Part shown: positions 1-64,000 of the stretch, piece after piece | How the letters are laid out: every line of letters starts with the position of its first letter | Numbering within the stretch: the stretch's first letter is position 1 | Program-made: the position numbers and the translations under genes | Notes under the pieces: generated by a model | Told to the model about the DNA's origin: nothing | Databases searched by the model: none | What the model saw: only the letters and a program-made list of their open reading frames with translations | IMG/VR virus record: IMGVR_UViG_3300014911_000001 | Location: 62,001-126,000 of that record | From: a virus | Length of the DNA stretch: 64,000 nt | Reading direction: 5' to 3' (one strand)

Positions 1-303
1 AGTTATAGCTCTTCCTACATTCAGCATGGATTTCAGCGTGTAATGTTTTATGTCTTTACACTCCTCAGGTCTTATATCCTTGGTTAACGCCGTACTTCCG
101 AGGACGACCTTGGCAACGGGCCCAACGATCGGCAGCAATGTCAGGCCAGCGCCAATAGCCATGGTTGGCTTATCGGCCTCTATGATCGCGTTTCTTGCCG
201 TTTGATACTTCTCTCTTATGAAGCCGCGGCTTCTTTCTGCTATATCCTTTATCTTTTCGCGCGGCTTCACCTTCTTTACTTTCATAGCGAGTTTCTTTAC
301 CAC
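1..303 (-). CDS. Partial basic hypothetical protein, 3' end outside window
   Basis: The frame is open from a GTG at 303 to the window edge, giving 101 residues. The GTG is chosen because GGAGG lies 7 bases upstream, whereas the ATG at 303-305 is in another frame and stops at once. The N-terminal 40 residues are rich in Lys and Arg. They are followed by a Gly- and Val-rich hydrophobic segment (around residues 50-70). The style resembles the basic proteins at 36082-38439 and 62650-64000, which may be structural. Family not recognised. It sits downstream of 305-649 with a 1-base gap. Confidence 0.75.
   Translation of the reverse strand, partial: MVKKLAMKVKKVKPREKIKDIAERSRGFIREKYQTARNAIIEADKPTMAIGAGLTLLPIVGPVAKVVLGSTALTKDIRPEECKDIKHYTLKSMLNVGRAIT
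220..233. repeat. 14-bp palindrome GAAGCCGCGGCTTC, copy 1
   Basis: Perfect palindrome inside the partial gene 1-303. Four more perfect copies and many half-sites occur across the window. Confidence 0.9.
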
Positions 304-304
304 A

Positions 305-649
305 TTACACCTCCTTGCTTCTGATTTTTATTAGCTCCTCCTCTATTTTTATATCAGGATCCATCACAAAGAAGATGAGGCGCGCATACCTGTTAACAGG
401 ATAATCAGGATAACCACCGATTGTTTCCCATGTGTGCAGACATATTATATATGTATCGCTTTTATACACGACCTCAAGCTCATCATATGTGCAACAGTCT
501 CTTAGCATGTTACCAGAATTAGCTATCCATCTCTGTCCTACTTCTGCTTTTTCTAGGTCACTCCATGTAATCGTGATCTCGTCGCCCTCTCCATTATAGT
601 CGAGGGCCGCGAGTCTGAATGCAATGTTCTGCTGCACTGTTTCTACCAT
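305..649 (-). CDS. Hypothetical protein, 114 aa
   Basis: The start ATG follows AAGGAGG by 7 bases. The protein is soluble, mildly acidic and has no clear motif. The central part is rich in aromatic residues and the C-terminus is charged (EEELIKIRSKEV). Family not recognised. It is part of the closely spaced leftward early-type gene string, in which every gene has its own strong ribosome binding site. Confidence 0.75.
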   Translation of the reverse strand: MVETVQQNIAFRLAALDYNGEGDEITITWSDLEKAEVGQRWIANSGNMLRDCCTYDELEVVYKSDTYIICLHTWETIGGYPDYPVNRYARLIFFVMDPDIKIEEELIKIRSKEV

Positions 650-702
650 CCTAATACCTCCTTGTTTGTTTTAGTTACCACTAAATTGACACCCGCCGGG
701 CT

Positions 703-894
703 TCACTCCTCCTCATATTCCTCCTTGTAATATTTTTCCTGATGCGGTAATAACTCCACTAGTGTCCCGCAGTATACGCATTCATATGGAGGATTGTCAA
801 CCCTGGCGTTCTTTCCTGTCCACATTCCACACACAGGACATATCACATTGCCTGTAACGCTTACATCACCAATAACGGTGACTTTTTCACACAT
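703..894 (-). CDS. Small zinc-ribbon protein, 63 aa
   Basis: Two CxxC knuckles are visible, CPVC near residues 19-22 and CVYC near residues 39-42. Their spacing is typical of a zinc ribbon, so one structural zinc ion is inferred. The C-terminus is acidic with alternating Tyr, Lys and Glu. The start ATG at 894 is preceded by AGGAGG. Small phage zinc ribbons often bind nucleic acid or act as adaptors, but the role here is unknown. Confidence 0.8.
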   Translation of the reverse strand: MCEKVTVIGDVSVTGNVICPVCGMWTGKNARVDNPPYECVYCGTLVELLPHQEKYYKEEYEEE

Positions 895-968
895 GTTTAC
901 CTCCTTCCTGCTTTTTTTCCTTACTATTAAACATTATCCTGCGGGCTTCCGCCCCCACCGCCCGCCCC

Positions 969-1052
969 TCAAAGGCGGCGGCTTCTTATATCCTCCGCCG
1001 ATATGATACACAATATAAACGAGGCTAATAGTGGTAACACAGCTAGTAGCAT
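969..1052 (-). CDS. Tiny single-span membrane peptide, 27 aa
   Basis: An ATG at 1052 follows AAAGGAGG by 9 bases and opens 27 codons ending in TGA. Residues 1-18 are hydrophobic (Leu, Ala, Val, Ile, Phe) and are followed by a charged tail ending RSRRL. The evidence is the strong ribosome binding site and the resemblance in size and layout to the tiny membrane peptides at 1599-1664, 2600-2707 and 18115-18198. Function unknown. Confidence 0.55.
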   Translation of the reverse strand: MLLAVLPLLASFILCIISAEDIRSRRL

Positions 1053-1108
1053 CTTAATTATCCTCCTTTGTGTAAGATTTGCGTCAGATGTGTCAGATTT
1101 GCGTCAGA

Positions 1109-1375
1109 TTAGCTCTTCTTCTTACTGAGTAATGCGCTCATTTGGATGTATACACTTATAAGAACACTTGCCAGCAATCCTACTATCATGCCGGTTACCC
1201 CGACGAACAGGGTAACCCCAACAGCCACCAGAATGCAGCTGATCGCAAAATCGCGCAGGTAGTGATTGCCTCGCAATCCTCTGATCAGCCCTTTCTCCTT
1301 TATTCTCTTCATGCCACGGGTCAGACTTATATACATCCATACTAAGCCCGCGGCCGCCACTAGGTATAGCAACAT
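1109..1375 (-). CDS. Small membrane protein, about three spans, 88 aa
   Basis: A hydrophobic segment lies at residues 1-17, then a basic loop, and two more hydrophobic segments lie at about residues 44-77. The C-terminus ends in Lys residues. The ATG at 1375 follows AAGGAGG by 7 bases. It could be a holin-like or inner-membrane accessory protein, but no family is recognised. Confidence 0.75.
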   Translation of the reverse strand: MLLYLVAAAGLVWMYISLTRGMKRIKEKGLIRGLRGNHYLRDFAISCILVAVGVTLFVGVTGMIVGLLASVLISVYIQMSALLSKKKS

Positions 1376-1425
1376 AATACACCTCCTTGTTTATTCGCCA
1401 TTTGATTGACTAGGCGGTTATGACA

Positions 1426-1596
1426 TCATGGCCGCCAATGCTTCGGTGGCTTCCGGCGGCCCTTCTTCTTCCTCTTTTTGTTTTCAAACGCCTGTCCCGG
1501 CTTGATTGGTCCTATCACTTCTCTTGATAGGTATTTGATCACCTTTGATATTTCGCTGCCGGGCTTCTTCTTCCTTTTGCGGCGCTTCTTGCCCAC
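1426..1596 (-). CDS. Very basic small protein, 56 aa
   Basis: The GTG at 1596 is chosen as start because GGAGGAG lies just upstream. The same frame is open further upstream, but the ribosome binding site would then be inside the gene. About 40 percent of residues are Lys or Arg, arranged in two clusters at the ends, with a short helical middle. A nucleic-acid-binding role is plausible from composition only. Confidence 0.65.
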   Translation of the reverse strand: MGKKRRKRKKKPGSEISKVIKYLSREVIGPIKPGQAFENKKRKKKGRRKPPKHWRP

Positions 1597-1598
1597 TC

Positions 1599-1664
1599 CT
1601 ACTCCTCCTTGGATATGTTTATGCATAATATAGCTATCAATGCGAAGAAGGCTGTATACAACAT
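1599..1664 (-). CDS. Tiny single-span membrane peptide, 21 aa
   Basis: An ATG at 1664 follows AAAGGTGG by 6 bases and opens 21 codons, ending in TAG two bases before the next start. Residues 2-16 are hydrophobic and the tail is charged (SKEE). Its last codons carry the ribosome binding site of the gene at 1426-1596, so the two may be translationally coupled. Support is weaker than for longer genes. Confidence 0.4.
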   Translation of the reverse strand: MLYTAFFALIAILCINISKEE

Positions 1665-1680
1665 ACTAACCACCTTTGCG

Positions 1681-1719
1681 AAAAGGGGGAGGAGGCCCCA
1701 AACATCAGGACCTCCTCCC
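1681..1719 (-). terminator. Hairpin terminator candidate
   Basis: Complementary arms GGGAGGAGG (1687-1695) and CCTCCTCCC (1711-1719) form a 9-bp stem. In the leftward direction the hairpin is followed by C residues and TTTT. It lies just after the stop of 1744-2121, where a leftward transcript could end or be attenuated. The U tract is short, so termination may be partial. Confidence 0.5.
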
Positions 1720-1743
1720 TGCTCTGGCTACCCTCAGCTATTC

Positions 1744-2121
1744 TTAAAATGGTGCTTCGTTGTCGTCCTCCTCCTCAACTGGTGTGGATGCAGGCCTGCT
1801 CCGACGCCAGCTTGGACGCATAAACTCACCGATCGCTATTTTACATAGCATTTGGAATGTCGGAAGACTGCAGATCTTGGTCTTGCCGAGCCTTACAACC
1901 TTACCGTCGGATATGAGAGTCTTCGTAGTGCCATCATTTCTCTCGTGCGTAATTTTCCACTCAGGTTTCGCTGCGCACATGGCAACCTCGGTGCCATTCA
2001 GGCTGATCGAGTTTCTGATGGCATTGTTGCTTGTCGAACGGAGCATGATGAAGAGTCTATTAGGACGCCTTTGAACACTGATACCACAATATGTCTTATC
2101 GGTAATGCGGAAGGTAAACAC
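1744..2121 (-). CDS. Possible single-stranded-DNA-binding protein (SSB-like acidic tail), 125 aa
   Basis: The GTG at 2121 follows GGAGG by 8 bases. The body of about 100 residues is rich in beta-type residues and basic residues. The C-terminus is an acidic tail ending EEEDDNEAPF, very like the DDDIPF tail by which bacterial SSB proteins recruit partners. The size also suits a minimal OB-fold SSB. I cannot confirm an OB fold by eye, so this remains a tail-based inference. No other SSB is seen in the window, although RecA-like and RuvC-like genes are present. Confidence 0.55.
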   Translation of the reverse strand: MFTFRITDKTYCGISVQRRPNRLFIMLRSTSNNAIRNSISLNGTEVAMCAAKPEWKITHERNDGTTKTLISDGKVVRLGKTKICSLPTFQMLCKIAIGEFMRPSWRRSRPASTPVEEEDDNEAPF

Positions 2122-2125
2122 GGTA

Positions 2126-2326
2126 TCACCTCCTTTTTGTTTGGTTTTTTACATCACCAAATTGACCTTTCAGATATAGTGGCAATGTTATCAGTCCAGC
2201 AATGAAGCCGCCGCATTGAGCAGCCGTCACATTACCAGTTAGTGCTGCAATAAGGAACGATACAGGGAACGCGGCCATGAAGCCGACGGCTGCTCCCTTT
2301 AATGATGCCTTTAATGTGTTTCTCAT
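2126..2326 (-). CDS. Small membrane protein, two spans, 66 aa
   Basis: The ATG at 2326 is preferred over an upstream in-frame start because AGGAGG and AGGAAAGAG lie just before it. A short basic N-terminus is followed by two hydrophobic segments (about residues 11-30 and 37-54) and a polar basic tail. Function unknown. Confidence 0.65.
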   Translation of the reverse strand: MRNTLKASLKGAAVGFMAAFPVSFLIAALTGNVTAAQCGGFIAGLITLPLYLKGQFGDVKNQTKRR

Positions 2327-2333
2327 CTCTTTC

Positions 2334-2603
2334 CTATTCCTCCTTTCCACTGTTGATGAAAGAGCGCACCTTCTCAACCAGCTTCTCCTTCACCTCCTCG
2401 GCGCGCTCTGTAAGTTCCTTCCCCATCTTCCTCAGTTTCAGAAATCTGAAGAATCCAATTATTCCAACTGCTGCGAGGATGCTTCCCACTATTCCTCCTA
2501 ATAACAAGGCGAGAATCGCGGTTACCCAGCATGCGAAATCGGGTTCGTCGCTGATTATGTATGGTGCGAAGTATGATGCGGCTGCTAGTATTATTCTGCT
2601 CAT
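2334..2603 (-). CDS. Membrane protein with coiled-coil tail, 89 aa
   Basis: The start at 2603 follows GGGAGG by 6 bases. One or two hydrophobic segments lie within residues 1-52. They are followed by a highly charged helical tail from about residue 55 (a Lys/Glu heptad-like pattern), likely cytoplasmic. It overlaps the stop of the upstream tiny gene by ATGA, which suggests coupled translation. Family not recognised. Confidence 0.7.
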   Translation of the reverse strand: MSRIILAAASYFAPYIISDEPDFACWVTAILALLLGGIVGSILAAVGIIGFFRFLKLRKMGKELTERAEEVKEKLVEKVRSFINSGKEE

Positions 2604-2707
2604 TCTTTACCTCCCTCTGTCGAAAACATTTTTGATAATATAACTCCTAATATAAACCCTATTATAAATGGTATGTAGTCAATTACTCCAAACATTGGTT
2701 CAAACAT
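2600..2707 (-). CDS. Tiny membrane peptide, 35 aa
   Basis: The ATG at 2707 follows AAAGGAGG by 8 bases and opens 35 codons. Residues 9-27 are hydrophobic and the C-terminus ends STEGGKE. Its TGA overlaps the next ATG as ATGA, a typical coupling arrangement. The ribosome binding site lies within the end of the upstream gene. Confidence 0.6.
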   Translation of the reverse strand: MFEPMFGVIDYIPFIIGFILGVILSKMFSTEGGKE

Positions 2708-2850
2708 TTTTTGACCTCCTTTCTCCATTTTCTTTCCTTCAGCATAAGTTTTACTGACCTTACCATGATGTATATGCCAGCAACAATTGCAGTAAGGCCA
2801 GCAACTACCAGTGATGACCTTATGAATATTTCACTTAATGTTATAAACAT
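2683..2850 (-). CDS. Small membrane protein, 55 aa
   Basis: The ATG at 2850 is chosen because AAAGGAGGAG lies immediately upstream. A longer in-frame extension has no such signal and runs through an inverted repeat. A hydrophobic segment spans about residues 9-32, followed by a strongly basic helical tail with two Cys near the C-terminus. Function unknown. Confidence 0.65.
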   Translation of the reverse strand: MFITLSEIFIRSSLVVAGLTAIVAGIYIMVRSVKLMLKERKWRKEVKKCLNQCLE

Positions 2851-2865
2851 TTCTCCTCCTTTGTT

Positions 2866-2963
2866 GACCCTCCTCCCCTCCTTGATATGGCGGGGCTTAT
2901 GGTGGGACAAGGGGAGAGGCCTAATTGAGGGAAACACTTGGATCAAGGTGGGAGAGGGGAGGA
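2866..2963 (-). repeat. Long imperfect inverted repeat in the leader of 2683-2850
   Basis: The arms CTCCTCCCCTC and CTTGAT near 2941-2963 can pair with ATCAAG and GAGGGGAGGAG near 2868-2886, leaving a 6-base bulge and a loop of about 55 bases. The structure ends just before the ribosome binding site of the downstream gene. It may be a further, looser member of the pseudoknot family seen at 4029-11266, since weak pairing for a first stem (ATCAA.GG with CCTTGAT) also exists. Confidence 0.4.
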
Positions 2964-2975
2964 GAGCCCTTTGAT

Positions 2976-3383
2976 TTAATCTTCGTATTGTGTGTACCAC
3001 TTGTTCTCTCTGGCGTTATACCATATGTAAATCTGTAAATCGCCGAAGTCTATATGTATGTATGGCATCCCGTCCGACCAGTGCCACCTGAAGGTCATCC
3101 AACCGATTGGTTCTGTTAGGATCTCCAATTTCGGTTCGTCCTTCTTTGGATTGAATGCCCATGCATATAGATCGAGTCTCTTCTTGTATGCGTACGGTGC
3201 ATCCGGGTGTCTGCATACTATGTAGACTGGAACAAGCTCCGCCTCGGGGCCTATGGGAGAGGATACAATGTTGCCATCTTCATCTATCGCGACGGGGAAT
3301 TCTACATGCGCCTTTGCTGTGTATCCCACAGGATACACAATGTGCGCATGATATTTGTTATTCATTCTAACTGATTTCCACAT
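2976..3383 (-). CDS. Hypothetical protein, 135 aa
   Basis: The start at 3383 follows AAGGAGG by 7 bases. The protein is rich in aromatic residues (many Trp and Tyr) and looks all-beta and soluble, with no signal peptide or membrane segment. Family not recognised. Confidence 0.7.
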   Translation of the reverse strand: MWKSVRMNNKYHAHIVYPVGYTAKAHVEFPVAIDEDGNIVSSPIGPEAELVPVYIVCRHPDAPYAYKKRLDLYAWAFNPKKDEPKLEILTEPIGWMTFRWHWSDGMPYIHIDFGDLQIYIWYNARENKWYTQYED

Positions 3384-3401
3384 AATAACCTCCTTGTTAA
3401 T

Positions 3402-3749
3402 TTAGAATTTTATTATGATTACTTTCTTGCCTTTCTCTCTCATAACTCGTATCATATGCCGCGTCCCGGGGCTCTTTCCGTCCCAGAACGCGACAAGCAT
3501 GTCGGCTATCCGTGCCATTTTTTCATTCCTGCGATATCCTGCAGATTTCCCAAAGCGCTCCCAGTCCGCCGGATACACCTCCAACCTGAAGCCGCGCTCC
3601 CTCGCATACTTCTCGCCTAACCTGTCGGCTCCGCGAGCACCTCCTGATACTATGGTTATACCCGGGATGTTTCCAAGGATCTTGTCCAGCTCCTTCTTAA
3701 GCAGATTGTAATCGCTAAATGTCCTAGAGCCTGCGATTATTACCTTCAA
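3402..3749 (-). CDS. SLOG/DprA-like nucleotide-binding protein (DUF2493/YspA type), 115 aa
   Basis: The N-terminus reads MKVIIAGSRTFSDY, and a second signature, SGGARGADRLGEKYA, lies near residues 35-49. Both are the hallmarks of the DUF2493 branch of the SLOG superfamily, a Rossmann-like fold that binds nucleotides or nucleotide-derived ligands. Length matches the family. These proteins are common in phage accessory regions and their cellular role is not established. The start at 3749 has AGGAGG upstream. Confidence 0.85.
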   Translation of the reverse strand: MKVIIAGSRTFSDYNLLKKELDKILGNIPGITIVSGGARGADRLGEKYARERGFRLEVYPADWERFGKSAGYRRNEKMARIADMLVAFWDGKSPGTRHMIRVMREKGKKVIIIKF

Positions 3750-3762
3750 AATCCTGACCTCC

Positions 3763-4005
3763 TTATCTATTATAGTAGATTTTTATCTTTGCACTCCGTC
3801 CATATCTCCACCTCAATCTCCGCTTTAGCTCGTTTATATCCGCAGCAAAAATCTCATGGAGGCCGTCAGTTCTGACAAACCTCCATGATTTTATATTCCC
3901 CACGTAGGTTGGCTTTCCATTAGGGGCATATGTATGTAGTTTCTCCTTTGTCCTTACTGTTATAACATCAATGTCCTTCAGTAACGGGTAAAATTTCAAC
4001 GACAT
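3763..4005 (-). CDS. Hypothetical protein, 80 aa
   Basis: The start at 4005 follows AAAGGAGG by 7 bases. The protein is basic and mixed alpha/beta, ending in a Lys- and Tyr-rich segment. Family not recognised. Its leader carries the pseudoknot at 4029-4081. Confidence 0.7.
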   Translation of the reverse strand: MSLKFYPLLKDIDVITVRTKEKLHTYAPNGKPTYVGNIKSWRFVRTDGLHEIFAADINELKRRLRWRYGRSAKIKIYYNR

Positions 4006-4028
4006 AAAACACCTCCTTTTTTAATGTG

Positions 4029-4081
4029 AAGCCCGCCATTAAATCGAAGCGCGCAACCCGGCGGGCTTAGGTCGCGCGCTT
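4029..4081 (-). ncRNA. H-type pseudoknot in 5' leader (copy 1)
   Basis: On the minus strand, stem 1 (AAGCGCGCGACC with GGTTGCGCGCTT, 12 bp including a G-U pair) and stem 2 (GCCCGCC with GGCGGGC) are interleaved as stem 1, stem 2, stem 1', stem 2'. The junction before stem 2 is UAA, and the last loop is CGATTTAAT. It lies between the stop of the RNase H gene and the ribosome binding site of 3763-4005. The same layout recurs seven more times up to 11266. Confidence 0.75.
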
Positions 4082-4088
4082 ACTTTTT

Positions 4089-4760
4089 TTATTCCACTTT
4101 ATTGACCCAGTCGGCTTTGGCATACGGCTTGCCGTTTATATACCACCTCTTCTCGGACGTTATGAGCACGGTTTCATAGCGCTCAAGTAGGTAATCGTTA
4201 CGCTCCCTTACCACGACAGCTTTAGGCTCAGGGATGATGGCATCGGTACCATGTGGAGGTGTGGGAGGGAAAATTGAAACGAGCTGACGTGGAAGGATGA
4301 CAAGAGAAAGGTGTTTGCCTTTCTGTTTGATGCGACTCCTGATGGTCTTCTCGAGACCCTTCTCGACGATTACGTAGCCATACGAATCCGCAGCCTCCTG
4401 GGCGAGTGTGTTCGCCATTTTATTCCCTGTTCTGGCTGTGTGTTTTACAATAACCTCCTTATGCTGGTTATCAGCGTAGTACCTAGCCAGCTCATATAAT
4501 TCCATAAGCTCAGGCTTCTTAATATCATATTCTTGGTTAAACTGCTTCACCACTAACTGTGAGTCGCTGTGTATTGTGGTATCACCCTGGATGTACTGGC
4601 TAATGTATGTCGCAAGAACTAGTGCTGCCCATTCAGCCTCGTTGTTTGTTGCCTCCCCAATGGGTATTGATAGTGATATACCAACCTCCGGAATATATAT
4701 CCCAATCCCAGCGGGACCGGGATTGCCTTTTGATGAGCCATCAATGTAAATGTTAGTCAT
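4089..4760 (-). CDS. Ribonuclease HI with C-terminal extension, 223 aa
   Basis: Residues 1-130 show the RNase HI fold signatures: [17 protein letters not shown] at the N-terminus (first Asp), the NNEAEWAAL helix (Glu), [10 protein letters not shown] (Asp), and a later conserved region with [11 protein letters not shown]. These give the D-E-D metal-binding residues for hydrolysing RNA in RNA-DNA hybrids, such as primers. Residues 140-223 are an extension not recognised by me. The window also encodes RNase HII at 23392-24105. The start at 4760 has AGGAGG upstream. Confidence 0.88.
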
Positions 4761-4774
4761 AATACCTCCTTTAT

Positions 4775-5197
4775 TTATGGTTTAACTTTTCGTAAGCCGA
4801 GGCAACCTATCGGTCGTATGCTTCCACTGCTGGTCTTTTCATATACAGGATGAGCAATCGTGTATAACTTGTCTACGTTAGGTAGGTTGAGAGCAACTGC
4901 TGCAGAAGCATATTGATTACTAACAATTATTATATCAGCATCATCAGGGATGGGATCAATATCCTGTATCCTCTGTGTTATAACTGGGATCATAACCTCA
5001 CCGTTCACTGGACATTCGTAAAGGATGCTCGGAAGGAATTCGGTTTCATGGTGGACATTCAGAAGGATTCCGGAGGGTGGAATTATGGTAACTAGCTTGG
5101 TTTTTTCAGGCTCTATGAAGTATTTCCTGTGCTCACTTATGTAAACGGCGTCCTCAAAAATACATATCTCGTGAGGAGTGCAGTTTAAGATTTTCAT
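4775..5197 (-). CDS. Conserved phage protein of the 'NxTPHxI' type, 140 aa
   Basis: The start [11 protein letters not shown] matches the N-terminal signature (N-TPH-[IV]) of a widespread uncharacterised phage and plasmid family of similar length. Near residues 86-100, [15 protein letters not shown] and the C-terminal IGCLGLRKV are also typical. No function is established. The start at 5197 has AGGAGG upstream. Confidence 0.7.
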
Positions 5198-5219
5198 TAC
5201 ATACCTCCTTTTATTAGGC

Positions 5220-5279
5220 GGGCCTCATTACACCACCATGCAGAGCAGCAGGGCGAGGCCCTTAACCCTGAAGCTCTGC
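5220..5279 (-). ncRNA. H-type pseudoknot in 5' leader (copy 2)
   Basis: Stem 1 pairs GCAGAGC with GCTCTGC and continues, after a 2x2 internal loop, with CAGGGU/GCCCTG. Stem 2 pairs GGGCCTC with GAGGCCC. The elements are interleaved as in a pseudoknot, with UAA before stem 2 and a 13-base last loop ending GTAAT. It ends 10 bases before the AAAGGAGG of the gene at 4775-5197. Confidence 0.72.
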
Positions 5280-5294
5280 GAAGAAAGAGAGCTA

Positions 5295-5627
5295 TTAGGA
5301 CAAGCGTTCTGCTTCCTGTCTAATCCGAACGGCATCCCTTACTACCTCTAACAGCGAAGGCGGTATAACCCTATTGTTCGAGGTTTTCCCAGTGCGCAAA
5401 TCAACTGCGACAGCACAATCATGCTCGTAAAAGTATACTATATCCCCATCCGGGAAGAATGTTCCATTAGCAGTAGCAACATTATAAATCAGATCGTTGG
5501 TGTATTCGCCGGGATCGCGATATGGTGTATAATGATCCTGAGCGTCCGGTGTTTCACAACCGGTAGTGCTTCTCACACATACATCACACCTGCCACTTCT
5601 ACACAGACGGCACTTATCAAATAACAT
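5295..5627 (-). CDS. Cysteine-rich hypothetical protein, 110 aa
   Basis: The N-terminal 25 residues carry five Cys (CRLC, CDVC and C24) that probably bind zinc. The remainder is a mixed-fold domain with no motif I recognise. The start at 5627 follows AAGGAGG. The gene lies between two pseudoknot elements. Confidence 0.7.
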   Translation of the reverse strand: MLFDKCRLCRSGRCDVCVRSTTGCETPDAQDHYTPYRDPGEYTNDLIYNVATANGTFFPDGDIVYFYEHDCAVAVDLRTGKTSNNRVIPPSLLEVVRDAVRIRQEAERLS

Positions 5628-5654
5628 GATAACCTCCTTATTTTAATGTTTTAT

Positions 5655-5705
5655 GCCCGCCATTAACCAAGCCAGCAAGGACCGGCGGGCTTAGCCCTCA
5701 CTGAC
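5655..5705 (-). ncRNA. H-type pseudoknot in 5' leader (copy 3)
   Basis: Stem 1 pairs GTCAGTGAGGGC with GTCCTTGCTGGC, 12 bp of which four are G-U pairs that exist only in the minus-strand RNA. Stem 2 pairs GCCCGCC with GGCGGGC. The junction is UAA and the last loop TTGGTTAAT. The wobble pairs argue for RNA structure on this strand rather than a DNA palindrome. It lies just before the ribosome binding site of 5295-5627. Confidence 0.78.
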
Positions 5706-5726
5706 TATTAATTTCCAACTAATTGA

Positions 5727-6095
5727 CTACACAAGTGACGGGCCGAGGGCATCCTCTATTTTGGGACGCCCATACTCAACCTTCCACCCATTTTTAGGCG
5801 GAAGGTTGCGGACCCACCAGTCATACCACTGGCGGTCCATCACCTTTATAAGTTTGGATCGCTTGAAAAACACAGCGATCCACTTCCTTCTTCCCCCAGA
5901 ACGAGGGGAGAAAAACCATATAATCTCATTGGGTCGCACCTTGCCTGTTTTAACAAGATGCGACCACTGCGACCCAGTATTCACATTCTGGGCCGCTAAA
6001 ATAAACTCGTAATGGTTGCGCCACCTTTCGATGGCGCTCTCCCCGGATAACAACTTGGGGAGGTTGATTCTCAAGAAGTTAGTTAATGATAACAT
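5727..6095 (-). CDS. Hypothetical protein, 122 aa
   Basis: The ATG at 6095 is chosen because AGAGGAGG lies 7 bases upstream. An in-frame extension upstream would run into the pseudoknot at 6120-6176. The protein is basic and rich in Trp and Arg. Family not recognised. Confidence 0.68.
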   Translation of the reverse strand: MLSLTNFLRINLPKLLSGESAIERWRNHYEFILAAQNVNTGSQWSHLVKTGKVRPNEIIWFFSPRSGGRRKWIAVFFKRSKLIKVMDRQWYDWWVRNLPPKNGWKVEYGRPKIEDALGPSLV

Positions 6096-6119
6096 AATAC
6101 ACCTCCTCTTTTGGAGGTT

Positions 6120-6176
6120 GCCTGCCACTTTTACCCACAGATAAGGCGAGGCCGGCAGGCTTAACCCCGCCTTATC
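6120..6176 (-). ncRNA. H-type pseudoknot in 5' leader (copy 4)
   Basis: Stem 1 pairs GATAAGGCGGGGT with GCCTCGCCTTATC, 13 bp with two G-U pairs. Stem 2 pairs GCCTGCC with GGCAGGC. The junction is AA and the last loop is 13 bases and A-rich. Both stems differ in sequence from copies 1-3 but keep the pairing, which is covariation between copies. It precedes the ribosome binding site of 5727-6095. Confidence 0.78.
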
Positions 6177-6285
6177 TTACTACTCCAGCTCATTGACTCC
6201 ATCACGAGCCAACAAGCCGGCCAAACCCTCCGTCACCCTCGCGGCACCGCTCCTCGCAGGCCGCACACAGGGGAGGAGGGCTTGG

Positions 6286-6353
6286 GGAGGCCTCTTAGAC
6301 CCTCTGTCGAGGGAGCTCCAGCGCCACGCCAAGGCGGGCCTCCAGTGCTGGAG
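6286..6353 (-). ncRNA. HDV-like self-cleaving ribozyme candidate R1
   Basis: On the minus strand the order is P1, P2, P3 hairpin, P1', P4 hairpin, P2', the nested double pseudoknot of delta-like ribozymes. P1 is CTCCAGC/GCTGGAG, P2 GGAGGCC/GGCCTCC, P3 GCC/GGC with loop TTGGCGT, and P4 CCCTC/GAGGG with loop GACA. The P4-to-P2' joiner is TCTAAGA, holding the predicted catalytic C. Cleavage is predicted between 6354 and 6353. A GC hairpin (6356-6372) ends two bases before that site. Confidence 0.85.
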
Positions 6354-6355
6354 TA

Positions 6356-6372
6356 GCCCCCGGCACGGGGGC
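6356..6372 (-). other. 3'-end hairpin immediately upstream of ribozyme R1
   Basis: GCCCCC and GGGGGC pair around a 5-base loop. After predicted self-cleavage this hairpin, followed by TA, would form the 3' end of the upstream message. R3 and R4 have comparable hairpins in the same position. Confidence 0.6.
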
Positions 6373-6403
6373 TTCATTCTTTTTTCTCTCCACCTCCTTT
6401 CTA

Positions 6404-6440
6404 GCGGGATGAGCTAGCCCGGCCACCTAGCCCATCCCGC
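6404..6440 (-). terminator. Strong hairpin after the RNA polymerase gene
   Basis: GCGGGATG pairs with CATCCCGC, and an inner GCTAG/CTAGC extends the stem. It starts 18 bases after the stop of the polymerase gene. There is no U tract, so it is more likely a 3'-end stabiliser or an attenuator than a simple terminator. An AAAGGAGG follows it. The 6180-6457 spacer holds no gene I can support. Confidence 0.5.
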
Positions 6441-6457
6441 GGTTTAAGGTTTAACCT

Positions 6458-8854
6458 TTAATCGAGCTTCCAGAAGTTGAGCCAAAATTCGCGATCGGCA
6501 TTAGCAAGAGGATGAAGACCAGCAGGAGTTGTAATCCTAAGAAGCCGCGCGATTTCCCAGTTTCGCTTCCGACCAGTATGAAGTTCCACAAGAAATCTCA
6601 CATGAGATTCAAGTTCAGATTCGGTACCAGCAACAATTGCAAGGAAGTCGTTCTCAGCAACGGTAAGAGATTTCCAAGTGGTAAGAATTGCCTGAGGTTC
6701 AAACGCAGCAAGAAGTTTACGGAATCGCCGGTTGAGTCTCCGGAAGTTCCTAGTAAGAAGTATACGTAGCTCAGCAATCCTGCTGTTGAGGAAGCGCCTA
6801 CGCCGATCCAGTTCCCGTCTCCTATTTTTGAGGGTAGCCAGAGCATCGGATAGGGTATTAAGCCTAGGTAGCAGCCACTTTTCCATTTTCTGCCTCAGAA
6901 CTTCGTTTCTGATCCCAGATACTAGGAACCTGACTTTAGTTTCAGGTTTCGCATTAGCGAAGAGTCTCCGGCTCCGATTAACTACCGTATCAACCGCCGT
7001 CACTTTCTCCGCAAGAGCATTCACTTCATTTTCTATCTTCCGTATCCGAGAGAGCATCCGTCCAAACATGCGCCTCCTTATGCGATCCCACTTGAGGAAC
7101 AATGCCTTAACTTCTGGATCAATGGTGCCATCAGGAATAAGATCCTTAAGAGACCTAACTTCTGGCTCAGCAAACTTAACTTCAGGAATAAATTCAGCAA
7201 GAGGACCTGTCGGAGTTATGGCTGCTGGATCAGCTTTCGCGGTTCGGTTAGTGATCATTTGAGTAATAGTATCAAGCCTGGCAGTCGTACTCGCGAGTAG
7301 ATGCAGTCCCGCTTCTACCTCATGACGAAGCTCCGGTTCTTTACCATTAGCAAGATTCACCGCAGCTTGGAATAGCGCTCCAGCTTTCGCAATAAGATCC
7401 ACATTAATCTCAGTATCAGAAAGAAGCATCCTAGTGAAGCCAGCATCTGCCCGTGCGATCATCTCCTTCCCTAGCTCAATATTTTCCACTTCAGTACTAG
7501 GATCCATTCTCCACTTCCCGAAAGAGATTTCTTTTATCTTGCTTCGTATGCTATCGAAGAATTCCTTAGCAACAAGAGGCTCCTTGAAGACCTTGGATGC
7601 CGCGGCGAGAGCCACTTTGTCGCCATCGGCATCCCATCCGCTAGGCATATCTGCAGGGTGTACCAGAATCGCATGCGCACGATGGTCAACAATAATAGGA
7701 AGGATAAGAGTATCACCAGGCAAGATGGGCGACTTCTGTATGAGTAGGAGTTCTCCATCTTTCAGACCAAGCATACGTGCAATCACAGGAGGAATAACAG
7801 CAGTGCCGGGATGTGCATTCTGAAATCCCAGATAGAAGCCCGGGCCTAGTCTCAACTTCCGAAGTGCGATCTTTAAGTGGTCCAGAAGCACTCTCCGCAG
7901 GAAGCCTGCCTCCTTTATGAGGCCGAATTTCCGCAGAATATCAGCAGTCAGAGTCAGCACTGCACTAGGTTCATTGATCGGATCAGCGTTTTTAACAAGG
8001 ATATCAGCCGCTACCTCAGGATCAGAAAAACCATTAATAGCTTCAGCAATCTGCTCCTGAATCCGTTCAACAAACTCAGGCGCTGGATTAACATTCCATC
8101 CGAGTTTCCTTGGCAGAAGGAACCAGCGCGGCAGAGCTTGGCTGAGACTGATGCCACCCGCGAATACGGCACCAACCTCATGCAGCATGATGGTTCGCCC
8201 GAGTTCGAGTACGAAGCGCCGCCTCTTGATGAGTTTTGCGGTGTCAGCATCAGCGACGATATCAGTCCCTGTCTCTATCTCAGTAAGAACTTTATCAGCA
8301 AGAACCTCATCTCCCAGATACAACATCAGCCTCTGGAACCCGACTCTGCCGGGAAGAACTGGTACCGCTATCCCTTTCAGTCCAATAGCTGTAATCTTAA
8401 AACCACGTTTAATAAGAGCACGAGTTACCGCAGGGATATCAGCTTCTGTAGGAGCATGAGCACGCGCAACCAGCTCTGTAAACCTCTCGGACACGAAGAA
8501 AATTCCGTCTACACCCATTTTAGCATCGAGCTTGAGGCCGCGAACATCCACATTAGCCACTCGCTCAGGTTTAAAGTGCCAGCCCTTATTTGGGATCTCC
8601 GGAGTTGTCATCATCTGAATTCGCTTACCAGGAAGAGTTCTCAGATCAAATCCGTGATCGCCGAGGATATCTGCAATCACCTTATTAACCTTATCAATAG
8701 CAGAAGCAGGAACTACTCTAAAGACCCGACAATCAGGAACCATGGTTGGTTTCATTGGAAGATCAGAGTTCAGATCAGGATCAAATGCGAAGAAGACACT
8801 AGCACCAGCTTCAGCGAATAGAATAGCAAGAGGAGACTTCGGTATTCTTTCCAT
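6458..8854 (-). CDS. Putative single-subunit DPBB-type RNA polymerase (YonO-like), 798 aa
   Basis: Residues about 350-415 resemble the two double-psi beta-barrel regions of cellular-type RNA polymerases. A segment GLKDGELLLIQKSPIL corresponds to the barrel strand and RxPxL motif. Then HAILVHP and GWDADGDKVAL (D408, D410, D412) match the DFDGD catalytic loop that binds the active-site magnesium ion. The length of about 800 residues matches phage single-subunit enzymes of the SPbeta YonO kind. The C-terminal 200 residues are strongly basic and coiled-coil. Divergence is high, so this is an inference from motif order. The ATG at 8854 lies 7 bases after GGAGG. It probably transcribes phage genes. 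Confidence 0.6.
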   Translation of the reverse strand: MERIPKSPLAILFAEAGASVFFAFDPDLNSDLPMKPTMVPDCRVFRVVPASAIDKVNKVIADILGDHGFDLRTLPGKRIQMMTTPEIPNKGWHFKPERVANVDVRGLKLDAKMGVDGIFFVSERFTELVARAHAPTEADIPAVTRALIKRGFKITAIGLKGIAVPVLPGRVGFQRLMLYLGDEVLADKVLTEIETGTDIVADADTAKLIKRRRFVLELGRTIMLHEVGAVFAGGISLSQALPRWFLLPRKLGWNVNPAPEFVERIQEQIAEAINGFSDPEVAADILVKNADPINEPSAVLTLTADILRKFGLIKEAGFLRRVLLDHLKIALRKLRLGPGFYLGFQNAHPGTAVIPPVIARMLGLKDGELLLIQKSPILPGDTLILPIIVDHRAHAILVHPADMPSGWDADGDKVALAAASKVFKEPLVAKEFFDSIRSKIKEISFGKWRMDPSTEVENIELGKEMIARADAGFTRMLLSDTEINVDLIAKAGALFQAAVNLANGKEPELRHEVEAGLHLLASTTARLDTITQMITNRTAKADPAAITPTGPLAEFIPEVKFAEPEVRSLKDLIPDGTIDPEVKALFLKWDRIRRRMFGRMLSRIRKIENEVNALAEKVTAVDTVVNRSRRLFANAKPETKVRFLVSGIRNEVLRQKMEKWLLPRLNTLSDALATLKNRRRELDRRRRFLNSRIAELRILLTRNFRRLNRRFRKLLAAFEPQAILTTWKSLTVAENDFLAIVAGTESELESHVRFLVELHTGRKRNWEIARLLRITTPAGLHPLANADREFWLNFWKLD

Positions 8855-9018
8855 CATATCACCTCCTTTCCGCCGCGGATTTCGTTGCCCTCGGTGCGGC
8901 ACTCCGAGGGTCGCCGGGCTTCGAGCGTCATTGGTGCCAAGGCTGGCCATAGAATGAAGCCCGGAAATTCCATGGCCATGGCCGGGCGCCTCAGCACCTC
9001 TGCCCTCTTTTTATCCAT
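8854..9018 (-). CDS. Possible 54-aa leader peptide overlapping a pseudoknot
   Basis: An ATG at 9018 follows AAAGGAGG by 8 bases and opens 54 codons whose TGA overlaps the start of the polymerase gene (TGATG). The composition is unremarkable and the middle is the pseudoknot at 8914-8978. It may be a leader peptide whose translation opens or closes the structure, or the frame may be accidental. Confidence 0.4.
   Translation of the reverse strand: MDKKRAEVLRRPAMAMEFPGFILWPALAPMTLEARRPSECRTEGNEIRGGKEVI
8914..8978 (-). ncRNA. H-type pseudoknot upstream of the polymerase gene (copy 8)
   Basis: Stem 1 pairs TGGCCATGGAAT with ATTCTATGGCCA, 12 bp with one G-U. Stem 2 pairs CCGGGCTTC with GAAGCCCGG. 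The junction is UU and there is no base between stem 2 and stem 1'. The last loop is longer (21 bases) than in other copies. A further hairpin, CCCTCGG/CCGAGGG (8889-8910), lies between it and the ribosome binding site. It is inside a possible short reading frame, so support is lower. Confidence 0.6.
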
Positions 9019-9042
9019 TCTTTCTTACCTCCTTTATAAATA

Positions 9043-9121
9043 GAGGGACTCTTAGGCCCTTAGGCTATTGACCTAAGGGAGCCCCGGCGCCACGACAAGG
9101 CGGTCCCTCAAAAAGCCGGGG
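9043..9121 (-). ncRNA. HDV-like self-cleaving ribozyme candidate R2
   Basis: P1 is CCCCGGC/GCCGGGG, P2 GAGGGAC/GTCCCTC, and P3 GCC/GGC with loop TTGTCGT. P4 is CCTTAGG/CCTAAGG, and the P4-to-P2' joiner contains CCTAAGA. Order and loops match R1, R3 and R4, although all stems differ. P1 begins at 9121, so cleavage would fall exactly after the TAA stop (9122-9124) of the upstream gene, with no 3' hairpin. The next ribosome binding site follows 12 bases after P2'. Confidence 0.85.
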
Positions 9122-9589
9122 TTAACTCAATTTGACATCATTATTATCCTTCTCTTTCTTTATCCACTCTATCAATTCATCCACTAGGCGCTCCACATTA
9201 TAATCATCAATAATAAGAAGCGCCCTCCTGACCTTGTAGCCGAGCACCTCATGCGCTTTTAGCACATGCCTCGGCATCCAAGGCCAGGTCTCATTGTATC
9301 CCCCATTATATTTGATTTGGAGAAGGATTACCTCCTTCTTATGGGGGATACCAATGCTGACGTCGATTTTAAATACGACGTCAGCTTTACTCCCGATAGG
9401 ATAGTCTATTAATTTCCATCCCGCCGGAAGCTTGGAGGATAGTTCTTCAATGAATCTATCCTCCGCTTCGAAGCCAGCTCTATGCGCCTCATGTGCGATA
9501 GAGCTAACCTCGAAATCCGGGCGGATTATTTCATGACATTCCGCCCAGAATTTTCGCGCTATAGTGCGGGCATGCGTTTCCATATCCAT
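9122..9589 (-). CDS. PD-(D/E)XK-like nuclease-fold protein, 155 aa
   Basis: The middle of the protein reads like a restriction-endonuclease core: an E-rich helix near residue 45, then YPIGSKADVVFKID and EVILLQIKYNGG, giving a D...(Q)xK pattern. The acidic residue before the Lys is replaced by Gln, so activity is uncertain. It may cut DNA or act in recombination. The ATG at 9589 follows AAAGGAGG. The ribozyme R2 begins right at its stop codon. Confidence 0.6.
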   Translation of the reverse strand: MDMETHARTIARKFWAECHEIIRPDFEVSSIAHEAHRAGFEAEDRFIEELSSKLPAGWKLIDYPIGSKADVVFKIDVSIGIPHKKEVILLQIKYNGGYNETWPWMPRHVLKAHEVLGYKVRRALLIIDDYNVERLVDELIEWIKKEKDNNDVKLS

Positions 9590-9601
9590 GGTTGCCTCCT
9601 T

Positions 9602-10177
9602 TTACTCGACAAGAACATGATATATTCCATTTATTTTCTTTACTTTCCTTACTCTAAATAAACATTTATCCACAATTACTTCCTCTTCTTCACAATAAGG
9701 TTGCAAATTCAACAATCTCCCCTCTGCTTTAGTCATAAATACAACAGGAACTACATCAGGAAAATTATATCCTTCCCACAAATCCGGGTCATCAAACTCG
9801 TTATCATAACTTCTCTTTTTTCAAATTGCGAAGCGCTTTGCAACTGCATAACGCCTCGTCCAACTCATATTGATAGATATTTTCCTCCCTATCTGAGGGA
9901 TAGCATATACAACATCCCCTCTGAATAATAGTGATCTTACCTTAGGACACCCTAATAACGATATTTTTAAGGCGAGCTTAGAAATATAGATACCTCTCCC
10001 CTTCCACATTCTCAGCAAAGCGATCCTATTGTCTTTTGAAAATATCCCGCACAAAATTCTCAGCTTTTTCAATAACAGCTTGTATTTCATTTGGAGATGG
10101 TTCAGCTTTATTTCCCAACTCCTGTAAAAAACATTCCTTTTAGGATCTTTAATGAATAACGAAATGACCCACCACAT
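9602..10177 (-). pseudogene. Broken gene with frameshifts and internal stops
   Basis: A good ribosome binding site and an ATG at 10177 begin a reading frame whose first 13 residues look like a membrane anchor. Protein-like sequence then continues in another frame (KECFLQELGNKAEPSPNEIQ), as if one A were missing from an AAAA run. That frame has three stops and resumes with a Cys-rich stretch (RGCCICYPSDREENIYQYEL). After an A6 run it shifts again into YDNEFDDPDLWEGYNFPD, which runs to a stop at 9602. A long frame through the region (stop 9821) exists, but its sequence looks less natural. Assembly errors at A-runs are the alternative. Confidence 0.5.
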
Positions 10178-10192
10178 TGTTACACCTCCTTT

Positions 10193-10251
10193 TGCCCGTA
10201 TTAGTTTACCAAGGGCACCATCTGACCTGCGGGCATTGATCAGACGGTGCC
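10193..10251 (-). ncRNA. H-type pseudoknot in 5' leader (copy 5)
   Basis: Stem 1 pairs GGCACCGTCTGATC with GGTCAGATGGTGCC, 14 bp with two G-U pairs. Stem 2 pairs TGCCCG with CGGGCA. The junction is AA, and the last loop, CTTGGTAAACTAATA, is A-rich. It ends at the AAAGGAGG used by the gene at 10177. Confidence 0.78.
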
Positions 10252-10264
10252 TATGTTACAAAAC

Positions 10265-10299
10265 GGGCACCGTATAGTCATGGTAACAATACGGTGCCC
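10265..10299 (-). other. Perfect 11-bp hairpin between R3 and pseudoknot 5
   Basis: GGGCACCGTAT pairs with ATACGGTGCCC across a 13-base loop. It shares the core GGCACCGT with stem 1 of the neighbouring pseudoknot, so alternative pairings between the two are possible. Confidence 0.6.
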
Positions 10300-10320
10300 T
10301 CACAACATCCCCTTTTATTA

Positions 10321-10396
10321 GGGTGCTCTTAGACCCTTAGGGATTGGACCTAAGGGAGCCCCTCCACCACGTCAAGGTGGCACCCTATCGGAGGGG
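10321..10396 (-). ncRNA. HDV-like self-cleaving ribozyme candidate R3
   Basis: P1 is CCCCTCC/GGAGGGG, P2 GGGTGC/GCACCC, and P3 ACC/GGT with loop TTGACGT. P4 is CCTTAGG/CCTAAGG, and the P4-to-P2' joiner is GTCTAAGA. Cleavage is predicted between 10397 and 10396. Upstream, a 9-bp hairpin (10398-10424) ends one base before the site. R3 lies after the stop of 10450-10746 and before a second hairpin and pseudoknot 5. Confidence 0.87.
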
Positions 10397-10397
10397 T

Positions 10398-10424
10398 AGC
10401 AAGGCCATCATGTGAGGCCTTGCT
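10398..10424 (-). other. 3'-end hairpin immediately upstream of ribozyme R3
   Basis: AGCAAGGCC pairs with GGCCTTGCT around a 9-base loop, followed by a single A and the predicted cleavage site. After cleavage the upstream message would end in this hairpin plus A. Confidence 0.65.
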
Positions 10425-10449
10425 TTGGCTTGGGCGGCACCTCATCATC

Positions 10450-10746
10450 TTACACATAAAAGCGATCCAACCCCTCAATATGAGGGGTTGTTTTGCTCTC
10501 CCTATCAACGATGTACAAGTTAGTCCCTATCCGAAATATGTCATGATACTTACACGCCTCCGGCTCCACAATAAGCTCTGCATCCTCAGGTATATATCCA
10601 ACCCATCCTTTGTACAAGCACCTCCGCACTAAGACATGAGTAAAACAGCTGGAATCAACAAGTGTAAGTCTATCATCATCATCATCGTAAATTCCGATAT
10701 ACCAGTAGTTATCTCTCACCAAGACTTTAATGACTTTTACCGCCAC
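10450..10746 (-). CDS. Hypothetical protein, 98 aa
   Basis: The GTG at 10746 is chosen because AAAGGAGG lies 7 bases upstream. The in-frame extension upstream would cover pseudoknot 6. The protein is soluble and beta-rich, with a run of five Asp near residue 20 and three Cys. Family not recognised. Confidence 0.68.
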   Translation of the reverse strand: MAVKVIKVLVRDNYWYIGIYDDDDDRLTLVDSSCFTHVLVRRCLYKGWVGYIPEDAELIVEPEACKYHDIFRIGTNLYIVDRESKTTPHIEGLDRFYV

Positions 10747-10761
10747 GATAAACCTCCTTTC

Positions 10762-10820
10762 GCCGCACCTCAGTTCAGCCCCCGACACGCATGCGGTGCG
10801 GCATTTACATACGTGTCGGG
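10762..10820 (-). ncRNA. H-type pseudoknot in 5' leader (copy 6)
   Basis: Stem 1 pairs CCCGACACGTATGT with GCATGCGTGTCGGG, 14 bp with two G-U pairs. Stem 2 pairs GCCGCACC with GGTGCGGC. The junction is AAAT, there is no base between stem 2 and stem 1', and the last loop is GGCTGAACTGA. It ends 3 bases before the AGGAGG of 10450-10746. Confidence 0.8.
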
Positions 10821-10837
10821 ATGCCGCCCAAGCCATC

Positions 10838-10907
10838 GGACGCTCTTAGACCTAGCCACAAGGCTAGGAGCCCCTCCACCACGTCAAGGTGGCGTCCGTC
10901 GGAGGGG
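10838..10907 (-). ncRNA. HDV-like self-cleaving ribozyme candidate R4
   Basis: P1 is CCCCTCC/GGAGGGG and P2 GGACGC/GCGTCC. P3 is ACC/GGT with loop TTGACGT, and P4 is CCTAGCC/GGCTAGG with loop TTGT. The joiner is TCTAAGA. P1 and P3 match R3, while P2 and P4 differ by compensated changes. Cleavage is predicted between 10908 and 10907, one base after a 7-bp hairpin (10909-10932). It sits between the stop of 10957-11190 and pseudoknot 6. Confidence 0.87.
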
Positions 10908-10908
10908 T

Positions 10909-10932
10909 AGCAAGGCCATGCGAGACCTTGCT
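10909..10932 (-). other. 3'-end hairpin immediately upstream of ribozyme R4
   Basis: AGCAAGG pairs with CCTTGCT around a 10-base loop, followed by A and the predicted cleavage site. Layout is the same as at R3. Confidence 0.62.
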
Positions 10933-10956
10933 TTGTCTGCGGGGGCACCATGAATA

Positions 10957-11190
10957 TTATAACTCTGATGGACGGGGCCTCTGTAACGATTCAAAATATA
11001 GCGATAAAGCCTCCATGAATGTCACAGGAATCCCTTTTTTCTTATACTGGAATGGAGGCGCCGGAACATTACCCAGCACCTCCTTTGTTATTTTTATTGC
11101 AATGTAACCTCTAAGTTCCTTAAACCGGTATGTCTTGATTTCACCATTATTATAAATGGTGATAGCATTCACGTTTTTTGACATCCTCAT
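10957..11190 (-). CDS. Hypothetical protein, 77 aa
   Basis: The ATG at 11190 follows AAAGGAGG by 6 bases. The protein is basic, of mixed alpha/beta character, with no motif recognised. It is flanked by pseudoknot 7 upstream and ribozyme R4 downstream. Confidence 0.7.
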   Translation of the reverse strand: MRMSKNVNAITIYNNGEIKTYRFKELRGYIAIKITKEVLGNVPAPPFQYKKKGIPVTFMEALSLYFESLQRPRPSEL

Positions 11191-11206
11191 TTTATCCTCC
11201 TTTTTC

Positions 11207-11266
11207 GCCGCGCCTTGGTTCTACGCCCAGCATGTACGCGGCGCGGCATTTACGCACATGCTGGGC
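11207..11266 (-). ncRNA. H-type pseudoknot in 5' leader (copy 7)
   Basis: Stem 1 pairs GCCCAGCATGTGCGT with GCGTACATGCTGGGC, 15 bp with two G-U pairs. Stem 2 pairs GCCGCGCC with GGCGCGGC. The junction is AAAT, there is no base between stem 2 and stem 1', and the last loop is GTAGAACCAA. It ends 5 bases before the AAGGAGG of 10957-11190. Confidence 0.8.
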
Positions 11267-11279
11267 TGGCGCCCCCGCA

Positions 11280-11759
11280 ATCCCCTATTAGCCGAGGAAG
11301 CAAATCAAAAATCAAGGGGGCAGGGGGGTCGAAATACAATCCGACCCCCTCAAAATCCACAATAGAGACCTCCTGAATTTTTTGCCGATTTCTTGACCCT
11401 TATGGACCTCCCTGTAGACTCATTCCGACGGGGTACCTTGCGGCATAGGGAGGTGTTCTATGAGGTTGTTGGTTGGACTGGATATGGGCTTGTGATGGTT
11501 ATTGTGTTAGGGTCTGGGGGGTGTGGGACCTCTTGTGGGCTTGTTTGTGACTATGTGGGTTGGTGTGGGCTACCCCTTTTCGACCCTATGGGTCTGCTCT
11601 CTATAAGGCTTCCTGCTTCAGCGAGGGATAGCTAGGCTTATGTGAAGCCCCCGCCAGAGCCCTCTCCACAGGCATAAGTTCGGGCCGCCCCGGCCCTACC
11701 ACCCGTGAGGTGGGTGAGCCCATTTTTTGTGATGTATGTTGTGTGTATGTTAGCATTTT
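11280..11759 (-). other. 480-base gene-free, partly structured region after dut
   Basis: No gene with a ribosome binding site was found on either strand. Three parts stand out in the leftward RNA. The first (about 11600-11735) has several GC hairpins, such as GGGCCG/CGGCCC and CCACC/GGTGG. The second (about 11460-11580) is rich in C and A and nearly free of G, as in Rho-loading sites. The third has an 8-bp ACCTCCCT/AGGGAGGT hairpin (about 11410-11455) and a GGGGGTCG/CGACCCCC hairpin (about 11326-11353). It may be a Rho-dependent terminator or a longer non-coding RNA. Confidence 0.45.
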
Positions 11760-12203
11760 TTATATACCTGTGCTACCGAATCCATTTTGGTTGCGTGTTG
11801 TGGGTGTTACATCATTGACAGGTTCGAATTCGCATGGATGTATTCGTGATATTATTATTTGGGCTATTCTATCGCCGTCTTTTATGGTAATGTTTTTGTT
11901 ACCGAGGTTGATGAGGATGACCATTATTTCGCCTCTGTAGTCGCTATCTATGGTTCCTGGTGAGTTAAGGACCGTTAGTCCGTGTCTGAGTGCTAGTCCA
12001 CTTCTTGGGCGGATTTGTGCTTCGTAGTTGTTGGGTAGTTCTAGTATGAAGCCGGCCGGTATGGCTTTATATTCACCCGGGTGTAGTGTTATGGGTTTTT
12101 GGAGTCTTGCGAAGATGTCGTAGCCTGCTGAACCCGGGGTCATTTTTCTTGGCATTGTACCGCCGGGCAGAAGTTTTAGTTTGATTTTATTAGTGTTACT
12201 CAT
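11760..12203 (-). CDS. dut: dUTP diphosphatase (dUTPase), 147 aa
   Basis: The trimeric dUTPase motifs are in order: PGSAGYDIFA (motif I), RPRSGLALRHGL (motif II), LNSPGTIDSDYRGEIMV (motif III), DGDRIAQIII (motif IV) and a C-terminal RNQNGFGSTGI (motif V). It hydrolyses dUTP to dUMP and pyrophosphate, keeping uracil out of DNA and feeding thymidylate synthesis (ThyX is encoded at 18202). The ATG at 12203 lacks a ribosome binding site but overlaps the end of the upstream gene, so coupled translation is likely. Confidence 0.95.
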   Translation of the reverse strand: MSNTNKIKLKLLPGGTMPRKMTPGSAGYDIFARLQKPITLHPGEYKAIPAGFILELPNNYEAQIRPRSGLALRHGLTVLNSPGTIDSDYRGEIMVILINLGNKNITIKDGDRIAQIIISRIHPCEFEPVNDVTPTTRNQNGFGSTGI

Positions 12204-12432
12204 GGCTACTGGATTTAATTTGTTCGTTCTTACTGTTACTAATAGGTTTGATACCCAGTACCCATTGGGCACCGCATTCACATATTAGTGTCATCCTTTT
12301 ATACCCTTGCGTATCGGATGCTGTGAATACGATGGACACAGATTGACCGTCTTTTAGGTTCCATCCTTCTATTATGTTTGTTTTACCGCATACGGGGCAT
12401 GTGAAGAAGCCCGCCCATTTTTGTTCCTTCAT
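12196..12432 (-). CDS. Zinc-ribbon protein, 78 aa
   Basis: CPVC near residue 12 and CECG near residue 52 form a four-Cys zinc-binding pattern. The remainder is polar with a Ser- and Lys-rich tail. The start at 12432 follows AAGGAG. Its end overlaps the start of dut, and its start overlaps the end of the upstream gene (ATGA). Confidence 0.75.
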   Translation of the reverse strand: MKEQKWAGFFTCPVCGKTNIIEGWNLKDGQSVSIVFTASDTQGYKRMTLICECGAQWVLGIKPISNSKNEQIKSSSHE

Positions 12433-12824
12433 TTTATCTCCTTATTGTTTTTATCGTTGAAATATGTTTTTCTAAATTCCTCTAGGATAGGTTCATCACC
12501 TGTACCATAGAGGACGGCGTGCATCCATTCAGTTACTTGATCTGCTGTATGGTGTGGAAATACATCCTTCATGCATCCGAAGTATTTTTGCCAGTTGGTT
12601 GGTTTAGGTTTTTTATGTTCTTTTATAGTCCATTTTTTGGTAGCTGTGGCGGATCCGTAGGTTGTGAGGATGAGGCCTATAATTATTATTATTATGGTGT
12701 ATGTAGTGGGATTATTGGTGTAGTGGTGGAGGAGGAAGCCGGCCGCAGTGGTAAGGAGGCCCCAGAATCGTTTGCTTTTCCAGAAGGGTTTGGTGTTATT
12801 ATTGTTATTATCGTGTGTGCTCAT
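12429..12824 (-). CDS. Membrane protein with Asn-rich N-terminus, 131 aa
   Basis: A polar N-terminus with a run of Asn is followed by two hydrophobic segments (about residues 20-35 and 41-58) and a soluble helical C-terminal domain. The ATG at 12824 follows GGAG and overlaps the end of tnpB by 17 bases. Function unknown. Confidence 0.7.
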   Translation of the reverse strand: MSTHDNNNNNTKPFWKSKRFWGLLTTAAGFLLHHYTNNPTTYTIIIIIIGLILTTYGSATATKKWTIKEHKKPKPTNWQKYFGCMKDVFPHHTADQVTEWMHAVLYGTGDEPILEEFRKTYFNDKNNKEIK

Positions 12825-14052
12825 TTTGGATCTCCTTTATGTTATGAAGCCCGCGCTTCAGTATATTAATACTTGCATTATAATCTCTATCGAGGGTTGC
12901 ACCACAGAACGGACATTTATGTATACGATCGTGGAGTGATTTGGGTACCTTATGTCCACATGAGGAGCATGTCTGCGTAGTATATGCTGGGTTAACCTTG
13001 ATGACCTGTGAGCCGTGAAGCCGCGCCTTGTAGGATGTTAGATTGATAAGTGTGTTCCATCCTGCATCGTAGATGTATTTAGAGAGGTGAAGCCGGCGGC
13101 GCTTGCTTACAAGATCACGTATTTTTATATCCTCGAATATAATAATATCATAGTTAGTAGCAAGCTGGTGTGAGATATGATGGAGGAAGCCGCGCCGCAT
13201 GTTAGCTAATCGTTCATGGAGTCTGGCTAGTTTACGCCTCTGTTTCATATAATTAGCACTCCCTCGCTGCTTGCGCGAGAGCTGTTTTTGTACACGCTTT
13301 ATACGTTTTTCGAGTTTGGTGATGAAGCGCGGGTTAGATACAATATTACCATCACTTGATACGATGAGATTCGTAAGCCCGAGATCTATACCGATGATGC
13401 GCTGCTTATTATTAGTATCGATAACGATAGTAGCGTCATTATTATTGGGTACTTCAACTGTTACATATACATACCATCTACCGCTGGGATGTCTTTTTAT
13501 AGTAACATTTTTGGCTTTAGTCCAGTCGATGGGTCGGTGAAGGCGGATTTTTAAGCCGCCGAGTTTGGGTAAATGAATATATGCGAACTTATCATTCAGT
13601 TTCTCAAATTTAATGACAGGATACCCATCCGGATAGTTTTTATGAGTCATCCAAACTTGTGGATATGTAAGTGATAGATATTGATCAGGTTTTTTGGGTT
13701 TAGGCGGACTTATATGTCCTTCTTTATTCCTGATGGCTACAAAGAAACGCTTATATGCCCAGTCAATCTTATCAATTATAGCCTTTAAGACACCTGAATA
13801 AACGAGCCTTAAGGCAGGTTCCTCTCTTTTAAATGCGGTTAGGTTACGTTGCCTCTCAAATTTTGTAGGGGTTCTATGTTCTTCATCCCATATACGTCTG
13901 TATTCATTTATTTCGTAATTATAGAACCAGCAGAGGATGGACAGCCAGTTTTCTAGTTTGTATTCTTGTAGTGTTGTTGGATAGGCTCTGAATTTGTAGG
14001 TGAGGTAGGAAGCCGCCGCCTTATCAGTATTTTTTGATCCCTGTTTATTCAT
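12808..14052 (-). CDS. tnpB: TnpB-type RNA-guided nuclease (IS200/IS605 family), 414 aa
   Basis: The N-terminal helix-turn-helix/wedge region is followed by a split RuvC domain with all three acidic residues: D223 in GIDLG, E307 in IIFED and D390 in LDRDYNAS. A four-Cys zinc finger, CSSC and CPFC, lies at about residues 362-383. All known catalytic positions are intact. No TnpA and no obvious transposon ends are adjacent, and the gene overlaps the next phage gene by 17 bases, so it looks fixed in the operon. No ribosome binding site is visible before the ATG. Confidence 0.93.
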   Translation of the reverse strand: MNKQGSKNTDKAAASYLTYKFRAYPTTLQEYKLENWLSILCWFYNYEINEYRRIWDEEHRTPTKFERQRNLTAFKREEPALRLVYSGVLKAIIDKIDWAYKRFFVAIRNKEGHISPPKPKKPDQYLSLTYPQVWMTHKNYPDGYPVIKFEKLNDKFAYIHLPKLGGLKIRLHRPIDWTKAKNVTIKRHPSGRWYVYVTVEVPNNNDATIVIDTNNKQRIIGIDLGLTNLIVSSDGNIVSNPRFITKLEKRIKRVQKQLSRKQRGSANYMKQRRKLARLHERLANMRRGFLHHISHQLATNYDIIIFEDIKIRDLVSKRRRLHLSKYIYDAGWNTLINLTSYKARLHGSQVIKVNPAYTTQTCSSCGHKVPKSLHDRIHKCPFCGATLDRDYNASINILKRGLHNIKEIQNEHTR

Positions 14053-14100
14053 TTCATTATGTTACTATATGATGGAACATTTTATATTGGATATGTTACA

Positions 14101-14391
14101 CTATGGTATAACATCTCTCTCCTCTGTCTCTATGGACATATTGATCATATCTATTATGTCCTCAGGTAGGGAGTGAAGAATCTCTCTGAACTCGTCCTCA
14201 CCATCGAATACATAAACAGATAAGCGCCCGCATTTTTCATAGTCACCACACGGATGAATGCGTCTTATATCCCATGCGACCTTATCTTTTGATGTTATCA
14301 CCTTTATGTTGAACTCAGCATTGACTATCGTTGACTCTCCCTTCCATATGTTAACGCAAGGATTAACGCAATAGTTAACGCATAGGTACAT
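14101..14391 (-). CDS. Hypothetical protein with Cys repeats at the start, 96 aa
   Basis: The ATG at 14391 directly follows the stop of the upstream gene, with GGAG 8 bases before it. The first 14 residues contain a repeated CVN triplet (MYLCVNYCVNPCVN), encoded by the three 12-bp repeats at 14351-14382. The rest is an acidic soluble domain with no motif recognised. Confidence 0.65.
   Translation of the reverse strand: MYLCVNYCVNPCVNIWKGESTIVNAEFNIKVITSKDKVAWDIRRIHPCGDYEKCGRLSVYVFDGEDEFREILHSLPEDIIDMINMSIETEERDVIP
14351..14382. repeat. Three TTAACGCA repeats at 12-bp spacing
   Basis: TTAACGCA begins at 14351, 14363 and 14375, an exact 12-bp period close to one helical turn. The array lies inside the 5' end of a coding region. 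A similar array of GTTGACG at the same period lies at 16039-16069, so one protein may bind both. Confidence 0.6.
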
Positions 14392-14844
14392 TCATGCATC
14401 TCCAAACCGTTGCATCAACCGTTCCATGCTTTTTCTAAAGAGCTTCACCGATGCGTACAATAGATTGGCAGCAATAGCAAGATAAAGCACACCTATAGGA
14501 GGCTTTGAGAGGAACGGTACGACACTTGATACAATAAATGCAATACTCATGTTAGCAGCAAACTGATGATAACGAAAATAATGATTCAGTATTCCTTCGT
14601 AGACACTAACATCATCACTTGATAGATTTTCAAATGTTATGTGAGTTTTTGATGAAATACCACATATGAAATTATAACGAATCGTATCAATAATAAGCCC
14701 CAGCATGAAGGATGATACAGCAAATGCACATGCCCATAAGCCCCACGGTATAGTTGGACCAAAAAGTCCTATCTTATATATATGGAGAAGAAGGAAGAAG
14801 CCCGGCAGAAAATGAGCAATAAAAACACCATATAAGAAACTCAT
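14392..14844 (-). CDS. Multi-span membrane protein, 150 aa
   Basis: About four hydrophobic segments are visible (residues 5-22, 32-52, 97-115 and 119-134). The start at 14844 follows AAGGAGG by 8 bases. No family recognised. It lies between a gene for an outer-membrane-like protein and the Cys-repeat gene. Confidence 0.7.
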   Translation of the reverse strand: MSFLYGVFIAHFLPGFFLLLHIYKIGLFGPTIPWGLWACAFAVSSFMLGLIIDTIRYNFICGISSKTHITFENLSSDDVSVYEGILNHYFRYHQFAANMSIAFIVSSVVPFLSKPPIGVLYLAIAANLLYASVKLFRKSMERLMQRFGDA

Positions 14845-14870
14845 TAAGGTCCCTCCTTATTTTGATAACC

Positions 14871-15413
14871 TTAGAATAAACTGAATCCTACATAAAGATC
14901 CCAACCACGATCAAATGATTCATTAGAATTAACGAACTGGCTATTATCGTAGGAAGCCCCGACATAGAAGGTGGGTGATAATATAATAATGCCCTGACAG
15001 AATGATTCAGAAAGAAGAAACGGATTCATAAGCGCCACAATGATTGATAGATCTATACCTACAGACCCAGAAAGACGCATGTTGGTGTAGTCGAAGCCGC
15101 CGCCCCTTCCGTAGCCAAGCCGGCCGCCTAAACGTATGAAGGATAACTCCTTAATAAGTGGTATATCAACATCCATTGATGCAAAAAGACCATTACCAGA
15201 TCCCTTGGGGGTTCTTATGTGTTCATACCCGAGGCCGGCGTAAAGAAGTGGATATGATTCCTCATCATGGTTGAGTAGATATTTGAAGCCCCCGCTCCAG
15301 TCCTTGTTGTAAACATTTTTGTCAATTTCAATATTGATCGGGAGGATATGAGGCAGGGCATTTGATATAGCAAGAGCGGAGAGAATTAATAAAACAGTAA
15401 ATATTTTACGCAT
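14871..15413 (-). CDS. Outer-membrane beta-barrel-like protein with signal peptide, 180 aa
   Basis: A signal peptide (Lys-rich start, hydrophobic to about residue 17, cut near SNALP) is followed by alternating amphipathic strands with many Gly and aromatic residues. The last strand ends YVGFSLF, with a terminal Phe, the mark of proteins inserted in the outer membrane by BamA. It is sized for an 8-strand barrel. Phage-encoded outer-membrane proteins often block superinfection or replace a receptor, which is inferred here. It has its own promoter at 15444-15471. Confidence 0.7.
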   Translation of the reverse strand: MRKIFTVLLILSALAISNALPHILPINIEIDKNVYNKDWSGGFKYLLNHDEESYPLLYAGLGYEHIRTPKGSGNGLFASMDVDIPLIKELSFIRLGGRLGYGRGGGFDYTNMRLSGSVGIDLSIIVALMNPFLLSESFCQGIIILSPTFYVGASYDNSQFVNSNESFDRGWDLYVGFSLF

Positions 15414-15443
15414 GTATCACCTCCTTTAATAGTATGTTACAGT

Positions 15444-15471
15444 ATTATATGTATGGTCATATTATAGTCAA
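15444..15471 (-). promoter_or_regulatory. Promoter for the outer-membrane-like gene
   Basis: Leftward TTGACT (-35), a 16-base spacer and TATAAT (-10) lie 31 bases upstream of the start of 14871-15413. Confidence 0.75.
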
Positions 15472-15565
15472 GCAGAAATTTTTGGGATAAATCGTTCTGT
15501 ATATAGAACAATTTTTAGGTAATTTTGTTCTGCAGACATTACAAAAAACCCAATTTTTGATGTGA

Positions 15566-15745
15566 TTATTCAGTAAGAATATCTTCTCTTTTTTCTAATA
15601 CCCATTCTAATGCTTCGATTTTACCAAGGTGATTATAGTATGCTGGCAGAAAATCAAATCCTCTATCTTCAGTCATTTCCCATAGCTCACTTGCCTGCTC
15701 ATTCAACTCTTCTAAAGCTGTCTTAATTTCCTTTTTACTTCTCAT
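15566..15745 (-). CDS. Small helical protein, 59 aa
   Basis: The ATG at 15745 is chosen because AAAGGGAGG lies 6 bases upstream. The protein is highly charged and helical, consistent with a coiled coil. Family not recognised. It is the first gene after the promoter at 15775-15802. Confidence 0.7.
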   Translation of the reverse strand: MRSKKEIKTALEELNEQASELWEMTEDRGFDFLPAYYNHLGKIEALEWVLEKREDILTE

Positions 15746-15774
15746 GTTAACCTCCCTTTTAATAATATGCAACT

Positions 15775-15802
15775 ATTATATTGATAGATACTGCTGTGTC
15801 AA
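15775..15802 (-). promoter_or_regulatory. Consensus leftward promoter
   Basis: TTGACA, a 16-base spacer and TATAAT match the sigma-70 consensus exactly. It drives 15566-15745 and possibly the genes beyond. Confidence 0.85.
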
Positions 15803-15816
15803 GTCCAAAATGAAGC

Positions 15817-15883
15817 CGGCGGGGCTAAAGAAGAACCCGCCGTGCCAATCCTAGATCCTTATAGGCCTAGGGGGACGGCGGGG
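15817..15883. repeat. Mutually exclusive GC hairpins between divergent units
   Basis: CGGCGGGG (15817-15824), CCCGCCGT (15836-15843) and ACGGCGGGG (15875-15883) allow the central arm to pair with either flank. An inner CCTAG pair extends the second hairpin. This is the layout of a two-state switch, though no U tract follows. It lies just upstream of the leftward promoter. Confidence 0.45.
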
Positions 15884-15986
15884 AGCTTAATTATACGGTG
15901 CGAAGCGGCGCGCCTTACGGACCCATACCTCACACCATTTAAGAATATACCATAATAATAAATCATGTCAAGAAATTAATCGTATG

Positions 15987-16069
15987 GTAGGGATAATCAG
16001 TCAACCATAATGATCAAACAGTAGGGATAATTCATCAAGTTGACGGATATGTTGACGATAAAGTTGACG
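15987..16069. repeat. Two repeat arrays upstream of phoH
   Basis: GTAGGGATAAT occurs at 15987 and 16021. GTTGACG occurs at 16039, 16051 and 16063, an exact 12-bp period. The 340-base region 15803-16137 has no gene. It carries these repeats and the hairpins at 15817-15883. It is a candidate operator cluster or replication origin with iterons. Confidence 0.6.
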
Positions 16070-16137
16070 GAACCAACTGCTCTGGAGGATGCTGATGGTA
16101 TGATAAGAGAAGCAAACCCAACCAATGGAGACTCCAG

Positions 16138-17070
16138 ATGAGCAAAAAACACAAGAATGGCCGTTCATTCTATTCCATCACAATCCCGACATCTCTTAAG
16201 GTTAACTGGGACATTATGTCCAAGTTCATCGAAGATGAGTTCAACATAGTACTTAAGGTCGAGGATGATACACTTTACTTATCGGGACGTAACAAAAAAC
16301 TTATGAAGGAGGTTGGTAATGTCATTATAGAACTATCCTTATCAGGAGTTACATATAAGAGCGTCGAGGAGCTGGCGGCTATATGGGGAGATTATCTAAG
16401 CGCGCGCCATATAATAACATATGATAAAGCCGGCCGGCCTATAACACCTCTATCAGAGAACCAGAAGCACTTTATCAAAGCTGTGCAGGAAAATGATATT
16501 ACATTTGTGATAGGCCCCGCCGGAACCGGTAAGACATATCTTGCTGTTGCACAGGCTGTAGGAATGTTAAGAAGCCGCCAAATAAATAAGATTGTAATAA
16601 CGAGGCCTCTCGTTGAGGTTAATGAAAAGTTGGGATTCCTGCCAGGGGACATAAAGAACAAGGTAATGCCATTCCTTATACCAATATATGATGTACTTGG
16701 GGAACTCTTCACCAAAAGCGAGCTTGAAAATTTAGAGAAAAATGGAGTTATTGAGATCATTCCCATCGCGTTCATGCGTGGGAGGACTATAAAAAATAGC
16801 ATCGTTATTGCTGATGAGGCACAAAACCTTACGATTTCACAGATGAAAATGTTGCTTACTAGGATTGGGTTGGGTACAAAATATATTATTATAGGAGATA
16901 TAACACAGAGTGACATACATAATGGCAAAAAGAATGGACTTCTTTATGTTGTTGAGCGCATAAAGAGGGTGGGAAGCCGCGGCTTCGGTATCGTTAAGAT
17001 GACAGATGCCGACATAAGGCGGCATCCTATTATAACGGAGGTGCTCAAATTGTTTGATAATTTGACTTGA
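16138..17070 (+). CDS. phoH: PhoH-like ATPase, 310 aa
   Basis: Residues 1-95 form a small KH-like N-terminal region. The PhoH P-loop domain follows: Walker A GPAGTGKT at residues 126-133, TRPLVEVNEKLGFLPGD, and Walker B SIVIADEAQN, with GDITQSD after it. This order and length match bacterial PhoH. Phage copies are common and are linked to RNA metabolism or phosphate stress, without a settled function. The ATG at 16138 follows GGAG. It is the only rightward gene in this part, next to the repeats at 15987-16069. Confidence 0.93.
   Translation: MSKKHKNGRSFYSITIPTSLKVNWDIMSKFIEDEFNIVLKVEDDTLYLSGRNKKLMKEVGNVIIELSLSGVTYKSVEELAAIWGDYLSARHIITYDKAGRPITPLSENQKHFIKAVQENDITFVIGPAGTGKTYLAVAQAVGMLRSRQINKIVITRPLVEVNEKLGFLPGDIKNKVMPFLIPIYDVLGELFTKSELENLEKNGVIEIIPIAFMRGRTIKNSIVIADEAQNLTISQMKMLLTRIGLGTKYIIIGDITQSDIHNGKKNGLLYVVERIKRVGSRGFGIVKMTDADIRRHPIITEVLKLFDNLT
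16973..16986. repeat. 14-bp palindrome, copy 2
   Basis: Inside phoH, encoding Gly-Ser-Arg-Gly-Phe. Confidence 0.9.
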
Positions 17071-17096
17071 CAGTAGAGATGTATAATTAATATAAT
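17067..17096 (+). promoter_or_regulatory. Promoter of the tRNA-like gene
   Basis: TTGACA, an 18-base spacer and TATAAT place a start site near 17103, three bases before the tRNA-like sequence. The -35 box overlaps the phoH stop codon. Confidence 0.7.
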
Positions 17097-17105
17097 AAAA
17101 TTTTT

Positions 17106-17177
17106 ACCGGGGTGGCGGAAACGGCGCAGGGGACCCCGGGACGAGTGTCCGTGTGGGTTCGAGTCCTGCTCCCGGTA
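17106..17177 (+). tRNA. tRNA-Leu-like gene lacking an anticodon loop
   Basis: The acceptor stem pairs ACCGGGG with TCCCGGT. A Leu-type start (TGGCGGAAACGGC), a long variable arm GGAC-GAGT-GTCC and a T arm with loop TTCGAGT are present. Where the anticodon arm should be, GGGG-A-CCCC leaves no loop or anticodon, and the D arm is also short. The whole is 72 bases against about 86 for tRNA-Leu. No CCA is encoded. It cannot be an ordinary decoding tRNA. It may be a remnant, an attachment-site relic or a decoy RNA. Confidence 0.6.
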
Positions 17178-17178
17178 T

Positions 17179-17385
17179 CTATTCTGCAAGCCACCACCAG
17201 AACATAAGATGTACAAACACAAAAATTAAAGTGAAAATTAATACTGCACCAAAAATACATAGAAACATATCCCAAATACCAACAAAAGGTATGAACCACC
17301 CGATATAAGGTGGTATAAAGGATACACAACTTAGAATGATCACAGAAAGACCCATAATGAATAGTGTCAACTTAATAATTGACAT
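17179..17385 (-). CDS. Membrane protein, two or three spans, 68 aa
   Basis: The ATG at 17385 follows GAGGA by 8 bases. A GTG at 17424 in the same frame is an alternative, adding 13 residues and overlapping the end of the upstream frame. Three hydrophobic stretches fill nearly the whole protein, ending FWWWLAE. Function unknown. Confidence 0.6.
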   Translation of the reverse strand: MSIIKLTLFIMGLSVIILSCVSFIPPYIGWFIPFVGIWDMFLCIFGAVLIFTLIFVFVHLMFWWWLAE

Positions 17386-17416
17386 CAATATTTCCTCATT
17401 ATATTCACAACAGACC

Positions 17417-17598
17417 TTACTCACTAGCCTTTAATTCACATGGATATTCCTCCTCCACACGGAATATATCTATGATTGGATACTTAAGTACTTTCTCTTT
17501 CCTCAATAGACAGTAAACCCCGCTTTCACATATGTCTGTGAGACATTTTCATAAACGATCGGATATGATGTACCTTTTAACCACAGTACAACCTTCAT
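17417..17598 (-). pseudogene. Small gene with an apparent frameshift
   Basis: An ATG at 17598 with ACGGAGG upstream starts MKVVLWLKGTSYPIVYEN and stops at 17503. A second frame continues with natural-looking sequence (CLTDICESGVYCLLRKEK) to a stop at 17417. Adding one A to the GAAAATG run would join them into a protein of about 60 residues. Either a sequencing indel, a frameshift mutation, or two short overlapping genes would explain this. Confidence 0.45.
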
Positions 17599-17609
17599 AA
17601 ATACCTCCG

Positions 17610-18080
17610 TCACAATATAAATTGTTTCAATATGGTGCCCTTCGGTACATGTATTATGTAATGGTGAATGGTTGGTTCACCAATAGCAACTAATTTCCAC
17701 TTAGGAAATCGCGGCCTCATTTTATAAACACACACGTTACCATAATATGTGCTATCCTCTAGAATAATAGATTTGGATGCCGGGATGTATACCAATTGAA
17801 ATTCATCTCCAACCTTTTTATAAGCTACATATATCATCTTTTCCTCGATATGACCTACACCTAAGAAAAACTCTCCCCGCATGTGTTGAGATGAATTAAT
17901 CGATACGATAGTATACTCATCATCCTTATATACCTCCTTACTCAGCGACTCATATGCAAGCATCCCAAAAAGAATGGTCCCCGCATATGATGTTATCATT
18001 ACAAGTATGGAAATAATAATACTACGTGTACGCAATAAGATATACAACATAATCAATATTGGTAAAATAAACCAAATCAT
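17610..18080 (-). CDS. Membrane-anchored protein, 156 aa
   Basis: The ATG at 18080 follows GGAGG by 5 bases and is preferred over a longer in-frame extension without such a signal. Two hydrophobic segments (residues 1-15 and 24-48) precede a soluble beta-rich domain of about 100 residues. Family not recognised. Confidence 0.65.
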   Translation of the reverse strand: MIWFILPILIMLYILLRTRSIIISILVMITSYAGTILFGMLAYESLSKEVYKDDEYTIVSINSSQHMRGEFFLGVGHIEEKMIYVAYKKVGDEFQLVYIPASKSIILEDSTYYGNVCVYKMRPRFPKWKLVAIGEPTIHHYIIHVPKGTILKQFIL

Positions 18081-18114
18081 AGCATCCTCCATATCAACAA
18101 TGTTAAACCTTTTG

Positions 18115-18198
18115 TTACGATTCCCCTGAATCCTTTCTAATATACTTATAGAAAACAAATCCTAATATAAGCCCCACAACAAACCAGAAGAATCCCAT
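18115..18198 (-). CDS. Tiny single-span membrane peptide, 27 aa
   Basis: The ATG at 18198 follows AAGGAGG by 6 bases. Residues 2-18 are hydrophobic, followed by YKYIRKDSGES. It lies just after thyX and resembles the tiny membrane peptides of the left region. Confidence 0.6.
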   Translation of the reverse strand: MGFFWFVVGLILGFVFYKYIRKDSGES

Positions 18199-18201
18199 AG
18201 T

Positions 18202-18813
18202 TCACCTCCTTATTTTTATTATTACATCACCTTGAATTTCAAAGTCAAAGAAACAGTTAGGCGCGCGCTCCTTGAGAACCTTTAAGATATCAATAAATAC
18301 CTGCCTTATTTCCCATTGTGCTGAAGCCGCGCCCCTTAACTCTATCATATGTCTCCATTGACGGAAATTAGCGGTTACAACAATTTGCGATGCACACGCA
18401 TTAGGTAAAACGAATCTCGCATCCTCTTTAGGAATACCTAATGTCAGAAGAACGCTATATAATTTCTGTAAATATCGCATTGTTTCTTCATATAGAAGGC
18501 GGGCTTCCTCATTACCTTCTATTGAAGGAGGTACTATATAAGTGAAGCCGGCCTCCTTCACATATCTTTGCGATCGTTGCGTATAGGAACATAACCTGTG
18601 CCTAACAAGCTGATGAGTTGCTGCACGGGATATATTCTTAATAAGGAAGGTAGCAGATGCATGCTCTAATACTGATAGATGACCCCACTTTATAAGCTTA
18701 CGTATGAGTTCACCAGGTTGACCTTTGGGTTCCGATGCATGTGATACTCTACCAGCCTGCTCTATAAGCTCCTCAGCATTAGGGGTTATTGATAATAATA
18801 TTATATCAGCCAA
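18202..18813 (-). CDS. thyX: Flavin-dependent thymidylate synthase ThyX, 203 aa
   Basis: The ThyX signature RHRxxS appears as RHRLCSYTQRSQRY (residues about 71-84). The upstream HLSVLEHASATF and the later NFRQWRHMIELR are also typical. It makes dTMP from dUMP using methylene-tetrahydrofolate, FAD and NADPH, using dUMP supplied by the dUTPase. The start is TTG at 18813, 5 bases after AAAGGAGG. It has a promoter at 18837-18865. Confidence 0.95.
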   Translation of the reverse strand: MADIILLSITPNAEELIEQAGRVSHASEPKGQPGELIRKLIKWGHLSVLEHASATFLIKNISRAATHQLVRHRLCSYTQRSQRYVKEAGFTYIVPPSIEGNEEARLLYEETMRYLQKLYSVLLTLGIPKEDARFVLPNACASQIVVTANFRQWRHMIELRGAASAQWEIRQVFIDILKVLKERAPNCFFDFEIQGDVIIKIRR

Positions 18814-18836
18814 CTGCTCCTCCTTTTAATGAATAC

Positions 18837-18865
18837 ATTATCATCATCTCTTGCAATCTTGTCAA
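18837..18865 (-). promoter_or_regulatory. Promoter for thyX
   Basis: Leftward TTGACA, a 17-base spacer and GATAAT lie 24 bases upstream of the thyX TTG start. Confidence 0.65.
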
Positions 18866-19074
18866 GATTCTAACAATTCCTCATCAAATATTTTTATTAA
18901 CCGCTGCCTGCAGTCATTCCAGCCACTAAAATAAGCCTGCAATTCTCTCTCTGATTCTGATGGAATGTTTTCTTGCCGTAATCTTGCAAGCACAAAATTT
19001 TTAATGTCTTTAACCAACTCCTTCACAAACCTCTCATAGATAACTCTCTCATAATAATCATGGGATAATAACAT
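18862..19074 (-). CDS. Hypothetical helical protein, 70 aa
   Basis: The ATG at 19074 follows AAAGGAGG by 5 bases. A GTG two codons earlier is less well placed. The protein is charged and helical, with a YFSGWNDCRQRL segment in its second half. Family not recognised. Confidence 0.65.
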   Translation of the reverse strand: MLLSHDYYERVIYERFVKELVKDIKNFVLARLRQENIPSESERELQAYFSGWNDCRQRLIKIFDEELLES

Positions 19075-19097
19075 ATCCACCTCCTTTTTTTCCCACT

Positions 19098-19125
19098 ATA
19101 ATATGCATAGAAGCCTAAATGTCAA
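19098..19125 (-). promoter_or_regulatory. Leftward promoter before 18862-19074
   Basis: TTGACA, a 16-base spacer and TATTAT lie 24 bases upstream of the start. Confidence 0.75.
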
Positions 19126-19127
19126 GG

Positions 19128-19133
19128 TATAAT
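19128..19133 (+). promoter_or_regulatory. -10 box suggesting a leaderless message
   Basis: TATAAT ends 7 bases before the ATG at 19141, and no ribosome binding site is present. Transcription would start at or next to the start codon. The -35 region is weak. Confidence 0.45.
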
Positions 19134-19140
19134 TTCAAAG

Positions 19141-19830
19141 ATGAAACGAATACAACACATACTTTTACTAATAATAGTATTAATAATTATCGCTATAGGA
19201 CATCCCTTCCGTCCATTTTATGTTTTCTTCCAAGAAGGCTATAATGACACAGCATATGTGGACACTACAGATGCATGCATCCCTTGTTCAACATCATATA
19301 ATGTAACGATCTGCACAACGGCTGTCATATTATCGCTACCTATTGACACAACAGACGACACACTATGGCATGGTTACTTATTAAAGCTGTGGATAAAAGA
19401 CACTTCAGGATACACAAGCGATACATTTTATGTGAATGATACATGCTTCAGAACACTATATCAAGTAGCGCCTTGCAACATAGCGCCTACATGTTCATTG
19501 GTATGGGGGTATCATTTCTGGGTCATAAATTTAGATTGCATTAATCTACAATATGGCATCTATATAGGCGATGGTGATAGCATATGTGTCTACATCAGCA
19601 AAGATATGCAACATGGCCAGAAATGCATAGCGATAAATAGCAGCACATCAATACATCAACTAAGAGTGATAGCCGGAGATACAACACCTGTTTACATAAG
19701 TGAATTCCCTGTCATCTCACATCCAGCTTATTCAGATACATACTGGTATGACATACGTGGAAGAAGGACACTACCGTATAGAAGTGGAGTTTATCTACAT
19801 AAAAGACGGGTTATCGTAATAATAAAGTAA
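19141..19830 (+). CDS. Secreted Cys-rich protein with degenerate sorting-type C-terminus, 229 aa
   Basis: A signal peptide covers about residues 1-23. The body shares FQxGYNDTAYVDT, SLVWGYHFWVI-type and DGDSICVYI segments with the product of 19831-20538, and has about ten Cys, probably in disulfides. The C-terminus reads DIRGRRTLPYRSGVYL and ends VIVIIK, resembling the type A sorting domain of type IX secretion. Function unknown; a surface role during infection is likely. It is probably translated from a leaderless message. Confidence 0.65.
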   Translation: MKRIQHILLLIIVLIIIAIGHPFRPFYVFFQEGYNDTAYVDTTDACIPCSTSYNVTICTTAVILSLPIDTTDDTLWHGYLLKLWIKDTSGYTSDTFYVNDTCFRTLYQVAPCNIAPTCSLVWGYHFWVINLDCINLQYGIYIGDGDSICVYISKDMQHGQKCIAINSSTSIHQLRVIAGDTTPVYISEFPVISHPAYSDTYWYDIRGRRTLPYRSGVYLHKRRVIVIIK

Positions 19831-20538
19831 TCATTTGAGGCGTACCTTCACTTTACCATCCTCTATATAAACAGTAGGTAGGGTCCCTTGAAGCCGGCGC
19901 CCTCTAAGATCAAATCTCCCTTTTAGGTAGCGAAGCCGCGGCTTCCCCTTATATTTATCATCCTCTATAATAAGACTACTTGTATCGGGCAGAACAATCC
20001 TCATAATTTGATAAAGCGCTAGATCATCATATGCGATACATTTGCGTCCCCAAATACTGCCCTTCGTTATATAAACGCATAATGAATCGCCATCTGTTAG
20101 ACTGGGAAAAGCACTATCTCCGATGTCAATGATCCAGAGATGATAACCCCAAACAGTACTACATGTTGGAGCAAGATGATCTATACAAGGCTGCACCCTC
20201 CACAAAGGTATAGATGCTGATGGACATGAATGTATGTCGCAGCTATCCCAGATGGTATCAGCAGAGCTATCATAGATGAAAAACCTGAGGGAAAAACCAT
20301 ACCATACATCATCAGTGCTATCTGTATCGGTACCCAATGATGAGATTACCTGTAGTGTACATAGATTGCGATTGAAGGAAGCCGCGCACTTCGAACAGAT
20401 ATCCATCGTATCAACATAAGCTGTATCATTATATCCTAACTGGAATAGAACAAAGAACCACCGAGGCGGCGGAGGTGGGTCAGCAGCAACCAATGATATC
20501 GCGATCGCTAATAGTATGACAATACTAATTTTCTTCAT
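19831..20538 (-). CDS. Secreted Cys-rich paralogue, 235 aa
   Basis: The signal peptide ends near VAADPP. The body aligns by eye with 19141-19830 over its length (FQLGYNDTAYVDT, TCSTVWGYHLWIID, DGDSLCVYITKG). The C-terminus, FDLRGRRLQGTLPTVYI then VKVRLK, again resembles a sorting domain. The two genes converge tail to tail with no gap. The start at 20538 overlaps the upstream gene, and no good ribosome binding site is seen. Confidence 0.65.
   Translation of the reverse strand: MKKISIVILLAIAISLVAADPPPPPRWFFVLFQLGYNDTAYVDTMDICSKCAASFNRNLCTLQVISSLGTDTDSTDDVWYGFSLRFFIYDSSADTIWDSCDIHSCPSASIPLWRVQPCIDHLAPTCSTVWGYHLWIIDIGDSAFPSLTDGDSLCVYITKGSIWGRKCIAYDDLALYQIMRIVLPDTSSLIIEDDKYKGKPRLRYLKGRFDLRGRRLQGTLPTVYIEDGKVKVRLK
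19932..19945. repeat. 14-bp palindrome, copy 3
   Basis: Inside the secreted paralogue gene 19831-20538. Confidence 0.9.
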
Positions 20539-20728
20539 CTTTATCTTTTTTAGATGGCATAAGCAATTTAGCTATAAGTACAATCACACCTACAATTACA
20601 ACACCAATTATGCCAAATGTCCCTATCAGTGCCAATGCATCCATTTCAGGACCTGTGAATGGATCCTGAGCAAAAGCGATGTTAAAGATACCAAGCGCCC
20701 ACAATATGTAATATAGTCTTGCCATCAT
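20525..20728 (-). CDS. Membrane protein with signal peptide, 67 aa
   Basis: An N-terminal signal (cut near NIAFAQD) is followed by a second hydrophobic segment (about residues 34-57) and a Lys/Asp/Glu tail. There is no ribosome binding site, but TATTAT lies just before the start, so the message may be leaderless. It overlaps the start of 19831-20538 by 14 bases. Confidence 0.6.
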   Translation of the reverse strand: MMARLYYILWALGIFNIAFAQDPFTGPEMDALALIGTFGIIGVVIVGVIVLIAKLLMPSKKDKDEEN

Positions 20729-20753
20729 TCAATAATACCTTAATCAAAACCTA

Positions 20754-20781
20754 TTGAAAATTCCCGGAAATACGGTATAAT
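20754..20781 (+). promoter_or_regulatory. Promoter of the glycosyltransferase gene
   Basis: TTGAAA, a 16-base spacer and TATAAT lie 23 bases upstream of the ATG, followed by AAAGGAG. Confidence 0.75.
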
Positions 20782-20804
20782 CAGACCAAAAGAAAGGAGT
20801 ATCT

Positions 20805-22709
20805 ATGATTATAAAAGTCTCACGCAGACAAGACACAAAAACTGTTTCACAAAAGGGCTATCCTATTATAGCGGTAATATCCGGTAATACACACTTTTAC
20901 TCCGGTGGGCATTATTATATGTATGAAATAGCTGTTGCATTATCTGAACTAGGAGCCGAGGTGCATTTCATTACGAATGTGCGTCCAAGACATTTTGAAA
21001 AGGATTTCAAAGATTATGATCTCAGTAAAATTCATTGGCATGTTGACAGAAACTATAAAGCCGACCTACCTCCCTTAGATGCTGTTATTGGTTCTCCTAT
21101 CCATACAGCCCTCATAGCCGTTGATCTTGCGGGCCTACATTCATGCCCTTCAATTATTGTTGTCTATGAAACACCTAACTGGTACGCGGAATATGAGGAG
21201 GATGAACATAAATATATGCCACGAAAACCACCATTTGAGATGTTCAAGCAAGCCTTAATAGAGTGTGATCGTATTATAGCAATAAGCCATGAAGGCGCTA
21301 AATACATCCCTCAATGGGATAGCAGGATTCCACCAGATAAAATTAGTGTTATAAGACCTGCTATAAATCATAAATGTGCTAATAGATATAAAAATAAATC
21401 CGCAAGAGAACGTAGTGTTACATACATAGGTAGATTAGTATTTAACAAGCAATTTTGGGAGCTCTATGATGTTATAATGAATGATCCTGAACCATACGTA
21501 TTTCATGTTGTTACATCAACGATATCAGAAGCCGAGCGCAGAGCACACATGGGAAATGAAAAACATCCTGTCCAGTGGCATCTTAAGGTTGGTGATGATA
21601 AAAAATTCGAGATCCTATCGAAAACATCAGCCTTAATTTTACCAACCAAATTTGAGGGTTACGGTATGCCTCCACAGGAATCATTATATCTGAATACACA
21701 TACAATTGTTATGGATCTACCGGTTTTCCATAATGGGCACGCAATAAAGGATGATGCGCATTTTGTTAAGGACATGAAAGAAATTCCAAGTGTAGTACAC
21801 AAGGTACTTGGTAAGACATGTACACCTAAGGGGCACATACCGACGATGGAAGATATGAAAAGAGAGCTTCTGCAGGTTAAGGAGATACCATTTAAGTGGC
21901 GTTCCGAAGACGATATCCTCATAAGCTTTTCATGCTGCGTCTTTAACAACGCTAAACATATAAGAGAATGCATTGAAGCAATTTATGATCACGCGTATGA
22001 GATAATCATTGTTGAAGGCGCCACCGATTGGTGGGCTAACTACTTTAATAGTCCTACAGGTATTAGCACCGATGGAACACATGAAATAATTATGGACCTT
22101 GTAAAAAATGATAGCAAGGGGATTATAAAATATTATGGTCCCCTGCGTTTCCCTCATAAGGTACAGATGAGGCGTTATGCGGTAAATAAAATTGATAAAG
22201 AAGCTGTGAGAAGCGGGCGCCTCGTCTATTGGATCGTAGATGCTGATGAAATCTATACTGATGAAAGCATTAAAGCGATGAAGCGCGCCATCCTAACGCA
22301 CCAAAAAGGAATTGTTTTTCAACCAACATACAGACATCACTGGATTGATCCACGGTATGTCATAGAAGGCGGGCCATGGAGTGCACCTCATACAAGAGTC
22401 GTCGTGTGGAATAGGAAATACGGCTATCATAAGCGTGATCAATATTATGTACAGAGACATAATGAACCACTAGATGAACAAGGCATAGGGCTTAATATAA
22501 TGAGGCCAAAGTATTATGTAAGCCGCGGCTTAGGTGTATTGGTTCCCGACTGCATTGTTGACCACTATGCATATGATTACAACTTAGAGGCCAAAATGCA
22601 ATTCTATAAAGAACGCGGCGACAATGCATATAAATTAATGGTTGCTGTTATGCAATGGAAGCCTGGCAAACCATTACCAAAAGGTATTACGATCAAGCGC
22701 ATAAATTAA
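20805..22709 (+). CDS. Two-domain glycosyltransferase (GT4-like plus GT2-like), 634 aa
   Basis: Residues about 20-330 look like a GT-B enzyme of family GT4: IAVISGNTHFYSGGHYYMYEIA at the start, RIIAISHEGAKYI and VTYIGRLVFNKQ in the middle, and KFEGYGMPPQESL, the donor-binding E-x7-E region. Residues about 360-600 look like a GT-A enzyme of family GT2, with FSCCVFNNAKHIRECIEAI, GSTDGT-like GISTDGTHEII and the DADEIY metal-binding motif. It is a single gene with its own promoter. It may modify the host surface or phage components. The targets cannot be read from sequence. Confidence 0.85.
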   Translation: MIIKVSRRQDTKTVSQKGYPIIAVISGNTHFYSGGHYYMYEIAVALSELGAEVHFITNVRPRHFEKDFKDYDLSKIHWHVDRNYKADLPPLDAVIGSPIHTALIAVDLAGLHSCPSIIVVYETPNWYAEYEEDEHKYMPRKPPFEMFKQALIECDRIIAISHEGAKYIPQWDSRIPPDKISVIRPAINHKCANRYKNKSARERSVTYIGRLVFNKQFWELYDVIMNDPEPYVFHVVTSTISEAERRAHMGNEKHPVQWHLKVGDDKKFEILSKTSALILPTKFEGYGMPPQESLYLNTHTIVMDLPVFHNGHAIKDDAHFVKDMKEIPSVVHKVLGKTCTPKGHIPTMEDMKRELLQVKEIPFKWRSEDDILISFSCCVFNNAKHIRECIEAIYDHAYEIIIVEGATDWWANYFNSPTGISTDGTHEIIMDLVKNDSKGIIKYYGPLRFPHKVQMRRYAVNKIDKEAVRSGRLVYWIVDADEIYTDESIKAMKRAILTHQKGIVFQPTYRHHWIDPRYVIEGGPWSAPHTRVVVWNRKYGYHKRDQYYVQRHNEPLDEQGIGLNIMRPKYYVSRGLGVLVPDCIVDHYAYDYNLEAKMQFYKERGDNAYKLMVAVMQWKPGKPLPKGITIKRIN

Positions 22710-23104
22710 ACATGCCGTTCAAAATGGGGTACATCCTTGAATGTCTTAAAGTTGCCACCCCATCTATTCTTCTTATTAAGACTCTCCCAGTACTCACCAA
22801 ACGGTTTAATATCATTATAGTCCCATGTTAAAACATAATATCTCCCATCCACAATAACAATCGTCTGCTCATACTTATATTTTTCACCCTCCTGTATCGG
22901 CTTAAAGAAATTAAGGTCAATAGCGAGCCGCTTCAAATGATATGAGTTCATTGTCTTACTGCGTCCTGTTTCCACATATATCCGTTGTGTCTCAGGAGAG
23001 CGCCAGAGCTCTCCCCCTGTAACAATCCAGCCTTTTTCTTCGACATACTTAATCAGTTTCACTACATCCTTCAGAAATTCCCACTGTTCCTTCACTAATG
23101 ACAT
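22706..23104 (-). CDS. Endolysin, M15-type L-alanyl-D-glutamate/D-Ala peptidase, 132 aa
   Basis: The zinc ligands and surroundings of the M15 (VanY/phage T5 lysin) fold are present: SPETQRIYVETGRSKTMNSYH, then LAIDLNFF, and near the end VPHFE. These give the H, D, H ligands and the catalytic Glu context, and a GGxF element precedes the last His. It cleaves peptide cross-links of peptidoglycan at lysis. It overlaps the upstream gene by 56 bases and the convergent glycosyltransferase by 4. Confidence 0.85.
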   Translation of the reverse strand: MSLVKEQWEFLKDVVKLIKYVEEKGWIVTGGELWRSPETQRIYVETGRSKTMNSYHLKRLAIDLNFFKPIQEGEKYKYEQTIVIVDGRYYVLTWDYNDIKPFGEYWESLNKKNRWGGNFKTFKDVPHFERHV

Positions 23105-23381
23105 CTTCCTGAACCTCCTCTTCTTTTGGTTTCTCCTTTGACCCTTGGAAAATAAGACGATGCCCTTCGTCTTTGCTTATTAATGCGATAGTGCCTCCAA
23201 AGTCAATCTTACCAATATAATTTTCATCTTCATATTCAATATATACCCATCCAGTATGCTGCCCACTGGTGTCTACAATTTTACCATCCTCTTCGATATA
23301 GAATGCTGGATCACCACGTTGTGTAATAAGACACGCTTTATAGTTACCATAATCATAATAAAATTTGTGGAAGAATAACAT
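23049..23381 (-). CDS. Hypothetical protein, 110 aa
   Basis: The ATG at 23381 follows AAGGAGG by 5 bases. The protein is beta-rich with an acidic, Glu- and Lys-rich C-terminal third that overlaps the start of the endolysin gene. Family not recognised. A link to lysis is suggested only by position. Confidence 0.6.
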   Translation of the reverse strand: MLFFHKFYYDYGNYKACLITQRGDPAFYIEEDGKIVDTSGQHTGWVYIEYEDENYIGKIDFGGTIALISKDEGHRLIFQGSKEKPKEEEVQEDVISEGTVGISEGCSETD

Positions 23382-23391
23382 ATGCACCTCC

Positions 23392-24105
23392 TTATGTTAT
23401 AATTCCTTGTTTCACCTTTGACAAATATTCTAATAAATATCGTTCTTTTTCCCCATCTCTATTTTCTTTTGTTATTATGGGCCAGCCGCGCTTCTTACAG
23501 CTATTATTAATCCATGAGCGACGGTGGAAAATAGTAAGCCCGCGGCTTCTCATCTCATTAATAGCCTGCCTACTAAATCCACCACTGTATTTATATCCAA
23601 ACAACTCAACGAACATTCTCCGGAATTCATCATAGACATATCGTGCAATGATACTTGCCGCCGCTATTGAATAATGCGTCTCATCACCACCATAAATGCC
23701 AAATTGGGGAACACTTAATCCATCAATATCATAATAATCCACGAATACAACCGCATTACCATTATCCTTAGTGATTCGATCTACCATATTCTTAATAACA
23801 TCTAATTCGTGCTTACGATAATTGCCACCACCATCTACAATATGGAAATCACAGTAATCAACATAAACAGGAAACCTTTCCATAAGTGATAATGCCACCT
23901 TCTTGCGTTCCTTTACCGTAAGTACCTTGCAATCAGCAACAGGTATTAATGGATACTTAATAGGCGGAACAATTTTAACTGCACCCACAATAATAGGTTG
24001 CAGAGAAGAAAAGACATTTACCTCATCAAATCCAATGATAGTCATACCTTCATCAAGGTATTGTTTCTCATCAGGATCAAAATCTGTTAACCAATGCTTT
24101 TCCAT
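23392..24105 (-). CDS. rnhB: Ribonuclease HII, 237 aa
   Basis: RNase HII motifs are in order: IGFDEVNV (standing for GxDEaG), VADCKVLTVKERKK (for DSKKL), VVFVDYYDIDG, and SIAAASIIARYVYDE. These supply the DE-D-D metal ligands. It removes RNA primers or single ribonucleotides from DNA. The N-terminal 20 residues are an extra segment. Its start overlaps the stop of the resolvase gene by one base. Confidence 0.88.
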   Translation of the reverse strand: MEKHWLTDFDPDEKQYLDEGMTIIGFDEVNVFSSLQPIIVGAVKIVPPIKYPLIPVADCKVLTVKERKKVALSLMERFPVYVDYCDFHIVDGGGNYRKHELDVIKNMVDRITKDNGNAVVFVDYYDIDGLSVPQFGIYGGDETHYSIAAASIIARYVYDEFRRMFVELFGYKYSGGFSRQAINEMRSRGLTIFHRRSWINNSCKKRGWPIITKENRDGEKERYLLEYLSKVKQGIIT

Positions 24106-24572
24106 TATTCCTCATAGACATTTTGTGTTGCCCAATACCCTAAACAAATAGCATCCGCTATATTATGGTTATCTATCTCCTGTCCTGCCAGCTCAGATGC
24201 AAGCCTCATAGAATAACGCTTGCGATCAATACGTTTCGTCTGTGACGAACATTGCAATATATTTGTCTGCCATGTCTGGGGTTGCACAACCACAGGAATC
24301 CATCCATTACACTCAAAGATTGTTGCAATAGAAGCCCGCACCTCAACCAATCTTTCAAAAGTTAAAACATTCCTCTTACTTGCCCGGGGATGAAGCCACT
24401 GACCCTCTATAACAAGCACCCGCGTACCTTTATCATATGTTGTGGATAGCTTGTGCATTTTATCCAGAAATTCTTCATCTCTATCAATCAAACCCCAGCT
24501 TTTCAAATGCCCATTCTCCCATATGCTATAACCAATGCGTTTCGTATCGGGATCAATAGCTATAATAATCAT
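24105..24572 (-). CDS. RuvC-like Holliday junction resolvase, 155 aa
   Basis: The fold markers are IIAIDPDTKRIGYSIW (first Asp), VLVIEGQW (Glu), and NHNIADAICLGYWA (final Asp with His). Length matches phage and bacterial RuvC. It cuts Holliday junctions or branched DNA before packaging. The gene overlaps both neighbours by a few bases, in a recA-like, ruvC, rnhB block. Confidence 0.88.
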   Translation of the reverse strand: MIIIAIDPDTKRIGYSIWENGHLKSWGLIDRDEEFLDKMHKLSTTYDKGTRVLVIEGQWLHPRASKRNVLTFERLVEVRASIATIFECNGWIPVVVQPQTWQTNILQCSSQTKRIDRKRYSMRLASELAGQEIDNHNIADAICLGYWATQNVYEE

Positions 24573-25504
24573 TTCTTAAGCCTGCTTTCTATGAATTCCT
24601 TTAGGTTATCTTTATTCTGGTAAATTTCTAATGGGTAAATACCATTCTCAAGCAACCGATCAATCGAATATTTCTTACCATCAATCTTTATGGAATTACC
24701 TTCCATAGGTATACCAAAATCTGAAGCCGGCGCCAAATCAGACCACATATCAATCAAACCAATATTCGGCTCAACCAACAAAATGTGATTCTTGCCCTCA
24801 ATGATACTTGATGTTTTAGTTTTGACAATCGTAATCTTCACTGTGTCAAACTTGTATTTACCACTTATACGGTGGAAAAATAGTTTCAAATGATAAAGAT
24901 GCTTTAACAAGTAAGGACCCGGCTCCCTATAACTCATATAAGCTTTGGTATATCTAGTAACCTGTCCACCTATGAGATCCCTTATCTGGTTTATAATAAT
25001 CGCAAGAATTTCCTTTTCACCTATTGCTGGGGCCCATACTTTAAGCTCGCGGCTTAGTAAGCGCGCCAGCTCTGATACCTTCTGCTCCTGCGGCTTTGCT
25101 CTCTTCTCAAATTCAGTACTCATAGCAACAGCACTATCAAAGACAAACCCAACAATATCATCCAGATGTTTGGCATAAACATCACGTATATCTTCAAATA
25201 TCTCCTCAGCTGTTGAACCACGTATAACAATCATTTCATCAAGCTTGCAACCTTGGATCTCAGCCCATCTCCCATCAAACATGCGCTCTGCATCAACATA
25301 GACAGTAAGCCCGCCCTTCTTCTGTTCCTGCAGAAGACCTACTAAAGCAAGAGCCAATGTTGTCTTACCAGTAGAAGGACCACCCCAAAATCCTATGAAC
25401 CTGCCTAACGGTATGCCATATAACGCTTTCGCCATAAAGGGGAAACGGGCTGATAAATCTAAGTACTTAGTACTTGATAGTTCAGTCGCTTTTATTATTG
25501 CCAT
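24569..25504 (-). CDS. RecA/UvsX-like recombinase, 311 aa
   Basis: Walker A GGPSTGKT is at residues 41-48, VYVDAERMFD follows, Walker B is IVGFVFDSAVA, and AIIINQIRD is the L2-proximal motif. Its organisation and size match RecA-family recombinases of phages. It forms filaments on single-stranded DNA and exchanges strands. It is directly followed by the resolvase gene. Confidence 0.9.
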   Translation of the reverse strand: MAIIKATELSSTKYLDLSARFPFMAKALYGIPLGRFIGFWGGPSTGKTTLALALVGLLQEQKKGGLTVYVDAERMFDGRWAEIQGCKLDEMIVIRGSTAEEIFEDIRDVYAKHLDDIVGFVFDSAVAMSTEFEKRAKPQEQKVSELARLLSRELKVWAPAIGEKEILAIIINQIRDLIGGQVTRYTKAYMSYREPGPYLLKHLYHLKLFFHRISGKYKFDTVKITIVKTKTSSIIEGKNHILLVEPNIGLIDMWSDLAPASDFGIPMEGNSIKIDGKKYSIDRLLENGIYPLEIYQNKDNLKEFIESRLKK

Positions 25505-25519
25505 CTTAAACCCCCTTTA

Positions 25520-27895
25520 TCAATCACACTTCCCACCATACCCACACTTTGGACATGGGTTATTACAATCAAACGCATATTCAACACCTCTAGTTATAAT
25601 TTTATAACCACACATGGGGCATACATTTATTATAGCATCATCGGGTACCTCACCATCTGGTAGAGCACCATTATACATATTTGACGCTTCCTGCACAGCC
25701 TTCTTGCGTTGCTCATATTCCTCCTCAGGTGTAATACCACGCAGGAAATATTTTAGTGCTAATCCCCAGAATCCCACAGGAGATGCAATCTTGTGTCCTT
25801 TATACCATGTCATACCATCAGCAGATTTTATGCTTGCAAACTCATTAATAATACGATCAACGACACGATGATATAATTCTTCATCTCCAAGGGCATAAAT
25901 CTGCTTAAGGAATATCGATGTGATCACATCTAGAGCAATAATAAAATCCGAATGTGGTATATCCTTACTACCCAAGAAGATTTCCAGTGGTTTACCCTCA
26001 ACACCCGCTACGATAAGATAATAGTTTTGGTCCCTATAAGGGAACTTATAAGCCTTTGCATCAAGTGTATCAGGCCTCTTCCAATCAGATAAAAAGAGGA
26101 ACTTGCTCTTCTTCTTACCACTCCTTATTACAGCCTGCCGGCTTCCTTCTCTGAACACAGTTATACCCTTTACCCCATTTTTCCAAGCATCAATAAAGAA
26201 GCGCGACAGATCATCCGTTGTCCATTGAGCTGGTATCGTATATGTATTGCTAATAGCATTATCGATATGTTTCTGTATTGCCGCATGGATGGCTAATTTA
26301 TCATAAGGATCAACATCATGCGCTGTAACCATATATGGTGCATTCACATCATAACCATCAGTATTTTCTACCCATTCATATATAGGTTGCTTAAATTTCA
26401 TCATCTTATTGAAGCTCTCGCTCCACCGTTCGATCTCAAAATAAAAAATTGGCTCAAATGCTGCATTAACCCCTGTCAATAATGATATCGACCCCGTCGG
26501 CGGCACAGTTAACAACGCAACATTCCTTATACCATGTTCAGCTACCTGCATCATAAAGTCCTTATTAAAATGCTTTTTGATAAATAGCGCCTGCTCAACA
26601 TAATCCTCGTATGAACCATCCTTTTTAAACTGTTCAACAGCAGGCGCAGGGCCTAACTGCTGGGCGAGCTTAACAGATTCATCATATGCTATATTACATA
26701 TAAATTCAGCTATGCGCTCGGCTTCCCTAACAGACTTAAGGGTACCATATTTAATGCGCTTAATAATAAAATAATCAGCCAGTCCCATAAACCCTATACC
26801 AACCCGCCTCTCAAATTGAGCCTGCTCCTTTACCTTATCTATAGGATAATATGCCCTGTCAATAATAGCATCACCTAATCTAACGGCAAATCGCACCGTT
26901 TGTTCCAACTTTTTCCAATCCATACGGCGGGTAGACAGATCCACATGAGCAACAAGATTGACGCTTAAGAGGTTACAAACGGAATAAGCCGGCAGCATCT
27001 GTTCCCCACACGGATTGCTTGTAGCAATCTTTGCATAGCCTGATGAATTTGATGTGCGTTCGACATTGTCTATAAAAATAAGCCCCGGCTCCGCTGACTC
27101 CCATGCAGTCCTTACAATCGTATCCCATAACTTCTTCGCCCTTATACTACGCTGGACCTTCACAACATCATTTTTGAATGATAGAGTGAAGTCATCATCA
27201 GAAATCATAGCATCCATAAACTCATCTGTTACCTTAACAGATATGTTAGCATAGCGTACCTGAAGCCGGCTTAATATATACCTCACAAAATCGGCCTCCT
27301 CATCATCAACATTCAGAAGAGTAAAATAACTCTCCATCGCATTGTTTAAATCACACTTCATTTTTACGAATCGCTCGATATCAGGATGTGTTATGTCAAG
27401 ACTTATCAACAGAGCTCCACGACGCCCGCTCTGACCAACCAATCCCGTAACAGCAGAATATAACTCAGCCCAGCTCCATGCACCCGTAGAGACCTTCGCA
27501 GATCCTGTATGAACCTTTGCACCCTCAGGACGTAGCGTTGATATATCTATACCACATCCACCACCTGATTTATAAACGATTGCCAATTCCTTCGCCGTAT
27601 CAAAAATGCCCTCCATGCTATCCTCTGGTGATGCTATGACATAACAGTTAAATGGCGTTATACGTTGTTCAACACTCCTTCCAGCCGCATACAAAACACG
27701 ACCGCCAGGAACAAGCCGCCAGCTTAAGTTACCATCATCATCAAAAAAGATGTTATCTGTCTCTATAGGATATGGTTTAAGGAAATAATCATATACACGC
27801 TGAAAGATTGACTCGATTGGTTCATCAGGTTCTGCCTGATATTTTTTGGCTATCGTATCTCTTATGGTCTTATACTCATCAGATATTGGAATCAT
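25520..27895 (-). CDS. nrdJ: Class II (adenosylcobalamin-dependent) ribonucleotide reductase, 791 aa
   Basis: The core shows FNCYVIASPEDSM (first active-site Cys), SGGGCGIDIS, SNPCGEQMLPAYSVCN with the radical Cys, and LTVPPTGSISLL. The C-terminus, CPKCGYGGKCD, carries the redox Cys and a zinc-binding pair before it. No partner small subunit is near, as expected for class II. It reduces ribonucleotides using coenzyme B12. It uses no oxygen, so it suits an anaerobic or microaerobic host. It is uninterrupted by an intein. Confidence 0.93.
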   Translation of the reverse strand: MIPISDEYKTIRDTIAKKYQAEPDEPIESIFQRVYDYFLKPYPIETDNIFFDDDGNLSWRLVPGGRVLYAAGRSVEQRITPFNCYVIASPEDSMEGIFDTAKELAIVYKSGGGCGIDISTLRPEGAKVHTGSAKVSTGAWSWAELYSAVTGLVGQSGRRGALLISLDITHPDIERFVKMKCDLNNAMESYFTLLNVDDEEADFVRYILSRLQVRYANISVKVTDEFMDAMISDDDFTLSFKNDVVKVQRSIRAKKLWDTIVRTAWESAEPGLIFIDNVERTSNSSGYAKIATSNPCGEQMLPAYSVCNLLSVNLVAHVDLSTRRMDWKKLEQTVRFAVRLGDAIIDRAYYPIDKVKEQAQFERRVGIGFMGLADYFIIKRIKYGTLKSVREAERIAEFICNIAYDESVKLAQQLGPAPAVEQFKKDGSYEDYVEQALFIKKHFNKDFMMQVAEHGIRNVALLTVPPTGSISLLTGVNAAFEPIFYFEIERWSESFNKMMKFKQPIYEWVENTDGYDVNAPYMVTAHDVDPYDKLAIHAAIQKHIDNAISNTYTIPAQWTTDDLSRFFIDAWKNGVKGITVFREGSRQAVIRSGKKKSKFLFLSDWKRPDTLDAKAYKFPYRDQNYYLIVAGVEGKPLEIFLGSKDIPHSDFIIALDVITSIFLKQIYALGDEELYHRVVDRIINEFASIKSADGMTWYKGHKIASPVGFWGLALKYFLRGITPEEEYEQRKKAVQEASNMYNGALPDGEVPDDAIINVCPMCGYKIITRGVEYAFDCNNPCPKCGYGGKCD

Positions 27896-28593
27896 GTGCC
27901 ACTCCTTTCGCTACATGCCTCCCTGCTTCTTAACAATAATGACACACGCTTTATAAATGCATAAAATAACCCGAGATATACTAGATAGTCTCTAACAGCA
28001 TCCTCATAGGAATCGTTTTCGACTAATAGTTCACCCTTTTTATTAAATGTTATCATCCTGCTGACCTTATCAGCCATGCGCCATATGAAGCCGAGGCCTA
28101 TATCATAAAAATCCTCCCATTCATTGTATTCCCGGGGAAGCCGCGGCTTCATCACAGCAACAAACATAAAATTAGCCAACGCATCACCACCCAACCCCGT
28201 TGCATAATCATGGTTCTTTTTTGTATGGAGCTCCTTTATCGATGCGATAATATTATCTAATGGCTGGCGCTTCACAGATGTATAGTAGTTAAGCAATTTA
28301 GCGCCTTCTATAATGATAATTGACAACATTAAATCCAACCCTTGGCGGCGGACCTCATCACAGTTGCACTTAGGATGCGCAATGATCTTTACTAAATTAC
28401 GCAGCTGCGCTAGTGATCTTACTCTATCTGATATATCCAACTTATCAAGGTGTATGCCTCTCTTCGATATGAGATCTAAATATTCCAAAAACAGACGGTC
28501 ACCTCTAAACCCATCCTTCTCAATAATAAAATCATCGCGATAAAAATAACACAAGGTAGGGTCAATAACAACATCGGATGGACTTGAACCCAT
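27892..28593 (-). CDS. Nmad1-like (DUF1599-like) protein, 233 aa
   Basis: The ATG at 28593 is chosen because AAAGGAGG lies 5 bases upstream. The C-terminal half has KKNHDYATGLGGDALANFM and then WRMADKVSRMITF, which resembles the KNxDYG...AN and DKxSR motifs of the DUF1599/nucleotide-modification-associated domain 1 family. A role in nucleotide metabolism fits the neighbouring ribonucleotide reductase. The N-terminal 100 residues are not recognised. Confidence 0.6.
   Translation of the reverse strand: MGSSPSDVVIDPTLCYFYRDDFIIEKDGFRGDRLFLEYLDLISKRGIHLDKLDISDRVRSLAQLRNLVKIIAHPKCNCDEVRRQGLDLMLSIIIIEGAKLLNYYTSVKRQPLDNIIASIKELHTKKNHDYATGLGGDALANFMFVAVMKPRLPREYNEWEDFYDIGLGFIWRMADKVSRMITFNKKGELLVENDSYEDAVRDYLVYLGLFYAFIKRVSLLLRSREACSERSGT
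28137..28150. repeat. 14-bp palindrome, copy 4
   Basis: Inside the Nmad1-like gene 27892-28593. Confidence 0.9.
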
Positions 28594-28636
28594 ATCCACC
28601 TCCTTTGTCATACATTATAATTATTTATTATATGTT

Positions 28637-29059
28637 TTAATATAAGTGATGGCGTATGGCATTGCGGAAGATTTTGGCAGGTAGTCCCATCAAGGACCTC
28701 ATAACCCTGTTGAGCAAACCGCGTCTTGTTATCCTTCCTATCTGCCACTTCTTGCTCCTCATCAGATTCATCACAAATGTATCGATGCGCTTCGATGCTG
28801 TCAAGTGATTTTTTAATATAGGTATCGGTTGATCTATCTTCCTTACCATCTCAGGCGCCTTGGATAGAGCCGCAAGACGTGTCCCAACCTGCGATATCTC
28901 CCACTTTAATCCTGCATATCGTGCCGGCATGCGCAACAGGGATGGTTTGATACGTAATGGTAGGTCTACATAACGAGGAGACCATAACCTTTTGGTATAA
29001 CGATTCGTATCCTTTATATTACGACCCAGTTCTAATAACCTGTGATTTAACTTAAACAT
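28637..29059 (-). CDS. Basic hypothetical protein, 140 aa
   Basis: The protein is strongly basic (Arg and Lys about 25 percent), helical, and has no Cys. Its style resembles 36082-36612. Only a weak GAGAG signal precedes the ATG, which lies 4 bases after the previous stop, so translation is probably coupled. Family not recognised. Confidence 0.6.
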   Translation of the reverse strand: MFKLNHRLLELGRNIKDTNRYTKRLWSPRYVDLPLRIKPSLLRMPARYAGLKWEISQVGTRLAALSKAPEMVRKIDQPIPILKNHLTASKRIDTFVMNLMRSKKWQIGRITRRGLLNRVMRSLMGLPAKIFRNAIRHHLY

Positions 29060-29062
29060 CTC

Positions 29063-30754
29063 TCACTGTGTGTCGGCCCCGAACCATCTCCGCTGTCGGA
29101 CATCCTCGGGGTCCCCACCTCCACACGGAGGTGAGTTTATCCGCACGGGGCCTGAAACTTTTTTTGTTCCCCTCACTGTCCCACCATGAAGCCCCGCCAA
29201 GGGCTCATTGTCTATGTTAATTATACCACCTATCGATTTTACATATCCATGCTTTTGCAACAGATACAGAAGAGATGTGTGTATATAGACCAAACGACTT
29301 GTGTTCCTACATTCAAGTCTACCGAACTCCTTATAAGTTCCGATAGGTAATCCTATCTTCTCAGCTACGTTATATAGGTACCTTACAGCATCGACGAGTA
29401 ATTTGTACTTGAACGTATAACGGTTGCGGTCCCTAAGGACTCTTATCTTACCGTCAGGTATGTCGATATCCGTCAGTTCCAACGGTTGATTACGCATGTA
29501 CCGTATGTATAGATCAATGATGTGATCAATGTCATTTTTTATAAGTATGTTATCTAATAGATATTGATGTGATGATAGGATCTTATGTAAGCATCTTGCT
29601 ATTATATGTAGCAACGGTTGCCTTCGTAGGGATTTCATGTTGGTAAGTCGTCTGGGTGTTATGTGCCGTATCTGTAGGTTATGTATGGCCTGTGCTATAG
29701 GTTTGTAGTGATGAGCAAGCTGATGTATGTGTCGTTGGCGTATGTACTTTAATGACTGTAGTTTCTTATCGAACGTAGCGTTTAGTGACCATGTTGATGC
29801 ATATGAGTAGTCAGGTGATGTTGATGGTCGTATGTTATAGACTGATATGTATGCTTCATTAGATGGTGATGCATCCTTATACTTACTATGTATAATGTGC
29901 TTTTTGTAATATTTACGTATCTTAATAGCATGATTAGTCTGTTCCGTGGTTCGCTTGTAGGATCTGATGTGACGGATGGTTAGAGGTAGTGCATACCACT
30001 CGGACTGAGGTAGACTGTAGACCTTAATATCTTTATGAGGAATGTATCTATATGCAGATGGTTGATATGCGATCTGTGGGTTGATGGGATCGTTGCGATA
30101 GTAGGTACCTTTATTAGTATGTTTTTTCTTTATGAAATGATATGTTGGTATAAGGCGGAGAAATTTATGTTTTTTAAGGTATGTTATGTGCCGCCTTATG
30201 GTTGGTATGGATAGCTGGAGAAGTGAGGATATGAAATCCTGTGACTTGGGCATGTGCTTGGGGTCGGCGGCAAGGAATGCAAGAAGTGTTATTATCTGTG
30301 TCTGTATATGTGCTGGAAGCGAGCTTATGTAGTTATGTATTGACTCAGGCATGTAGACAAGCTTGAGAGGCCAGCCCTCTGGTGCGAGAAGCCGCGGGTT
30401 TATGTCCTTTAGGTCCTTGAGAGAAAATGAAAATGATGCGTATGATGTATTAGTATCTTTATCATATTTTATCTTGAAGCCGATGGTTCTTATTATGTTG
30501 TAAACCTGTGTGTAGTGCTTTTTTAAGGCCGGCAGGTTCTGCCTGACATATGATTTGAAATCATCGTAGGGGATAAGCCCGCCGTTGTGCCATATGTAAA
30601 GAAGTGCGTTGAGTGTTTCGTAGAGAAGCCGCGGCTTCAAAGGACTACGAGGTGCATAATAATTCGATAGAGCATCACCTACATACCTGAGAACGCCGCC
30701 TAATGTGCTCACTATAATACAGTCATGTATGTCATCAGTGTAATGCTTCATCAA
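29063..30754 (-). CDS. Large basic protein with a winged-helix-like segment, 563 aa
   Basis: It is the first gene of the leftward DNA-metabolism operon. Composition is rich in His, Tyr, Lys and Arg. A segment near residues 180-205 (LSIPTIRRHITYLKKHKFLRL) reads like a winged-helix DNA-recognition helix. A replication initiator or operon regulator is possible from position and DNA-binding character. No family is recognised. The last 35 residues are encoded by a GC-rich hairpin-forming region and may be non-native. The true start may be the ATG at 30751. Confidence 0.6.
   Translation of the reverse strand: MMKHYTDDIHDCIIVSTLGGVLRYVGDALSNYYAPRSPLKPRLLYETLNALLYIWHNGGLIPYDDFKSYVRQNLPALKKHYTQVYNIIRTIGFKIKYDKDTNTSYASFSFSLKDLKDINPRLLAPEGWPLKLVYMPESIHNYISSLPAHIQTQIITLLAFLAADPKHMPKSQDFISSLLQLSIPTIRRHITYLKKHKFLRLIPTYHFIKKKHTNKGTYYRNDPINPQIAYQPSAYRYIPHKDIKVYSLPQSEWYALPLTIRHIRSYKRTTEQTNHAIKIRKYYKKHIIHSKYKDASPSNEAYISVYNIRPSTSPDYSYASTWSLNATFDKKLQSLKYIRQRHIHQLAHHYKPIAQAIHNLQIRHITPRRLTNMKSLRRQPLLHIIARCLHKILSSHQYLLDNILIKNDIDHIIDLYIRYMRNQPLELTDIDIPDGKIRVLRDRNRYTFKYKLLVDAVRYLYNVAEKIGLPIGTYKEFGRLECRNTSRLVYIHTSLLYLLQKHGYVKSIGGIINIDNEPLAGLHGGTVRGTKKVSGPVRINSPPCGGGDPEDVRQRRWFGADTQ
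30625..30638. repeat. 14-bp palindrome, copy 5
   Basis: Inside the gene 29063-30754. Confidence 0.9.
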
Positions 30755-30775
30755 CCTCTATCATTGTTTTGTGTG

Positions 30776-30803
30776 ATTATAATCATAATGTAAATGGTGT
30801 CAA
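30776..30803 (-). promoter_or_regulatory. Promoter of the leftward DNA-metabolism operon
   Basis: TTGACA, a 16-base spacer and TATAAT lie 22 bases upstream of 29063-30754. The operon seems to run without a break to 22706. Confidence 0.82.
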
Positions 30804-30817
30804 GAGAAAAAAAGTTG

Positions 30818-30845
30818 TTGACAAGATTTATTTGATGAATATATA
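30818..30845 (+). promoter_or_regulatory. Promoter of the rightward morphogenesis operon
   Basis: TTGACA, a 16-base spacer and TATATA lie 31 bases upstream of the co-chaperonin gene. It is divergent from the leftward promoter, with 15 bases between the -35 boxes. Confidence 0.78.
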
Positions 30846-30875
30846 GTAGTTGAAACCTATATCAGGAGGTAATCC

Positions 30876-31148
30876 TTGATAAAAATGATTGGTGATCATG
30901 TTCTTTTGAAGCCGCGCAAAAAGGAACAGGTGGGTGGGATATATCTCCCCGAAGCAAAGGTTGAATTTTTTGAGGTTGTTGATGTCGGTGATGGTATACC
31001 GCTCCCTAATGGTACATATGCACCAGTTGATGTCCATGTTGGTGATATCGTTTTGGTACCAGAACATGTAGGTGTTGAATATGAAGATGGTGATACTACA
31101 TATGTTATTGCCCGCCTATCCGATATTGATGCCGTTGTAGAGGAATAA
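30876..31148 (+). CDS. GroES-like co-chaperonin, 90 aa
   Basis: The cpn10 pattern is clear: IGDHVLLKPRKKEQVGGIYLPE at the start, a mobile-loop region, VGDGIPLPNG, VHVGDIVLVPEHVGVEYE. Length is close to GroES. It would cap the host GroEL-like chaperonin to help capsid protein folding, as T4 gp31 does. The start is TTG at 30876, 6 bases after AGGAGG. Confidence 0.85.
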   Translation: MIKMIGDHVLLKPRKKEQVGGIYLPEAKVEFFEVVDVGDGIPLPNGTYAPVDVHVGDIVLVPEHVGVEYEDGDTTYVIARLSDIDAVVEE

Positions 31149-31163
31149 GAGGAGGATGGAGGC

Positions 31164-31625
31164 TTGCGCATCAAACGGTCTGACAAGGTCCTTCTATTTT
31201 CATCAGACAAGCAGTTGAAATTACATCTATCCGAGCGGTATAAGGTTGTAACTCCGGAATCTAATCGATTACCATTGTTTATTATATTGGATGCTGTTTC
31301 ACGGTATCAGCACCTCGATGTCTTTTCATTATTAACATATATGTTTGGTTACTTATATTTTAAGTTAGGTGAGTATGCGCGTCATAAGCAGCATTGTTAT
31401 CTGGTTGTGTTGATGAAGCCGCGTGTTTTGAAGGTTTCGTTGCTTGAAAAGAGATTAGTCAACCCCTTGAGCCGGTTGTTTAAGACCAAAAGATTTATAC
31501 GCCAGACATCAGTTCAATCCGTGCGGTCGTTATCACAGCTTATATCCCACCTTGGTGATTATTATAATGATAAAGGTTCATATAAGGTTGCTATTTATCG
31601 GATAGGAGGATTCCATGAACATTGA
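31164..31625 (+). CDS. Hypothetical protein, 153 aa
   Basis: The start is TTG at 31164, 8 bases after GAGGAGG. The protein is basic, with a hydrophobic stretch near residues 50-75. No motif recognised. It overlaps the next gene by 11 bases. Confidence 0.65.
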   Translation: MRIKRSDKVLLFSSDKQLKLHLSERYKVVTPESNRLPLFIILDAVSRYQHLDVFSLLTYMFGYLYFKLGEYARHKQHCYLVVLMKPRVLKVSLLEKRLVNPLSRLFKTKRFIRQTSVQSVRSLSQLISHLGDYYNDKGSYKVAIYRIGGFHEH

Positions 31626-32223
31626 TATTACAGCAAAGAGGGTTGTTGATGATTATTTGGACAAGGCTGGTATCGTTAGTTCAATAGAAACACCAGACGA
31701 TTTAGCTCTTTATATATTGAGGTATGGTCACCGTTATCCGTCTTTACTGGTTGATGCAGTACAGAGGGTATGGAATGAAAAGATTGATCATTATGATGAC
31801 ATCATATATGTAACGGCAGATAAGTTTGCGCAGTCATATTTGAAGGAATTTGAGGGGATTGTATATGATTATAGGAAGCCCGCCGGGCTTATTGATACGT
31901 ATCTCCATTTATTGGATGTAGCCCCGGCTTCAACACTAATGTTCGGTTACTACTTTTACATACATTCATCAGAGCTTATATTGGTGGCGCCCCTCGATTA
32001 TTATAATATGGTAAAAGGTGCTTATGAATCATATTTCTGGGATTTTGAACCTAATTTAACGATTTTTGATCTTATAACATATGCATTTTTTGCCAAGGCC
32101 TTAAACATGGGTGTTGCAATTTTAGAGGGTAGTGATATATCACTTAGTGTTGTGAAGAAGTTTATGTATCGCGTTAAATCCTTATATACGACAGAGGAGG
32201 TGATGGATGATTCAAAGGAGTGA
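31615..32223 (+). CDS. Hypothetical protein, 202 aa
   Basis: The ATG at 31615 follows ATAGGAGG. The protein is acidic, rich in Tyr and Leu, soluble, and likely helical. Family not recognised. It overlaps its neighbours at both ends, as is usual in this operon. Confidence 0.68.
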   Translation: MNIDITAKRVVDDYLDKAGIVSSIETPDDLALYILRYGHRYPSLLVDAVQRVWNEKIDHYDDIIYVTADKFAQSYLKEFEGIVYDYRKPAGLIDTYLHLLDVAPASTLMFGYYFYIHSSELILVAPLDYYNMVKGAYESYFWDFEPNLTIFDLITYAFFAKALNMGVAILEGSDISLSVVKKFMYRVKSLYTTEEVMDDSKE

Positions 32224-33487
32224 ACCTGTTGTTATACCATTACCTGTTAATATTTACACACAGTGGGATGAAATCAAAAGGTTCATTATCGACCACAAAT
32301 ACGATATGGTTAGTATAAATAAGTTACTTCACGATGTTTTTGGTTTGCCTAAGTCGACTGTCTATGCCTTGTTAAAGACATTGGATCTATTTATTGGTAG
32401 CTGGAAGGAATTGGATCGTGTTGATGTTGAGCCGGTATTGGGACAGAAATTATCCGAGCAGGATGTAATGGATTTATGGCCAGAGATTGAGAGTTATAAG
32501 AAGTTGGGGCGCGAGGGCTTCATAAAAACGCTAATGGACAAGTATAGATTGACATATTGGGCAGCGAGTAAATTATATTACCATGAAGGTGGGCATTCTA
32601 AATATGATAAGCGGAAGCACGCGGAGCCTATAGGGAAGGGCTTCAAGTCTGATGAAATATTAGACTGGCGGGCTTACTTGGAGGAAATGGAACATTTTCG
32701 TCATCGTATAAATTATAGCGAAGGCGATGTGAATTATGATTCCGTTTATGAGTGGCATGTACCGTCATCAAAGGTTGGTGTCATTTTTACATCCGACTGG
32801 CATCTTGGTTCCCGATTTACTGACTACAAGCGTCTTAAAGAGCACATAGAGCTTCTTATGGAGAATTTTCATGTATTTCTGGTTGGTGATATGGTTGATA
32901 TGTTTTTATCATTTAAGAATAAGGCTGTTGAGTTTCAGCAGATAGTGCCGCCGACAACGCAGTTGAAGCTATTGTATAGTATATTGTTGGAGTTACAGCA
33001 GAAGGGGCGGCTTCACGTGATTTTATTATCAAGCCAGCGCGTTCATGACTCAGCTGTTAGTGCTGCGGCCGGCTTCGACCCTTACCAGTTTTTTGATGGC
33101 TTAAATACGGTCTATTTCAGAAATAAGGGTATTGTTTATGTACGCATGCCGCGGAGAACATGGGAGGTATTAATTTTACATAAATATGGTCGGAGTTCTT
33201 ATAGGAATCCGTTTAGCAGACATGTTTATGCTATTGATAATGTTTCAGCGACAGCGGATGTGATTGTTATGGCTCATCTACACCGCAGAGATTATGCCAG
33301 CTTCTACTTTGGTGGAAAGCAACGAGTTTGTATAAACCTGCCGGGCTTCAAATATAACGATCCTTATACCCAATCATATTTTGATCAACATGAAGCGCCG
33401 TTCCCCGTTGTTGTGTTTGATGATGATAACAATACGGTTGATGTGTATCCATCACCGGAGGTAGCGCGTTATGTTATTAGCAGTTGA
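32207..33487 (+). CDS. Calcineurin-like metallophosphoesterase with N-terminal HTH, 426 aa
   Basis: Residues about 1-150 contain helix-turn-helix-like stretches (FGLPKSTVYALLKTLDL and YRLTYWAASKLYY). From residue 185 the phosphoesterase motifs follow: FTSDWHLGS, LVGDMVDMF, then SSQRVHD where GNHD is usual, and VMAHLHRRD. The Asn of the GNHD motif is missing, so activity may be altered. Mre11/SbcD-type phage relatives process DNA ends. Its place before the terminase could mean a role in packaging. Confidence 0.75.
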   Translation: MIQRSEPVVIPLPVNIYTQWDEIKRFIIDHKYDMVSINKLLHDVFGLPKSTVYALLKTLDLFIGSWKELDRVDVEPVLGQKLSEQDVMDLWPEIESYKKLGREGFIKTLMDKYRLTYWAASKLYYHEGGHSKYDKRKHAEPIGKGFKSDEILDWRAYLEEMEHFRHRINYSEGDVNYDSVYEWHVPSSKVGVIFTSDWHLGSRFTDYKRLKEHIELLMENFHVFLVGDMVDMFLSFKNKAVEFQQIVPPTTQLKLLYSILLELQQKGRLHVILLSSQRVHDSAVSAAAGFDPYQFFDGLNTVYFRNKGIVYVRMPRRTWEVLILHKYGRSSYRNPFSRHVYAIDNVSATADVIVMAHLHRRDYASFYFGGKQRVCINLPGFKYNDPYTQSYFDQHEAPFPVVVFDDDNNTVDVYPSPEVARYVISS

Positions 33488-33650
33488 TTACAATGTTGTT
33501 CATAAAATTTACAGGTATATGATGCATATAACATTAAATTATAATGAAGATTTACCAATTGAGGATTTGATAGGAGGTGTATATGCGAACGAGGCGAGAG
33601 GGCAGGTATCTGTTGATACAGGGTATCGATCCTCCGATAACAAGAGATGA
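33471..33650 (+). CDS. Small overlapping gene, 59 aa
   Basis: An ATG at 33471 follows GGAGG by 9 bases and opens 59 codons. It overlaps the upstream gene by 17 bases and the downstream gene by 68. The sequence (VVHKIYRYMMHITLNYNEDL) looks protein-like. The next gene's ribosome binding site lies inside it. Confidence 0.45.
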   Translation: MLLAVDYNVVHKIYRYMMHITLNYNEDLPIEDLIGGVYANEARGQVSVDTGYRSSDNKR

Positions 33651-33972
33651 TGTATCCGCTGCAATAGCGATTCCATTACGCCGTTTGTGTGATATTATGC
33701 ATGTTACTGATGATGGTCGTTCTGCGAAGATTGATTTAAGGTCTGTTGGGTTGGCTGAGTTGCTTGCTATAACATCATATCTTACCTTGCCGTGGGTTCC
33801 TGTAGCGATTGATTGGTTCCGTGTTAATATGAAGGCGCGATCTACATATGCTGTTGGTGTTATATTAGGCCGCGCGGCTTCATATATCCGTAAACAATTA
33901 GGCATAACATTAGAGGGGACAGATGAAGAAGATACAGTACAATCTGAAGAAACGGTTGAGGCCAATCAGTGA
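33583..33972 (+). CDS. Hypothetical protein, 129 aa
   Basis: The ATG at 33583 follows AGGAGG by 5 bases, a better site than the GTG two codons earlier. The protein has a soluble N-terminal two-thirds and a Thr/Glu-rich acidic tail. Family not recognised. Confidence 0.65.
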   Translation: MRTRREGRYLLIQGIDPPITRDDVSAAIAIPLRRLCDIMHVTDDGRSAKIDLRSVGLAELLAITSYLTLPWVPVAIDWFRVNMKARSTYAVGVILGRAASYIRKQLGITLEGTDEEDTVQSEETVEANQ

Positions 33973-34363
33973 GGGTACGGCTGTTGTTGTTGATCTGCTT
34001 ATCAGGCCACAGACAAATCTGTACATTCCAGAGTCTGTGTTTGTATTGCAATTTGGGCTTGTTTTAAACCCGGGGATCATCAAAAGGTTACCATTGGATT
34101 TACATGAGGGGGACATAATTTTGCGGGCTGCATGGAAGGCCGACCTTATACGAACATGTAGTGGTGAATATGTTAAGTCTGCTGATTATATTGATATAGA
34201 TGTACCAGATGTGCCGGGCTTCATCATCAAACCAGATGACTATCTAAAGCTAGTTTATCATAGAGACATTATAGCAATTTTCGATGATGTTGATGATTGG
34301 GTAAAATTTGTTAAACATTTAAGCAAGATGGAGGGAAACTATGGGAATCAGTGTACCAAATAA
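33923..34363 (+). CDS. Hypothetical protein, 146 aa
   Basis: A basic N-terminus is followed by a beta-rich domain containing LHEGDIILRAAWKADLIR, and an acidic C-terminal part. It overlaps the previous gene by 50 bases. No motif recognised. Confidence 0.65.
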   Translation: MKKIQYNLKKRLRPISEGTAVVVDLLIRPQTNLYIPESVFVLQFGLVLNPGIIKRLPLDLHEGDIILRAAWKADLIRTCSGEYVKSADYIDIDVPDVPGFIIKPDDYLKLVYHRDIIAIFDDVDDWVKFVKHLSKMEGNYGNQCTK

Positions 34364-34694
34364 TGTTAGGGATGAGATGGAACGGGAGCGCCGTGAAAAG
34401 ATTGTGAAGCACGCGCTCCTTGGTGAGTTGATGCCTATTATGATTGATCTTACGCGTCTGGTTACTGAGATACGTCATATACGTAACAAAGATGGTGATG
34501 ATGCACCGCATCCTCATGTGAAAGATGATGTGCTTAATAAAATTGATTCATTGGTTGAGTTATTCTTTACGACATATACTGACTTTATGAAGACTTATAT
34601 CAATGATATTGATGGTCTTGCGCGTAGTGCGCTTGAGCGTATGATGCAGGAGAGTATGACAATGGGGCCGGGGCCTCGCATACCACGAGAGTAA
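34341..34694 (+). CDS. Hypothetical helical protein, 117 aa
   Basis: GGAGG precedes the ATG at 34341. The protein is helical with a heptad-like first half and a short His/Pro-rich loop (DDAPHPHVKDD). A virion or scaffold-related role is possible from position only. Confidence 0.65.
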   Translation: MGISVPNNVRDEMERERREKIVKHALLGELMPIMIDLTRLVTEIRHIRNKDGDDAPHPHVKDDVLNKIDSLVELFFTTYTDFMKTYINDIDGLARSALERMMQESMTMGPGPRIPRE

Positions 34695-34695
34695 T

Positions 34696-35040
34696 ATGAA
34701 ACTATGTAATGGATACTACATAGGTGAGATCATTGATGATGGATCTGTTGCGCAGCGTACTGATATTATTGTGCCATTTGGTGAACTATCATATTTGTTA
34801 AAAGTGCGCATTAAGTGGAAGGCATCATCTGCTTTGGTATATTCAAGGAGACAGGACAAGTATATTGACCTACCAGTTTCAGTTAATGTTGGTGATGAGG
34901 TGTTGGTTCTGAGGTTTGATACGCAGCCTCTCGCTTTACGTGGTACCAATGAGCCGCGCTTCGTTATCGGTAGGTTGGTAGACATCTTGGGAGTATATGG
35001 GAATAAGAACAATATTGGCGAAAATAAAGAAGCGCGATGA
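34696..35040 (+). CDS. Hypothetical beta-rich protein, 114 aa
   Basis: The protein is beta-rich with VSVNVGDEVLVLRF, which loosely resembles a barrel loop of GroES-type or OB folds. That is not enough for a call. It overlaps the next gene by 44 bases. Confidence 0.62.
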   Translation: MKLCNGYYIGEIIDDGSVAQRTDIIVPFGELSYLLKVRIKWKASSALVYSRRQDKYIDLPVSVNVGDEVLVLRFDTQPLALRGTNEPRFVIGRLVDILGVYGNKNNIGENKEAR

Positions 35041-35491
35041 GGCTGCTAATTATGATTATAAATACGAGAAAAAATATGGAATCCTGAGACGTAAAGGGCG
35101 CAAGTGGGATTCGGAACAGGAACGTATATTATATAGTATATTAAGGCAGATATATACAGGTCGTAAGATCTTTAACCATGTTCGTTTTGAGGAAGCGCCG
35201 ACCCTTGAGTATGATTTTTTTATACCTGATGAATTCCTTGTTATTGAATATAACGGTCAGGAGCATTACTGTGTCGTTGAAGGTATGACCGTGTATGACT
35301 TCTATGGTCGTGTGTATCGCGATCGTTGTAAATTGAATAATGCTTGCAAGCGTGGTTATACATACATACCCATTCCATTCGATATAGGTCTTACTGTTGG
35401 TATAGTAAAGAAGTGGATTGATAGTGGGTGGGATAAGGAAAAGGTAATACAACATTATCTTGAGTACTACGAAAAAAACAAATTCGGATAA
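34997..35491 (+). CDS. Vsr/DUF559-like PD-(D/E)XK endonuclease, 164 aa
   Basis: The core reads WDSEQERILYSIL (helix Glu), then LEYDFFIPDEFLVIEYNGQEHY, which is the D...ExxG/Q arrangement of Vsr and DUF559 nucleases, and later RDxxK-like RDRCKLNNACKRG with YTYIPIP. These are homing-type or repair endonucleases that cut one DNA strand. Its location among morphogenesis genes suggests a homing nuclease or a packaging helper. The start follows GGGAG. Confidence 0.72.
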   Translation: MGIRTILAKIKKRDEAANYDYKYEKKYGILRRKGRKWDSEQERILYSILRQIYTGRKIFNHVRFEEAPTLEYDFFIPDEFLVIEYNGQEHYCVVEGMTVYDFYGRVYRDRCKLNNACKRGYTYIPIPFDIGLTVGIVKKWIDSGWDKEKVIQHYLEYYEKNKFG

Positions 35492-36107
35492 GCTTGCGCG
35501 GGCTTATGATGAAACAATCCAGCGTGTCTGGGATACATTCTTCCCTGGTGTTGATATTGATGTTGTTGTTGGTATGAGGGATGCTGCATCTGTTGCCAAG
35601 CTACCTATCAAAAAGTGTACCCCGGCGTGTCCATTATATGATCAATGTGAGGTAAGGAAGAAGTATTCGCCATCGTATTGCCCTATGGAGTTTGTTAAGT
35701 TCTTTGAGCAGTTGACTAACATGGCAAAAGAGCTTGATATTGATCCTGATAATGTAGTTGAGGCATCGCGTGTATTGGATTACCAGTTGTTATCTCTTAT
35801 ACAGGATGCGATATTGGAAAAGATACAGCATAATGGGGTGAGTCAGTATGTTCCTGTTGTATCGGGGGAGGGTGTTATAGCGGAGGTTGAGGAGGTATCA
35901 CCGTTTGTGAAGACGCTTATGGAGATTGCGAAGTTGAAAGGTAAGATACTAGAGGAATTTTTAGCAACGCGTCAGTCGAAGAAAAAATTTGGTGAGGGTG
36001 AGGATAGTGATCCCGCGCGCTACTTATCAGGTTTGCCTGTTGTTGATGCGGAGATTGAGGATGTAGATACTGAGAAGAAGGATGATGATGATAAAAAAGC
36101 AGATTAA
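35460..36107 (+). CDS. Possible terminase small subunit-like protein, 215 aa
   Basis: Helical N-terminus, then a four-Cys patch (CTPACPLYDQCEV...YCPMEF) near residues 53-77, a long helical middle, and a very acidic Asp/Lys tail. Position a few genes before the large terminase suggests a small-subunit or packaging role. No helix-turn-helix is clear to me. The start codon is TTG at 35460 and is uncertain. Confidence 0.45.
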   Translation: MSTTKKTNSDKLARAYDETIQRVWDTFFPGVDIDVVVGMRDAASVAKLPIKKCTPACPLYDQCEVRKKYSPSYCPMEFVKFFEQLTNMAKELDIDPDNVVEASRVLDYQLLSLIQDAILEKIQHNGVSQYVPVVSGEGVIAEVEEVSPFVKTLMEIAKLKGKILEEFLATRQSKKKFGEGEDSDPARYLSGLPVVDAEIEDVDTEKKDDDDKKAD

Positions 36108-36612
36108 AATATTAGAGGGACTTGCCAAGTCAGGTAAGGAATTTGTCAGGCGTTTTGGACAGTTCTTGCGTGGTTCACATAATTTAGAGCCGCTGGTTGA
36201 GTTACCCGCGAAGACATTTAGGAAGCCGCCGCCTCTGCTTCTGTTCAAGAGATCGGCGGGCTTAATAGAAACGAATATTGTTAAACCTAAGTTGGTAAGA
36301 TCTACGGTAAGACGGTTGGAATATGCTATGACCCAAGATGTAATTAAGCGGATGCGGCAGAAGCTTAATTATAAGTTTTTGAAGAATAAGGTCGTACCGT
36401 TGACCAAAAATGTAAGAAGGGCGCGGCTTTGCACATCTTATAAACTTATAAGACCAAAATCGACAGGAAGGCATATACGTGATGTGATGTCTATACAAGG
36501 TGCAGGTATTGCTTGGGAGAATTTACATAAGCAGTCTTTAAATAAATTAGAGGCAACAAGGATAGGTTTTAGACCGAGGGTCAGGAAGCAATGGATAGGT
36601 TCGATCAGTTAA
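36082..36612 (+). CDS. Basic structural-type protein A, 176 aa
   Basis: It is rich in Arg and Lys along its whole length with little acidic charge and no enzyme motif. It is the first of four adjacent basic proteins (36082-38439) before the terminase. They could be internal virion or DNA-condensing proteins. It overlaps the acidic tail of the upstream gene, starting at an ATGATGATG run. Confidence 0.6.
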   Translation: MMMIKKQIKILEGLAKSGKEFVRRFGQFLRGSHNLEPLVELPAKTFRKPPPLLLFKRSAGLIETNIVKPKLVRSTVRRLEYAMTQDVIKRMRQKLNYKFLKNKVVPLTKNVRRARLCTSYKLIRPKSTGRHIRDVMSIQGAGIAWENLHKQSLNKLEATRIGFRPRVRKQWIGSIS

Positions 36613-37373
36613 ATTTATATGCGCAGCAGACTGATGAGTATTTCCTTCCCGAAGATAAATATAGACCGTTGCCGTGGAGGGTTGCTGCTAGTTATGTAGG
36701 TCTTGTTAAGTCACCTTTTACGGCAAGTATTGGTATTGGTAAGGCCTATGCTACCTTAGCAGGCACATCAATCTTATATCATTATGTGTATCGTCCCAAG
36801 ATATGGCGTACTGCTGTTAAGACGGGAGAACTTAAGTGGGTTGGTTTCCCGGGCTTCAGAGGATTTGCGCAGGGTCCACGTGGTGGTGTGATGCGCAAGA
36901 TGGGTCATTGGTTGTTTGGGCAGATGTTGAGACCTGTGTTGAGTACACAGGCTTATGATATGTATAGGAAGCGCGGCTTAATGGGTGTTGCCATGTATAT
37001 GAAGCAGGCTGGTAAGCCGGGTCTAGCGAGAAAGATTTATAAGGTTGCTCGTGTTTTGGGTGGTGGTACCATTAAGGTTGGACGTGTTGCTGCAAGCTTG
37101 GGTCGTACTGCTGCTTGGGGTATGCTTGCGTATGATGTTGTTCGTGGTGGTATAGCACTAGCAGGGGCGGCTATGAACCGCGGGCTTCGCATTCTGGATA
37201 GAGTGCATACTACATTAGTGCGTCTCAGGAGAAATCAATTACCGGAGGCCTATAGGATGCCTCAAGCGGCAACACTAAGGTCGTTGGCATTACAAGAGAT
37301 TCATACATCACGTACTAATGTAAGAAGTGTTTTACTGGGTAATGAGGCAGCTTATATGCATAGGGCATTATGA
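36591..37373 (+). CDS. Basic structural-type protein B, 260 aa
   Basis: It is Gly-, Ala- and Arg-rich with several moderately hydrophobic segments (around residues 30-60 and 145-190). An internal virion protein or an injected membrane-active protein would fit. Family not recognised. Confidence 0.62.
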   Translation: MDRFDQLNLYAQQTDEYFLPEDKYRPLPWRVAASYVGLVKSPFTASIGIGKAYATLAGTSILYHYVYRPKIWRTAVKTGELKWVGFPGFRGFAQGPRGGVMRKMGHWLFGQMLRPVLSTQAYDMYRKRGLMGVAMYMKQAGKPGLARKIYKVARVLGGGTIKVGRVAASLGRTAAWGMLAYDVVRGGIALAGAAMNRGLRILDRVHTTLVRLRRNQLPEAYRMPQAATLRSLALQEIHTSRTNVRSVLLGNEAAYMHRAL

Positions 37374-37717
37374 GAGCATTACGTAGATTAAGGGAAATAT
37401 ATAATAGGCCGCAGATAGCACCACGGAATGTTTACCATTTTGTTGATCCTTTAGCTCGTGTCAAACGGTTACGGTTGTGGAGGGGTCGATTAGTTAACAG
37501 TCAAGGCAAAAAGGTTGTTAACAAGATTTTAACATCTATACAGCGCAGGAGGCCGCGGGCTTCAATGGCGTTGAGTCGTAAATTGCTAAAATTAACCAAA
37601 CGCAGCTGGATTGGATCGCGGCTTAGTCATTTTATGGTCTCAAAGGGGCGGCTTTGTAAGTGGGTTGGTGTATTAAATGTATTGAAGGATGCTATAAGAG
37701 TTAGGATGATAGCATGA
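37370..37717 (+). CDS. Basic structural-type protein C, 115 aa
   Basis: It is extremely basic (Arg and Lys about 30 percent). It overlaps both neighbours by ATGA-type junctions, so it is co-translated with them. No motif recognised. Confidence 0.6.
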   Translation: MRALRRLREIYNRPQIAPRNVYHFVDPLARVKRLRLWRGRLVNSQGKKVVNKILTSIQRRRPRASMALSRKLLKLTKRSWIGSRLSHFMVSKGRLCKWVGVLNVLKDAIRVRMIA

Positions 37718-38439
37718 CAACGCAGATAATAAAAAGTTTACGCTCCCAAGTTTTTATACCGCCGTCGTTGCAGGAAATGGAGCATATTGCTACACGTATG
37801 CGACATTTTACACAGTTGAAGCAGGCACGTAGCGCGTTCCAGCGGGCGTGGAGTTTCGCACGCAAGACTGGTTTAGGAGCTGAGTATATTGCAGCAGCGC
37901 GCCCATATATTTTAGGTAAGTATTGGAAAGCTGTAACTGGAATATCAGGTGGTTATAAAGGTAAGGTATGGGCTGAGGAGGTTTTTAAAACGCTGAGTAC
38001 GCACTATGCTAGGTTTACAAGGGCGCCATTAACCACAACTATGGGTGTGCGTCAGGGATTGCGTACACCATTACTTGTATCGGAGTCGATTTTAGGTAAG
38101 CGAGTTATATCATTGAAATCTGTTGCTGGTGCTGCAGCGGCTTCCCGTGCTGCTGCACAGGCTGGTGCTATAGGCGCTGCAAAGGGAGTAACAAATAGGG
38201 TAATGAGGAATCGTTTATTGAAGCGTATTGCCCAGGGAACATTTAAGTTTGCACAGACCAAAACAGGCGCATTTACAGCTGCTGTGCTCGGCGGGCTTAT
38301 AGCATTAACAATTGCTGGTGCAAGTTATGTAAGAAGGAATCCATCAGAGGTTGCTTTGGCCCAGCTTAGGCAGCGTAGGGCCACACGTTATCCAAGGGCG
38401 CCTTCTGGTTTGGTCTTTGCCCTACATGCAACAAGATAA
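37714..38439 (+). CDS. Basic structural-type protein D, 241 aa
   Basis: Basic, with an Ala-rich helix (residues about 130-155) and a hydrophobic segment near residues 190-208 (AVLGGLIALTIAGASYV) that could enter membranes. An ejection or internal-head protein is possible. It ends two bases before the terminase start. Confidence 0.62.
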   Translation: MTTQIIKSLRSQVFIPPSLQEMEHIATRMRHFTQLKQARSAFQRAWSFARKTGLGAEYIAAARPYILGKYWKAVTGISGGYKGKVWAEEVFKTLSTHYARFTRAPLTTTMGVRQGLRTPLLVSESILGKRVISLKSVAGAAAASRAAAQAGAIGAAKGVTNRVMRNRLLKRIAQGTFKFAQTKTGAFTAAVLGGLIALTIAGASYVRRNPSEVALAQLRQRRATRYPRAPSGLVFALHATR

Positions 38440-38440
38440 T

Positions 38441-40897
38441 ATGGAAGGGAAAAGGTTATCATTAAAAGAGCTAAGTGCTGATGAACTTTTGCGCATACGC
38501 AAATCCGCTTCTTACTTTGTTGAATTATTCCTGCGTGATCCAACCGACCCGCGCCGGCCTCTAAAACTCTACGATTACCAGCGTGAGGTTTTGGATTATC
38601 CCGGTAAGAAGGTTGTTATAAGAGGTGGCCGTGGTGTCAGTAAAACCACGATGATGGCATGGAAGGCATTACACCGTGCCTTCACGATACCAAGGCATGT
38701 TATTATTTATTTAGCACAATCGGAGACGATGCTGCTCAGATTTTTTACTGATTACCTTGACCGCTTCATTACAGATTCACCTCTAAGTAAATCAAAGGTT
38801 GCCTACCGCAAGCAGCCTCAGTATGAGATTGTATTGAGTAATGAGTCAAAAATTTTGGGGTTTGTTGGTAATTCCACGCAGACAATCAGAGGCCCGCGGG
38901 CTGGTACCATTCTTATTGATGAATGTTTTCACGGTATGACGAAGGTCTTAACACAGCGCGGGCTTATTCCCATCAGTCGTGTTAGGGATGGTGATTATGT
39001 TCTTGATGCTGATAGCAAATGGGTGCGTGTTATCCGTGCTGCGATGACGGGTGTTAAAGAAATGTGGGTTATTGAGCTACCTATATCAGATGAAAAATTG
39101 GTTGTTACACCTAATCATCCTGTTTTAACAAAGGATTCAGGATTTCAGCCTCTTAATATAGTTGATGAGATACCGATTAGTTGTCGTTATTATGAGCCTT
39201 TTGAGTATCCTAAGGAAGCGGCGCTGGCGCTTATTTATGCACGATATATAAGCGAGCGTGAATCGCTTGTATTTAATAATGAAGGTGTGCGGCTTATTAT
39301 ATCTGGTTATCCCAGATTCCGCACATTTTATGAGCGTTTCACGGCGGGCAGACATATTAATCCTGTGCTTATTGAGAAGGATTTTATAGACGGAAAAATT
39401 GATCAGCGTCTTTTTGTATATTATCTAGCTGCATTTGTTAATAGATTTCCTAAGATTGTCATCGATTATCTGACGGGGTTGGGTTATAAGGTTATAGCGG
39501 GTTCGCTGGCTAGTGATGATGTACCTAGATATGAAAAGGAGATAGGTTTTCCATTTTTTGAGTCAGGATGGTCAACGATTGTAAAATTAGCTGATAAGTT
39601 GAACCGTGATCCTGTTGAGTTATATAAGGAAATGAATTGGTACAATACAGGCATATTTGTTCCTTATAAGAAGAAATCTACCATTAAGGCGGCGGCTTAT
39701 AACCTTACTACCGAATCGGGGACTTATTGTGTCTTTATTGGTGGATTCCGCATTCCTGTTCACAATTGTGATTATATACCTGAGCGTAAGTTTGTAGAGG
39801 TATTTGGTACAACAATGTCAATGGAGGATGTTGTTATATGGTTATCATCCACACCCAGTCCTAAGAGAGGTTACTTTTGGCGTGCGTGTAATGACGAACG
39901 CATGGGATTCAAGGAGTTTCATTTACCAAGTTGGTTGCATCCGACATGGACGTGGATGAAGGATGCTGAGAGGTTGGGCATACCTATCGAAGAGACAACA
40001 GAGTATCAAACTCGTGTTGAGTTTCCTAACCAAGCTGACTGGTTGCGTGAAATAGCCGCTGAGTTTGTCGATCTTGAGGAGAGTGCTATACCATCAAAAT
40101 ATATAGATGAAGCATTCCAGCATTATGACGGTGAGGTGAGCAGGAAGCGCGGCTTCCGCATCCTTGGTATCGATTGGAATGCGATGGCAGCAGGTGTTGT
40201 TATGGTGTTAGTAGAATACGATAATAAAAATAATGTATTTAGGGTTATCCATTCAGAAACGATTTCTAATGTTGAATATCATCACCAGAAGGCATTGCAA
40301 CGTATTGTTGAGATGGTTAAACAATATCGCATTGATGCTATTGCAGCTGATTGGGGTTATGGAGAAAGTGATATACAGCAGCTTCAGCTTATTGGTAGAG
40401 CTAAAGGGATTCGCGCGCTTACCGACATCATGGCCGTAAAGTTTAATGAAAAGATGAAGATACCGCTTTTTTCGGGTGGTTATGATGAATGCTATGCTAA
40501 GGAATACCTTATGCGGTTGGTCAGGAAGTTATTTGAGATGGGTGCTATCATGCTGCCTCCATCGGAGGATGAAAGGTTGCCTGAAAATTACGCTGATGCT
40601 ACGAATATGTTGGGATACCAGTTGCGTAATTTGCGTGCTAAGGTAACGGGGACCGGTCACCTTACCTATGTTGTTGAACCAGACCATAAATTTGCTGCAT
40701 TTTTGGCTGCTGTCTATGGATTTTATAGGACATTCCAACCGCGTATAGATCCGGTGCAGGGGCTTATTATTTATAATGATTTAGAACGGCAAGAACAGAA
40801 GTTGGATCATGTTCCTAGTATAACATTACAGCCGAAGAAGACACAGCGGTTTGTCCATAGAGTTACAAATAGGTATAAGCCAATAAGAACTGTATGA
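38441..40897 (+). CDS. Terminase large subunit with intein, 818 aa before splicing
   Basis: The N-terminal ATPase has Walker A GGRGVSKT at residues 62-69 and Walker B TILIDE ending at residue 161. An intein (residues 162-442) interrupts the protein right after Walker B. Splicing would give ILIDECDYIPE. The C-terminal nuclease has RILGIDWNAMAAG (first Asp), a middle IAADWGYGESD and a later Asp/Glu region. It cuts and pumps DNA into the prohead. The ATG at 38441 follows the upstream stop by one base. Confidence 0.92.
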   Translation: MEGKRLSLKELSADELLRIRKSASYFVELFLRDPTDPRRPLKLYDYQREVLDYPGKKVVIRGGRGVSKTTMMAWKALHRAFTIPRHVIIYLAQSETMLLRFFTDYLDRFITDSPLSKSKVAYRKQPQYEIVLSNESKILGFVGNSTQTIRGPRAGTILIDECFHGMTKVLTQRGLIPISRVRDGDYVLDADSKWVRVIRAAMTGVKEMWVIELPISDEKLVVTPNHPVLTKDSGFQPLNIVDEIPISCRYYEPFEYPKEAALALIYARYISERESLVFNNEGVRLIISGYPRFRTFYERFTAGRHINPVLIEKDFIDGKIDQRLFVYYLAAFVNRFPKIVIDYLTGLGYKVIAGSLASDDVPRYEKEIGFPFFESGWSTIVKLADKLNRDPVELYKEMNWYNTGIFVPYKKKSTIKAAAYNLTTESGTYCVFIGGFRIPVHNCDYIPERKFVEVFGTTMSMEDVVIWLSSTPSPKRGYFWRACNDERMGFKEFHLPSWLHPTWTWMKDAERLGIPIEETTEYQTRVEFPNQADWLREIAAEFVDLEESAIPSKYIDEAFQHYDGEVSRKRGFRILGIDWNAMAAGVVMVLVEYDNKNNVFRVIHSETISNVEYHHQKALQRIVEMVKQYRIDAIAADWGYGESDIQQLQLIGRAKGIRALTDIMAVKFNEKMKIPLFSGGYDECYAKEYLMRLVRKLFEMGAIMLPPSEDERLPENYADATNMLGYQLRNLRAKVTGTGHLTYVVEPDHKFAAFLAAVYGFYRTFQPRIDPVQGLIIYNDLERQEQKLDHVPSITLQPKKTQRFVHRVTNRYKPIRTV
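38924..39766 (+). other. Intein in terminase large subunit, 281 aa
   Basis: It starts with Cys (CFHGMTKVLT, block A), contains VVTPNHPVLT (block B with TxxH) and ends GGFRIPVHN, followed by Cys of the extein (blocks F and G). These are the residues of a class 1 self-splicing intein. The middle has degenerate LAGLIDADG-like helices (ALALIYARYISE and LFVYYLAAFVNR), so the homing nuclease is probably decayed or divergent. Confidence 0.92.
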
Positions 40898-42291
40898 AAA
40901 TATATGTAAGTAACATAAGTGAGGATGATGTTATATCTTATGAGGGGCGGCGCAACCGTGTGCTTGTAGTTTATGAAGGTGGCCGCAAGGATGTTGTCTA
41001 TGCTGAGTGTGGTAATGGATTCATTGATGTTGATACTGATAGGCGTGATATAAAGAAGATCAAGGGTGTGTTAAAGGGCGGGCGCTTAATCGACATTGAT
41101 GTCCATGTGGACATGTTTGATTTTATACCTGATGTTGTAGAAAAACCCACCAGAGAGCGCAGACCTGCTGAACCCTTAAAGGTTGAGACGCCAGAAACGC
41201 TGACACCTGAGAAGGAGGAAGAACTAAAATTAGAAATGTTGGGGATTCTTACCAGCATTATCACCGGTTTACAGTATGCGCATAATTTGAAGACGTTAAA
41301 TGAGGTTGAAAAAGTATTGGATGAGAAGCTTGCCAATTTATGCGTTAAATTTGACCCATCAGAGCGTCCTATGCTAGTTAAATCATTGGCTTTTGTTCGC
41401 GGGTGTAAGGAAAATCAGGTTGGTAATTGCGCTTATGTTGAGGATTTTAATAGAGCAATGAATATTATTAATGCCGCGCCTATATTATTAACAGGTACGA
41501 ACCCTTTATTAATACCTGCTAGTGAAAAGGTTCCTCGTTATAAACTACCGGCGGGGCTTCCTCCGAACATCATAGCACGTAAAGATTTTTATAGGCAGTT
41601 AACAGTTGACAGAGATGTATCAACAAGTGCTATTGAGGATTTAAGGAGCGTTCAGCTTATTGATGTATGGCGTATTATGATCCTTAAGGCTAGTATTGAA
41701 TTTTTGAAGTTATTGCGTAGCATATTTAGTGTTCTAAGCAAGGTACCGGGGTTAAAAGCGATCCCTCATACACTTGATAAATGGATTGAAGAATTGGATA
41801 AACAGTTATCACATTATATAGATCCTCAAGGTGATGTATATATAGGTAATGAAGGATATGTACCACCATTAGATCAAATTTTGCGTGAGGAGGCAGGTTA
41901 TACTAATAATAATGATATAAATAATGCTTTAGGGGAATATACACAGTTTATGCAAGAACTTGGCAGGGGTAGCTCTGTAGGTATAGGTGGTGTTGAATCT
42001 TCTAATGCCTTAACATATGCTAATACCATTATTAAATTTTTTGCAGCTGAGTTCCCCAAGCAGTATCCTGATAAGATGCATTTATTGACAGCAAAGTATT
42101 ATTTACCGCAAGCCAAGGATAAGGTTATGGCGGCAATTGGTACTGATTGGATGCACTTATGTACCCCTGAGAGGAAGGCTATAATGCGTGAGATTGAAGC
42201 GGATCCGCGGCTTAACTTTTACTGGGGTACTCTTATTAACCGTTTAGAGTCCGAGGAGGGTGTCCATTGGGTGATGGAGGAGAATGGCTAA
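40894..42291 (+). CDS. Hypothetical protein between terminase and portal, 465 aa
   Basis: A beta-rich N-terminus, a Pro/Glu-rich linker around residues 85-110, and a long helical C-terminal two-thirds. No motif recognised. A virion or head-assembly role is inferred from position. It overlaps terminase by ATGA and the next gene by 8 bases. Confidence 0.62.
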   Translation: MKIYVSNISEDDVISYEGRRNRVLVVYEGGRKDVVYAECGNGFIDVDTDRRDIKKIKGVLKGGRLIDIDVHVDMFDFIPDVVEKPTRERRPAEPLKVETPETLTPEKEEELKLEMLGILTSIITGLQYAHNLKTLNEVEKVLDEKLANLCVKFDPSERPMLVKSLAFVRGCKENQVGNCAYVEDFNRAMNIINAAPILLTGTNPLLIPASEKVPRYKLPAGLPPNIIARKDFYRQLTVDRDVSTSAIEDLRSVQLIDVWRIMILKASIEFLKLLRSIFSVLSKVPGLKAIPHTLDKWIEELDKQLSHYIDPQGDVYIGNEGYVPPLDQILREEAGYTNNNDINNALGEYTQFMQELGRGSSVGIGGVESSNALTYANTIIKFFAAEFPKQYPDKMHLLTAKYYLPQAKDKVMAAIGTDWMHLCTPERKAIMREIEADPRLNFYWGTLINRLESEEGVHWVMEENG

Positions 42292-44389
42292 CCTTAGTGA
42301 AATATTAGCGGATGTTGAGGGCTATGTTTCGTCTCATTACCCTGATTATATAAGATTTTTGAATGGTAGATCCTATGAATTTTTAAGTACACCACCAGAT
42401 GATAGAGATGATTGGTGGAATTTTTGGTATCCAGCGTTGCGGGCTTCAACTCAGTATATATGCCAAGATATTTGGGAAACAGCGGAACATGATATAGAAA
42501 TTATATATTCGGAGTATGTTGCTAATATTGTTGTTGATTTGTTTGCTCATAGATTTCCTGATAGTGAAGTTTATTTAAGTAGACTTTGCACTGAAATAGC
42601 CAATTCCCGCGTACGCATTAGGTATGAGGGGGGTAGGTATATAACAGGAGATAGGTGGTCGCCGGAGGGATGGGAAAGAGAGGAAAATGAATCAGAATCA
42701 GATGAGGAAAGTGATTCATTTATTGATGATGTAAGAGATGCTATAGCACGTGGTGCAGAACATGCAAGAAGTTGGATTGAAACCCAAAGGGAACGTGTAA
42801 GTAATTGGAATAGACGCACATACGATAATGTAAGGCGGCGGCTTCGTGATATTAATGATGGTCTGGATGATACATGGGAACGGATGACAACACTGCCCCA
42901 TAATTGGCGTGATGGATTGGATAGTGTTAATGAGTTTTTGGATGGTATGTATAGTAGTATATCCCAATGGCGTGTTGATTGGGGGGCATTTAATGAAGCT
43001 CTAACTGATAAAGGATTTACAGTAAAGATATTAGGTACCCGTCATTTGGATTTATTATATAAACCTCATACATATATCAATGATGTATGGAAGGAATATC
43101 GTTCATGGGCGCGGGCTAATGGGTTGCCGTTAGATGTCAGCCATACGAATATAAGACGATTTTTAGCTCACAAGTGGGGATTAAAGTTTGATCCTAATGA
43201 TGTGGCTGTTGATGAAGGGCGTTTGGTTACAGTTACGGTAGGACGCCGTAAGCCGGAGAAATTTATCAGTATAAATTTTGGATTTTCTGATGCATGGGAT
43301 ATCATCAAGGAGGATGCTGTAGGTATATGGAATGAGTTTGCTGAACGCTATAATGTGCTAAAAAGTTTTGATTGGAAATATTATTTTATGACCCAGCTAC
43401 AGGAAATTGTCGATGAATTTGTAAAGATGCTTACAGTTGATCCTATCTATTTAGCTTGTTGTCTTTTAGATACTGGTTTGACATTAGAAAATTATGTTGA
43501 TCCAAAATTATTAAGCGCTATTGGTCGTATCCTTCAAATACTGACATATTCTCCATATATAGGTTTATCATTTGGTTTTGATTTTATGAAAGCTATTAAT
43601 GAGTCGTTAAGCTTTATGATTCGTACGGGGTGGGTTATATTTTTGAAATATACAGTATTTAATGCAGTTGCTGGGGTGTGGTATAAAATTGATCAATTTT
43701 TGTATGAGTTGGGAATGTGTATTGTTGATCCGGAACGTTCTGAAACCAAATGGTGTAAAGATTGGATGGCTATTCTTAGGTGCATTCCCTTAATGGATTT
43801 TCTGTATTATTTGTATAATAAATTAACAGGCATCAAGAATAGCATTTTGTCGTTTTATTTTCAATTATTAGATGATCTTAGATTTAGGGAGTTGAGATTC
43901 TTGGGTGATATACGTGCTATTTTTGCCAACGCTATTAATATAAATATTATTAATAAGTGGCGTGGGTTCTTCAATAAACTGTTGGCAATTGTTGATGCAC
44001 TTACTTTGTGTATATCGTCGGCTGATGTGCAGGATTATAGAGGGAGGTTTAGAGGATATAGAATGCCTATTGTACCAACACCCGGCGGTGAGCCTAGTGA
44101 TGAAGAACATATTAGTACCTCTGGACATGTACCAGGTCCAGGTGAATCGACGAGCACAGCACGTGAGTTTTACCGCAGGGCTGTAGGCGGTATAGATACC
44201 GAAGGTGCTATAGAGGCGGGAACTTCCATACATGACGTTATTGCCACAGTTGTACCAAATGAATTGTATAGAAGACTTGTGGAATGGTATAATTTTGTGC
44301 AAGAACACGTTCATACAGAAAGTAAGGATGAATGTGATCGCCGGTTGATAACCGGCTTGTTTAAGCTAATGGAGGACTTGTATGAATAG
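42284..44389 (+). CDS. Large hypothetical protein, probable virion component, 701 aa
   Basis: Acidic and rich in Trp, with a Glu/Ser-rich low-complexity stretch near residues 130-145, a coiled-coil-like section (about 150-220), and several hydrophobic helices between residues 400 and 580. No family recognised. It sits directly before the portal gene, with GGAGGAG before its ATG. Confidence 0.6.
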   Translation: MANLSEILADVEGYVSSHYPDYIRFLNGRSYEFLSTPPDDRDDWWNFWYPALRASTQYICQDIWETAEHDIEIIYSEYVANIVVDLFAHRFPDSEVYLSRLCTEIANSRVRIRYEGGRYITGDRWSPEGWEREENESESDEESDSFIDDVRDAIARGAEHARSWIETQRERVSNWNRRTYDNVRRRLRDINDGLDDTWERMTTLPHNWRDGLDSVNEFLDGMYSSISQWRVDWGAFNEALTDKGFTVKILGTRHLDLLYKPHTYINDVWKEYRSWARANGLPLDVSHTNIRRFLAHKWGLKFDPNDVAVDEGRLVTVTVGRRKPEKFISINFGFSDAWDIIKEDAVGIWNEFAERYNVLKSFDWKYYFMTQLQEIVDEFVKMLTVDPIYLACCLLDTGLTLENYVDPKLLSAIGRILQILTYSPYIGLSFGFDFMKAINESLSFMIRTGWVIFLKYTVFNAVAGVWYKIDQFLYELGMCIVDPERSETKWCKDWMAILRCIPLMDFLYYLYNKLTGIKNSILSFYFQLLDDLRFRELRFLGDIRAIFANAININIINKWRGFFNKLLAIVDALTLCISSADVQDYRGRFRGYRMPIVPTPGGEPSDEEHISTSGHVPGPGESTSTAREFYRRAVGGIDTEGAIEAGTSIHDVIATVVPNELYRRLVEWYNFVQEHVHTESKDECDRRLITGLFKLMEDLYE

Positions 44390-46802
44390 ATTGCTTAAGC
44401 AGTTATTGCAGCGTCTTGCAGGTAGGGACTTGAATGCGGAAGCGTTATCTAGTATCACTGCTGAGCTGCCTCGTGCGACAGTACATACGGTTAAGTATAT
44501 GGATCCAAACAGAAGTATTATTTATGACGAACCGCCGCGGCCTCGCAATGCTGTTATGATCCATCCGCATTTTGATATGCACCAGTTAGCACAAATCTAT
44601 GATTCTGTAGCGGGCGACCGGCCTATAATAGTTAAATTCAGAGATGATATAACTATAACAACACATGCTTTTTTATTTTCATGGATGGGTAGCCTGTTTG
44701 GTATAAGGAATGAACATCCATATGAGGTTGTTTACCCTGATGATCTAGAAACAATCGTACCTATATCAAGTGATGGGTTTGTGTTTACAGGGACCTTTAG
44801 GCCTGTAAAAAAGCTTATCCGTCATGCTGTTGATAAGGATTTGGTTATGTTCCGTAGCACATTAGGTGAAACGGTAGTAACAAAAGATCATTCTTTAGTA
44901 TTTATAGATGGAAGCACTGGCACTGTAGATGATGTTGAAAAAAAGGTGCCTGGTATTGTTGCATATGTAAAGGATGTATCATTTTCTAAGGCGATAACAT
45001 ATAAACATTCGACGAGCACATTTTTGGGATTCGCACGCAATAGAGTTGTCGTACATGCACCATCTCTGGCTGAATTTGTGAAGTTTATGATTGTATTATT
45101 TGAGCATGGTGATTATGGTGTTTTTAATGATCAGTTAGGGTGGCGGCTTCCCGTCTGCCCATTTTTAATAAGGTTAATTGATGATAATAATTATCAGGTT
45201 ACATATGATGACGAGTATGTTTTTGTACCGAATGATAGTGCATTAGGAGAGGTTCTTTCCTACTTGTTACCATATGGGTTGGATGCATTGCCAAAGTGGT
45301 TCTTTGATGAAAAGTTTATTAATATTGCTATATCAGTCTTTTATAATGAATGGGAAGGGTATTTAAGGAGTCATACACCATTAATTGCATCGTATATATC
45401 ATTTTTATTAAGGCATAAAGGTGTACAATTTGCGTTAAATTATGATGAGGACGGTTATAAATTCATGGATATACGCAATTTTGAGATTCCTATTATTTAT
45501 TCGGATATACAGGTGTTGCCATATATGAGTGATGATCCATATGTTTATGATGTATCAGTTGAAGGTGAGGTTTTTGTAGATCCCGTTGGATTTTTGACAT
45601 TACATAATACAGAGGCTATTGTCCGCCGCGGGATTGAGGAATATGTTATTCGTATCCCATGGCATGAGGTTGAGGTTATTAGTGATAGCGTAAAGGCTAA
45701 AAACCACTTATTGCGGCGGCTTCAAATTATGAGGCGCCGCTTCAACTGTGACCTATTAGGTGAATTTTCGCAGTCATTTATAAGACAATTATTATTATTT
45801 GGTAATGTTTTTATCAGGATCGTATATTCACGTGAAACCTATGAAGGTCGCAAGCTGCCACTCTATCCTGAATTGCTCTATCCACCTGATGTAGCTATAA
45901 TGTATGATATAAAGAGAGATAAGATTATTGGGTATACATATGATCGTTATGTATTTAAACCTGAACGCATTATTCATGTGACCTTAGCAAAGTTTCCTGG
46001 GTATTTTTATGGAAATTCTATCCTATCTGCAACTGTGGAGGATGTTAAGGTTCTCAGGTTATTGGAACAGCAAGCAGAGATTATGTCTGTTTTATATTCG
46101 TCGCCACAGATATTTTTGAAGGTTGGTACGCCAACGATACCAGCTGGGCGGCCTCCTAATGATCTTTTAGATAGACCGATGATGATTGATGCATTAACAG
46201 AGGAGGATTTAGCGCGTGAAGGGCGCCGGCTTGAAGGTTCGGAGCCCCATTCACTAAAAATTATTCCATATTATGATGAGCCTGTGGCTATATCGCCAGA
46301 GGCACCGATTGATTTGGAGCCGTTCTTGAAGCATTTTAAGAATCGTGTTTATCAAGCGCTTGGGATTGATCCTGTTATATTAGGTGACCCCCAAGGGTCA
46401 AATAGAGATACGTCTGTTATTGGTGAATCGGCGACGAATAAACGCATTGAATATATAGCGCGTCTTTGGCAGAGACATATTAATTTCATTATAAATGATA
46501 TATTTATGAGTGAGGTGCCTTATACAGAGCCTGTTTATGTGCATTTACCGAAGATTGATACAACAGATTACATGGCACGTATAAGATTAGGGCTGAACTT
46601 ATATCAAAATGGTATAATTACCAATGACGAAATGCGTCGTTTGTATCTTGGTTATGATCCGTTGAGTGATGATGAGCTTGCAAGAACCATTTTTGGTTTA
46701 ACGGGGCGCTTAGTAATTAACACAAATGAAATTGAGTCTCAGTTAAGCCCCGAGAATCAATATGGGAGGCAAATGGCGCCTCCTAAGGTGAAGAGGAGGT
46801 GA
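44382..46802 (+). CDS. Portal protein with intein, 806 aa before splicing
   Basis: After removing the intein (residues 75-409) the protein begins with a short basic N-terminus, then YDTEAIVRRGIEEYV, a long helical wing and stem region, and a C-terminal part with ALGIDPVILGDPQG and NRDTSVIGES, typical of phage portal proteins. The spliced length is about 471 residues, normal for portals. It forms the dodecameric ring through which DNA enters. Start ATG follows GGAGG. Confidence 0.88.
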   Translation: MNRLLKQLLQRLAGRDLNAEALSSITAELPRATVHTVKYMDPNRSIIYDEPPRPRNAVMIHPHFDMHQLAQIYDSVAGDRPIIVKFRDDITITTHAFLFSWMGSLFGIRNEHPYEVVYPDDLETIVPISSDGFVFTGTFRPVKKLIRHAVDKDLVMFRSTLGETVVTKDHSLVFIDGSTGTVDDVEKKVPGIVAYVKDVSFSKAITYKHSTSTFLGFARNRVVVHAPSLAEFVKFMIVLFEHGDYGVFNDQLGWRLPVCPFLIRLIDDNNYQVTYDDEYVFVPNDSALGEVLSYLLPYGLDALPKWFFDEKFINIAISVFYNEWEGYLRSHTPLIASYISFLLRHKGVQFALNYDEDGYKFMDIRNFEIPIIYSDIQVLPYMSDDPYVYDVSVEGEVFVDPVGFLTLHNTEAIVRRGIEEYVIRIPWHEVEVISDSVKAKNHLLRRLQIMRRRFNCDLLGEFSQSFIRQLLLFGNVFIRIVYSRETYEGRKLPLYPELLYPPDVAIMYDIKRDKIIGYTYDRYVFKPERIIHVTLAKFPGYFYGNSILSATVEDVKVLRLLEQQAEIMSVLYSSPQIFLKVGTPTIPAGRPPNDLLDRPMMIDALTEEDLAREGRRLEGSEPHSLKIIPYYDEPVAISPEAPIDLEPFLKHFKNRVYQALGIDPVILGDPQGSNRDTSVIGESATNKRIEYIARLWQRHINFIINDIFMSEVPYTEPVYVHLPKIDTTDYMARIRLGLNLYQNGIITNDEMRRLYLGYDPLSDDELARTIFGLTGRLVINTNEIESQLSPENQYGRQMAPPKVKRR
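44604..45608 (+). other. Intein in portal protein, 335 aa
   Basis: It starts with Ser (SVAGDRPIIVKF, like the SVTGDT start of DNA-polymerase inteins), has VVTKDHSLVF (block B) and VYDVSVEGE (block F), and ends GFLTLHN before Thr (block G). The +1 residue Thr and first residue Ser are allowed splicing residues. The middle contains LGEVLSYLLPYGLDALPKWFF, reminiscent of polymerase-type intein endonuclease regions. The start residue is inferred from these blocks. Confidence 0.87.
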
Positions 46803-46803
46803 T

Positions 46804-48150
46804 ATGGCTATAAAATATAGGGATGAAGATGGTAATCTTATTATAGAGGGTGTTGAAATATCACATCCCAATGTAGTTAATGATAATTTTAGGTTCTATG
46901 TTAATGCGGCTGAAAAAATAAATACTCTTTTGGAGCCGGCTCCTGTACCAGTGCTTTTATATCATCAGGATCATGTAGATCCGATAGGAGAGGTGAAGGA
47001 TGCTAAGTTTACTGACTCGGAGTATGTTGAGGGTGCAAAAGCTATTAGTGCTACGCTTGTAATAAAGGATGAGGAGGCGGCTAAAAAGTTTGAAAAAGGT
47101 TTATATAAGAGGTTTTCTATTGGGACAAAACCGAAGAAGGTTGTCTGCAGCATATGTGGCAAGGAACGTGGTGAATGTGAACATATAGTAGGCAAAATTT
47201 ATGATGGCAAGCTTTGTTATGATAAGGTTTTCGTTGATAGATTTCTGGAGGTATCTGTTGTTAATATTGCAGCTGATAAATTTGCTGTATTACACGAGAA
47301 GGATGATTTGAAAGATGCCCTTTTTGACGAAATAAATTTAGAATTAGACACGGAGGAAGATATGGCAGATAAGGACAAAACGATTGATACAGATTTCGTT
47401 GAATATGCTGAGAATATTTTAGGGGAGGATCTTAGTGAGGAGGAATTGAATGATCTTGAAACGATTATAGCGGGGCTTGATGAATGTGATGAGTGTGGTG
47501 ATGAGGATGTTGAAGATAGCGAGACAGAGGATAGGAAGCTTCCTCCTGCGGGATCAAAAGCACGTAAGAAAATGAAGACCACATTCTGCGGTCCTAATAA
47601 GACATTTCCTGTTCCTGATTGTAAACATGGTGCTGTCGCGTTGGCGATGCTTAATTGGCCGCGTGTCAAAGCAAAGTATAAAGGCCAGATTTCGAAGATA
47701 CGCGCTTGCATAATGAGAGTTGGCCGCAAGCTTGGCTGCGCATATGCGAAGAAGAAAAAGGATGAGCTTCAGGCAGCTCTTGATGATCTCAAGCAGATTG
47801 TTGATTCTATGAACCAGGCGCCGGCTTCACTCGATATAGATTTCACCCCCATTAATGAGCGTTTTGACCGTATTGAGGAAACGCTGGCTGAATTGGTGGC
47901 ACTTATGAAGGATCTTATAAAAGGTATAACGGATAAGATGACAGTACCTGTGCCTGTTAAGGAATATGCTGCTGGTGGCAAGCTTCTTGATGAGATTAAG
48001 GCATCACTTAGTGAAGCCGTGAAGGAAAACACTGATAAAATATTGGAGTTTTTATCCAAAGCTACATCGGAAACCGATGATACGAAGACCGATGATGAGG
48101 TACCTAATAAGGTACTTGATGGAAGTGTGTTTGGGAAAATAAAATCGTAA
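46804..48150 (+). CDS. Prohead protease with C-terminal scaffold region, 448 aa
   Basis: Residues 1-170 resemble XkdF-type prohead proteases: LLYHQDHVDPIGEV (His), KRFSIGTKPKKVVCSICG (Ser in FSIG), CEHIVGKIYDG and FLEVSVVNIAADK. The middle is acidic. Residues about 250-310 have a CGPNKTFPVPDC domain seen in phage head proteins. The remainder is coiled-coil, as in scaffolds. It processes capsid proteins during prohead maturation. An internal start at 47362 may yield a separate scaffold. Confidence 0.78.
   Translation: MAIKYRDEDGNLIIEGVEISHPNVVNDNFRFYVNAAEKINTLLEPAPVPVLLYHQDHVDPIGEVKDAKFTDSEYVEGAKAISATLVIKDEEAAKKFEKGLYKRFSIGTKPKKVVCSICGKERGECEHIVGKIYDGKLCYDKVFVDRFLEVSVVNIAADKFAVLHEKDDLKDALFDEINLELDTEEDMADKDKTIDTDFVEYAENILGEDLSEEELNDLETIIAGLDECDECGDEDVEDSETEDRKLPPAGSKARKKMKTTFCGPNKTFPVPDCKHGAVALAMLNWPRVKAKYKGQISKIRACIMRVGRKLGCAYAKKKKDELQAALDDLKQIVDSMNQAPASLDIDFTPINERFDRIEETLAELVALMKDLIKGITDKMTVPVPVKEYAAGGKLLDEIKASLSEAVKENTDKILEFLSKATSETDDTKTDDEVPNKVLDGSVFGKIKS
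47362..48150 (+). CDS. Possible nested scaffold protein from an internal start, 262 aa
   Basis: Inside the protease gene and in the same frame, GGAGG lies 5 bases before an ATG (MADKDKTID). This falls just at the end of the protease domain. Nested scaffold starts are known from lambda (C/Nu3) and others. It would give a scaffold without protease. Confidence 0.6.
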   Translation: MADKDKTIDTDFVEYAENILGEDLSEEELNDLETIIAGLDECDECGDEDVEDSETEDRKLPPAGSKARKKMKTTFCGPNKTFPVPDCKHGAVALAMLNWPRVKAKYKGQISKIRACIMRVGRKLGCAYAKKKKDELQAALDDLKQIVDSMNQAPASLDIDFTPINERFDRIEETLAELVALMKDLIKGITDKMTVPVPVKEYAAGGKLLDEIKASLSEAVKENTDKILEFLSKATSETDDTKTDDEVPNKVLDGSVFGKIKS

Positions 48151-48176
48151 ACTAAGTAATATTATAGGAGGAAATT

Positions 48177-49376
48177 ATGGCAACACTTAGGCCTGAAGGT
48201 TATTACCGTAATATGGCGCTTCGTGACATTCCGTGGAAGCATAAGCGGAATGTCGTTCCTTCAATAGGTGTTATAGCGGATATAAGAGCGGTTGGTCCGT
48301 TTGCACCACATCCTGCCCTGCCAACAGCGTGGATTAATAAGGTTGATGAGAGACCATTTGTCATACCTGTTGGTAAGATTGTATGTGTGGTGCCTATAGA
48401 TTATTCAACAGCGAAGACACTTGGCAGAACAGATCTTTATACAGAGATGATATATCGTTCTGGGGAGAAATCTACTTATAAATGGACGATACCTGAATCG
48501 GAGCTGGGTTCAACCACATATGCTGATCCCTATTATGGTTATGGTGGAATACTGGGATTTATGATACCTTTTGGTAGAGGTACCGGAGGTGCTCATTATA
48601 GTCTTACGCCTGGTTATAAAATATCTGGAGAGGATGCTATGCCTTATTTTGTTGAAGGTGAATATGACTATGAAGGTTGGGTCCCATTTGGATTTGTAAT
48701 ACATGATGTGGAGAGGTTTGTTGCAGGGGATGATCTCAACTATAGGACGCGCCAAGCATATCCCATATGGAAGGAAGGGCTTCTTACTCTTCCATTCATG
48801 AATATATTGGGCCTTGTGCATGAACTGGAAGGTGATGATAATATTGAGAGAATAAATGCATGGATTAGGCATGATTTGACATCAATGGAGTCTGAGCCTA
48901 CCAGTTCAAATGTGTATATGACTTATAAATATCTATCTAGATATTATACAGCTGCTGTTGGGAGTGAGTGTTCATCAGATTATGCAGGAATAACCGTATA
49001 TACTGGATATGAATTTAATGTAAGGGTTATGAAATCTGGATATGTTGGTGTGACTTGTCATGGGGATTATCTTCTTACATCAGCATTTTCAGGTACAGAA
49101 ATGTGGTGTGTTGGTACGATTGTTAATGTTGATTATGAATTCCCGAAGAGCTTTATGGAGATGGTTGACGCACCACCTGCTTCAGGAATAGGTACAGCTA
49201 ATGGTGGGATACCAGAGATCGTATACCAGTACATGCATGATTTTGTAGTAATATATAATGAGCTAGCGGGAACAGATACATTGAGTTTGAAACCAGCAGA
49301 TCTGATAAGTTATATAGATAAAGGTTATTTCGGTGCTGCTTATATTTTGGCTGACTTTAATCCTCTTGGTACATAA
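48177..49376 (+). CDS. Probable head protein next to major capsid, 399 aa
   Basis: A Tyr- and Gly-rich, beta-rich protein without signal peptide or enzyme motif, translated from a strong AGGAGG. It sits between protease and capsid, the usual place of decoration or head-fibre proteins. Family not recognised. Confidence 0.6.
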   Translation: MATLRPEGYYRNMALRDIPWKHKRNVVPSIGVIADIRAVGPFAPHPALPTAWINKVDERPFVIPVGKIVCVVPIDYSTAKTLGRTDLYTEMIYRSGEKSTYKWTIPESELGSTTYADPYYGYGGILGFMIPFGRGTGGAHYSLTPGYKISGEDAMPYFVEGEYDYEGWVPFGFVIHDVERFVAGDDLNYRTRQAYPIWKEGLLTLPFMNILGLVHELEGDDNIERINAWIRHDLTSMESEPTSSNVYMTYKYLSRYYTAAVGSECSSDYAGITVYTGYEFNVRVMKSGYVGVTCHGDYLLTSAFSGTEMWCVGTIVNVDYEFPKSFMEMVDAPPASGIGTANGGIPEIVYQYMHDFVVIYNELAGTDTLSLKPADLISYIDKGYFGAAYILADFNPLGT

Positions 49377-49418
49377 GATCGTAATAATTTAAGTTTAAAA
49401 TAAATTTGGAGGAGGAAA

Positions 49419-50903
49419 ATGGAAATTTTGAAGGATACACTGTATGAGGCGCTTTTGCACAATGGACGCGTTCAGGTAACTGATAAGCTCCGTGAGGAGT
49501 TTAAGTCCGAGATACCAGAGATTGCTGAGGCGAGTGAGATACGGTTTACACTTCGGGATGTACTTACTAATAGCATGCTTGCGCCTCTCTTCCCTGAGGT
49601 TATAACGGTTATTGTTGAGGACACGATGGAGCCGCTGCTTCTTATAACTAAGTTATATGATGTTGTTAGGGGTATTCCTAATGCCCTTACAGTAAGAATC
49701 CTGCTGCCAACACCGATGCCTGTAGTTAAGCTTTCACCTAATGCTCCCACACCGAACCTTGGAAATCCGTCGCTTCATGAGATAGGTGGTACCGTATCCA
49801 TAACTGCGGAGAAATGGGGTGTTATATGGAGTGTTGATGAGCATGTTATTAAGAACAACCAATGGGATATCCTTAAGATGTCTCTTAGGAATGCTGCTCG
49901 AGCGCTTGCTAGACATAAGGAGAAGCAGGCCTATGAGCACATAAGGCATGGTGGGATAATACTATTCTCGAACTGGAGAAAGAATCATGCTGTTTTCAAG
50001 AACTTCCTCAGGGGGCGTGATATAAAGTTAAGGCAGAACGGTAGCCTTTCACCGAGAGACTTTTTCCAGGGTTATGCGTACTTCCTGCAGAATGAATTTA
50101 TCCCTGATGTTGTTATTATGAACTCATGGTCGTGGCTTGTATTCCTTTACTCACCTCTTACTAGAGAGATTGTTATGAATGGTAATACCATTGCGCCTGA
50201 CTTTACCAACTTTAACATGAGGGTCCGCAGCAGATGGCGTGAGGTATGGAACTCTCTTGGTAAGAAGGGTATTCTTGGTGGCAACAGCCCTGATGATATA
50301 TTTGGTAAGATAGGTCTGAGCATTTTTGAGCCGACGAATGCTCCTTGGAGCTGGAATCCGCTTGGTGTTGAGGTTTATCATAAGCCTTCTTGGATGCCGG
50401 CTGGTATAACATTCCTTATTTCACCATATGCTGATTGGTCGGCCAATGCAACTGATTACATGAATAAATACTTTAGTGGTTGGGACTTTACAGGTGCTCA
50501 GTCGTGGGCAGATACGACAACTCCGAAGGACCCGCTTAATATATTTGCGCACAACGACGCTGCGAATAAGAATGATCCTACGAAGACGACAGGTTTCAAA
50601 GAAGATGGTACTGTGGCAACATCACCTAGTGATGCACGTACTTATGCAGATCCGACGCTTAATCTAACCGATATAATCATGGTTGATAGTTCAGAGGTTG
50701 GAATTCTTTATCAGTATTCAGATCCGACGACTACTAAGTGGTCTGATCCAATGCTGGATATACAGAATAATAAGATTGCTGAGGAATATGGCTTTGCTGT
50801 CAAGTGGGGTGGACGTGCTATAGGTATCTTTGAGGCTGTTGTCATTGATGAGCAGTATACCGCTGAGCTTGTAGCACAGAATGAAATAGCAAAACCGCTG
50901 TAA
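49419..50903 (+). CDS. Major capsid protein (HK97-type), 494 aa
   Basis: It follows protease/scaffold and has a strong ribosome binding site (GGAGGAGG), as expected for the most abundant protein. The N-terminal helical arm, the central segment with DVVIMNSWSWLVFLYSP (the P-domain turn usually containing a 'mn' or 'mspr' strand), and the C-terminal IIMVDSSEVGILYQ...VKWGGRAIGIFEAVVI read like HK97-fold capsid proteins. The name rests on position plus these features. Confidence 0.8.
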   Translation: MEILKDTLYEALLHNGRVQVTDKLREEFKSEIPEIAEASEIRFTLRDVLTNSMLAPLFPEVITVIVEDTMEPLLLITKLYDVVRGIPNALTVRILLPTPMPVVKLSPNAPTPNLGNPSLHEIGGTVSITAEKWGVIWSVDEHVIKNNQWDILKMSLRNAARALARHKEKQAYEHIRHGGIILFSNWRKNHAVFKNFLRGRDIKLRQNGSLSPRDFFQGYAYFLQNEFIPDVVIMNSWSWLVFLYSPLTREIVMNGNTIAPDFTNFNMRVRSRWREVWNSLGKKGILGGNSPDDIFGKIGLSIFEPTNAPWSWNPLGVEVYHKPSWMPAGITFLISPYADWSANATDYMNKYFSGWDFTGAQSWADTTTPKDPLNIFAHNDAANKNDPTKTTGFKEDGTVATSPSDARTYADPTLNLTDIIMVDSSEVGILYQYSDPTTTKWSDPMLDIQNNKIAEEYGFAVKWGGRAIGIFEAVVIDEQYTAELVAQNEIAKPL

Positions 50904-50913
50904 TATAGATTAG

Positions 50914-50967
50914 GCCCGGTCTTCTAGCTCGTTAGACATTGTGATTCTTGTGGCTAGAAGGCCGGGC
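50914..50967 (+). other. 15-bp hairpin after the capsid gene
   Basis: GCCCGGTCTTCTAGC pairs with GCTAGAAGGCCGGGC (one U-G) around a 24-base loop. It starts 11 bases after the capsid stop and ends 8 bases before the next AGGAGG. It has no U tract. It probably stabilises the capsid message or lowers readthrough. Confidence 0.6.
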
Positions 50968-50986
50968 TTCCTATAGGAGGACTATT

Positions 50987-51490
50987 GTGTATTGGGTAAA
51001 GCTATCAGGGCGCGCACCTGTAGCTACGATAACTTGTGGGCATCGTGTTGCACAGGTATCAGTCCGGTGCCCTATTTTTCCTCTTAAGGATTTTACGCCT
51101 CATTGTATAGCTCAGTTTCAAAGACATGTTGATGTATATATCATAGAGGAGAATTTTCCTATTGATGAGGACCGGAAGGTAGAAATTTTCTCTACGCTTA
51201 TAGATGGTGATATTGATATCGAACCTTCTGAGGAGGAATTCGTTATGTGGTTAATCTCCAATGGGTTCCAGCCTAAGGGTACCTATCATAAGGTTGTAGT
51301 GAAGGAAACGGAGTCAGAAGAGGAAAATATTGTGTCTCCTGAAGTAAGTGAAGAGGATGGTAAGGTTGATGATGTTTCTGTACAGGAATCTGATACAGTT
51401 AATGAGGTAACTAGTGATGAAAAACCTAAATCGGTAGGGAAGAAGAAAGGTGCGCGTCGAGGTAGAACAAACAAGCGTAAACGTAAATGA
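50987..51490 (+). CDS. Hypothetical protein with acidic then basic tail, 167 aa
   Basis: The GTG at 50987 is chosen because AGGAGG lies 6 bases upstream. The extension in front would run through the hairpin. The first 100 residues form a globular domain with four Cys. The rest is acidic and ends in a strongly basic KKKGARRGRTNKRKRK. Possibly a head-tail or small virion protein. Confidence 0.6.
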   Translation: MYWVKLSGRAPVATITCGHRVAQVSVRCPIFPLKDFTPHCIAQFQRHVDVYIIEENFPIDEDRKVEIFSTLIDGDIDIEPSEEEFVMWLISNGFQPKGTYHKVVVKETESEEENIVSPEVSEEDGKVDDVSVQESDTVNEVTSDEKPKSVGKKKGARRGRTNKRKRK

Positions 51491-52700
51491 TACGATTATA
51501 ATTTCATGTGATCAGACACCTGATAGTAGTACTGTAGATGAAACGACCATCCGTCTTTATTATAAAGATTATCCCCTGCCGCCTTCCTATGATTGCAGGG
51601 TCAATGGAAATAATATTGAGGTAATACCAGTTGAACCGTGGTTGGCTGGTTATACAATAATTTTAACAGTAGTTGGTGAACAGTATGGTGTTAAATCTGT
51701 TGAAGGGGAGTCACTTGAGGAACCGGTTTATACATTTACAATAGCTGTATTACCTGCAGAGGAACCCGGCACGGCGCCTTCATATGAGCATGCATTAGTT
51801 GTAACGGCGACAATACCAGAGGATTATTATACAAATTACACGGGTAATCATATTAAATTTTTCTTCAATGTTCCTATTGATCCAAGTATCGAGGATGCAT
51901 ATGAGGAACATGTTTTTATACATATTAAGCCTGTAATAGTCCTACCTCCTAATAGCCGTCTACCGGTGCCACCTCAAGGCTATCTTGCGCCTGAAGCTTA
52001 TTCTGTTGATGTTGATGGTACTACAATGACTGTAACAATAGATGTGCCTATCTATAATGCAGAAATAAATGTTAAGATTGTTGATATCCATGCATTGGAT
52101 ATAAGTTATGTTCCTATATCAAGTTATGAAATAGTATTTACATATAGATATACGCCTCTTCTCTATACACCTGATTATTTTGAGGTTGATCTACCGGATG
52201 ATGTTATCTATCGGTACATTTTGAGGGCAGAGGCAATAGCTGACACACTTTATCCGGGTATTCTTGATTGGAATGACCCTGAGTGGTGTGTTGTTATGTT
52301 TGTTTATTATATGACGCAGCGGCTTATTTTAGAGCGTCTTTATGGCATATTAGCAATAATGGGTGGTTCATTTAGCAAGAGATTGGGCGATTTGCAGATA
52401 TCGTATAATATTAGGCCTGATAATGATTTGAATAAGTTGCTAGGTCCTCTTTCTGCGTTGGTGCGTAATAGGTGTGCTAAGGTAGCTTTACATGGTGTCA
52501 TACCGGGGCGTCTTGTCTACCCGATCCCATATCACCGTCCTGATGTAGCATGGCGCCGCTTCCCCATATTGAAGGATTATTTTATTGAGGAGCCTACGGT
52601 ATTTATGGGTGATCGGGCATGGGATTATGGTGTGTTTTTCAGGAAGCATATGGATCAATTGGAGACAGGTAGAGAGGTGCTTGGTGAAGAGAATGTATGA
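51450..52700 (+). CDS. Virion protein with Ig-like repeats, 416 aa
   Basis: Residues 5-85 and 100-230 read like bacterial Ig-like beta-sandwich domains (VNVNDTIIISCDQTPDSS, TTMTVTIDVPIYNAEINVKI). The C-terminal 170 residues are helical and resemble a connector or neck protein. It starts at GTG 51450, overlapping the previous gene by 41 bases. Role inferred from place between capsid and tail genes. Confidence 0.58.
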   Translation: MRVEVEQTSVNVNDTIIISCDQTPDSSTVDETTIRLYYKDYPLPPSYDCRVNGNNIEVIPVEPWLAGYTIILTVVGEQYGVKSVEGESLEEPVYTFTIAVLPAEEPGTAPSYEHALVVTATIPEDYYTNYTGNHIKFFFNVPIDPSIEDAYEEHVFIHIKPVIVLPPNSRLPVPPQGYLAPEAYSVDVDGTTMTVTIDVPIYNAEINVKIVDIHALDISYVPISSYEIVFTYRYTPLLYTPDYFEVDLPDDVIYRYILRAEAIADTLYPGILDWNDPEWCVVMFVYYMTQRLILERLYGILAIMGGSFSKRLGDLQISYNIRPDNDLNKLLGPLSALVRNRCAKVALHGVIPGRLVYPIPYHRPDVAWRRFPILKDYFIEEPTVFMGDRAWDYGVFFRKHMDQLETGREVLGEENV

Positions 52701-53232
52701 GAAAACTACCTTTACTGATCCGATAAATCTGCGTGTTGAGATGGATTTTTTTATGGATGGTGGAGGTGGTATAGGTCCCAAGGGACATTATGTTATTTTA
52801 CGGCATTATTTAGTTGATCAGAAGTCTGATTATTACTCGCACATAACAGGAGAAGGGCATGGCGGGCCGGCTTACAAATTTGAGGAAGCTTGTATAAAGA
52901 CACGGCGAGTGCCATTTAGATCGATGCAACAGGAAGCTGACATGACTCAGATTGGTGAGGTACAGAATTATGATTATATTTACTATTTTAGATATGATGA
53001 TGTGCCGTTTGATTTACTTCCGGGTGATCATATTTATGAATTACAACCTCCTTATGATTTAGATGGTAGTGCGGATGACGAGGAATTACTCAGAGTTCCG
53101 CGTTATGCGCGTTATCGTATAGGATTTGTGCATCATTATAGAGAGCGTTCGGGGCGTGTTGAATATGTTGCAGCATTAGTAACTTATGACAGTATAGGTG
53201 GTGAAGCCCCGCTTATGAAACAAAATGGCTAA
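52684..53232 (+). CDS. Putative neck/head-completion protein, 182 aa
   Basis: The GTG at 52684 follows GAGAGG by 6 bases and overlaps the previous gene by 17. An ATG three codons later is an alternative. The protein is beta-rich with a Gly-rich loop (DGGGGIGPKGH). No family recognised; position suggests a head-closure or joining protein. Confidence 0.55.
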   Translation: MKRMYEKTTFTDPINLRVEMDFFMDGGGGIGPKGHYVILRHYLVDQKSDYYSHITGEGHGGPAYKFEEACIKTRRVPFRSMQQEADMTQIGEVQNYDYIYYFRYDDVPFDLLPGDHIYELQPPYDLDGSADDEELLRVPRYARYRIGFVHHYRERSGRVEYVAALVTYDSIGGEAPLMKQNG

Positions 53233-53923
53233 TAGTAATAGTACAGCGCAGTTTGTAGATCTTATTTTTGATCCACGGTTTCTTGATGCGTTGAAGTCTA
53301 ATGTTATACCGAGGCCGATAAGATATGGTGAGATCTTATCCTTGTCGCAGTTATTTGGTGTTATAAAGCAGGTTATTGAGCATCTGAGGCCGCAGTGCAA
53401 GGTTTATCCGGCATATGGAAAGCATTTTTTGTATGCTTATGGTCTTGTTGATGATGAACCTGAGGCGGGCTTCAAAATTCCAGATGAGATTATCGGTTAT
53501 GTACTATATAGTGCGGAGCCTGCGACGATGGGTGGTTCACAACCTGGTTCAAGTCCACAGGTGCGGCGGCCTCGTCCGGTACATAATGCTTTAACCGTAG
53601 ATGTGGATTATGCTGCGCAGTTATATTACTATGCACTTGATGCGTACATTGATTTTTTCTTTTTTGCAAAGGATACACAGAGCATATATGAGTTGATGGA
53701 TTGGTTTCAGGAATTGATGTTTTCGACGCTGTCGCCTTTGTTAAAATATTTGGGTGTAGAGCAGGTTCATTTTGATTCGGCGGGCTTCGATGAATACATG
53801 CGTTCTGTTCGACCAGAGGTTGTAATTCCGATAATGAGGTATTATTTTAGGATACAGCGTCTGTATGTTTCGTATCAGAAGATTATTAAAGCAATTTTGT
53901 TTAGTCTTATAGAGGAACAATAA
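53225..53923 (+). CDS. Putative neck or tail-terminator protein, 232 aa
   Basis: A helical and Tyr/Phe-rich protein with a Pro/Arg-rich linker (SSPQVRRPRPVHN) in the middle. It lies immediately before the sheath gene, where neck or tail-terminator proteins usually sit. Family not recognised. Confidence 0.55.
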   Translation: MANSNSTAQFVDLIFDPRFLDALKSNVIPRPIRYGEILSLSQLFGVIKQVIEHLRPQCKVYPAYGKHFLYAYGLVDDEPEAGFKIPDEIIGYVLYSAEPATMGGSQPGSSPQVRRPRPVHNALTVDVDYAAQLYYYALDAYIDFFFFAKDTQSIYELMDWFQELMFSTLSPLLKYLGVEQVHFDSAGFDEYMRSVRPEVVIPIMRYYFRIQRLYVSYQKIIKAILFSLIEEQ

Positions 53924-53942
53924 AACATAGGAGTGGGGAAAA

Positions 53943-56900
53943 ATGCCAAGGGATATAAGAGTAAGATTCAGGCCTACGTTGGTTACCCCTCAGATAAGAG
54001 GGGGGTTTCCCACGCTAGGTGTTTTGATTATCGGTACGGCTACTGATGGCCCGACAAATGAGCCGGTTATTGTAAGGGGTCTTGAAGAAGCACAGGAGAT
54101 TTTTGGCAACTTAGGTGAGGGGACTCTGCTGGAGGGTTATCATGAATTTATCACAGGTGCTTCACGTGGTGCAGACCTGCGTACTGTTGTGGGGCTTATG
54201 AGACTGGATTTCGGTGAGTATGCTAGTGTGGAGCTACCAGAGCCATCGACGGGTACAGGGCTAAGCGAGCCAATGGGTGCAACGGCGCTTACTATTAGAG
54301 CAAGATATAAAGGTGAAATATACAATATGTTTACCATATCATATAAAGCGGTAGCTGGCGGGTTTGCTGTATCTATAGTTGTGCCAGCTGAGAAAGATCC
54401 ATCAGGAAAAAGCCAAGAATATGTGCTTCTTTGTGACCCATCAGGTAGTAATACAGAGCTTATAAATAATCTTACGGAGCTGGCTAATGCTATTAATCAT
54501 CATCCAGTGCTGGCACGTTGGTTGTATGCGGAGGTAAACCTTCTTGATAGTAGATATTCAACGTATATATCCAATGGATTTTATTCGGGAGCTGGTGAGT
54601 CATTTAATGCGTGGGGTGTAGGATATAATGAGACTGATAAGGTTATAGATTTTGTGAGCCGATTTAGTGGCTCGCCTAGTAGTGATGTTTTGGATTCAGA
54701 TGGTGACGATACACTAGGACAGTATCATCCTTATACGATATTTGGGACGACTCCTATCAATGTTAGGGCCACATCACTTGACAACATACAGAATATAAGG
54801 AATTTTGGAAAACTGGCATTGTATGATGTGTCTGTGGATGCTAATACGAAGATTGCTAATTTAGGTGTCTATCCTCTTATACAGACCAAAGCCGGTGCAA
54901 CAAAATTTTATCCCATAAGCGCATATAATGATTATGATGATGATGGTATGTATATTGATGTACCTAATTATCTAAGGAATTGGGACACCCCCGCGACAGC
55001 TAAATATCTTATACCGGGTAGATTTCCTGTATCGGAGGCTGTCTTCTATATGGATGTGATTCTGAACCCCAGCGGGGCTTCAGGGGATGTGAATTATGTC
55101 GAAACTAATATGTTCCTGCCTGTGGATGTTTATGGTGATGTATCACTAGCTAATCTTATTAATGCATCAAGTGTTAGTGATACAAGACGGTTTAGTTATA
55201 AATGGATAATACAGACAGAAGCCGGGACGGTTTATGATAGTGGGGCATCTACTTATACGGGTTGGATGTTGCCTCTTTTCCATTCTCCAATGTCATCTAT
55301 CGGTGGATTAATATTATTCCATCAGAAAGATGGATCGCCGGTTGATGAGTTGGATACGATATTTGGTTCATGGAAATATCTCTATTTAGGTGTGCCTTCA
55401 CAGGTAGGTGGATCGGCGCCTGATTGGTATTCTACGACATCTGATGCAGCTACATTAAAACTTATTGATACAGGGGATAGTGAGAAGGTCCATATAGGTT
55501 TGGGTCCTGCATCAGCATTTTTCACGAAGACTGATGTAACGAGCCATTATGGTAATGAGACATCACCGGATGAGAATTATACTAATGCTATAAATACGGA
55601 TGTAAAAGATTTTGATGGTTCGTATTCAGGTAATGAGTTCAAGCTCTATTATTCAACAGATGGTTCATCTTGGCATGAAATTCCTTTGTATTATGAATAT
55701 GATGGTAAATATTGTTCTGGCCTTACATTAGAGTGGACATTTAATGGTCAAACAGATCTGGCCGCCTTAACTGACCTAAATACATTCAAGATCAAATTCT
55801 TTGATGGGATCACATGGTCCTCGGAGGATGATCCCGAGATCAAAGAAATCCAGTCGAAGTATCCATTCCTTGAGGTTGCGAAGGATACCAGCACTGGTGA
55901 ATATTATCTCGTAATAGCTGCTGGAACAAGAATAAGACTAACGGGTTATACACCGAAGGTTATGTTGAAGTACCTGCCTTCGAGGGCGGCGCTTAATGAC
56001 TGGTATGAGTATACTGTCTATCAGGATAGGATTGAGTTTGGTACACCTTATCCATACACAATTAAATTCAAGGTTCATTATCTCAAGGAGTTTGTTGAGA
56101 ATGTTGATTACATATATGATTCCGCACAGGGTACATTCCAGATGCTTGACTCTGAATTGATACCACCTGATAAGCTAACATTGCTTTATATGGATTACCA
56201 GTTTGAGCCTGAGTGGTTTGATACGTCTCGTATCTATACATTATCAGGTGGTTCATCTGGGTTTGAGAGGGCGCGGCCTCTTGAATACTATGCAAAGTTC
56301 CGTACGGCCTTGCAAGCTATAAGCACAGATGATAGATTTGACATTATAGTGCCAAAGGGTGCTTATATAGACACAGTTGATGAGGTATATGATGCATCTA
56401 TATCTTCGACGACATATGTTAATGTAGGCTATGTGGATCTCTTTGATGAGTTTACGCAGAAACGTGCTGATGATGGCAACCCAACGATTGTTATCCTAGC
56501 AGCGGAACCTTATAAACCTGAGACAGCTATTGTAGGTTATACCCGTGAGGGTATAGCTAATTGGGTAACAAGGATGACCGATACTACATCAATTGATCCC
56601 CGTTCGCCGGCGGGCTTAATTGCCTCTGTGACTGACAATCCAATGATGTGTGTTACTGTTGTACCGATAGCACTTATAGCACCGGGCGGCGCTTATTACA
56701 TATCGGATGGAGCTGCATTCCTTGCGGGTCTTGCTGCAAGATTCCATTATGTGCCCCGCACTGCAGCTAATGAGAGTCTTTACAACCTTGCACTTCCTAA
56801 TGGTGTCAGACCTGCGTTTAGATTATCGGAGTCACAGGTTGATGCATTGCTCAACATGCGTTACATAGTGTTCCACATGGGTCAGGATGGAGCGCCGCGG

Positions 56901-57227
56901 CTTATGAGAGATACAACACTTGCCCAGCCATTTAGTTCATTGAGTGCGCTAACCCACCTAGCTGTGTTGCTGCGTATTAAGCAGGGATTTATAAGAAGGC
57001 TGCGGCCTCATATCGGTAAGATCGTTAACGCTCAGACGAAGATGGAGGTTGATGCAGCTATAACATCCGAGTTGGCACTATGGCAGAAGAGTGGGATTAT
57101 ACAGCAGGCTATAGTTGATATTGATTGGGCAAGTCTTGAAGGTACATTGGGAGTATTACCAGTGCATATTACGATTGTGAGATCACCCATTCTGAAGGGT
57201 GTTGAAATAGATATTGTTGTGCGGTAA
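53943..57227 (+). CDS. Tail sheath protein, 1094 aa
   Basis: The N-terminus has the sheath pattern (IRGGFPTLGVLIIGTATDGPTNEP, RGLEEAQEIFG). The C-terminus has the conserved helical and strand region (FSSLSALTHLAVLLRIKQGFIRRLRPHIGK, then IDWASLEGTLGVLPVHITIV). At 1094 residues it is larger than T4 gp18 (about 660) because of central insertions, which would form outer domains. It builds the contractile sheath around the tube, so the phage is a myovirus. Confidence 0.92.
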   Translation: MPRDIRVRFRPTLVTPQIRGGFPTLGVLIIGTATDGPTNEPVIVRGLEEAQEIFGNLGEGTLLEGYHEFITGASRGADLRTVVGLMRLDFGEYASVELPEPSTGTGLSEPMGATALTIRARYKGEIYNMFTISYKAVAGGFAVSIVVPAEKDPSGKSQEYVLLCDPSGSNTELINNLTELANAINHHPVLARWLYAEVNLLDSRYSTYISNGFYSGAGESFNAWGVGYNETDKVIDFVSRFSGSPSSDVLDSDGDDTLGQYHPYTIFGTTPINVRATSLDNIQNIRNFGKLALYDVSVDANTKIANLGVYPLIQTKAGATKFYPISAYNDYDDDGMYIDVPNYLRNWDTPATAKYLIPGRFPVSEAVFYMDVILNPSGASGDVNYVETNMFLPVDVYGDVSLANLINASSVSDTRRFSYKWIIQTEAGTVYDSGASTYTGWMLPLFHSPMSSIGGLILFHQKDGSPVDELDTIFGSWKYLYLGVPSQVGGSAPDWYSTTSDAATLKLIDTGDSEKVHIGLGPASAFFTKTDVTSHYGNETSPDENYTNAINTDVKDFDGSYSGNEFKLYYSTDGSSWHEIPLYYEYDGKYCSGLTLEWTFNGQTDLAALTDLNTFKIKFFDGITWSSEDDPEIKEIQSKYPFLEVAKDTSTGEYYLVIAAGTRIRLTGYTPKVMLKYLPSRAALNDWYEYTVYQDRIEFGTPYPYTIKFKVHYLKEFVENVDYIYDSAQGTFQMLDSELIPPDKLTLLYMDYQFEPEWFDTSRIYTLSGGSSGFERARPLEYYAKFRTALQAISTDDRFDIIVPKGAYIDTVDEVYDASISSTTYVNVGYVDLFDEFTQKRADDGNPTIVILAAEPYKPETAIVGYTREGIANWVTRMTDTTSIDPRSPAGLIASVTDNPMMCVTVVPIALIAPGGAYYISDGAAFLAGLAARFHYVPRTAANESLYNLALPNGVRPAFRLSESQVDALLNMRYIVFHMGQDGAPRLMRDTTLAQPFSSLSALTHLAVLLRIKQGFIRRLRPHIGKIVNAQTKMEVDAAITSELALWQKSGIIQQAIVDIDWASLEGTLGVLPVHITIVRSPILKGVEIDIVVR

Positions 57228-57252
57228 GATTGGTGGAAGGAATATCAAGTAG

Positions 57253-57286
57253 AAGGCCCTCCGTATGAAGCGGGGGGCCTTTTTGT
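57253..57286 (+). terminator. Rho-independent terminator after the sheath gene
   Basis: AAGGCCCTCC pairs with GGGGGGCCTT around an 8-base loop, and TTTTTGTTTT follows. It is the clearest rightward terminator in the window and would lower transcription of the genes beyond. Confidence 0.82.
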
Positions 57287-57305
57287 TTTGGTATGTTGTC
57301 TTGAG

Positions 57306-57539
57306 ATGAAAGATGTGAAGATATACATTGATGATGGTATTTTATATGTGGAATTTCATGAGTTCTACGATCGGGCCGATATATTGATTTATGATGTGAA
57401 GGGCCGGCTTATTCATGAAGGGACTGCGGCCGGCTTAAGCGTCTATACATATGACATGTCTCGTTATGCAAGTGGTCCTTACATTGTTGTTATTTTGGTT
57501 AGTGGTAGAAAATATAGTAAGGTAGTCACATTGCATTAG
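57306..57539 (+). CDS. Stand-alone type IX secretion sorting-domain-like protein, 77 aa
   Basis: Nearly the whole protein matches the type A C-terminal sorting domain: beta strands, then LIYDVKGRLIHEG (the 'vyDl.Gr.v' strand), YTYDMSRYASGPYIVVIL ('dls.l.sGvYiv') and SKVVTLH at the end. Normally this is the last 70-80 residues of a large secreted protein and directs export across the outer membrane in Bacteroidota and relatives. Here it stands alone, without signal peptide, between sheath and tube genes. The ATG at 57306 lacks a good ribosome binding site. Confidence 0.7.
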   Translation: MKDVKIYIDDGILYVEFHEFYDRADILIYDVKGRLIHEGTAAGLSVYTYDMSRYASGPYIVVILVSGRKYSKVVTLH

Positions 57540-57554
57540 TATTAGGAGGTTATT

Positions 57555-58412
57555 ATGGGACTGACATTAAGTTCTAATAAATATGCTAAGACATTTAATT
57601 CCTTTTCAGGTGCCGATATATTCATAATCTTTGAAAATGCTACTGTTGGGACAATAACCCAGCTATCTTGGAATATAACGAGGGAGAAGGCCCCTCTTTA
57701 TGTTCTTGGCCATGTTGATGCTGTGGGTACATCACGTGGTAAGAGAAGCATTGCTGGTTCACTTACAGGTCTAATCTTTGACCGTTGGACACTCTTTGAT
57801 CTGGCATGGGGATCTGACATTACAGGTGAAGGTGGCCGTACCGGTGAGTATGCTGAGTATGCAAGGAAGACGGGTGATATCTTGGTGCCGGGTGATTTGA
57901 TGTTTGTGGATTATGCTGATATATATGGCACTGATGTAGCACCGGGTACTAGAGCATGGCCTGTAGGTGGTGGTGGGTCTGCTGAGGAAGCATGGAAAAA
58001 GATGCTTGGTTGGGAGCCTAGCAGGGTTGTGTATGCTGACCAAATGCTACCATGTGATGTAACGATTGTTGGTATTAATGAGGCAGGTAACTTTATGGTT
58101 TCGAGGATTTTTGGTATAGATTTGCTATCAACAGGTGCTGGTATATCAATTGATGATGTAACTATGGAGGAGCAGTATACATGGTTTGCTATGTCAATGC
58201 TACCATTTTTACCGAGGTATACAGGCGGTGAAGGTACTGGCTTAGAACTTTATAATCTCCTTAAGGAGTATTGGGGACTACCGGGTTCAGAGATGGCGTC
58301 GTTAAAGTCAGCTATGGAGACAATAGCTAGAGCAAGTCGTTCTGGTTTAGGTACTGGTAGCACTACTGGTGGAACAGGTACTGGAGGAACTGGTACTGGT
58401 GGAGGAGGTTGA
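57555..58412 (+). CDS. Tail tube-like protein 1, 285 aa
   Basis: The N-terminal 60 residues (FSGADIFIIFENATVGTITQ...ITREKAPLYVLGH...GSLTGLIF) match the myovirus tube fold as remembered, in which a beta-hairpin pattern is followed by an IxG motif. It shares DVTIVGINEAG with the next gene. The tail ends in a Gly/Thr repeat (TGGTGTGG). It has AGGAGG upstream. It would form the inner tail tube. Confidence 0.72.
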   Translation: MGLTLSSNKYAKTFNSFSGADIFIIFENATVGTITQLSWNITREKAPLYVLGHVDAVGTSRGKRSIAGSLTGLIFDRWTLFDLAWGSDITGEGGRTGEYAEYARKTGDILVPGDLMFVDYADIYGTDVAPGTRAWPVGGGGSAEEAWKKMLGWEPSRVVYADQMLPCDVTIVGINEAGNFMVSRIFGIDLLSTGAGISIDDVTMEEQYTWFAMSMLPFLPRYTGGEGTGLELYNLLKEYWGLPGSEMASLKSAMETIARASRSGLGTGSTTGGTGTGGTGTGGGG

Positions 58413-59587
58413 TGAGATTAGAGGATGCTGAAAGCAAGCAGTATGTATTTAGTTTTAGTGGTGCTGATTATATACCATTTGCTTTTGTGGGGGGGCGGCT
58501 TCGTGCGCTCCCCCTTGTTATGACGATAACGGCTTCTTTTGTTGCTGATCAGGCGCCAGCCTTAACCCTTGGTAGTAAGGTACCACTGACAATAAGGCCC
58601 GGTCATGTTACTGTCGCGGGCTCCATTATAGGGGCTGTTAGTGATGTACATCCTCTCTTTCCATTGACATCATTGTTTGTTAGGGATGTGCGCTTCGGTA
58701 CTGATGTTGCGCTAAGGACATATGAATTACCCCTTTTTGATATTATTATTGTTGGCATTAATGAGGTAGGTAGGACGACCGTTGCGAAGGTTTATGGTGC
58801 ACGCATCCAGCAGGGAGGATATACGTATTCAATCCAGGATCTTTACACAGAAACAACATTTCAGTATAGGGCGCTGGATATGGATGAACCTCAGGTAGCA
58901 CCTGTTATGGAAGGTGAGATGATGCATTATATTAATCCAGCCATATTTTTTGACCGGCTTAATAGGATTCCTATCTTAGCGAAGAATAAAGCGGAGGTTG
59001 GTGCTGTATTGGGTGTTATATTATCATTGCGTGCGAAACTTATTGACATCTATGACAAGATTGCTAATGCAAAGAGTATAGAAGAGCGTGAGCATTGGTT
59101 GCAGGAAGCTGAAAATGTGCAGGAAGAAATCCGCAGGTATGAGGATGCGCTTAATACGACATTGAGGTTATATTCGAGGACTGTTATATCAGGTAATCAA
59201 TTTGCGGATGCTGTATTTGGGGATTTGGTTTGGCCGCGGGATTTGAAGTATGTTGAAGTGGAGAAATCTTATGTATATCCGCAGCGTTATTATGCATCTG
59301 TTGGGGATACACAGAAGATTGGTACCTATCAATGGCGTTCTGAACATGAGACTGATATGTGGAATATATATACCTATTTCCAACAGATTTATATAATGTT
59401 ACGAGATTCGTATCGAAAAGGAGATGTACCTATGCATGATTTATATAGGAGGTGCTTAGATTTCCGTGCGAAGTTAATAAGTGCTATGTCAACCTTTAAG
59501 GAGGATAAATATTTACATCCATATTATGGTGAAGCTTTATTGAAGCGTTATGATGAGTTAATTAAGCAGATAAGAGAGAGACTATGA
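58412..59587 (+). CDS. Tail tube-like protein 2 with helical C-terminus, 391 aa
   Basis: The first 170 residues are a paralogue of 57555-58412 (FSGADYIPFAFVGGRLRAL, HVTVAGSIIG, DIIIVGINEVGRTTVAKVYG). The rest is helical and charged. The ATG overlaps the previous stop, with GGAGG in front. It may be a tube-initiator or tube-completion protein. Confidence 0.68.
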   Translation: MRLEDAESKQYVFSFSGADYIPFAFVGGRLRALPLVMTITASFVADQAPALTLGSKVPLTIRPGHVTVAGSIIGAVSDVHPLFPLTSLFVRDVRFGTDVALRTYELPLFDIIIVGINEVGRTTVAKVYGARIQQGGYTYSIQDLYTETTFQYRALDMDEPQVAPVMEGEMMHYINPAIFFDRLNRIPILAKNKAEVGAVLGVILSLRAKLIDIYDKIANAKSIEEREHWLQEAENVQEEIRRYEDALNTTLRLYSRTVISGNQFADAVFGDLVWPRDLKYVEVEKSYVYPQRYYASVGDTQKIGTYQWRSEHETDMWNIYTYFQQIYIMLRDSYRKGDVPMHDLYRRCLDFRAKLISAMSTFKEDKYLHPYYGEALLKRYDELIKQIRERL

Positions 59588-61590
59588 TAGTCCGCCGTTT
59601 TGTAAATACTAACATATATAAGAATCTACAGGAGAAGCAGGGCATAACGGACAATGATGGTACTGTTTCCTATAAGCCGGCTGAGGAAACGACTTTTGAT
59701 ATACCTTATTTAGAGGATTTTTATACCCCTGCGCTTATTACGCTTTACTTTGATGGCATAAGGATAGCTGAGGCTGTTTTTGTGGAATATGTTTATAATG
59801 ATCAGAAGATACCTGTTTATGGTTATGGGGATCGTTATGTTCGTGCATTTGAGGAGGGGCATCATTTAATAAGCGGGCGCATGGGGTTTTTATTTAAGGA
59901 GACGGCTTATTTATCGAGTGTTATTGATTTGGTATCAGGAAGCCGGCTTATTACCACACCCGGAGGTGAAAGTGCTGTATATGCATTGCTGCAGAGAGTA
60001 CTGAGCGATCCTGAGGTTAATGAAAAAGTTGAATATATGAGGCAGATTTTGACATCGGTATTTGGGTTGGAGCCCTTCAAGGTTGGGCAGCTTAATGCTA
60101 ATCAGATGATTAATTTATTAAAGATTTATAAGTCTGTTATTTATATGACTGTGAATCCCCGCTATGGCGCCACAGGTCCTTTGGTGACAGAGGCAATGAA
60201 CAGTAGCGAAGCGCTTAGTTCTCCCTCATCGCCACTGGTATGGAAGATCGGCTCGCCTCATGTTATATCGGCAATGTTAGATATGGAGGATGTCTTTGGT
60301 GAGGTGGCTATTGAAGGATTGTGGGAATCAGTGGAAGATGCATTATGGAGTAAGGAGGTGCCGGGCTTAGACATTGCACCCATCGTAGAGCATGATTTAG
60401 GTTATACAGGTTATGGGTATGTAATATCTGACAAAACATTTGATGTTTTTATAAGGTATGGTGCTGATGGATCAAGCATTACAGACCATACAGTTGAGGT
60501 TATCAATGATGTCCATCTTGTATCAAGTGGCAAGAGCATCAATGTTGGCTCGCCTGATCTTGTTGTTGAGGTTTTGGAGTTCATAGCGCGCACTAACAAT
60601 CGGCGGCTTAATATCTACCAGCATAAACAGGTATCGGAGACGGATGAGCTTATTCCACCGCAAATGGATAGTGGTATGAGCGAGGGGAAGAAGTATTTTA
60701 GTTATAAGAAAGAAGAAATGGAGAATGCGAGGGTCGGGGATCAGGAAAAGGAGAAATATAGAAAGCTTTCAGAAGAGGAATTGAAAGAAATGCGGGCTAC
60801 CTTGTGCGGTCGTTGTATTGATGAAAGATGTAGTATCAAGGTGGGTAGTTTTGGGTTTAACACGTTGAAAGATAGCTTGTTTGAACATACAGGTATAACA
60901 TTAGATATTAGCTATCGAGGTGAGACTCATTTTGGTCCTTTGGTCATATATGAAAAACCGACATTTACTTTGAGTGTGGAGAAGACAGTTGATAATTTGT
61001 TGGCTAATATTGCAAAATTATCGCAGGCTGCTACAAGGGGATCATTGGGTGGATTTGTAGTAGAGAAAGGTTTGTTGGAAGTTGTGTGGGGGCAGCATCC
61101 TAAACTTGAGCAGCAGGGCCCTCATAAAGTAAGGACAGTTGGTTGTCCTTTTGCGTTTGCGGAGGCGGTTGTAGAAAATTTGAAGCCATCATTTTGTTTA
61201 CGCTACTTGAATGCTCTTTTAAGGTATAGTGCCCCACCGAGTGCTATTATTGATGATTTGCGTGCTATTTTAGATTATGTTACTTCGCATTCAGGTATCG
61301 CAAGTTTGAAGTTTCCTATAGCTATTGCTATGGCTGGTCATGGTGATGAGTTTAATAAAAACATTTCGCAATATATGAAAGGGGTTCATGTGCCACAATT
61401 TGATGTATATGATGGATTAAAGATAAGTGTAAAAAAAGCACTACTACAAATAAATGAAGGGGAAAATACTCCTTATAAATTGGCTGTTTTGCCGTTGTAC
61501 ATAATTATGATTGATTTAGCTGACCGTGAATCGGTATTGAATTTTAAAAATAAGCTTGACACATGGACATTCCATCATTATTATTACTGA
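59584..61590 (+). CDS. Tail protein with tube-like N-terminus, 668 aa
   Basis: Residues about 50-120 (ITLYFDGIRIAEAVFVEYVYNDQKIPVYGYGD...GHHLISGRMGFLF) again look like a tube-fold domain, making it the third of the series. The remainder has a Lys/Glu-rich charged segment (residues about 365-400) and two Cys clusters (CGRCIDERC). It starts 4 bases before the previous stop. A hub-side or tail-tip protein is a reasonable guess. Confidence 0.6.
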   Translation: MIVRRFVNTNIYKNLQEKQGITDNDGTVSYKPAEETTFDIPYLEDFYTPALITLYFDGIRIAEAVFVEYVYNDQKIPVYGYGDRYVRAFEEGHHLISGRMGFLFKETAYLSSVIDLVSGSRLITTPGGESAVYALLQRVLSDPEVNEKVEYMRQILTSVFGLEPFKVGQLNANQMINLLKIYKSVIYMTVNPRYGATGPLVTEAMNSSEALSSPSSPLVWKIGSPHVISAMLDMEDVFGEVAIEGLWESVEDALWSKEVPGLDIAPIVEHDLGYTGYGYVISDKTFDVFIRYGADGSSITDHTVEVINDVHLVSSGKSINVGSPDLVVEVLEFIARTNNRRLNIYQHKQVSETDELIPPQMDSGMSEGKKYFSYKKEEMENARVGDQEKEKYRKLSEEELKEMRATLCGRCIDERCSIKVGSFGFNTLKDSLFEHTGITLDISYRGETHFGPLVIYEKPTFTLSVEKTVDNLLANIAKLSQAATRGSLGGFVVEKGLLEVVWGQHPKLEQQGPHKVRTVGCPFAFAEAVVENLKPSFCLRYLNALLRYSAPPSAIIDDLRAILDYVTSHSGIASLKFPIAIAMAGHGDEFNKNISQYMKGVHVPQFDVYDGLKISVKKALLQINEGENTPYKLAVLPLYIIMIDLADRESVLNFKNKLDTWTFHHYYY

Positions 61591-61617
61591 TGTTAAATCT
61601 TAACAAAGGGGTGGTAT

Positions 61618-62295
61618 ATGGATCCCAAAGAGTATAAACAGCAGCATGGTGTTGATATTTTTGCGGTTGGTTGTAATGTTCTGAAAAATACTTATAAGGC
61701 ATATTTTCCTATTATGTCTGTTGCTGATCTTACGACTGATGTTATGTATAATGACCCTGCGCGGGTTCATCTATTAAATGTTGTCCGTAACCTTGTTGAA
61801 AAGATAAGTTTAGGAACGATGACTGATGATGATTTGGTTGCTGTCATGGGTGGTTGCATTCATCTCGAAAAGAATATGCAACCTATTGATCCGATGTCTG
61901 TAGAGAATGCTATAGCTAAGCTCTTAGCTGAACGGTGGATTACTGCGATGGGCTTCTTTGATACACCGCGGGTTTATGTTGCTGAGGTGGATGGGCAAAC
62001 ATGCGATGTTGTTGAAACTGTTTATGCAGGTAAGGTTTACAAAATTTATCTAAAGCCTATATCAGGTGACAATGATCCTCGTATTGAGCATGTGTTGAAG
62101 GTCTTGGGTAGAGAGTATACGATTGATCAGACATATGATGTATTTAGAAGCTCGGTTGTGAAGGTTGAAGCCGCGCCCTTTGGGCAGCTATCGTTTGAGG
62201 ATGTTGAACTTAATGATAAAGTGCTGTTTGCAAGTGCTGTTATGGCGTGGATTGAGAATACAGGTAGCATTGAATATGATTACGAAATTATATAA
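61618..62295 (+). CDS. Putative tail assembly chaperone 1, 225 aa
   Basis: A mixed-fold protein with no recognised motif. It is immediately followed, with a TAATG overlap, by a small protein and then the tape-measure-like gene, which is the usual position of the two tail assembly chaperones. No slippery heptamer is evident at the junction, so a separate start rather than frameshifting is likely. Confidence 0.55.
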   Translation: MDPKEYKQQHGVDIFAVGCNVLKNTYKAYFPIMSVADLTTDVMYNDPARVHLLNVVRNLVEKISLGTMTDDDLVAVMGGCIHLEKNMQPIDPMSVENAIAKLLAERWITAMGFFDTPRVYVAEVDGQTCDVVETVYAGKVYKIYLKPISGDNDPRIEHVLKVLGREYTIDQTYDVFRSSVVKVEAAPFGQLSFEDVELNDKVLFASAVMAWIENTGSIEYDYEII

Positions 62296-62672
62296 TGAAT
62301 CTTATACGTATTAAGTATGAGGATACCACCTATGAATTTAATTATCCCACCCTATTTGATTACTACTTGTTTATTGATGGTCAAAAAGTTCGGGTATTTG
62401 ATCGCCTCGCATTAAAGGATTATAGTATTCCATCAATTAAGAAGGTGCGCATTATAACCATCCTCTTTCGTCACTTCCCCGCCTTTGCTACAGAGGATGA
62501 GGTATTTTCCAATATACCGGATGCTGGTGGTTTGATTTATTTAATTCGGGCATTTGGATATAAACCTCACGAATTATTGCAGTTAAATCCTTATGAGCTT
62601 GATTTTGCGGTAAGGTTGGCGGAATATATAAACAATCCAAAACTAGAGAATGACAGTAGTCCGCAGGAATAA
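62295..62672 (+). CDS. Putative tail assembly chaperone 2, 125 aa
   Basis: A small helical-rich protein with YTLFDYYLF-like N-terminus and a C-terminal AVRLAEYINNP segment. Position directly before the tape-measure-like gene supports the call. It overlaps the next gene by 23 bases. Confidence 0.52.
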   Translation: MNLIRIKYEDTTYEFNYPTLFDYYLFIDGQKVRVFDRLALKDYSIPSIKKVRIITILFRHFPAFATEDEVFSNIPDAGGLIYLIRAFGYKPHELLQLNPYELDFAVRLAEYINNPKLENDSSPQE

Positions 62673-64000
62673 GCCCTTTCTTTTCCAGAGTGATTTAGCA
62701 CGCATACGCACAGATGAGACATTGCGCAGCCGTTATGGGTGGGGTCGTACACTTTTGCGTTTTGGAGTGGCGATGGCTTCCTTTGCTGTTTTGTCTTATG
62801 GTGCGCGTTCCTTATCGCGTGCATGGCGTGCATTGGCCACATCTGGAGCATTATCACGGAAGTTTGTTGAAGGCGTTAAGGTAGTAAAGAAGTTAGGGCT
62901 TGAGCAGGGTAACTTACTTGATGTAATATTATCAGTATCTAGGCGTGCGCGTCGAGTTGCTTATAAATATGTTAAGTGGTCGCAAGATTATAGGGATGCG
63001 TCGCGGCTTCTGCATTTTGGTAAGGCATTAAGGAAAATATGGAGCGGTGGTAAAGCATCATTAAAGGGTTTTAGGAAGGCGCGTGAGGCTTATCGACGGG
63101 TTGGATTACGAGGTGCATTGTTTGGTGCCTTTTTGCGTGGTGCAGAAAGAGGTGTTGGATTTGCGATTTTATCTTCGGCTGCTGATGCATTAACACATTC
63201 ATTTATAACACCTGCGGATAGAGAGAAGACAAGAAAGTATGGTCCTGTTGCTCGTGTGAAGCGTTTTTTCACTGATGCTGTCCTATTTAGTGGATTACAA
63301 GGACTTTGGGGTGTATCAAAAGTTGCCTTTCCTACCTATATACATAGGTATAGCCCACAAATACAGCGTTTTCTTACCCGCATTGGAGCGCCTACTTATG
63401 TGGCTAAGTTTTATGGATGGAGGCGTCGCTTCTATGATTATCTAATTCGTGCTATAGAATATAAGCAGAAGTTTACTCAGAAATTGCAAGGTGCTAATAT
63501 ATGGCAGCACATAAAGCAGCAGATGAAGGAGCATCCCGGGTTAGGTGCTATTGCAACCTATTTGCGGGAGCAGATAAGGGAAGCTCATCTACATGCTAAG
63601 AAATCGTTTAGGAGGCCGGGTGGATTTCCACCAAGGAGTGGTTATGATACGGTTATAACAATGATGAATTATGCGAAAGAGGTTAATGTTAAGGATCCTA
63701 AGTTTGCAGCGGAGATTGCAGCTCAAGCTGTTGGACGTTATAAAGGTGTGAGTAAGTGGCGGCGGCTTCTTAATATCGAACGTGAAAGGTTGACCAAGAA
63801 GCAGGCTGTTGCTTTCAGGGAGATGCTTGAGAAAATGGGGTTTAGCAAGTCATGGATCGAGACATTAAAGGGGGAGGAACGCAAGTTTTATGAGAATCTG
63901 TATTACCGTGTGATGAGGGGACCATTGTTCCATGGTCCCGGATGGTTTGAAGTAGCCGGGCAAAAGTTTTCACAGTATGAGACGCGTTATTTTGTAAAAG
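62650..64000 (+). CDS. Tape-measure-like protein, 5' part (450 aa in window)
   Basis: An ATG at 62650 opens a frame that stays open to the window edge. The protein is basic, helical, rich in Arg, Lys, Tyr and Ala, with moderately hydrophobic segments near residues 35-50 and 155-190. Position after the tail chaperone candidates indicates the tape measure, which sets tail length. The N-terminus resembles the basic proteins of 36082-38439. The 3' end is missing. Confidence 0.6.
   Translation, partial: MTVVRRNKPFLFQSDLARIRTDETLRSRYGWGRTLLRFGVAMASFAVLSYGARSLSRAWRALATSGALSRKFVEGVKVVKKLGLEQGNLLDVILSVSRRARRVAYKYVKWSQDYRDASRLLHFGKALRKIWSGGKASLKGFRKAREAYRRVGLRGALFGAFLRGAERGVGFAILSSAADALTHSFITPADREKTRKYGPVARVKRFFTDAVLFSGLQGLWGVSKVAFPTYIHRYSPQIQRFLTRIGAPTYVAKFYGWRRRFYDYLIRAIEYKQKFTQKLQGANIWQHIKQQMKEHPGLGAIATYLREQIREAHLHAKKSFRRPGGFPPRSGYDTVITMMNYAKEVNVKDPKFAAEIAAQAVGRYKGVSKWRRLLNIERERLTKKQAVAFREMLEKMGFSKSWIETLKGEERKFYENLYYRVMRGPLFHGPGWFEVAGQKFSQYETRYFVK

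Follow-up and report, generated by a model that had tools for sequence, protein, structure and literature searches.

We propose that two convergent genes of this large uncultured phage, which we call A and B, are accessory (moron) genes encoding secreted, disulphide-rich proteins. By its short C-terminal tail A, and probably the ancestor of B, would be cargo for the type IX secretion system (T9SS) of the host, a route by which some Gram-negative bacteria bring proteins to their surface, and would be destined for display on the host surface. On balance this is the reading that we favour. The window, that is the whole stretch of 64,000 nucleotides that was analysed, runs from base 62001 to base 126000 of a virus record 175,796 bases long. 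The features of the locus are listed below.

19141-19830, + strand: paralogue A, an ORF of 229 aa with a predicted signal peptide, a Cys-rich domain and a short T9SS-like tail
19738-19827, + strand: A tail, with motif B YDIRGRR, motif D GVY and motif E, the basic C-terminus VIVIIK
19831-20538, - strand: paralogue B, an ORF of 235 aa with a predicted signal peptide, a Cys-rich domain and a degenerate short T9SS-like tail
19834-19917, - strand: B tail, FDLRGRR...TVYIEDGKVKVRLK, 15th among 712 tails in the block-motif test described below
20525-20728, - strand: an ORF for a 67-aa protein directly upstream of B, overlapping the start of B by 14 bp

A and B meet tail to tail with their stop codons abutting, exactly at the coordinates given in an earlier sequence-only reading of this DNA, and there is no significant hairpin between them. 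That reading took the two proteins for paralogues on the strength of the segments NDTAYVDT, VWGYH and DGDS; these are present in both, and alignment reveals homology over the full length (38% identity, 142 bits, E 1e-46). The signal peptides and Cys-rich character that it described were also borne out. In A the signal peptide is predicted to span approximately residues 1-20, with K/R in the n-region, a hydrophobicity h of 4.2 and cleavage between AIG and HPF. In B a K/R n-region and a strongly hydrophobic stretch precede a predicted site between VAA and DPP. Both proteins have nine Cys downstream of residue 25, which presumably form disulphides. The 67-aa protein has a signal peptide (cleavage between AFA and Q), spans the membrane once, ends in a charged stretch and is kept in three related contigs (L001-L003); compared with Pfam, NCBIfam and PHROGs it matched no family above a curated cutoff. 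Its layout resembles that of filamentous-phage major coat proteins or of a holin.

In the mechanism that we envisage, the predicted signal peptides would send A and B through Sec to the periplasm. A short C-terminal signal, consisting of the motif B loop, the GxY of motif D and the basic motif E, would then make A cargo for the host T9SS, and the ancestor of B was probably cargo by virtue of the same signal. This would leave the Cys-rich domain exposed on the outside of the infected cell; its most likely role there, in our opinion, would be to alter surface properties or to block other phages.

The evidence for export by this route lies in the tails. Both proteins end in the pattern D[IL]RGRR...VY...K, as the sequence-only reading had noticed, and in A the motifs B, D and E follow in order at the C-terminus. 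Alignment shows the motif-D Gly of B replaced by Thr or Asn (TVY/NVY) in all B orthologues, and export of B is doubtful for that reason; B may be exported inefficiently or kept in the periplasm. Since A and B are paralogues, their tails do not represent independent events. We lean towards the A tail acting as a T9SS export signal and hold the same view of the B tail with less confidence.

Tails as short as these have precedents. In Prevotella intermedia, 48 of the 80 predicted cargo proteins carry C-terminal domains (CTDs) of 43-55 residues, in which motifs B and D stand only 1-6 residues apart. Cargo with such short CTDs was shown to be cleaved and glycosylated, and in this species short CTDs are real export signals (PMC11969387). 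Such CTDs fall below the size of the seven-stranded domain described by library models (PMC11969387). For GFP to be secreted and attached, the one part of HBP35 that was absolutely required was its last 22 residues (PMC11969387). RgpB depends on MNGRR, its motif-B loop, and on the glycine of that loop (PMC11285876).

Because published CTDs can be short, we scored three motif blocks with free spacing. The weights were learned from 27 genuine CTDs encoded by Bacteroidota plasmids and by named phages, sequences independent of those under study. Among the 712 ORF tails of these phages, the highest score (30.3) went to L007, a distant homologue of A and B in another phage, followed by a stand-alone CTD of the present phage (27.1) and by A (17.4), with B at 6.3; genuine CTDs scored 13.9-47.7 when left out one at a time. 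Shuffled sequences scored as high in 0 of 3000 cases for L007 and for the stand-alone CTD, one of 3000 for A and 21 of 3000 for B, counts that are somewhat optimistic because we settled the spacing cut-offs and the definition of the blocks with the tails already in view. A long-CTD HMM built here did not separate the tails from shuffles, 126 of 2000 being as good as A and 279 of 2000 as good as B.

Library models gave a different answer. The sorting domain claimed for A and B in the sequence-only reading was not recovered by the CTD models of Pfam and NCBIfam, with either the whole proteins or the isolated tails as queries, and L007 fared no differently. Against the Pfam, NCBIfam and PHROG models at large, neither A nor B gave a match beyond chance level; a weak hit of A to NF011802 (16.5 bits, cutoff 257) was disregarded. 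Searches with tblastn of A against phages and of the L007 tail against plasmids and phages returned nothing. The interpretation offered in that reading is thus partly supported: its T9SS-type tail stands on the motif-level test, on the textbook tail of L007 and on a full-length CTD fold elsewhere in the phage, and lacks a library-model match and, in B, the Gly of GxY.

L007, found with the A/B alignment as query, is a 41% homologue and lies on a 24-kb contig from metagenome 3300005098. Its carrier is a phage unrelated to that of the window, with a PBSX-type terminase and different genes; over the stretch compared, only one other gene is common to the two (E 1e-5). The homologue is a lone + strand gene amid - strand genes, the arrangement that one would expect for a moron. 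It terminates in GLFDLSGRKVEKPIRSGIYIKDGKKIIIIK, which, judged from sequence, is more clearly T9SS-like than the tails of A and B and amounts to a textbook short version.

It is possible, though in our judgement rather unlikely, that A and B are ordinary Sec-exported phage proteins of the periplasm or associated with the outer membrane, in which the tail is the last β-hairpin of a domain and resembles a CTD by convergence. The want of a profile match for A and B agrees with this, as does a low-confidence model that places the tail as a β-hairpin; neither a PDB sequence search nor a fold search with the model of B (pLDDT 52) gave anything reliable. Against convergence, the L007 score falls within the leave-one-out range of genuine CTDs, and the tail is conserved where the linker is not: among A, B and L007 the tails share 36-43% identity, compared with 18-32% for the preceding linker, which also varies in length.

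Orthologues of A and B are present with the same neighbours in three more viral contigs, those of A (L001, L002 and L003) at 95-98% identity and those of B at 90-93%. By the Nei-Gojobori method, A compared with L002 and L003 gives dS 0.20-0.24, dN 0.02 and dN/dS of about 0.09-0.12, and B compared with L004 and L005 gives dS 0.38-0.55, dN 0.04-0.05 and dN/dS of about 0.1. Purifying selection on both genes is strong (dN/dS about 0.09-0.13), and the constraint on the tails equals that on the remaining protein. That the B tail is under purifying selection despite the absent motif-D Gly fits a convergent hairpin. One copy of B (L001:9105-9545) has lost about 88 residues through an in-frame deletion and retains the signal peptide and tail. 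Other Cys-rich secreted proteins of the same phage show no relationship to A and B. Outside the window, at G000 18362-26976 (L011/L012), four large Cys-rich signal-peptide proteins lie in a run (331-1027 aa, 10-23 Cys), the first two of which share a 70-residue segment; none of the four matched a family.

We considered whether the tails might be relics, carried by genes captured from a T9SS host and now functioning in the periplasm of a host that does not export them by this system. We judge this improbable. The A tail is intact, with a dN of 0.00-0.02 across orthologues, and the tail has been retained in two unrelated phages. The loss of the motif-D Gly in B, on the other hand, is what a relic would lead one to expect, and two clues to the host point the same way and also tell against the export favoured here. 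Firstly, Gln occupies position +1 of the predicted signal-peptidase site in only about three of the phage's 13 secreted proteins, well under the average of 71% in Bacteroidetes but more than the share in most Chlorobi, which is below 9% (PMC5837995); this does not point to a typical Bacteroidetes host. Secondly, the nearest named relative of the virion module, at 23-40% identity and with the same gene order, is the distantly related Moorella phage MTATph1, whose host is Gram-positive. In this phage the large terminase gene (38351-40897, + strand) carries a Hint/Vint (intein-like) insertion at residues ~192-272.

Three small signal-peptide proteins (14871-15413 on the - strand, L011:2553-3026 and L011:3571-4059) resemble outer-membrane barrels by eye, which suggests a diderm host and speaks for the proposed export; two of them end in Phe, and comparison with Pfam gave no family that would confirm the barrels. 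No match came from scans of genome contigs, whether the A/B family or TnpB served as query. For the TnpB (IS200/IS605) gene of the phage (12808-14052, - strand) no close relative was found in the genome collection, and its plasmid matches, all below 60% identity and about 33-36% among the best listed, are spread over many phyla and therefore offer no host clue.

A further possibility is that A and B are components of the virion or bind the receptor, rather than being proteins of the host surface. We regard this as very improbable given that the genes lie in a non-structural neighbourhood, which includes PhoH-like, ThyX-like and glycosyltransferase genes and is a long way from the virion module, and that L007 is a lone gene on the opposite strand. 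The phage does encode other large fibre-like proteins with signal peptides, a point in favour of a virion role: a tandem pair of 651 aa, 67% identical, at G000 171270-175193 (L017). Signal peptides are unusual for phage fibres.

The full-length CTD fold mentioned above is encoded in the tail operon, where two features are relevant.

57251-57283, + strand: a strong intrinsic-terminator-like hairpin, with a 14-pair stem and a T run, between the sheath gene and the stand-alone CTD gene
57306-57539, + strand: a stand-alone, full-length T9SS CTD/DUF3244 fold of 77 aa, flanked by the gene for the tail sheath and the next gene of the tail module

The product exceeds the Pfam cutoff for DUF3244 (31.5 bits, cutoff 25) and lies just under those for Por_Secre_tail (23.6 bits, cutoff 27) and TIGR04183 (18.2, cutoff 23). 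Its predicted structure (pLDDT 92) is a seven-stranded Ig-like β-sandwich with CTD motifs, which Foldseek aligned with TM scores of 0.79 to the CTDs of the T9SS substrates NucA and RemA, 0.80 to the mirolase CTD and 0.82-0.89 to the DUF3244 structures 3sd2, 4g5a and 3d33. No signal peptide was detected, the N-terminus MKDVKIYIDDG having no hydrophobic stretch, and the product therefore cannot itself be ordinary T9SS cargo. Fusion to the sheath by readthrough is ruled out by the intervening stop codon and the 14-pair terminator. Two further contigs have the gene, conserved at 90-100%; at the equivalent position of the Moorella phage no gene is annotated. One might imagine a twofold use of the host type IX pathway, in which the short-tailed Cys-rich proteins are exported to the surface and the stand-alone CTD either engages the CTD-binding surface machinery of the host from a place on the virion or jams that machinery as a decoy; we rate this conjoined scheme as a long shot.

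How do A, B and the stand-alone CTD relate to known systems? With Por_Secre_tail (PF18962/TIGR04183) the A/B family shares motif B YDxxGR, motif D GxY and a basic motif E, in that order at the extreme C-terminus of proteins with a signal peptide. It differs in that the tails are of about 28 residues, have neither the PNP start nor the upper sheet and fall under every model cutoff, and in that B is without the motif-D Gly. The compressed spacing between motifs B and D, the extra basic residues and the predicted three-stranded end recall the short CTDs of P. intermedia (PMC11969387); those extend 40-55 residues from the cleavage site and are reported for that species only. Cryophage also has genes with T9SS-type sorting domains at the end (PMC7468147), but its cargo consists of glycoside hydrolases and a PA14-domain protein, whereas here we find a duplicated, nameless Cys-rich family with short tails together with a stand-alone CTD. 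The latter resembles DUF3244 (PF11589) in score and fold and departs from it in having no signal peptide and in being encoded in a phage tail operon.

Phage-encoded T9SS cargo has been hardly described so far, the known cases being Cryophage (PMC7468147) and the cluster 2 crAss-BACON phages (PMC6949934); such cargo also occurs in huge phages of public records. The principle is not new. What is new is a nameless Cys-rich cargo family, short-tailed and shared by two unrelated phages, along with a CTD that stands alone in a virion operon. From the sequences, surface export of A and B is plausible, and the phage probably decorates or otherwise modifies the surface of the infected host. If confirmed, A and B would represent a compact cargo family in two unrelated phages of one habitat, and their pairing, with motif D intact in one paralogue and degraded in the other, would provide a built-in comparison. 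The phage would also offer a stand-alone CTD within a virion operon and, in the tail of about 28 residues, a natural example of a minimal export signal, which would bear on the question of how small a T9SS signal can be.
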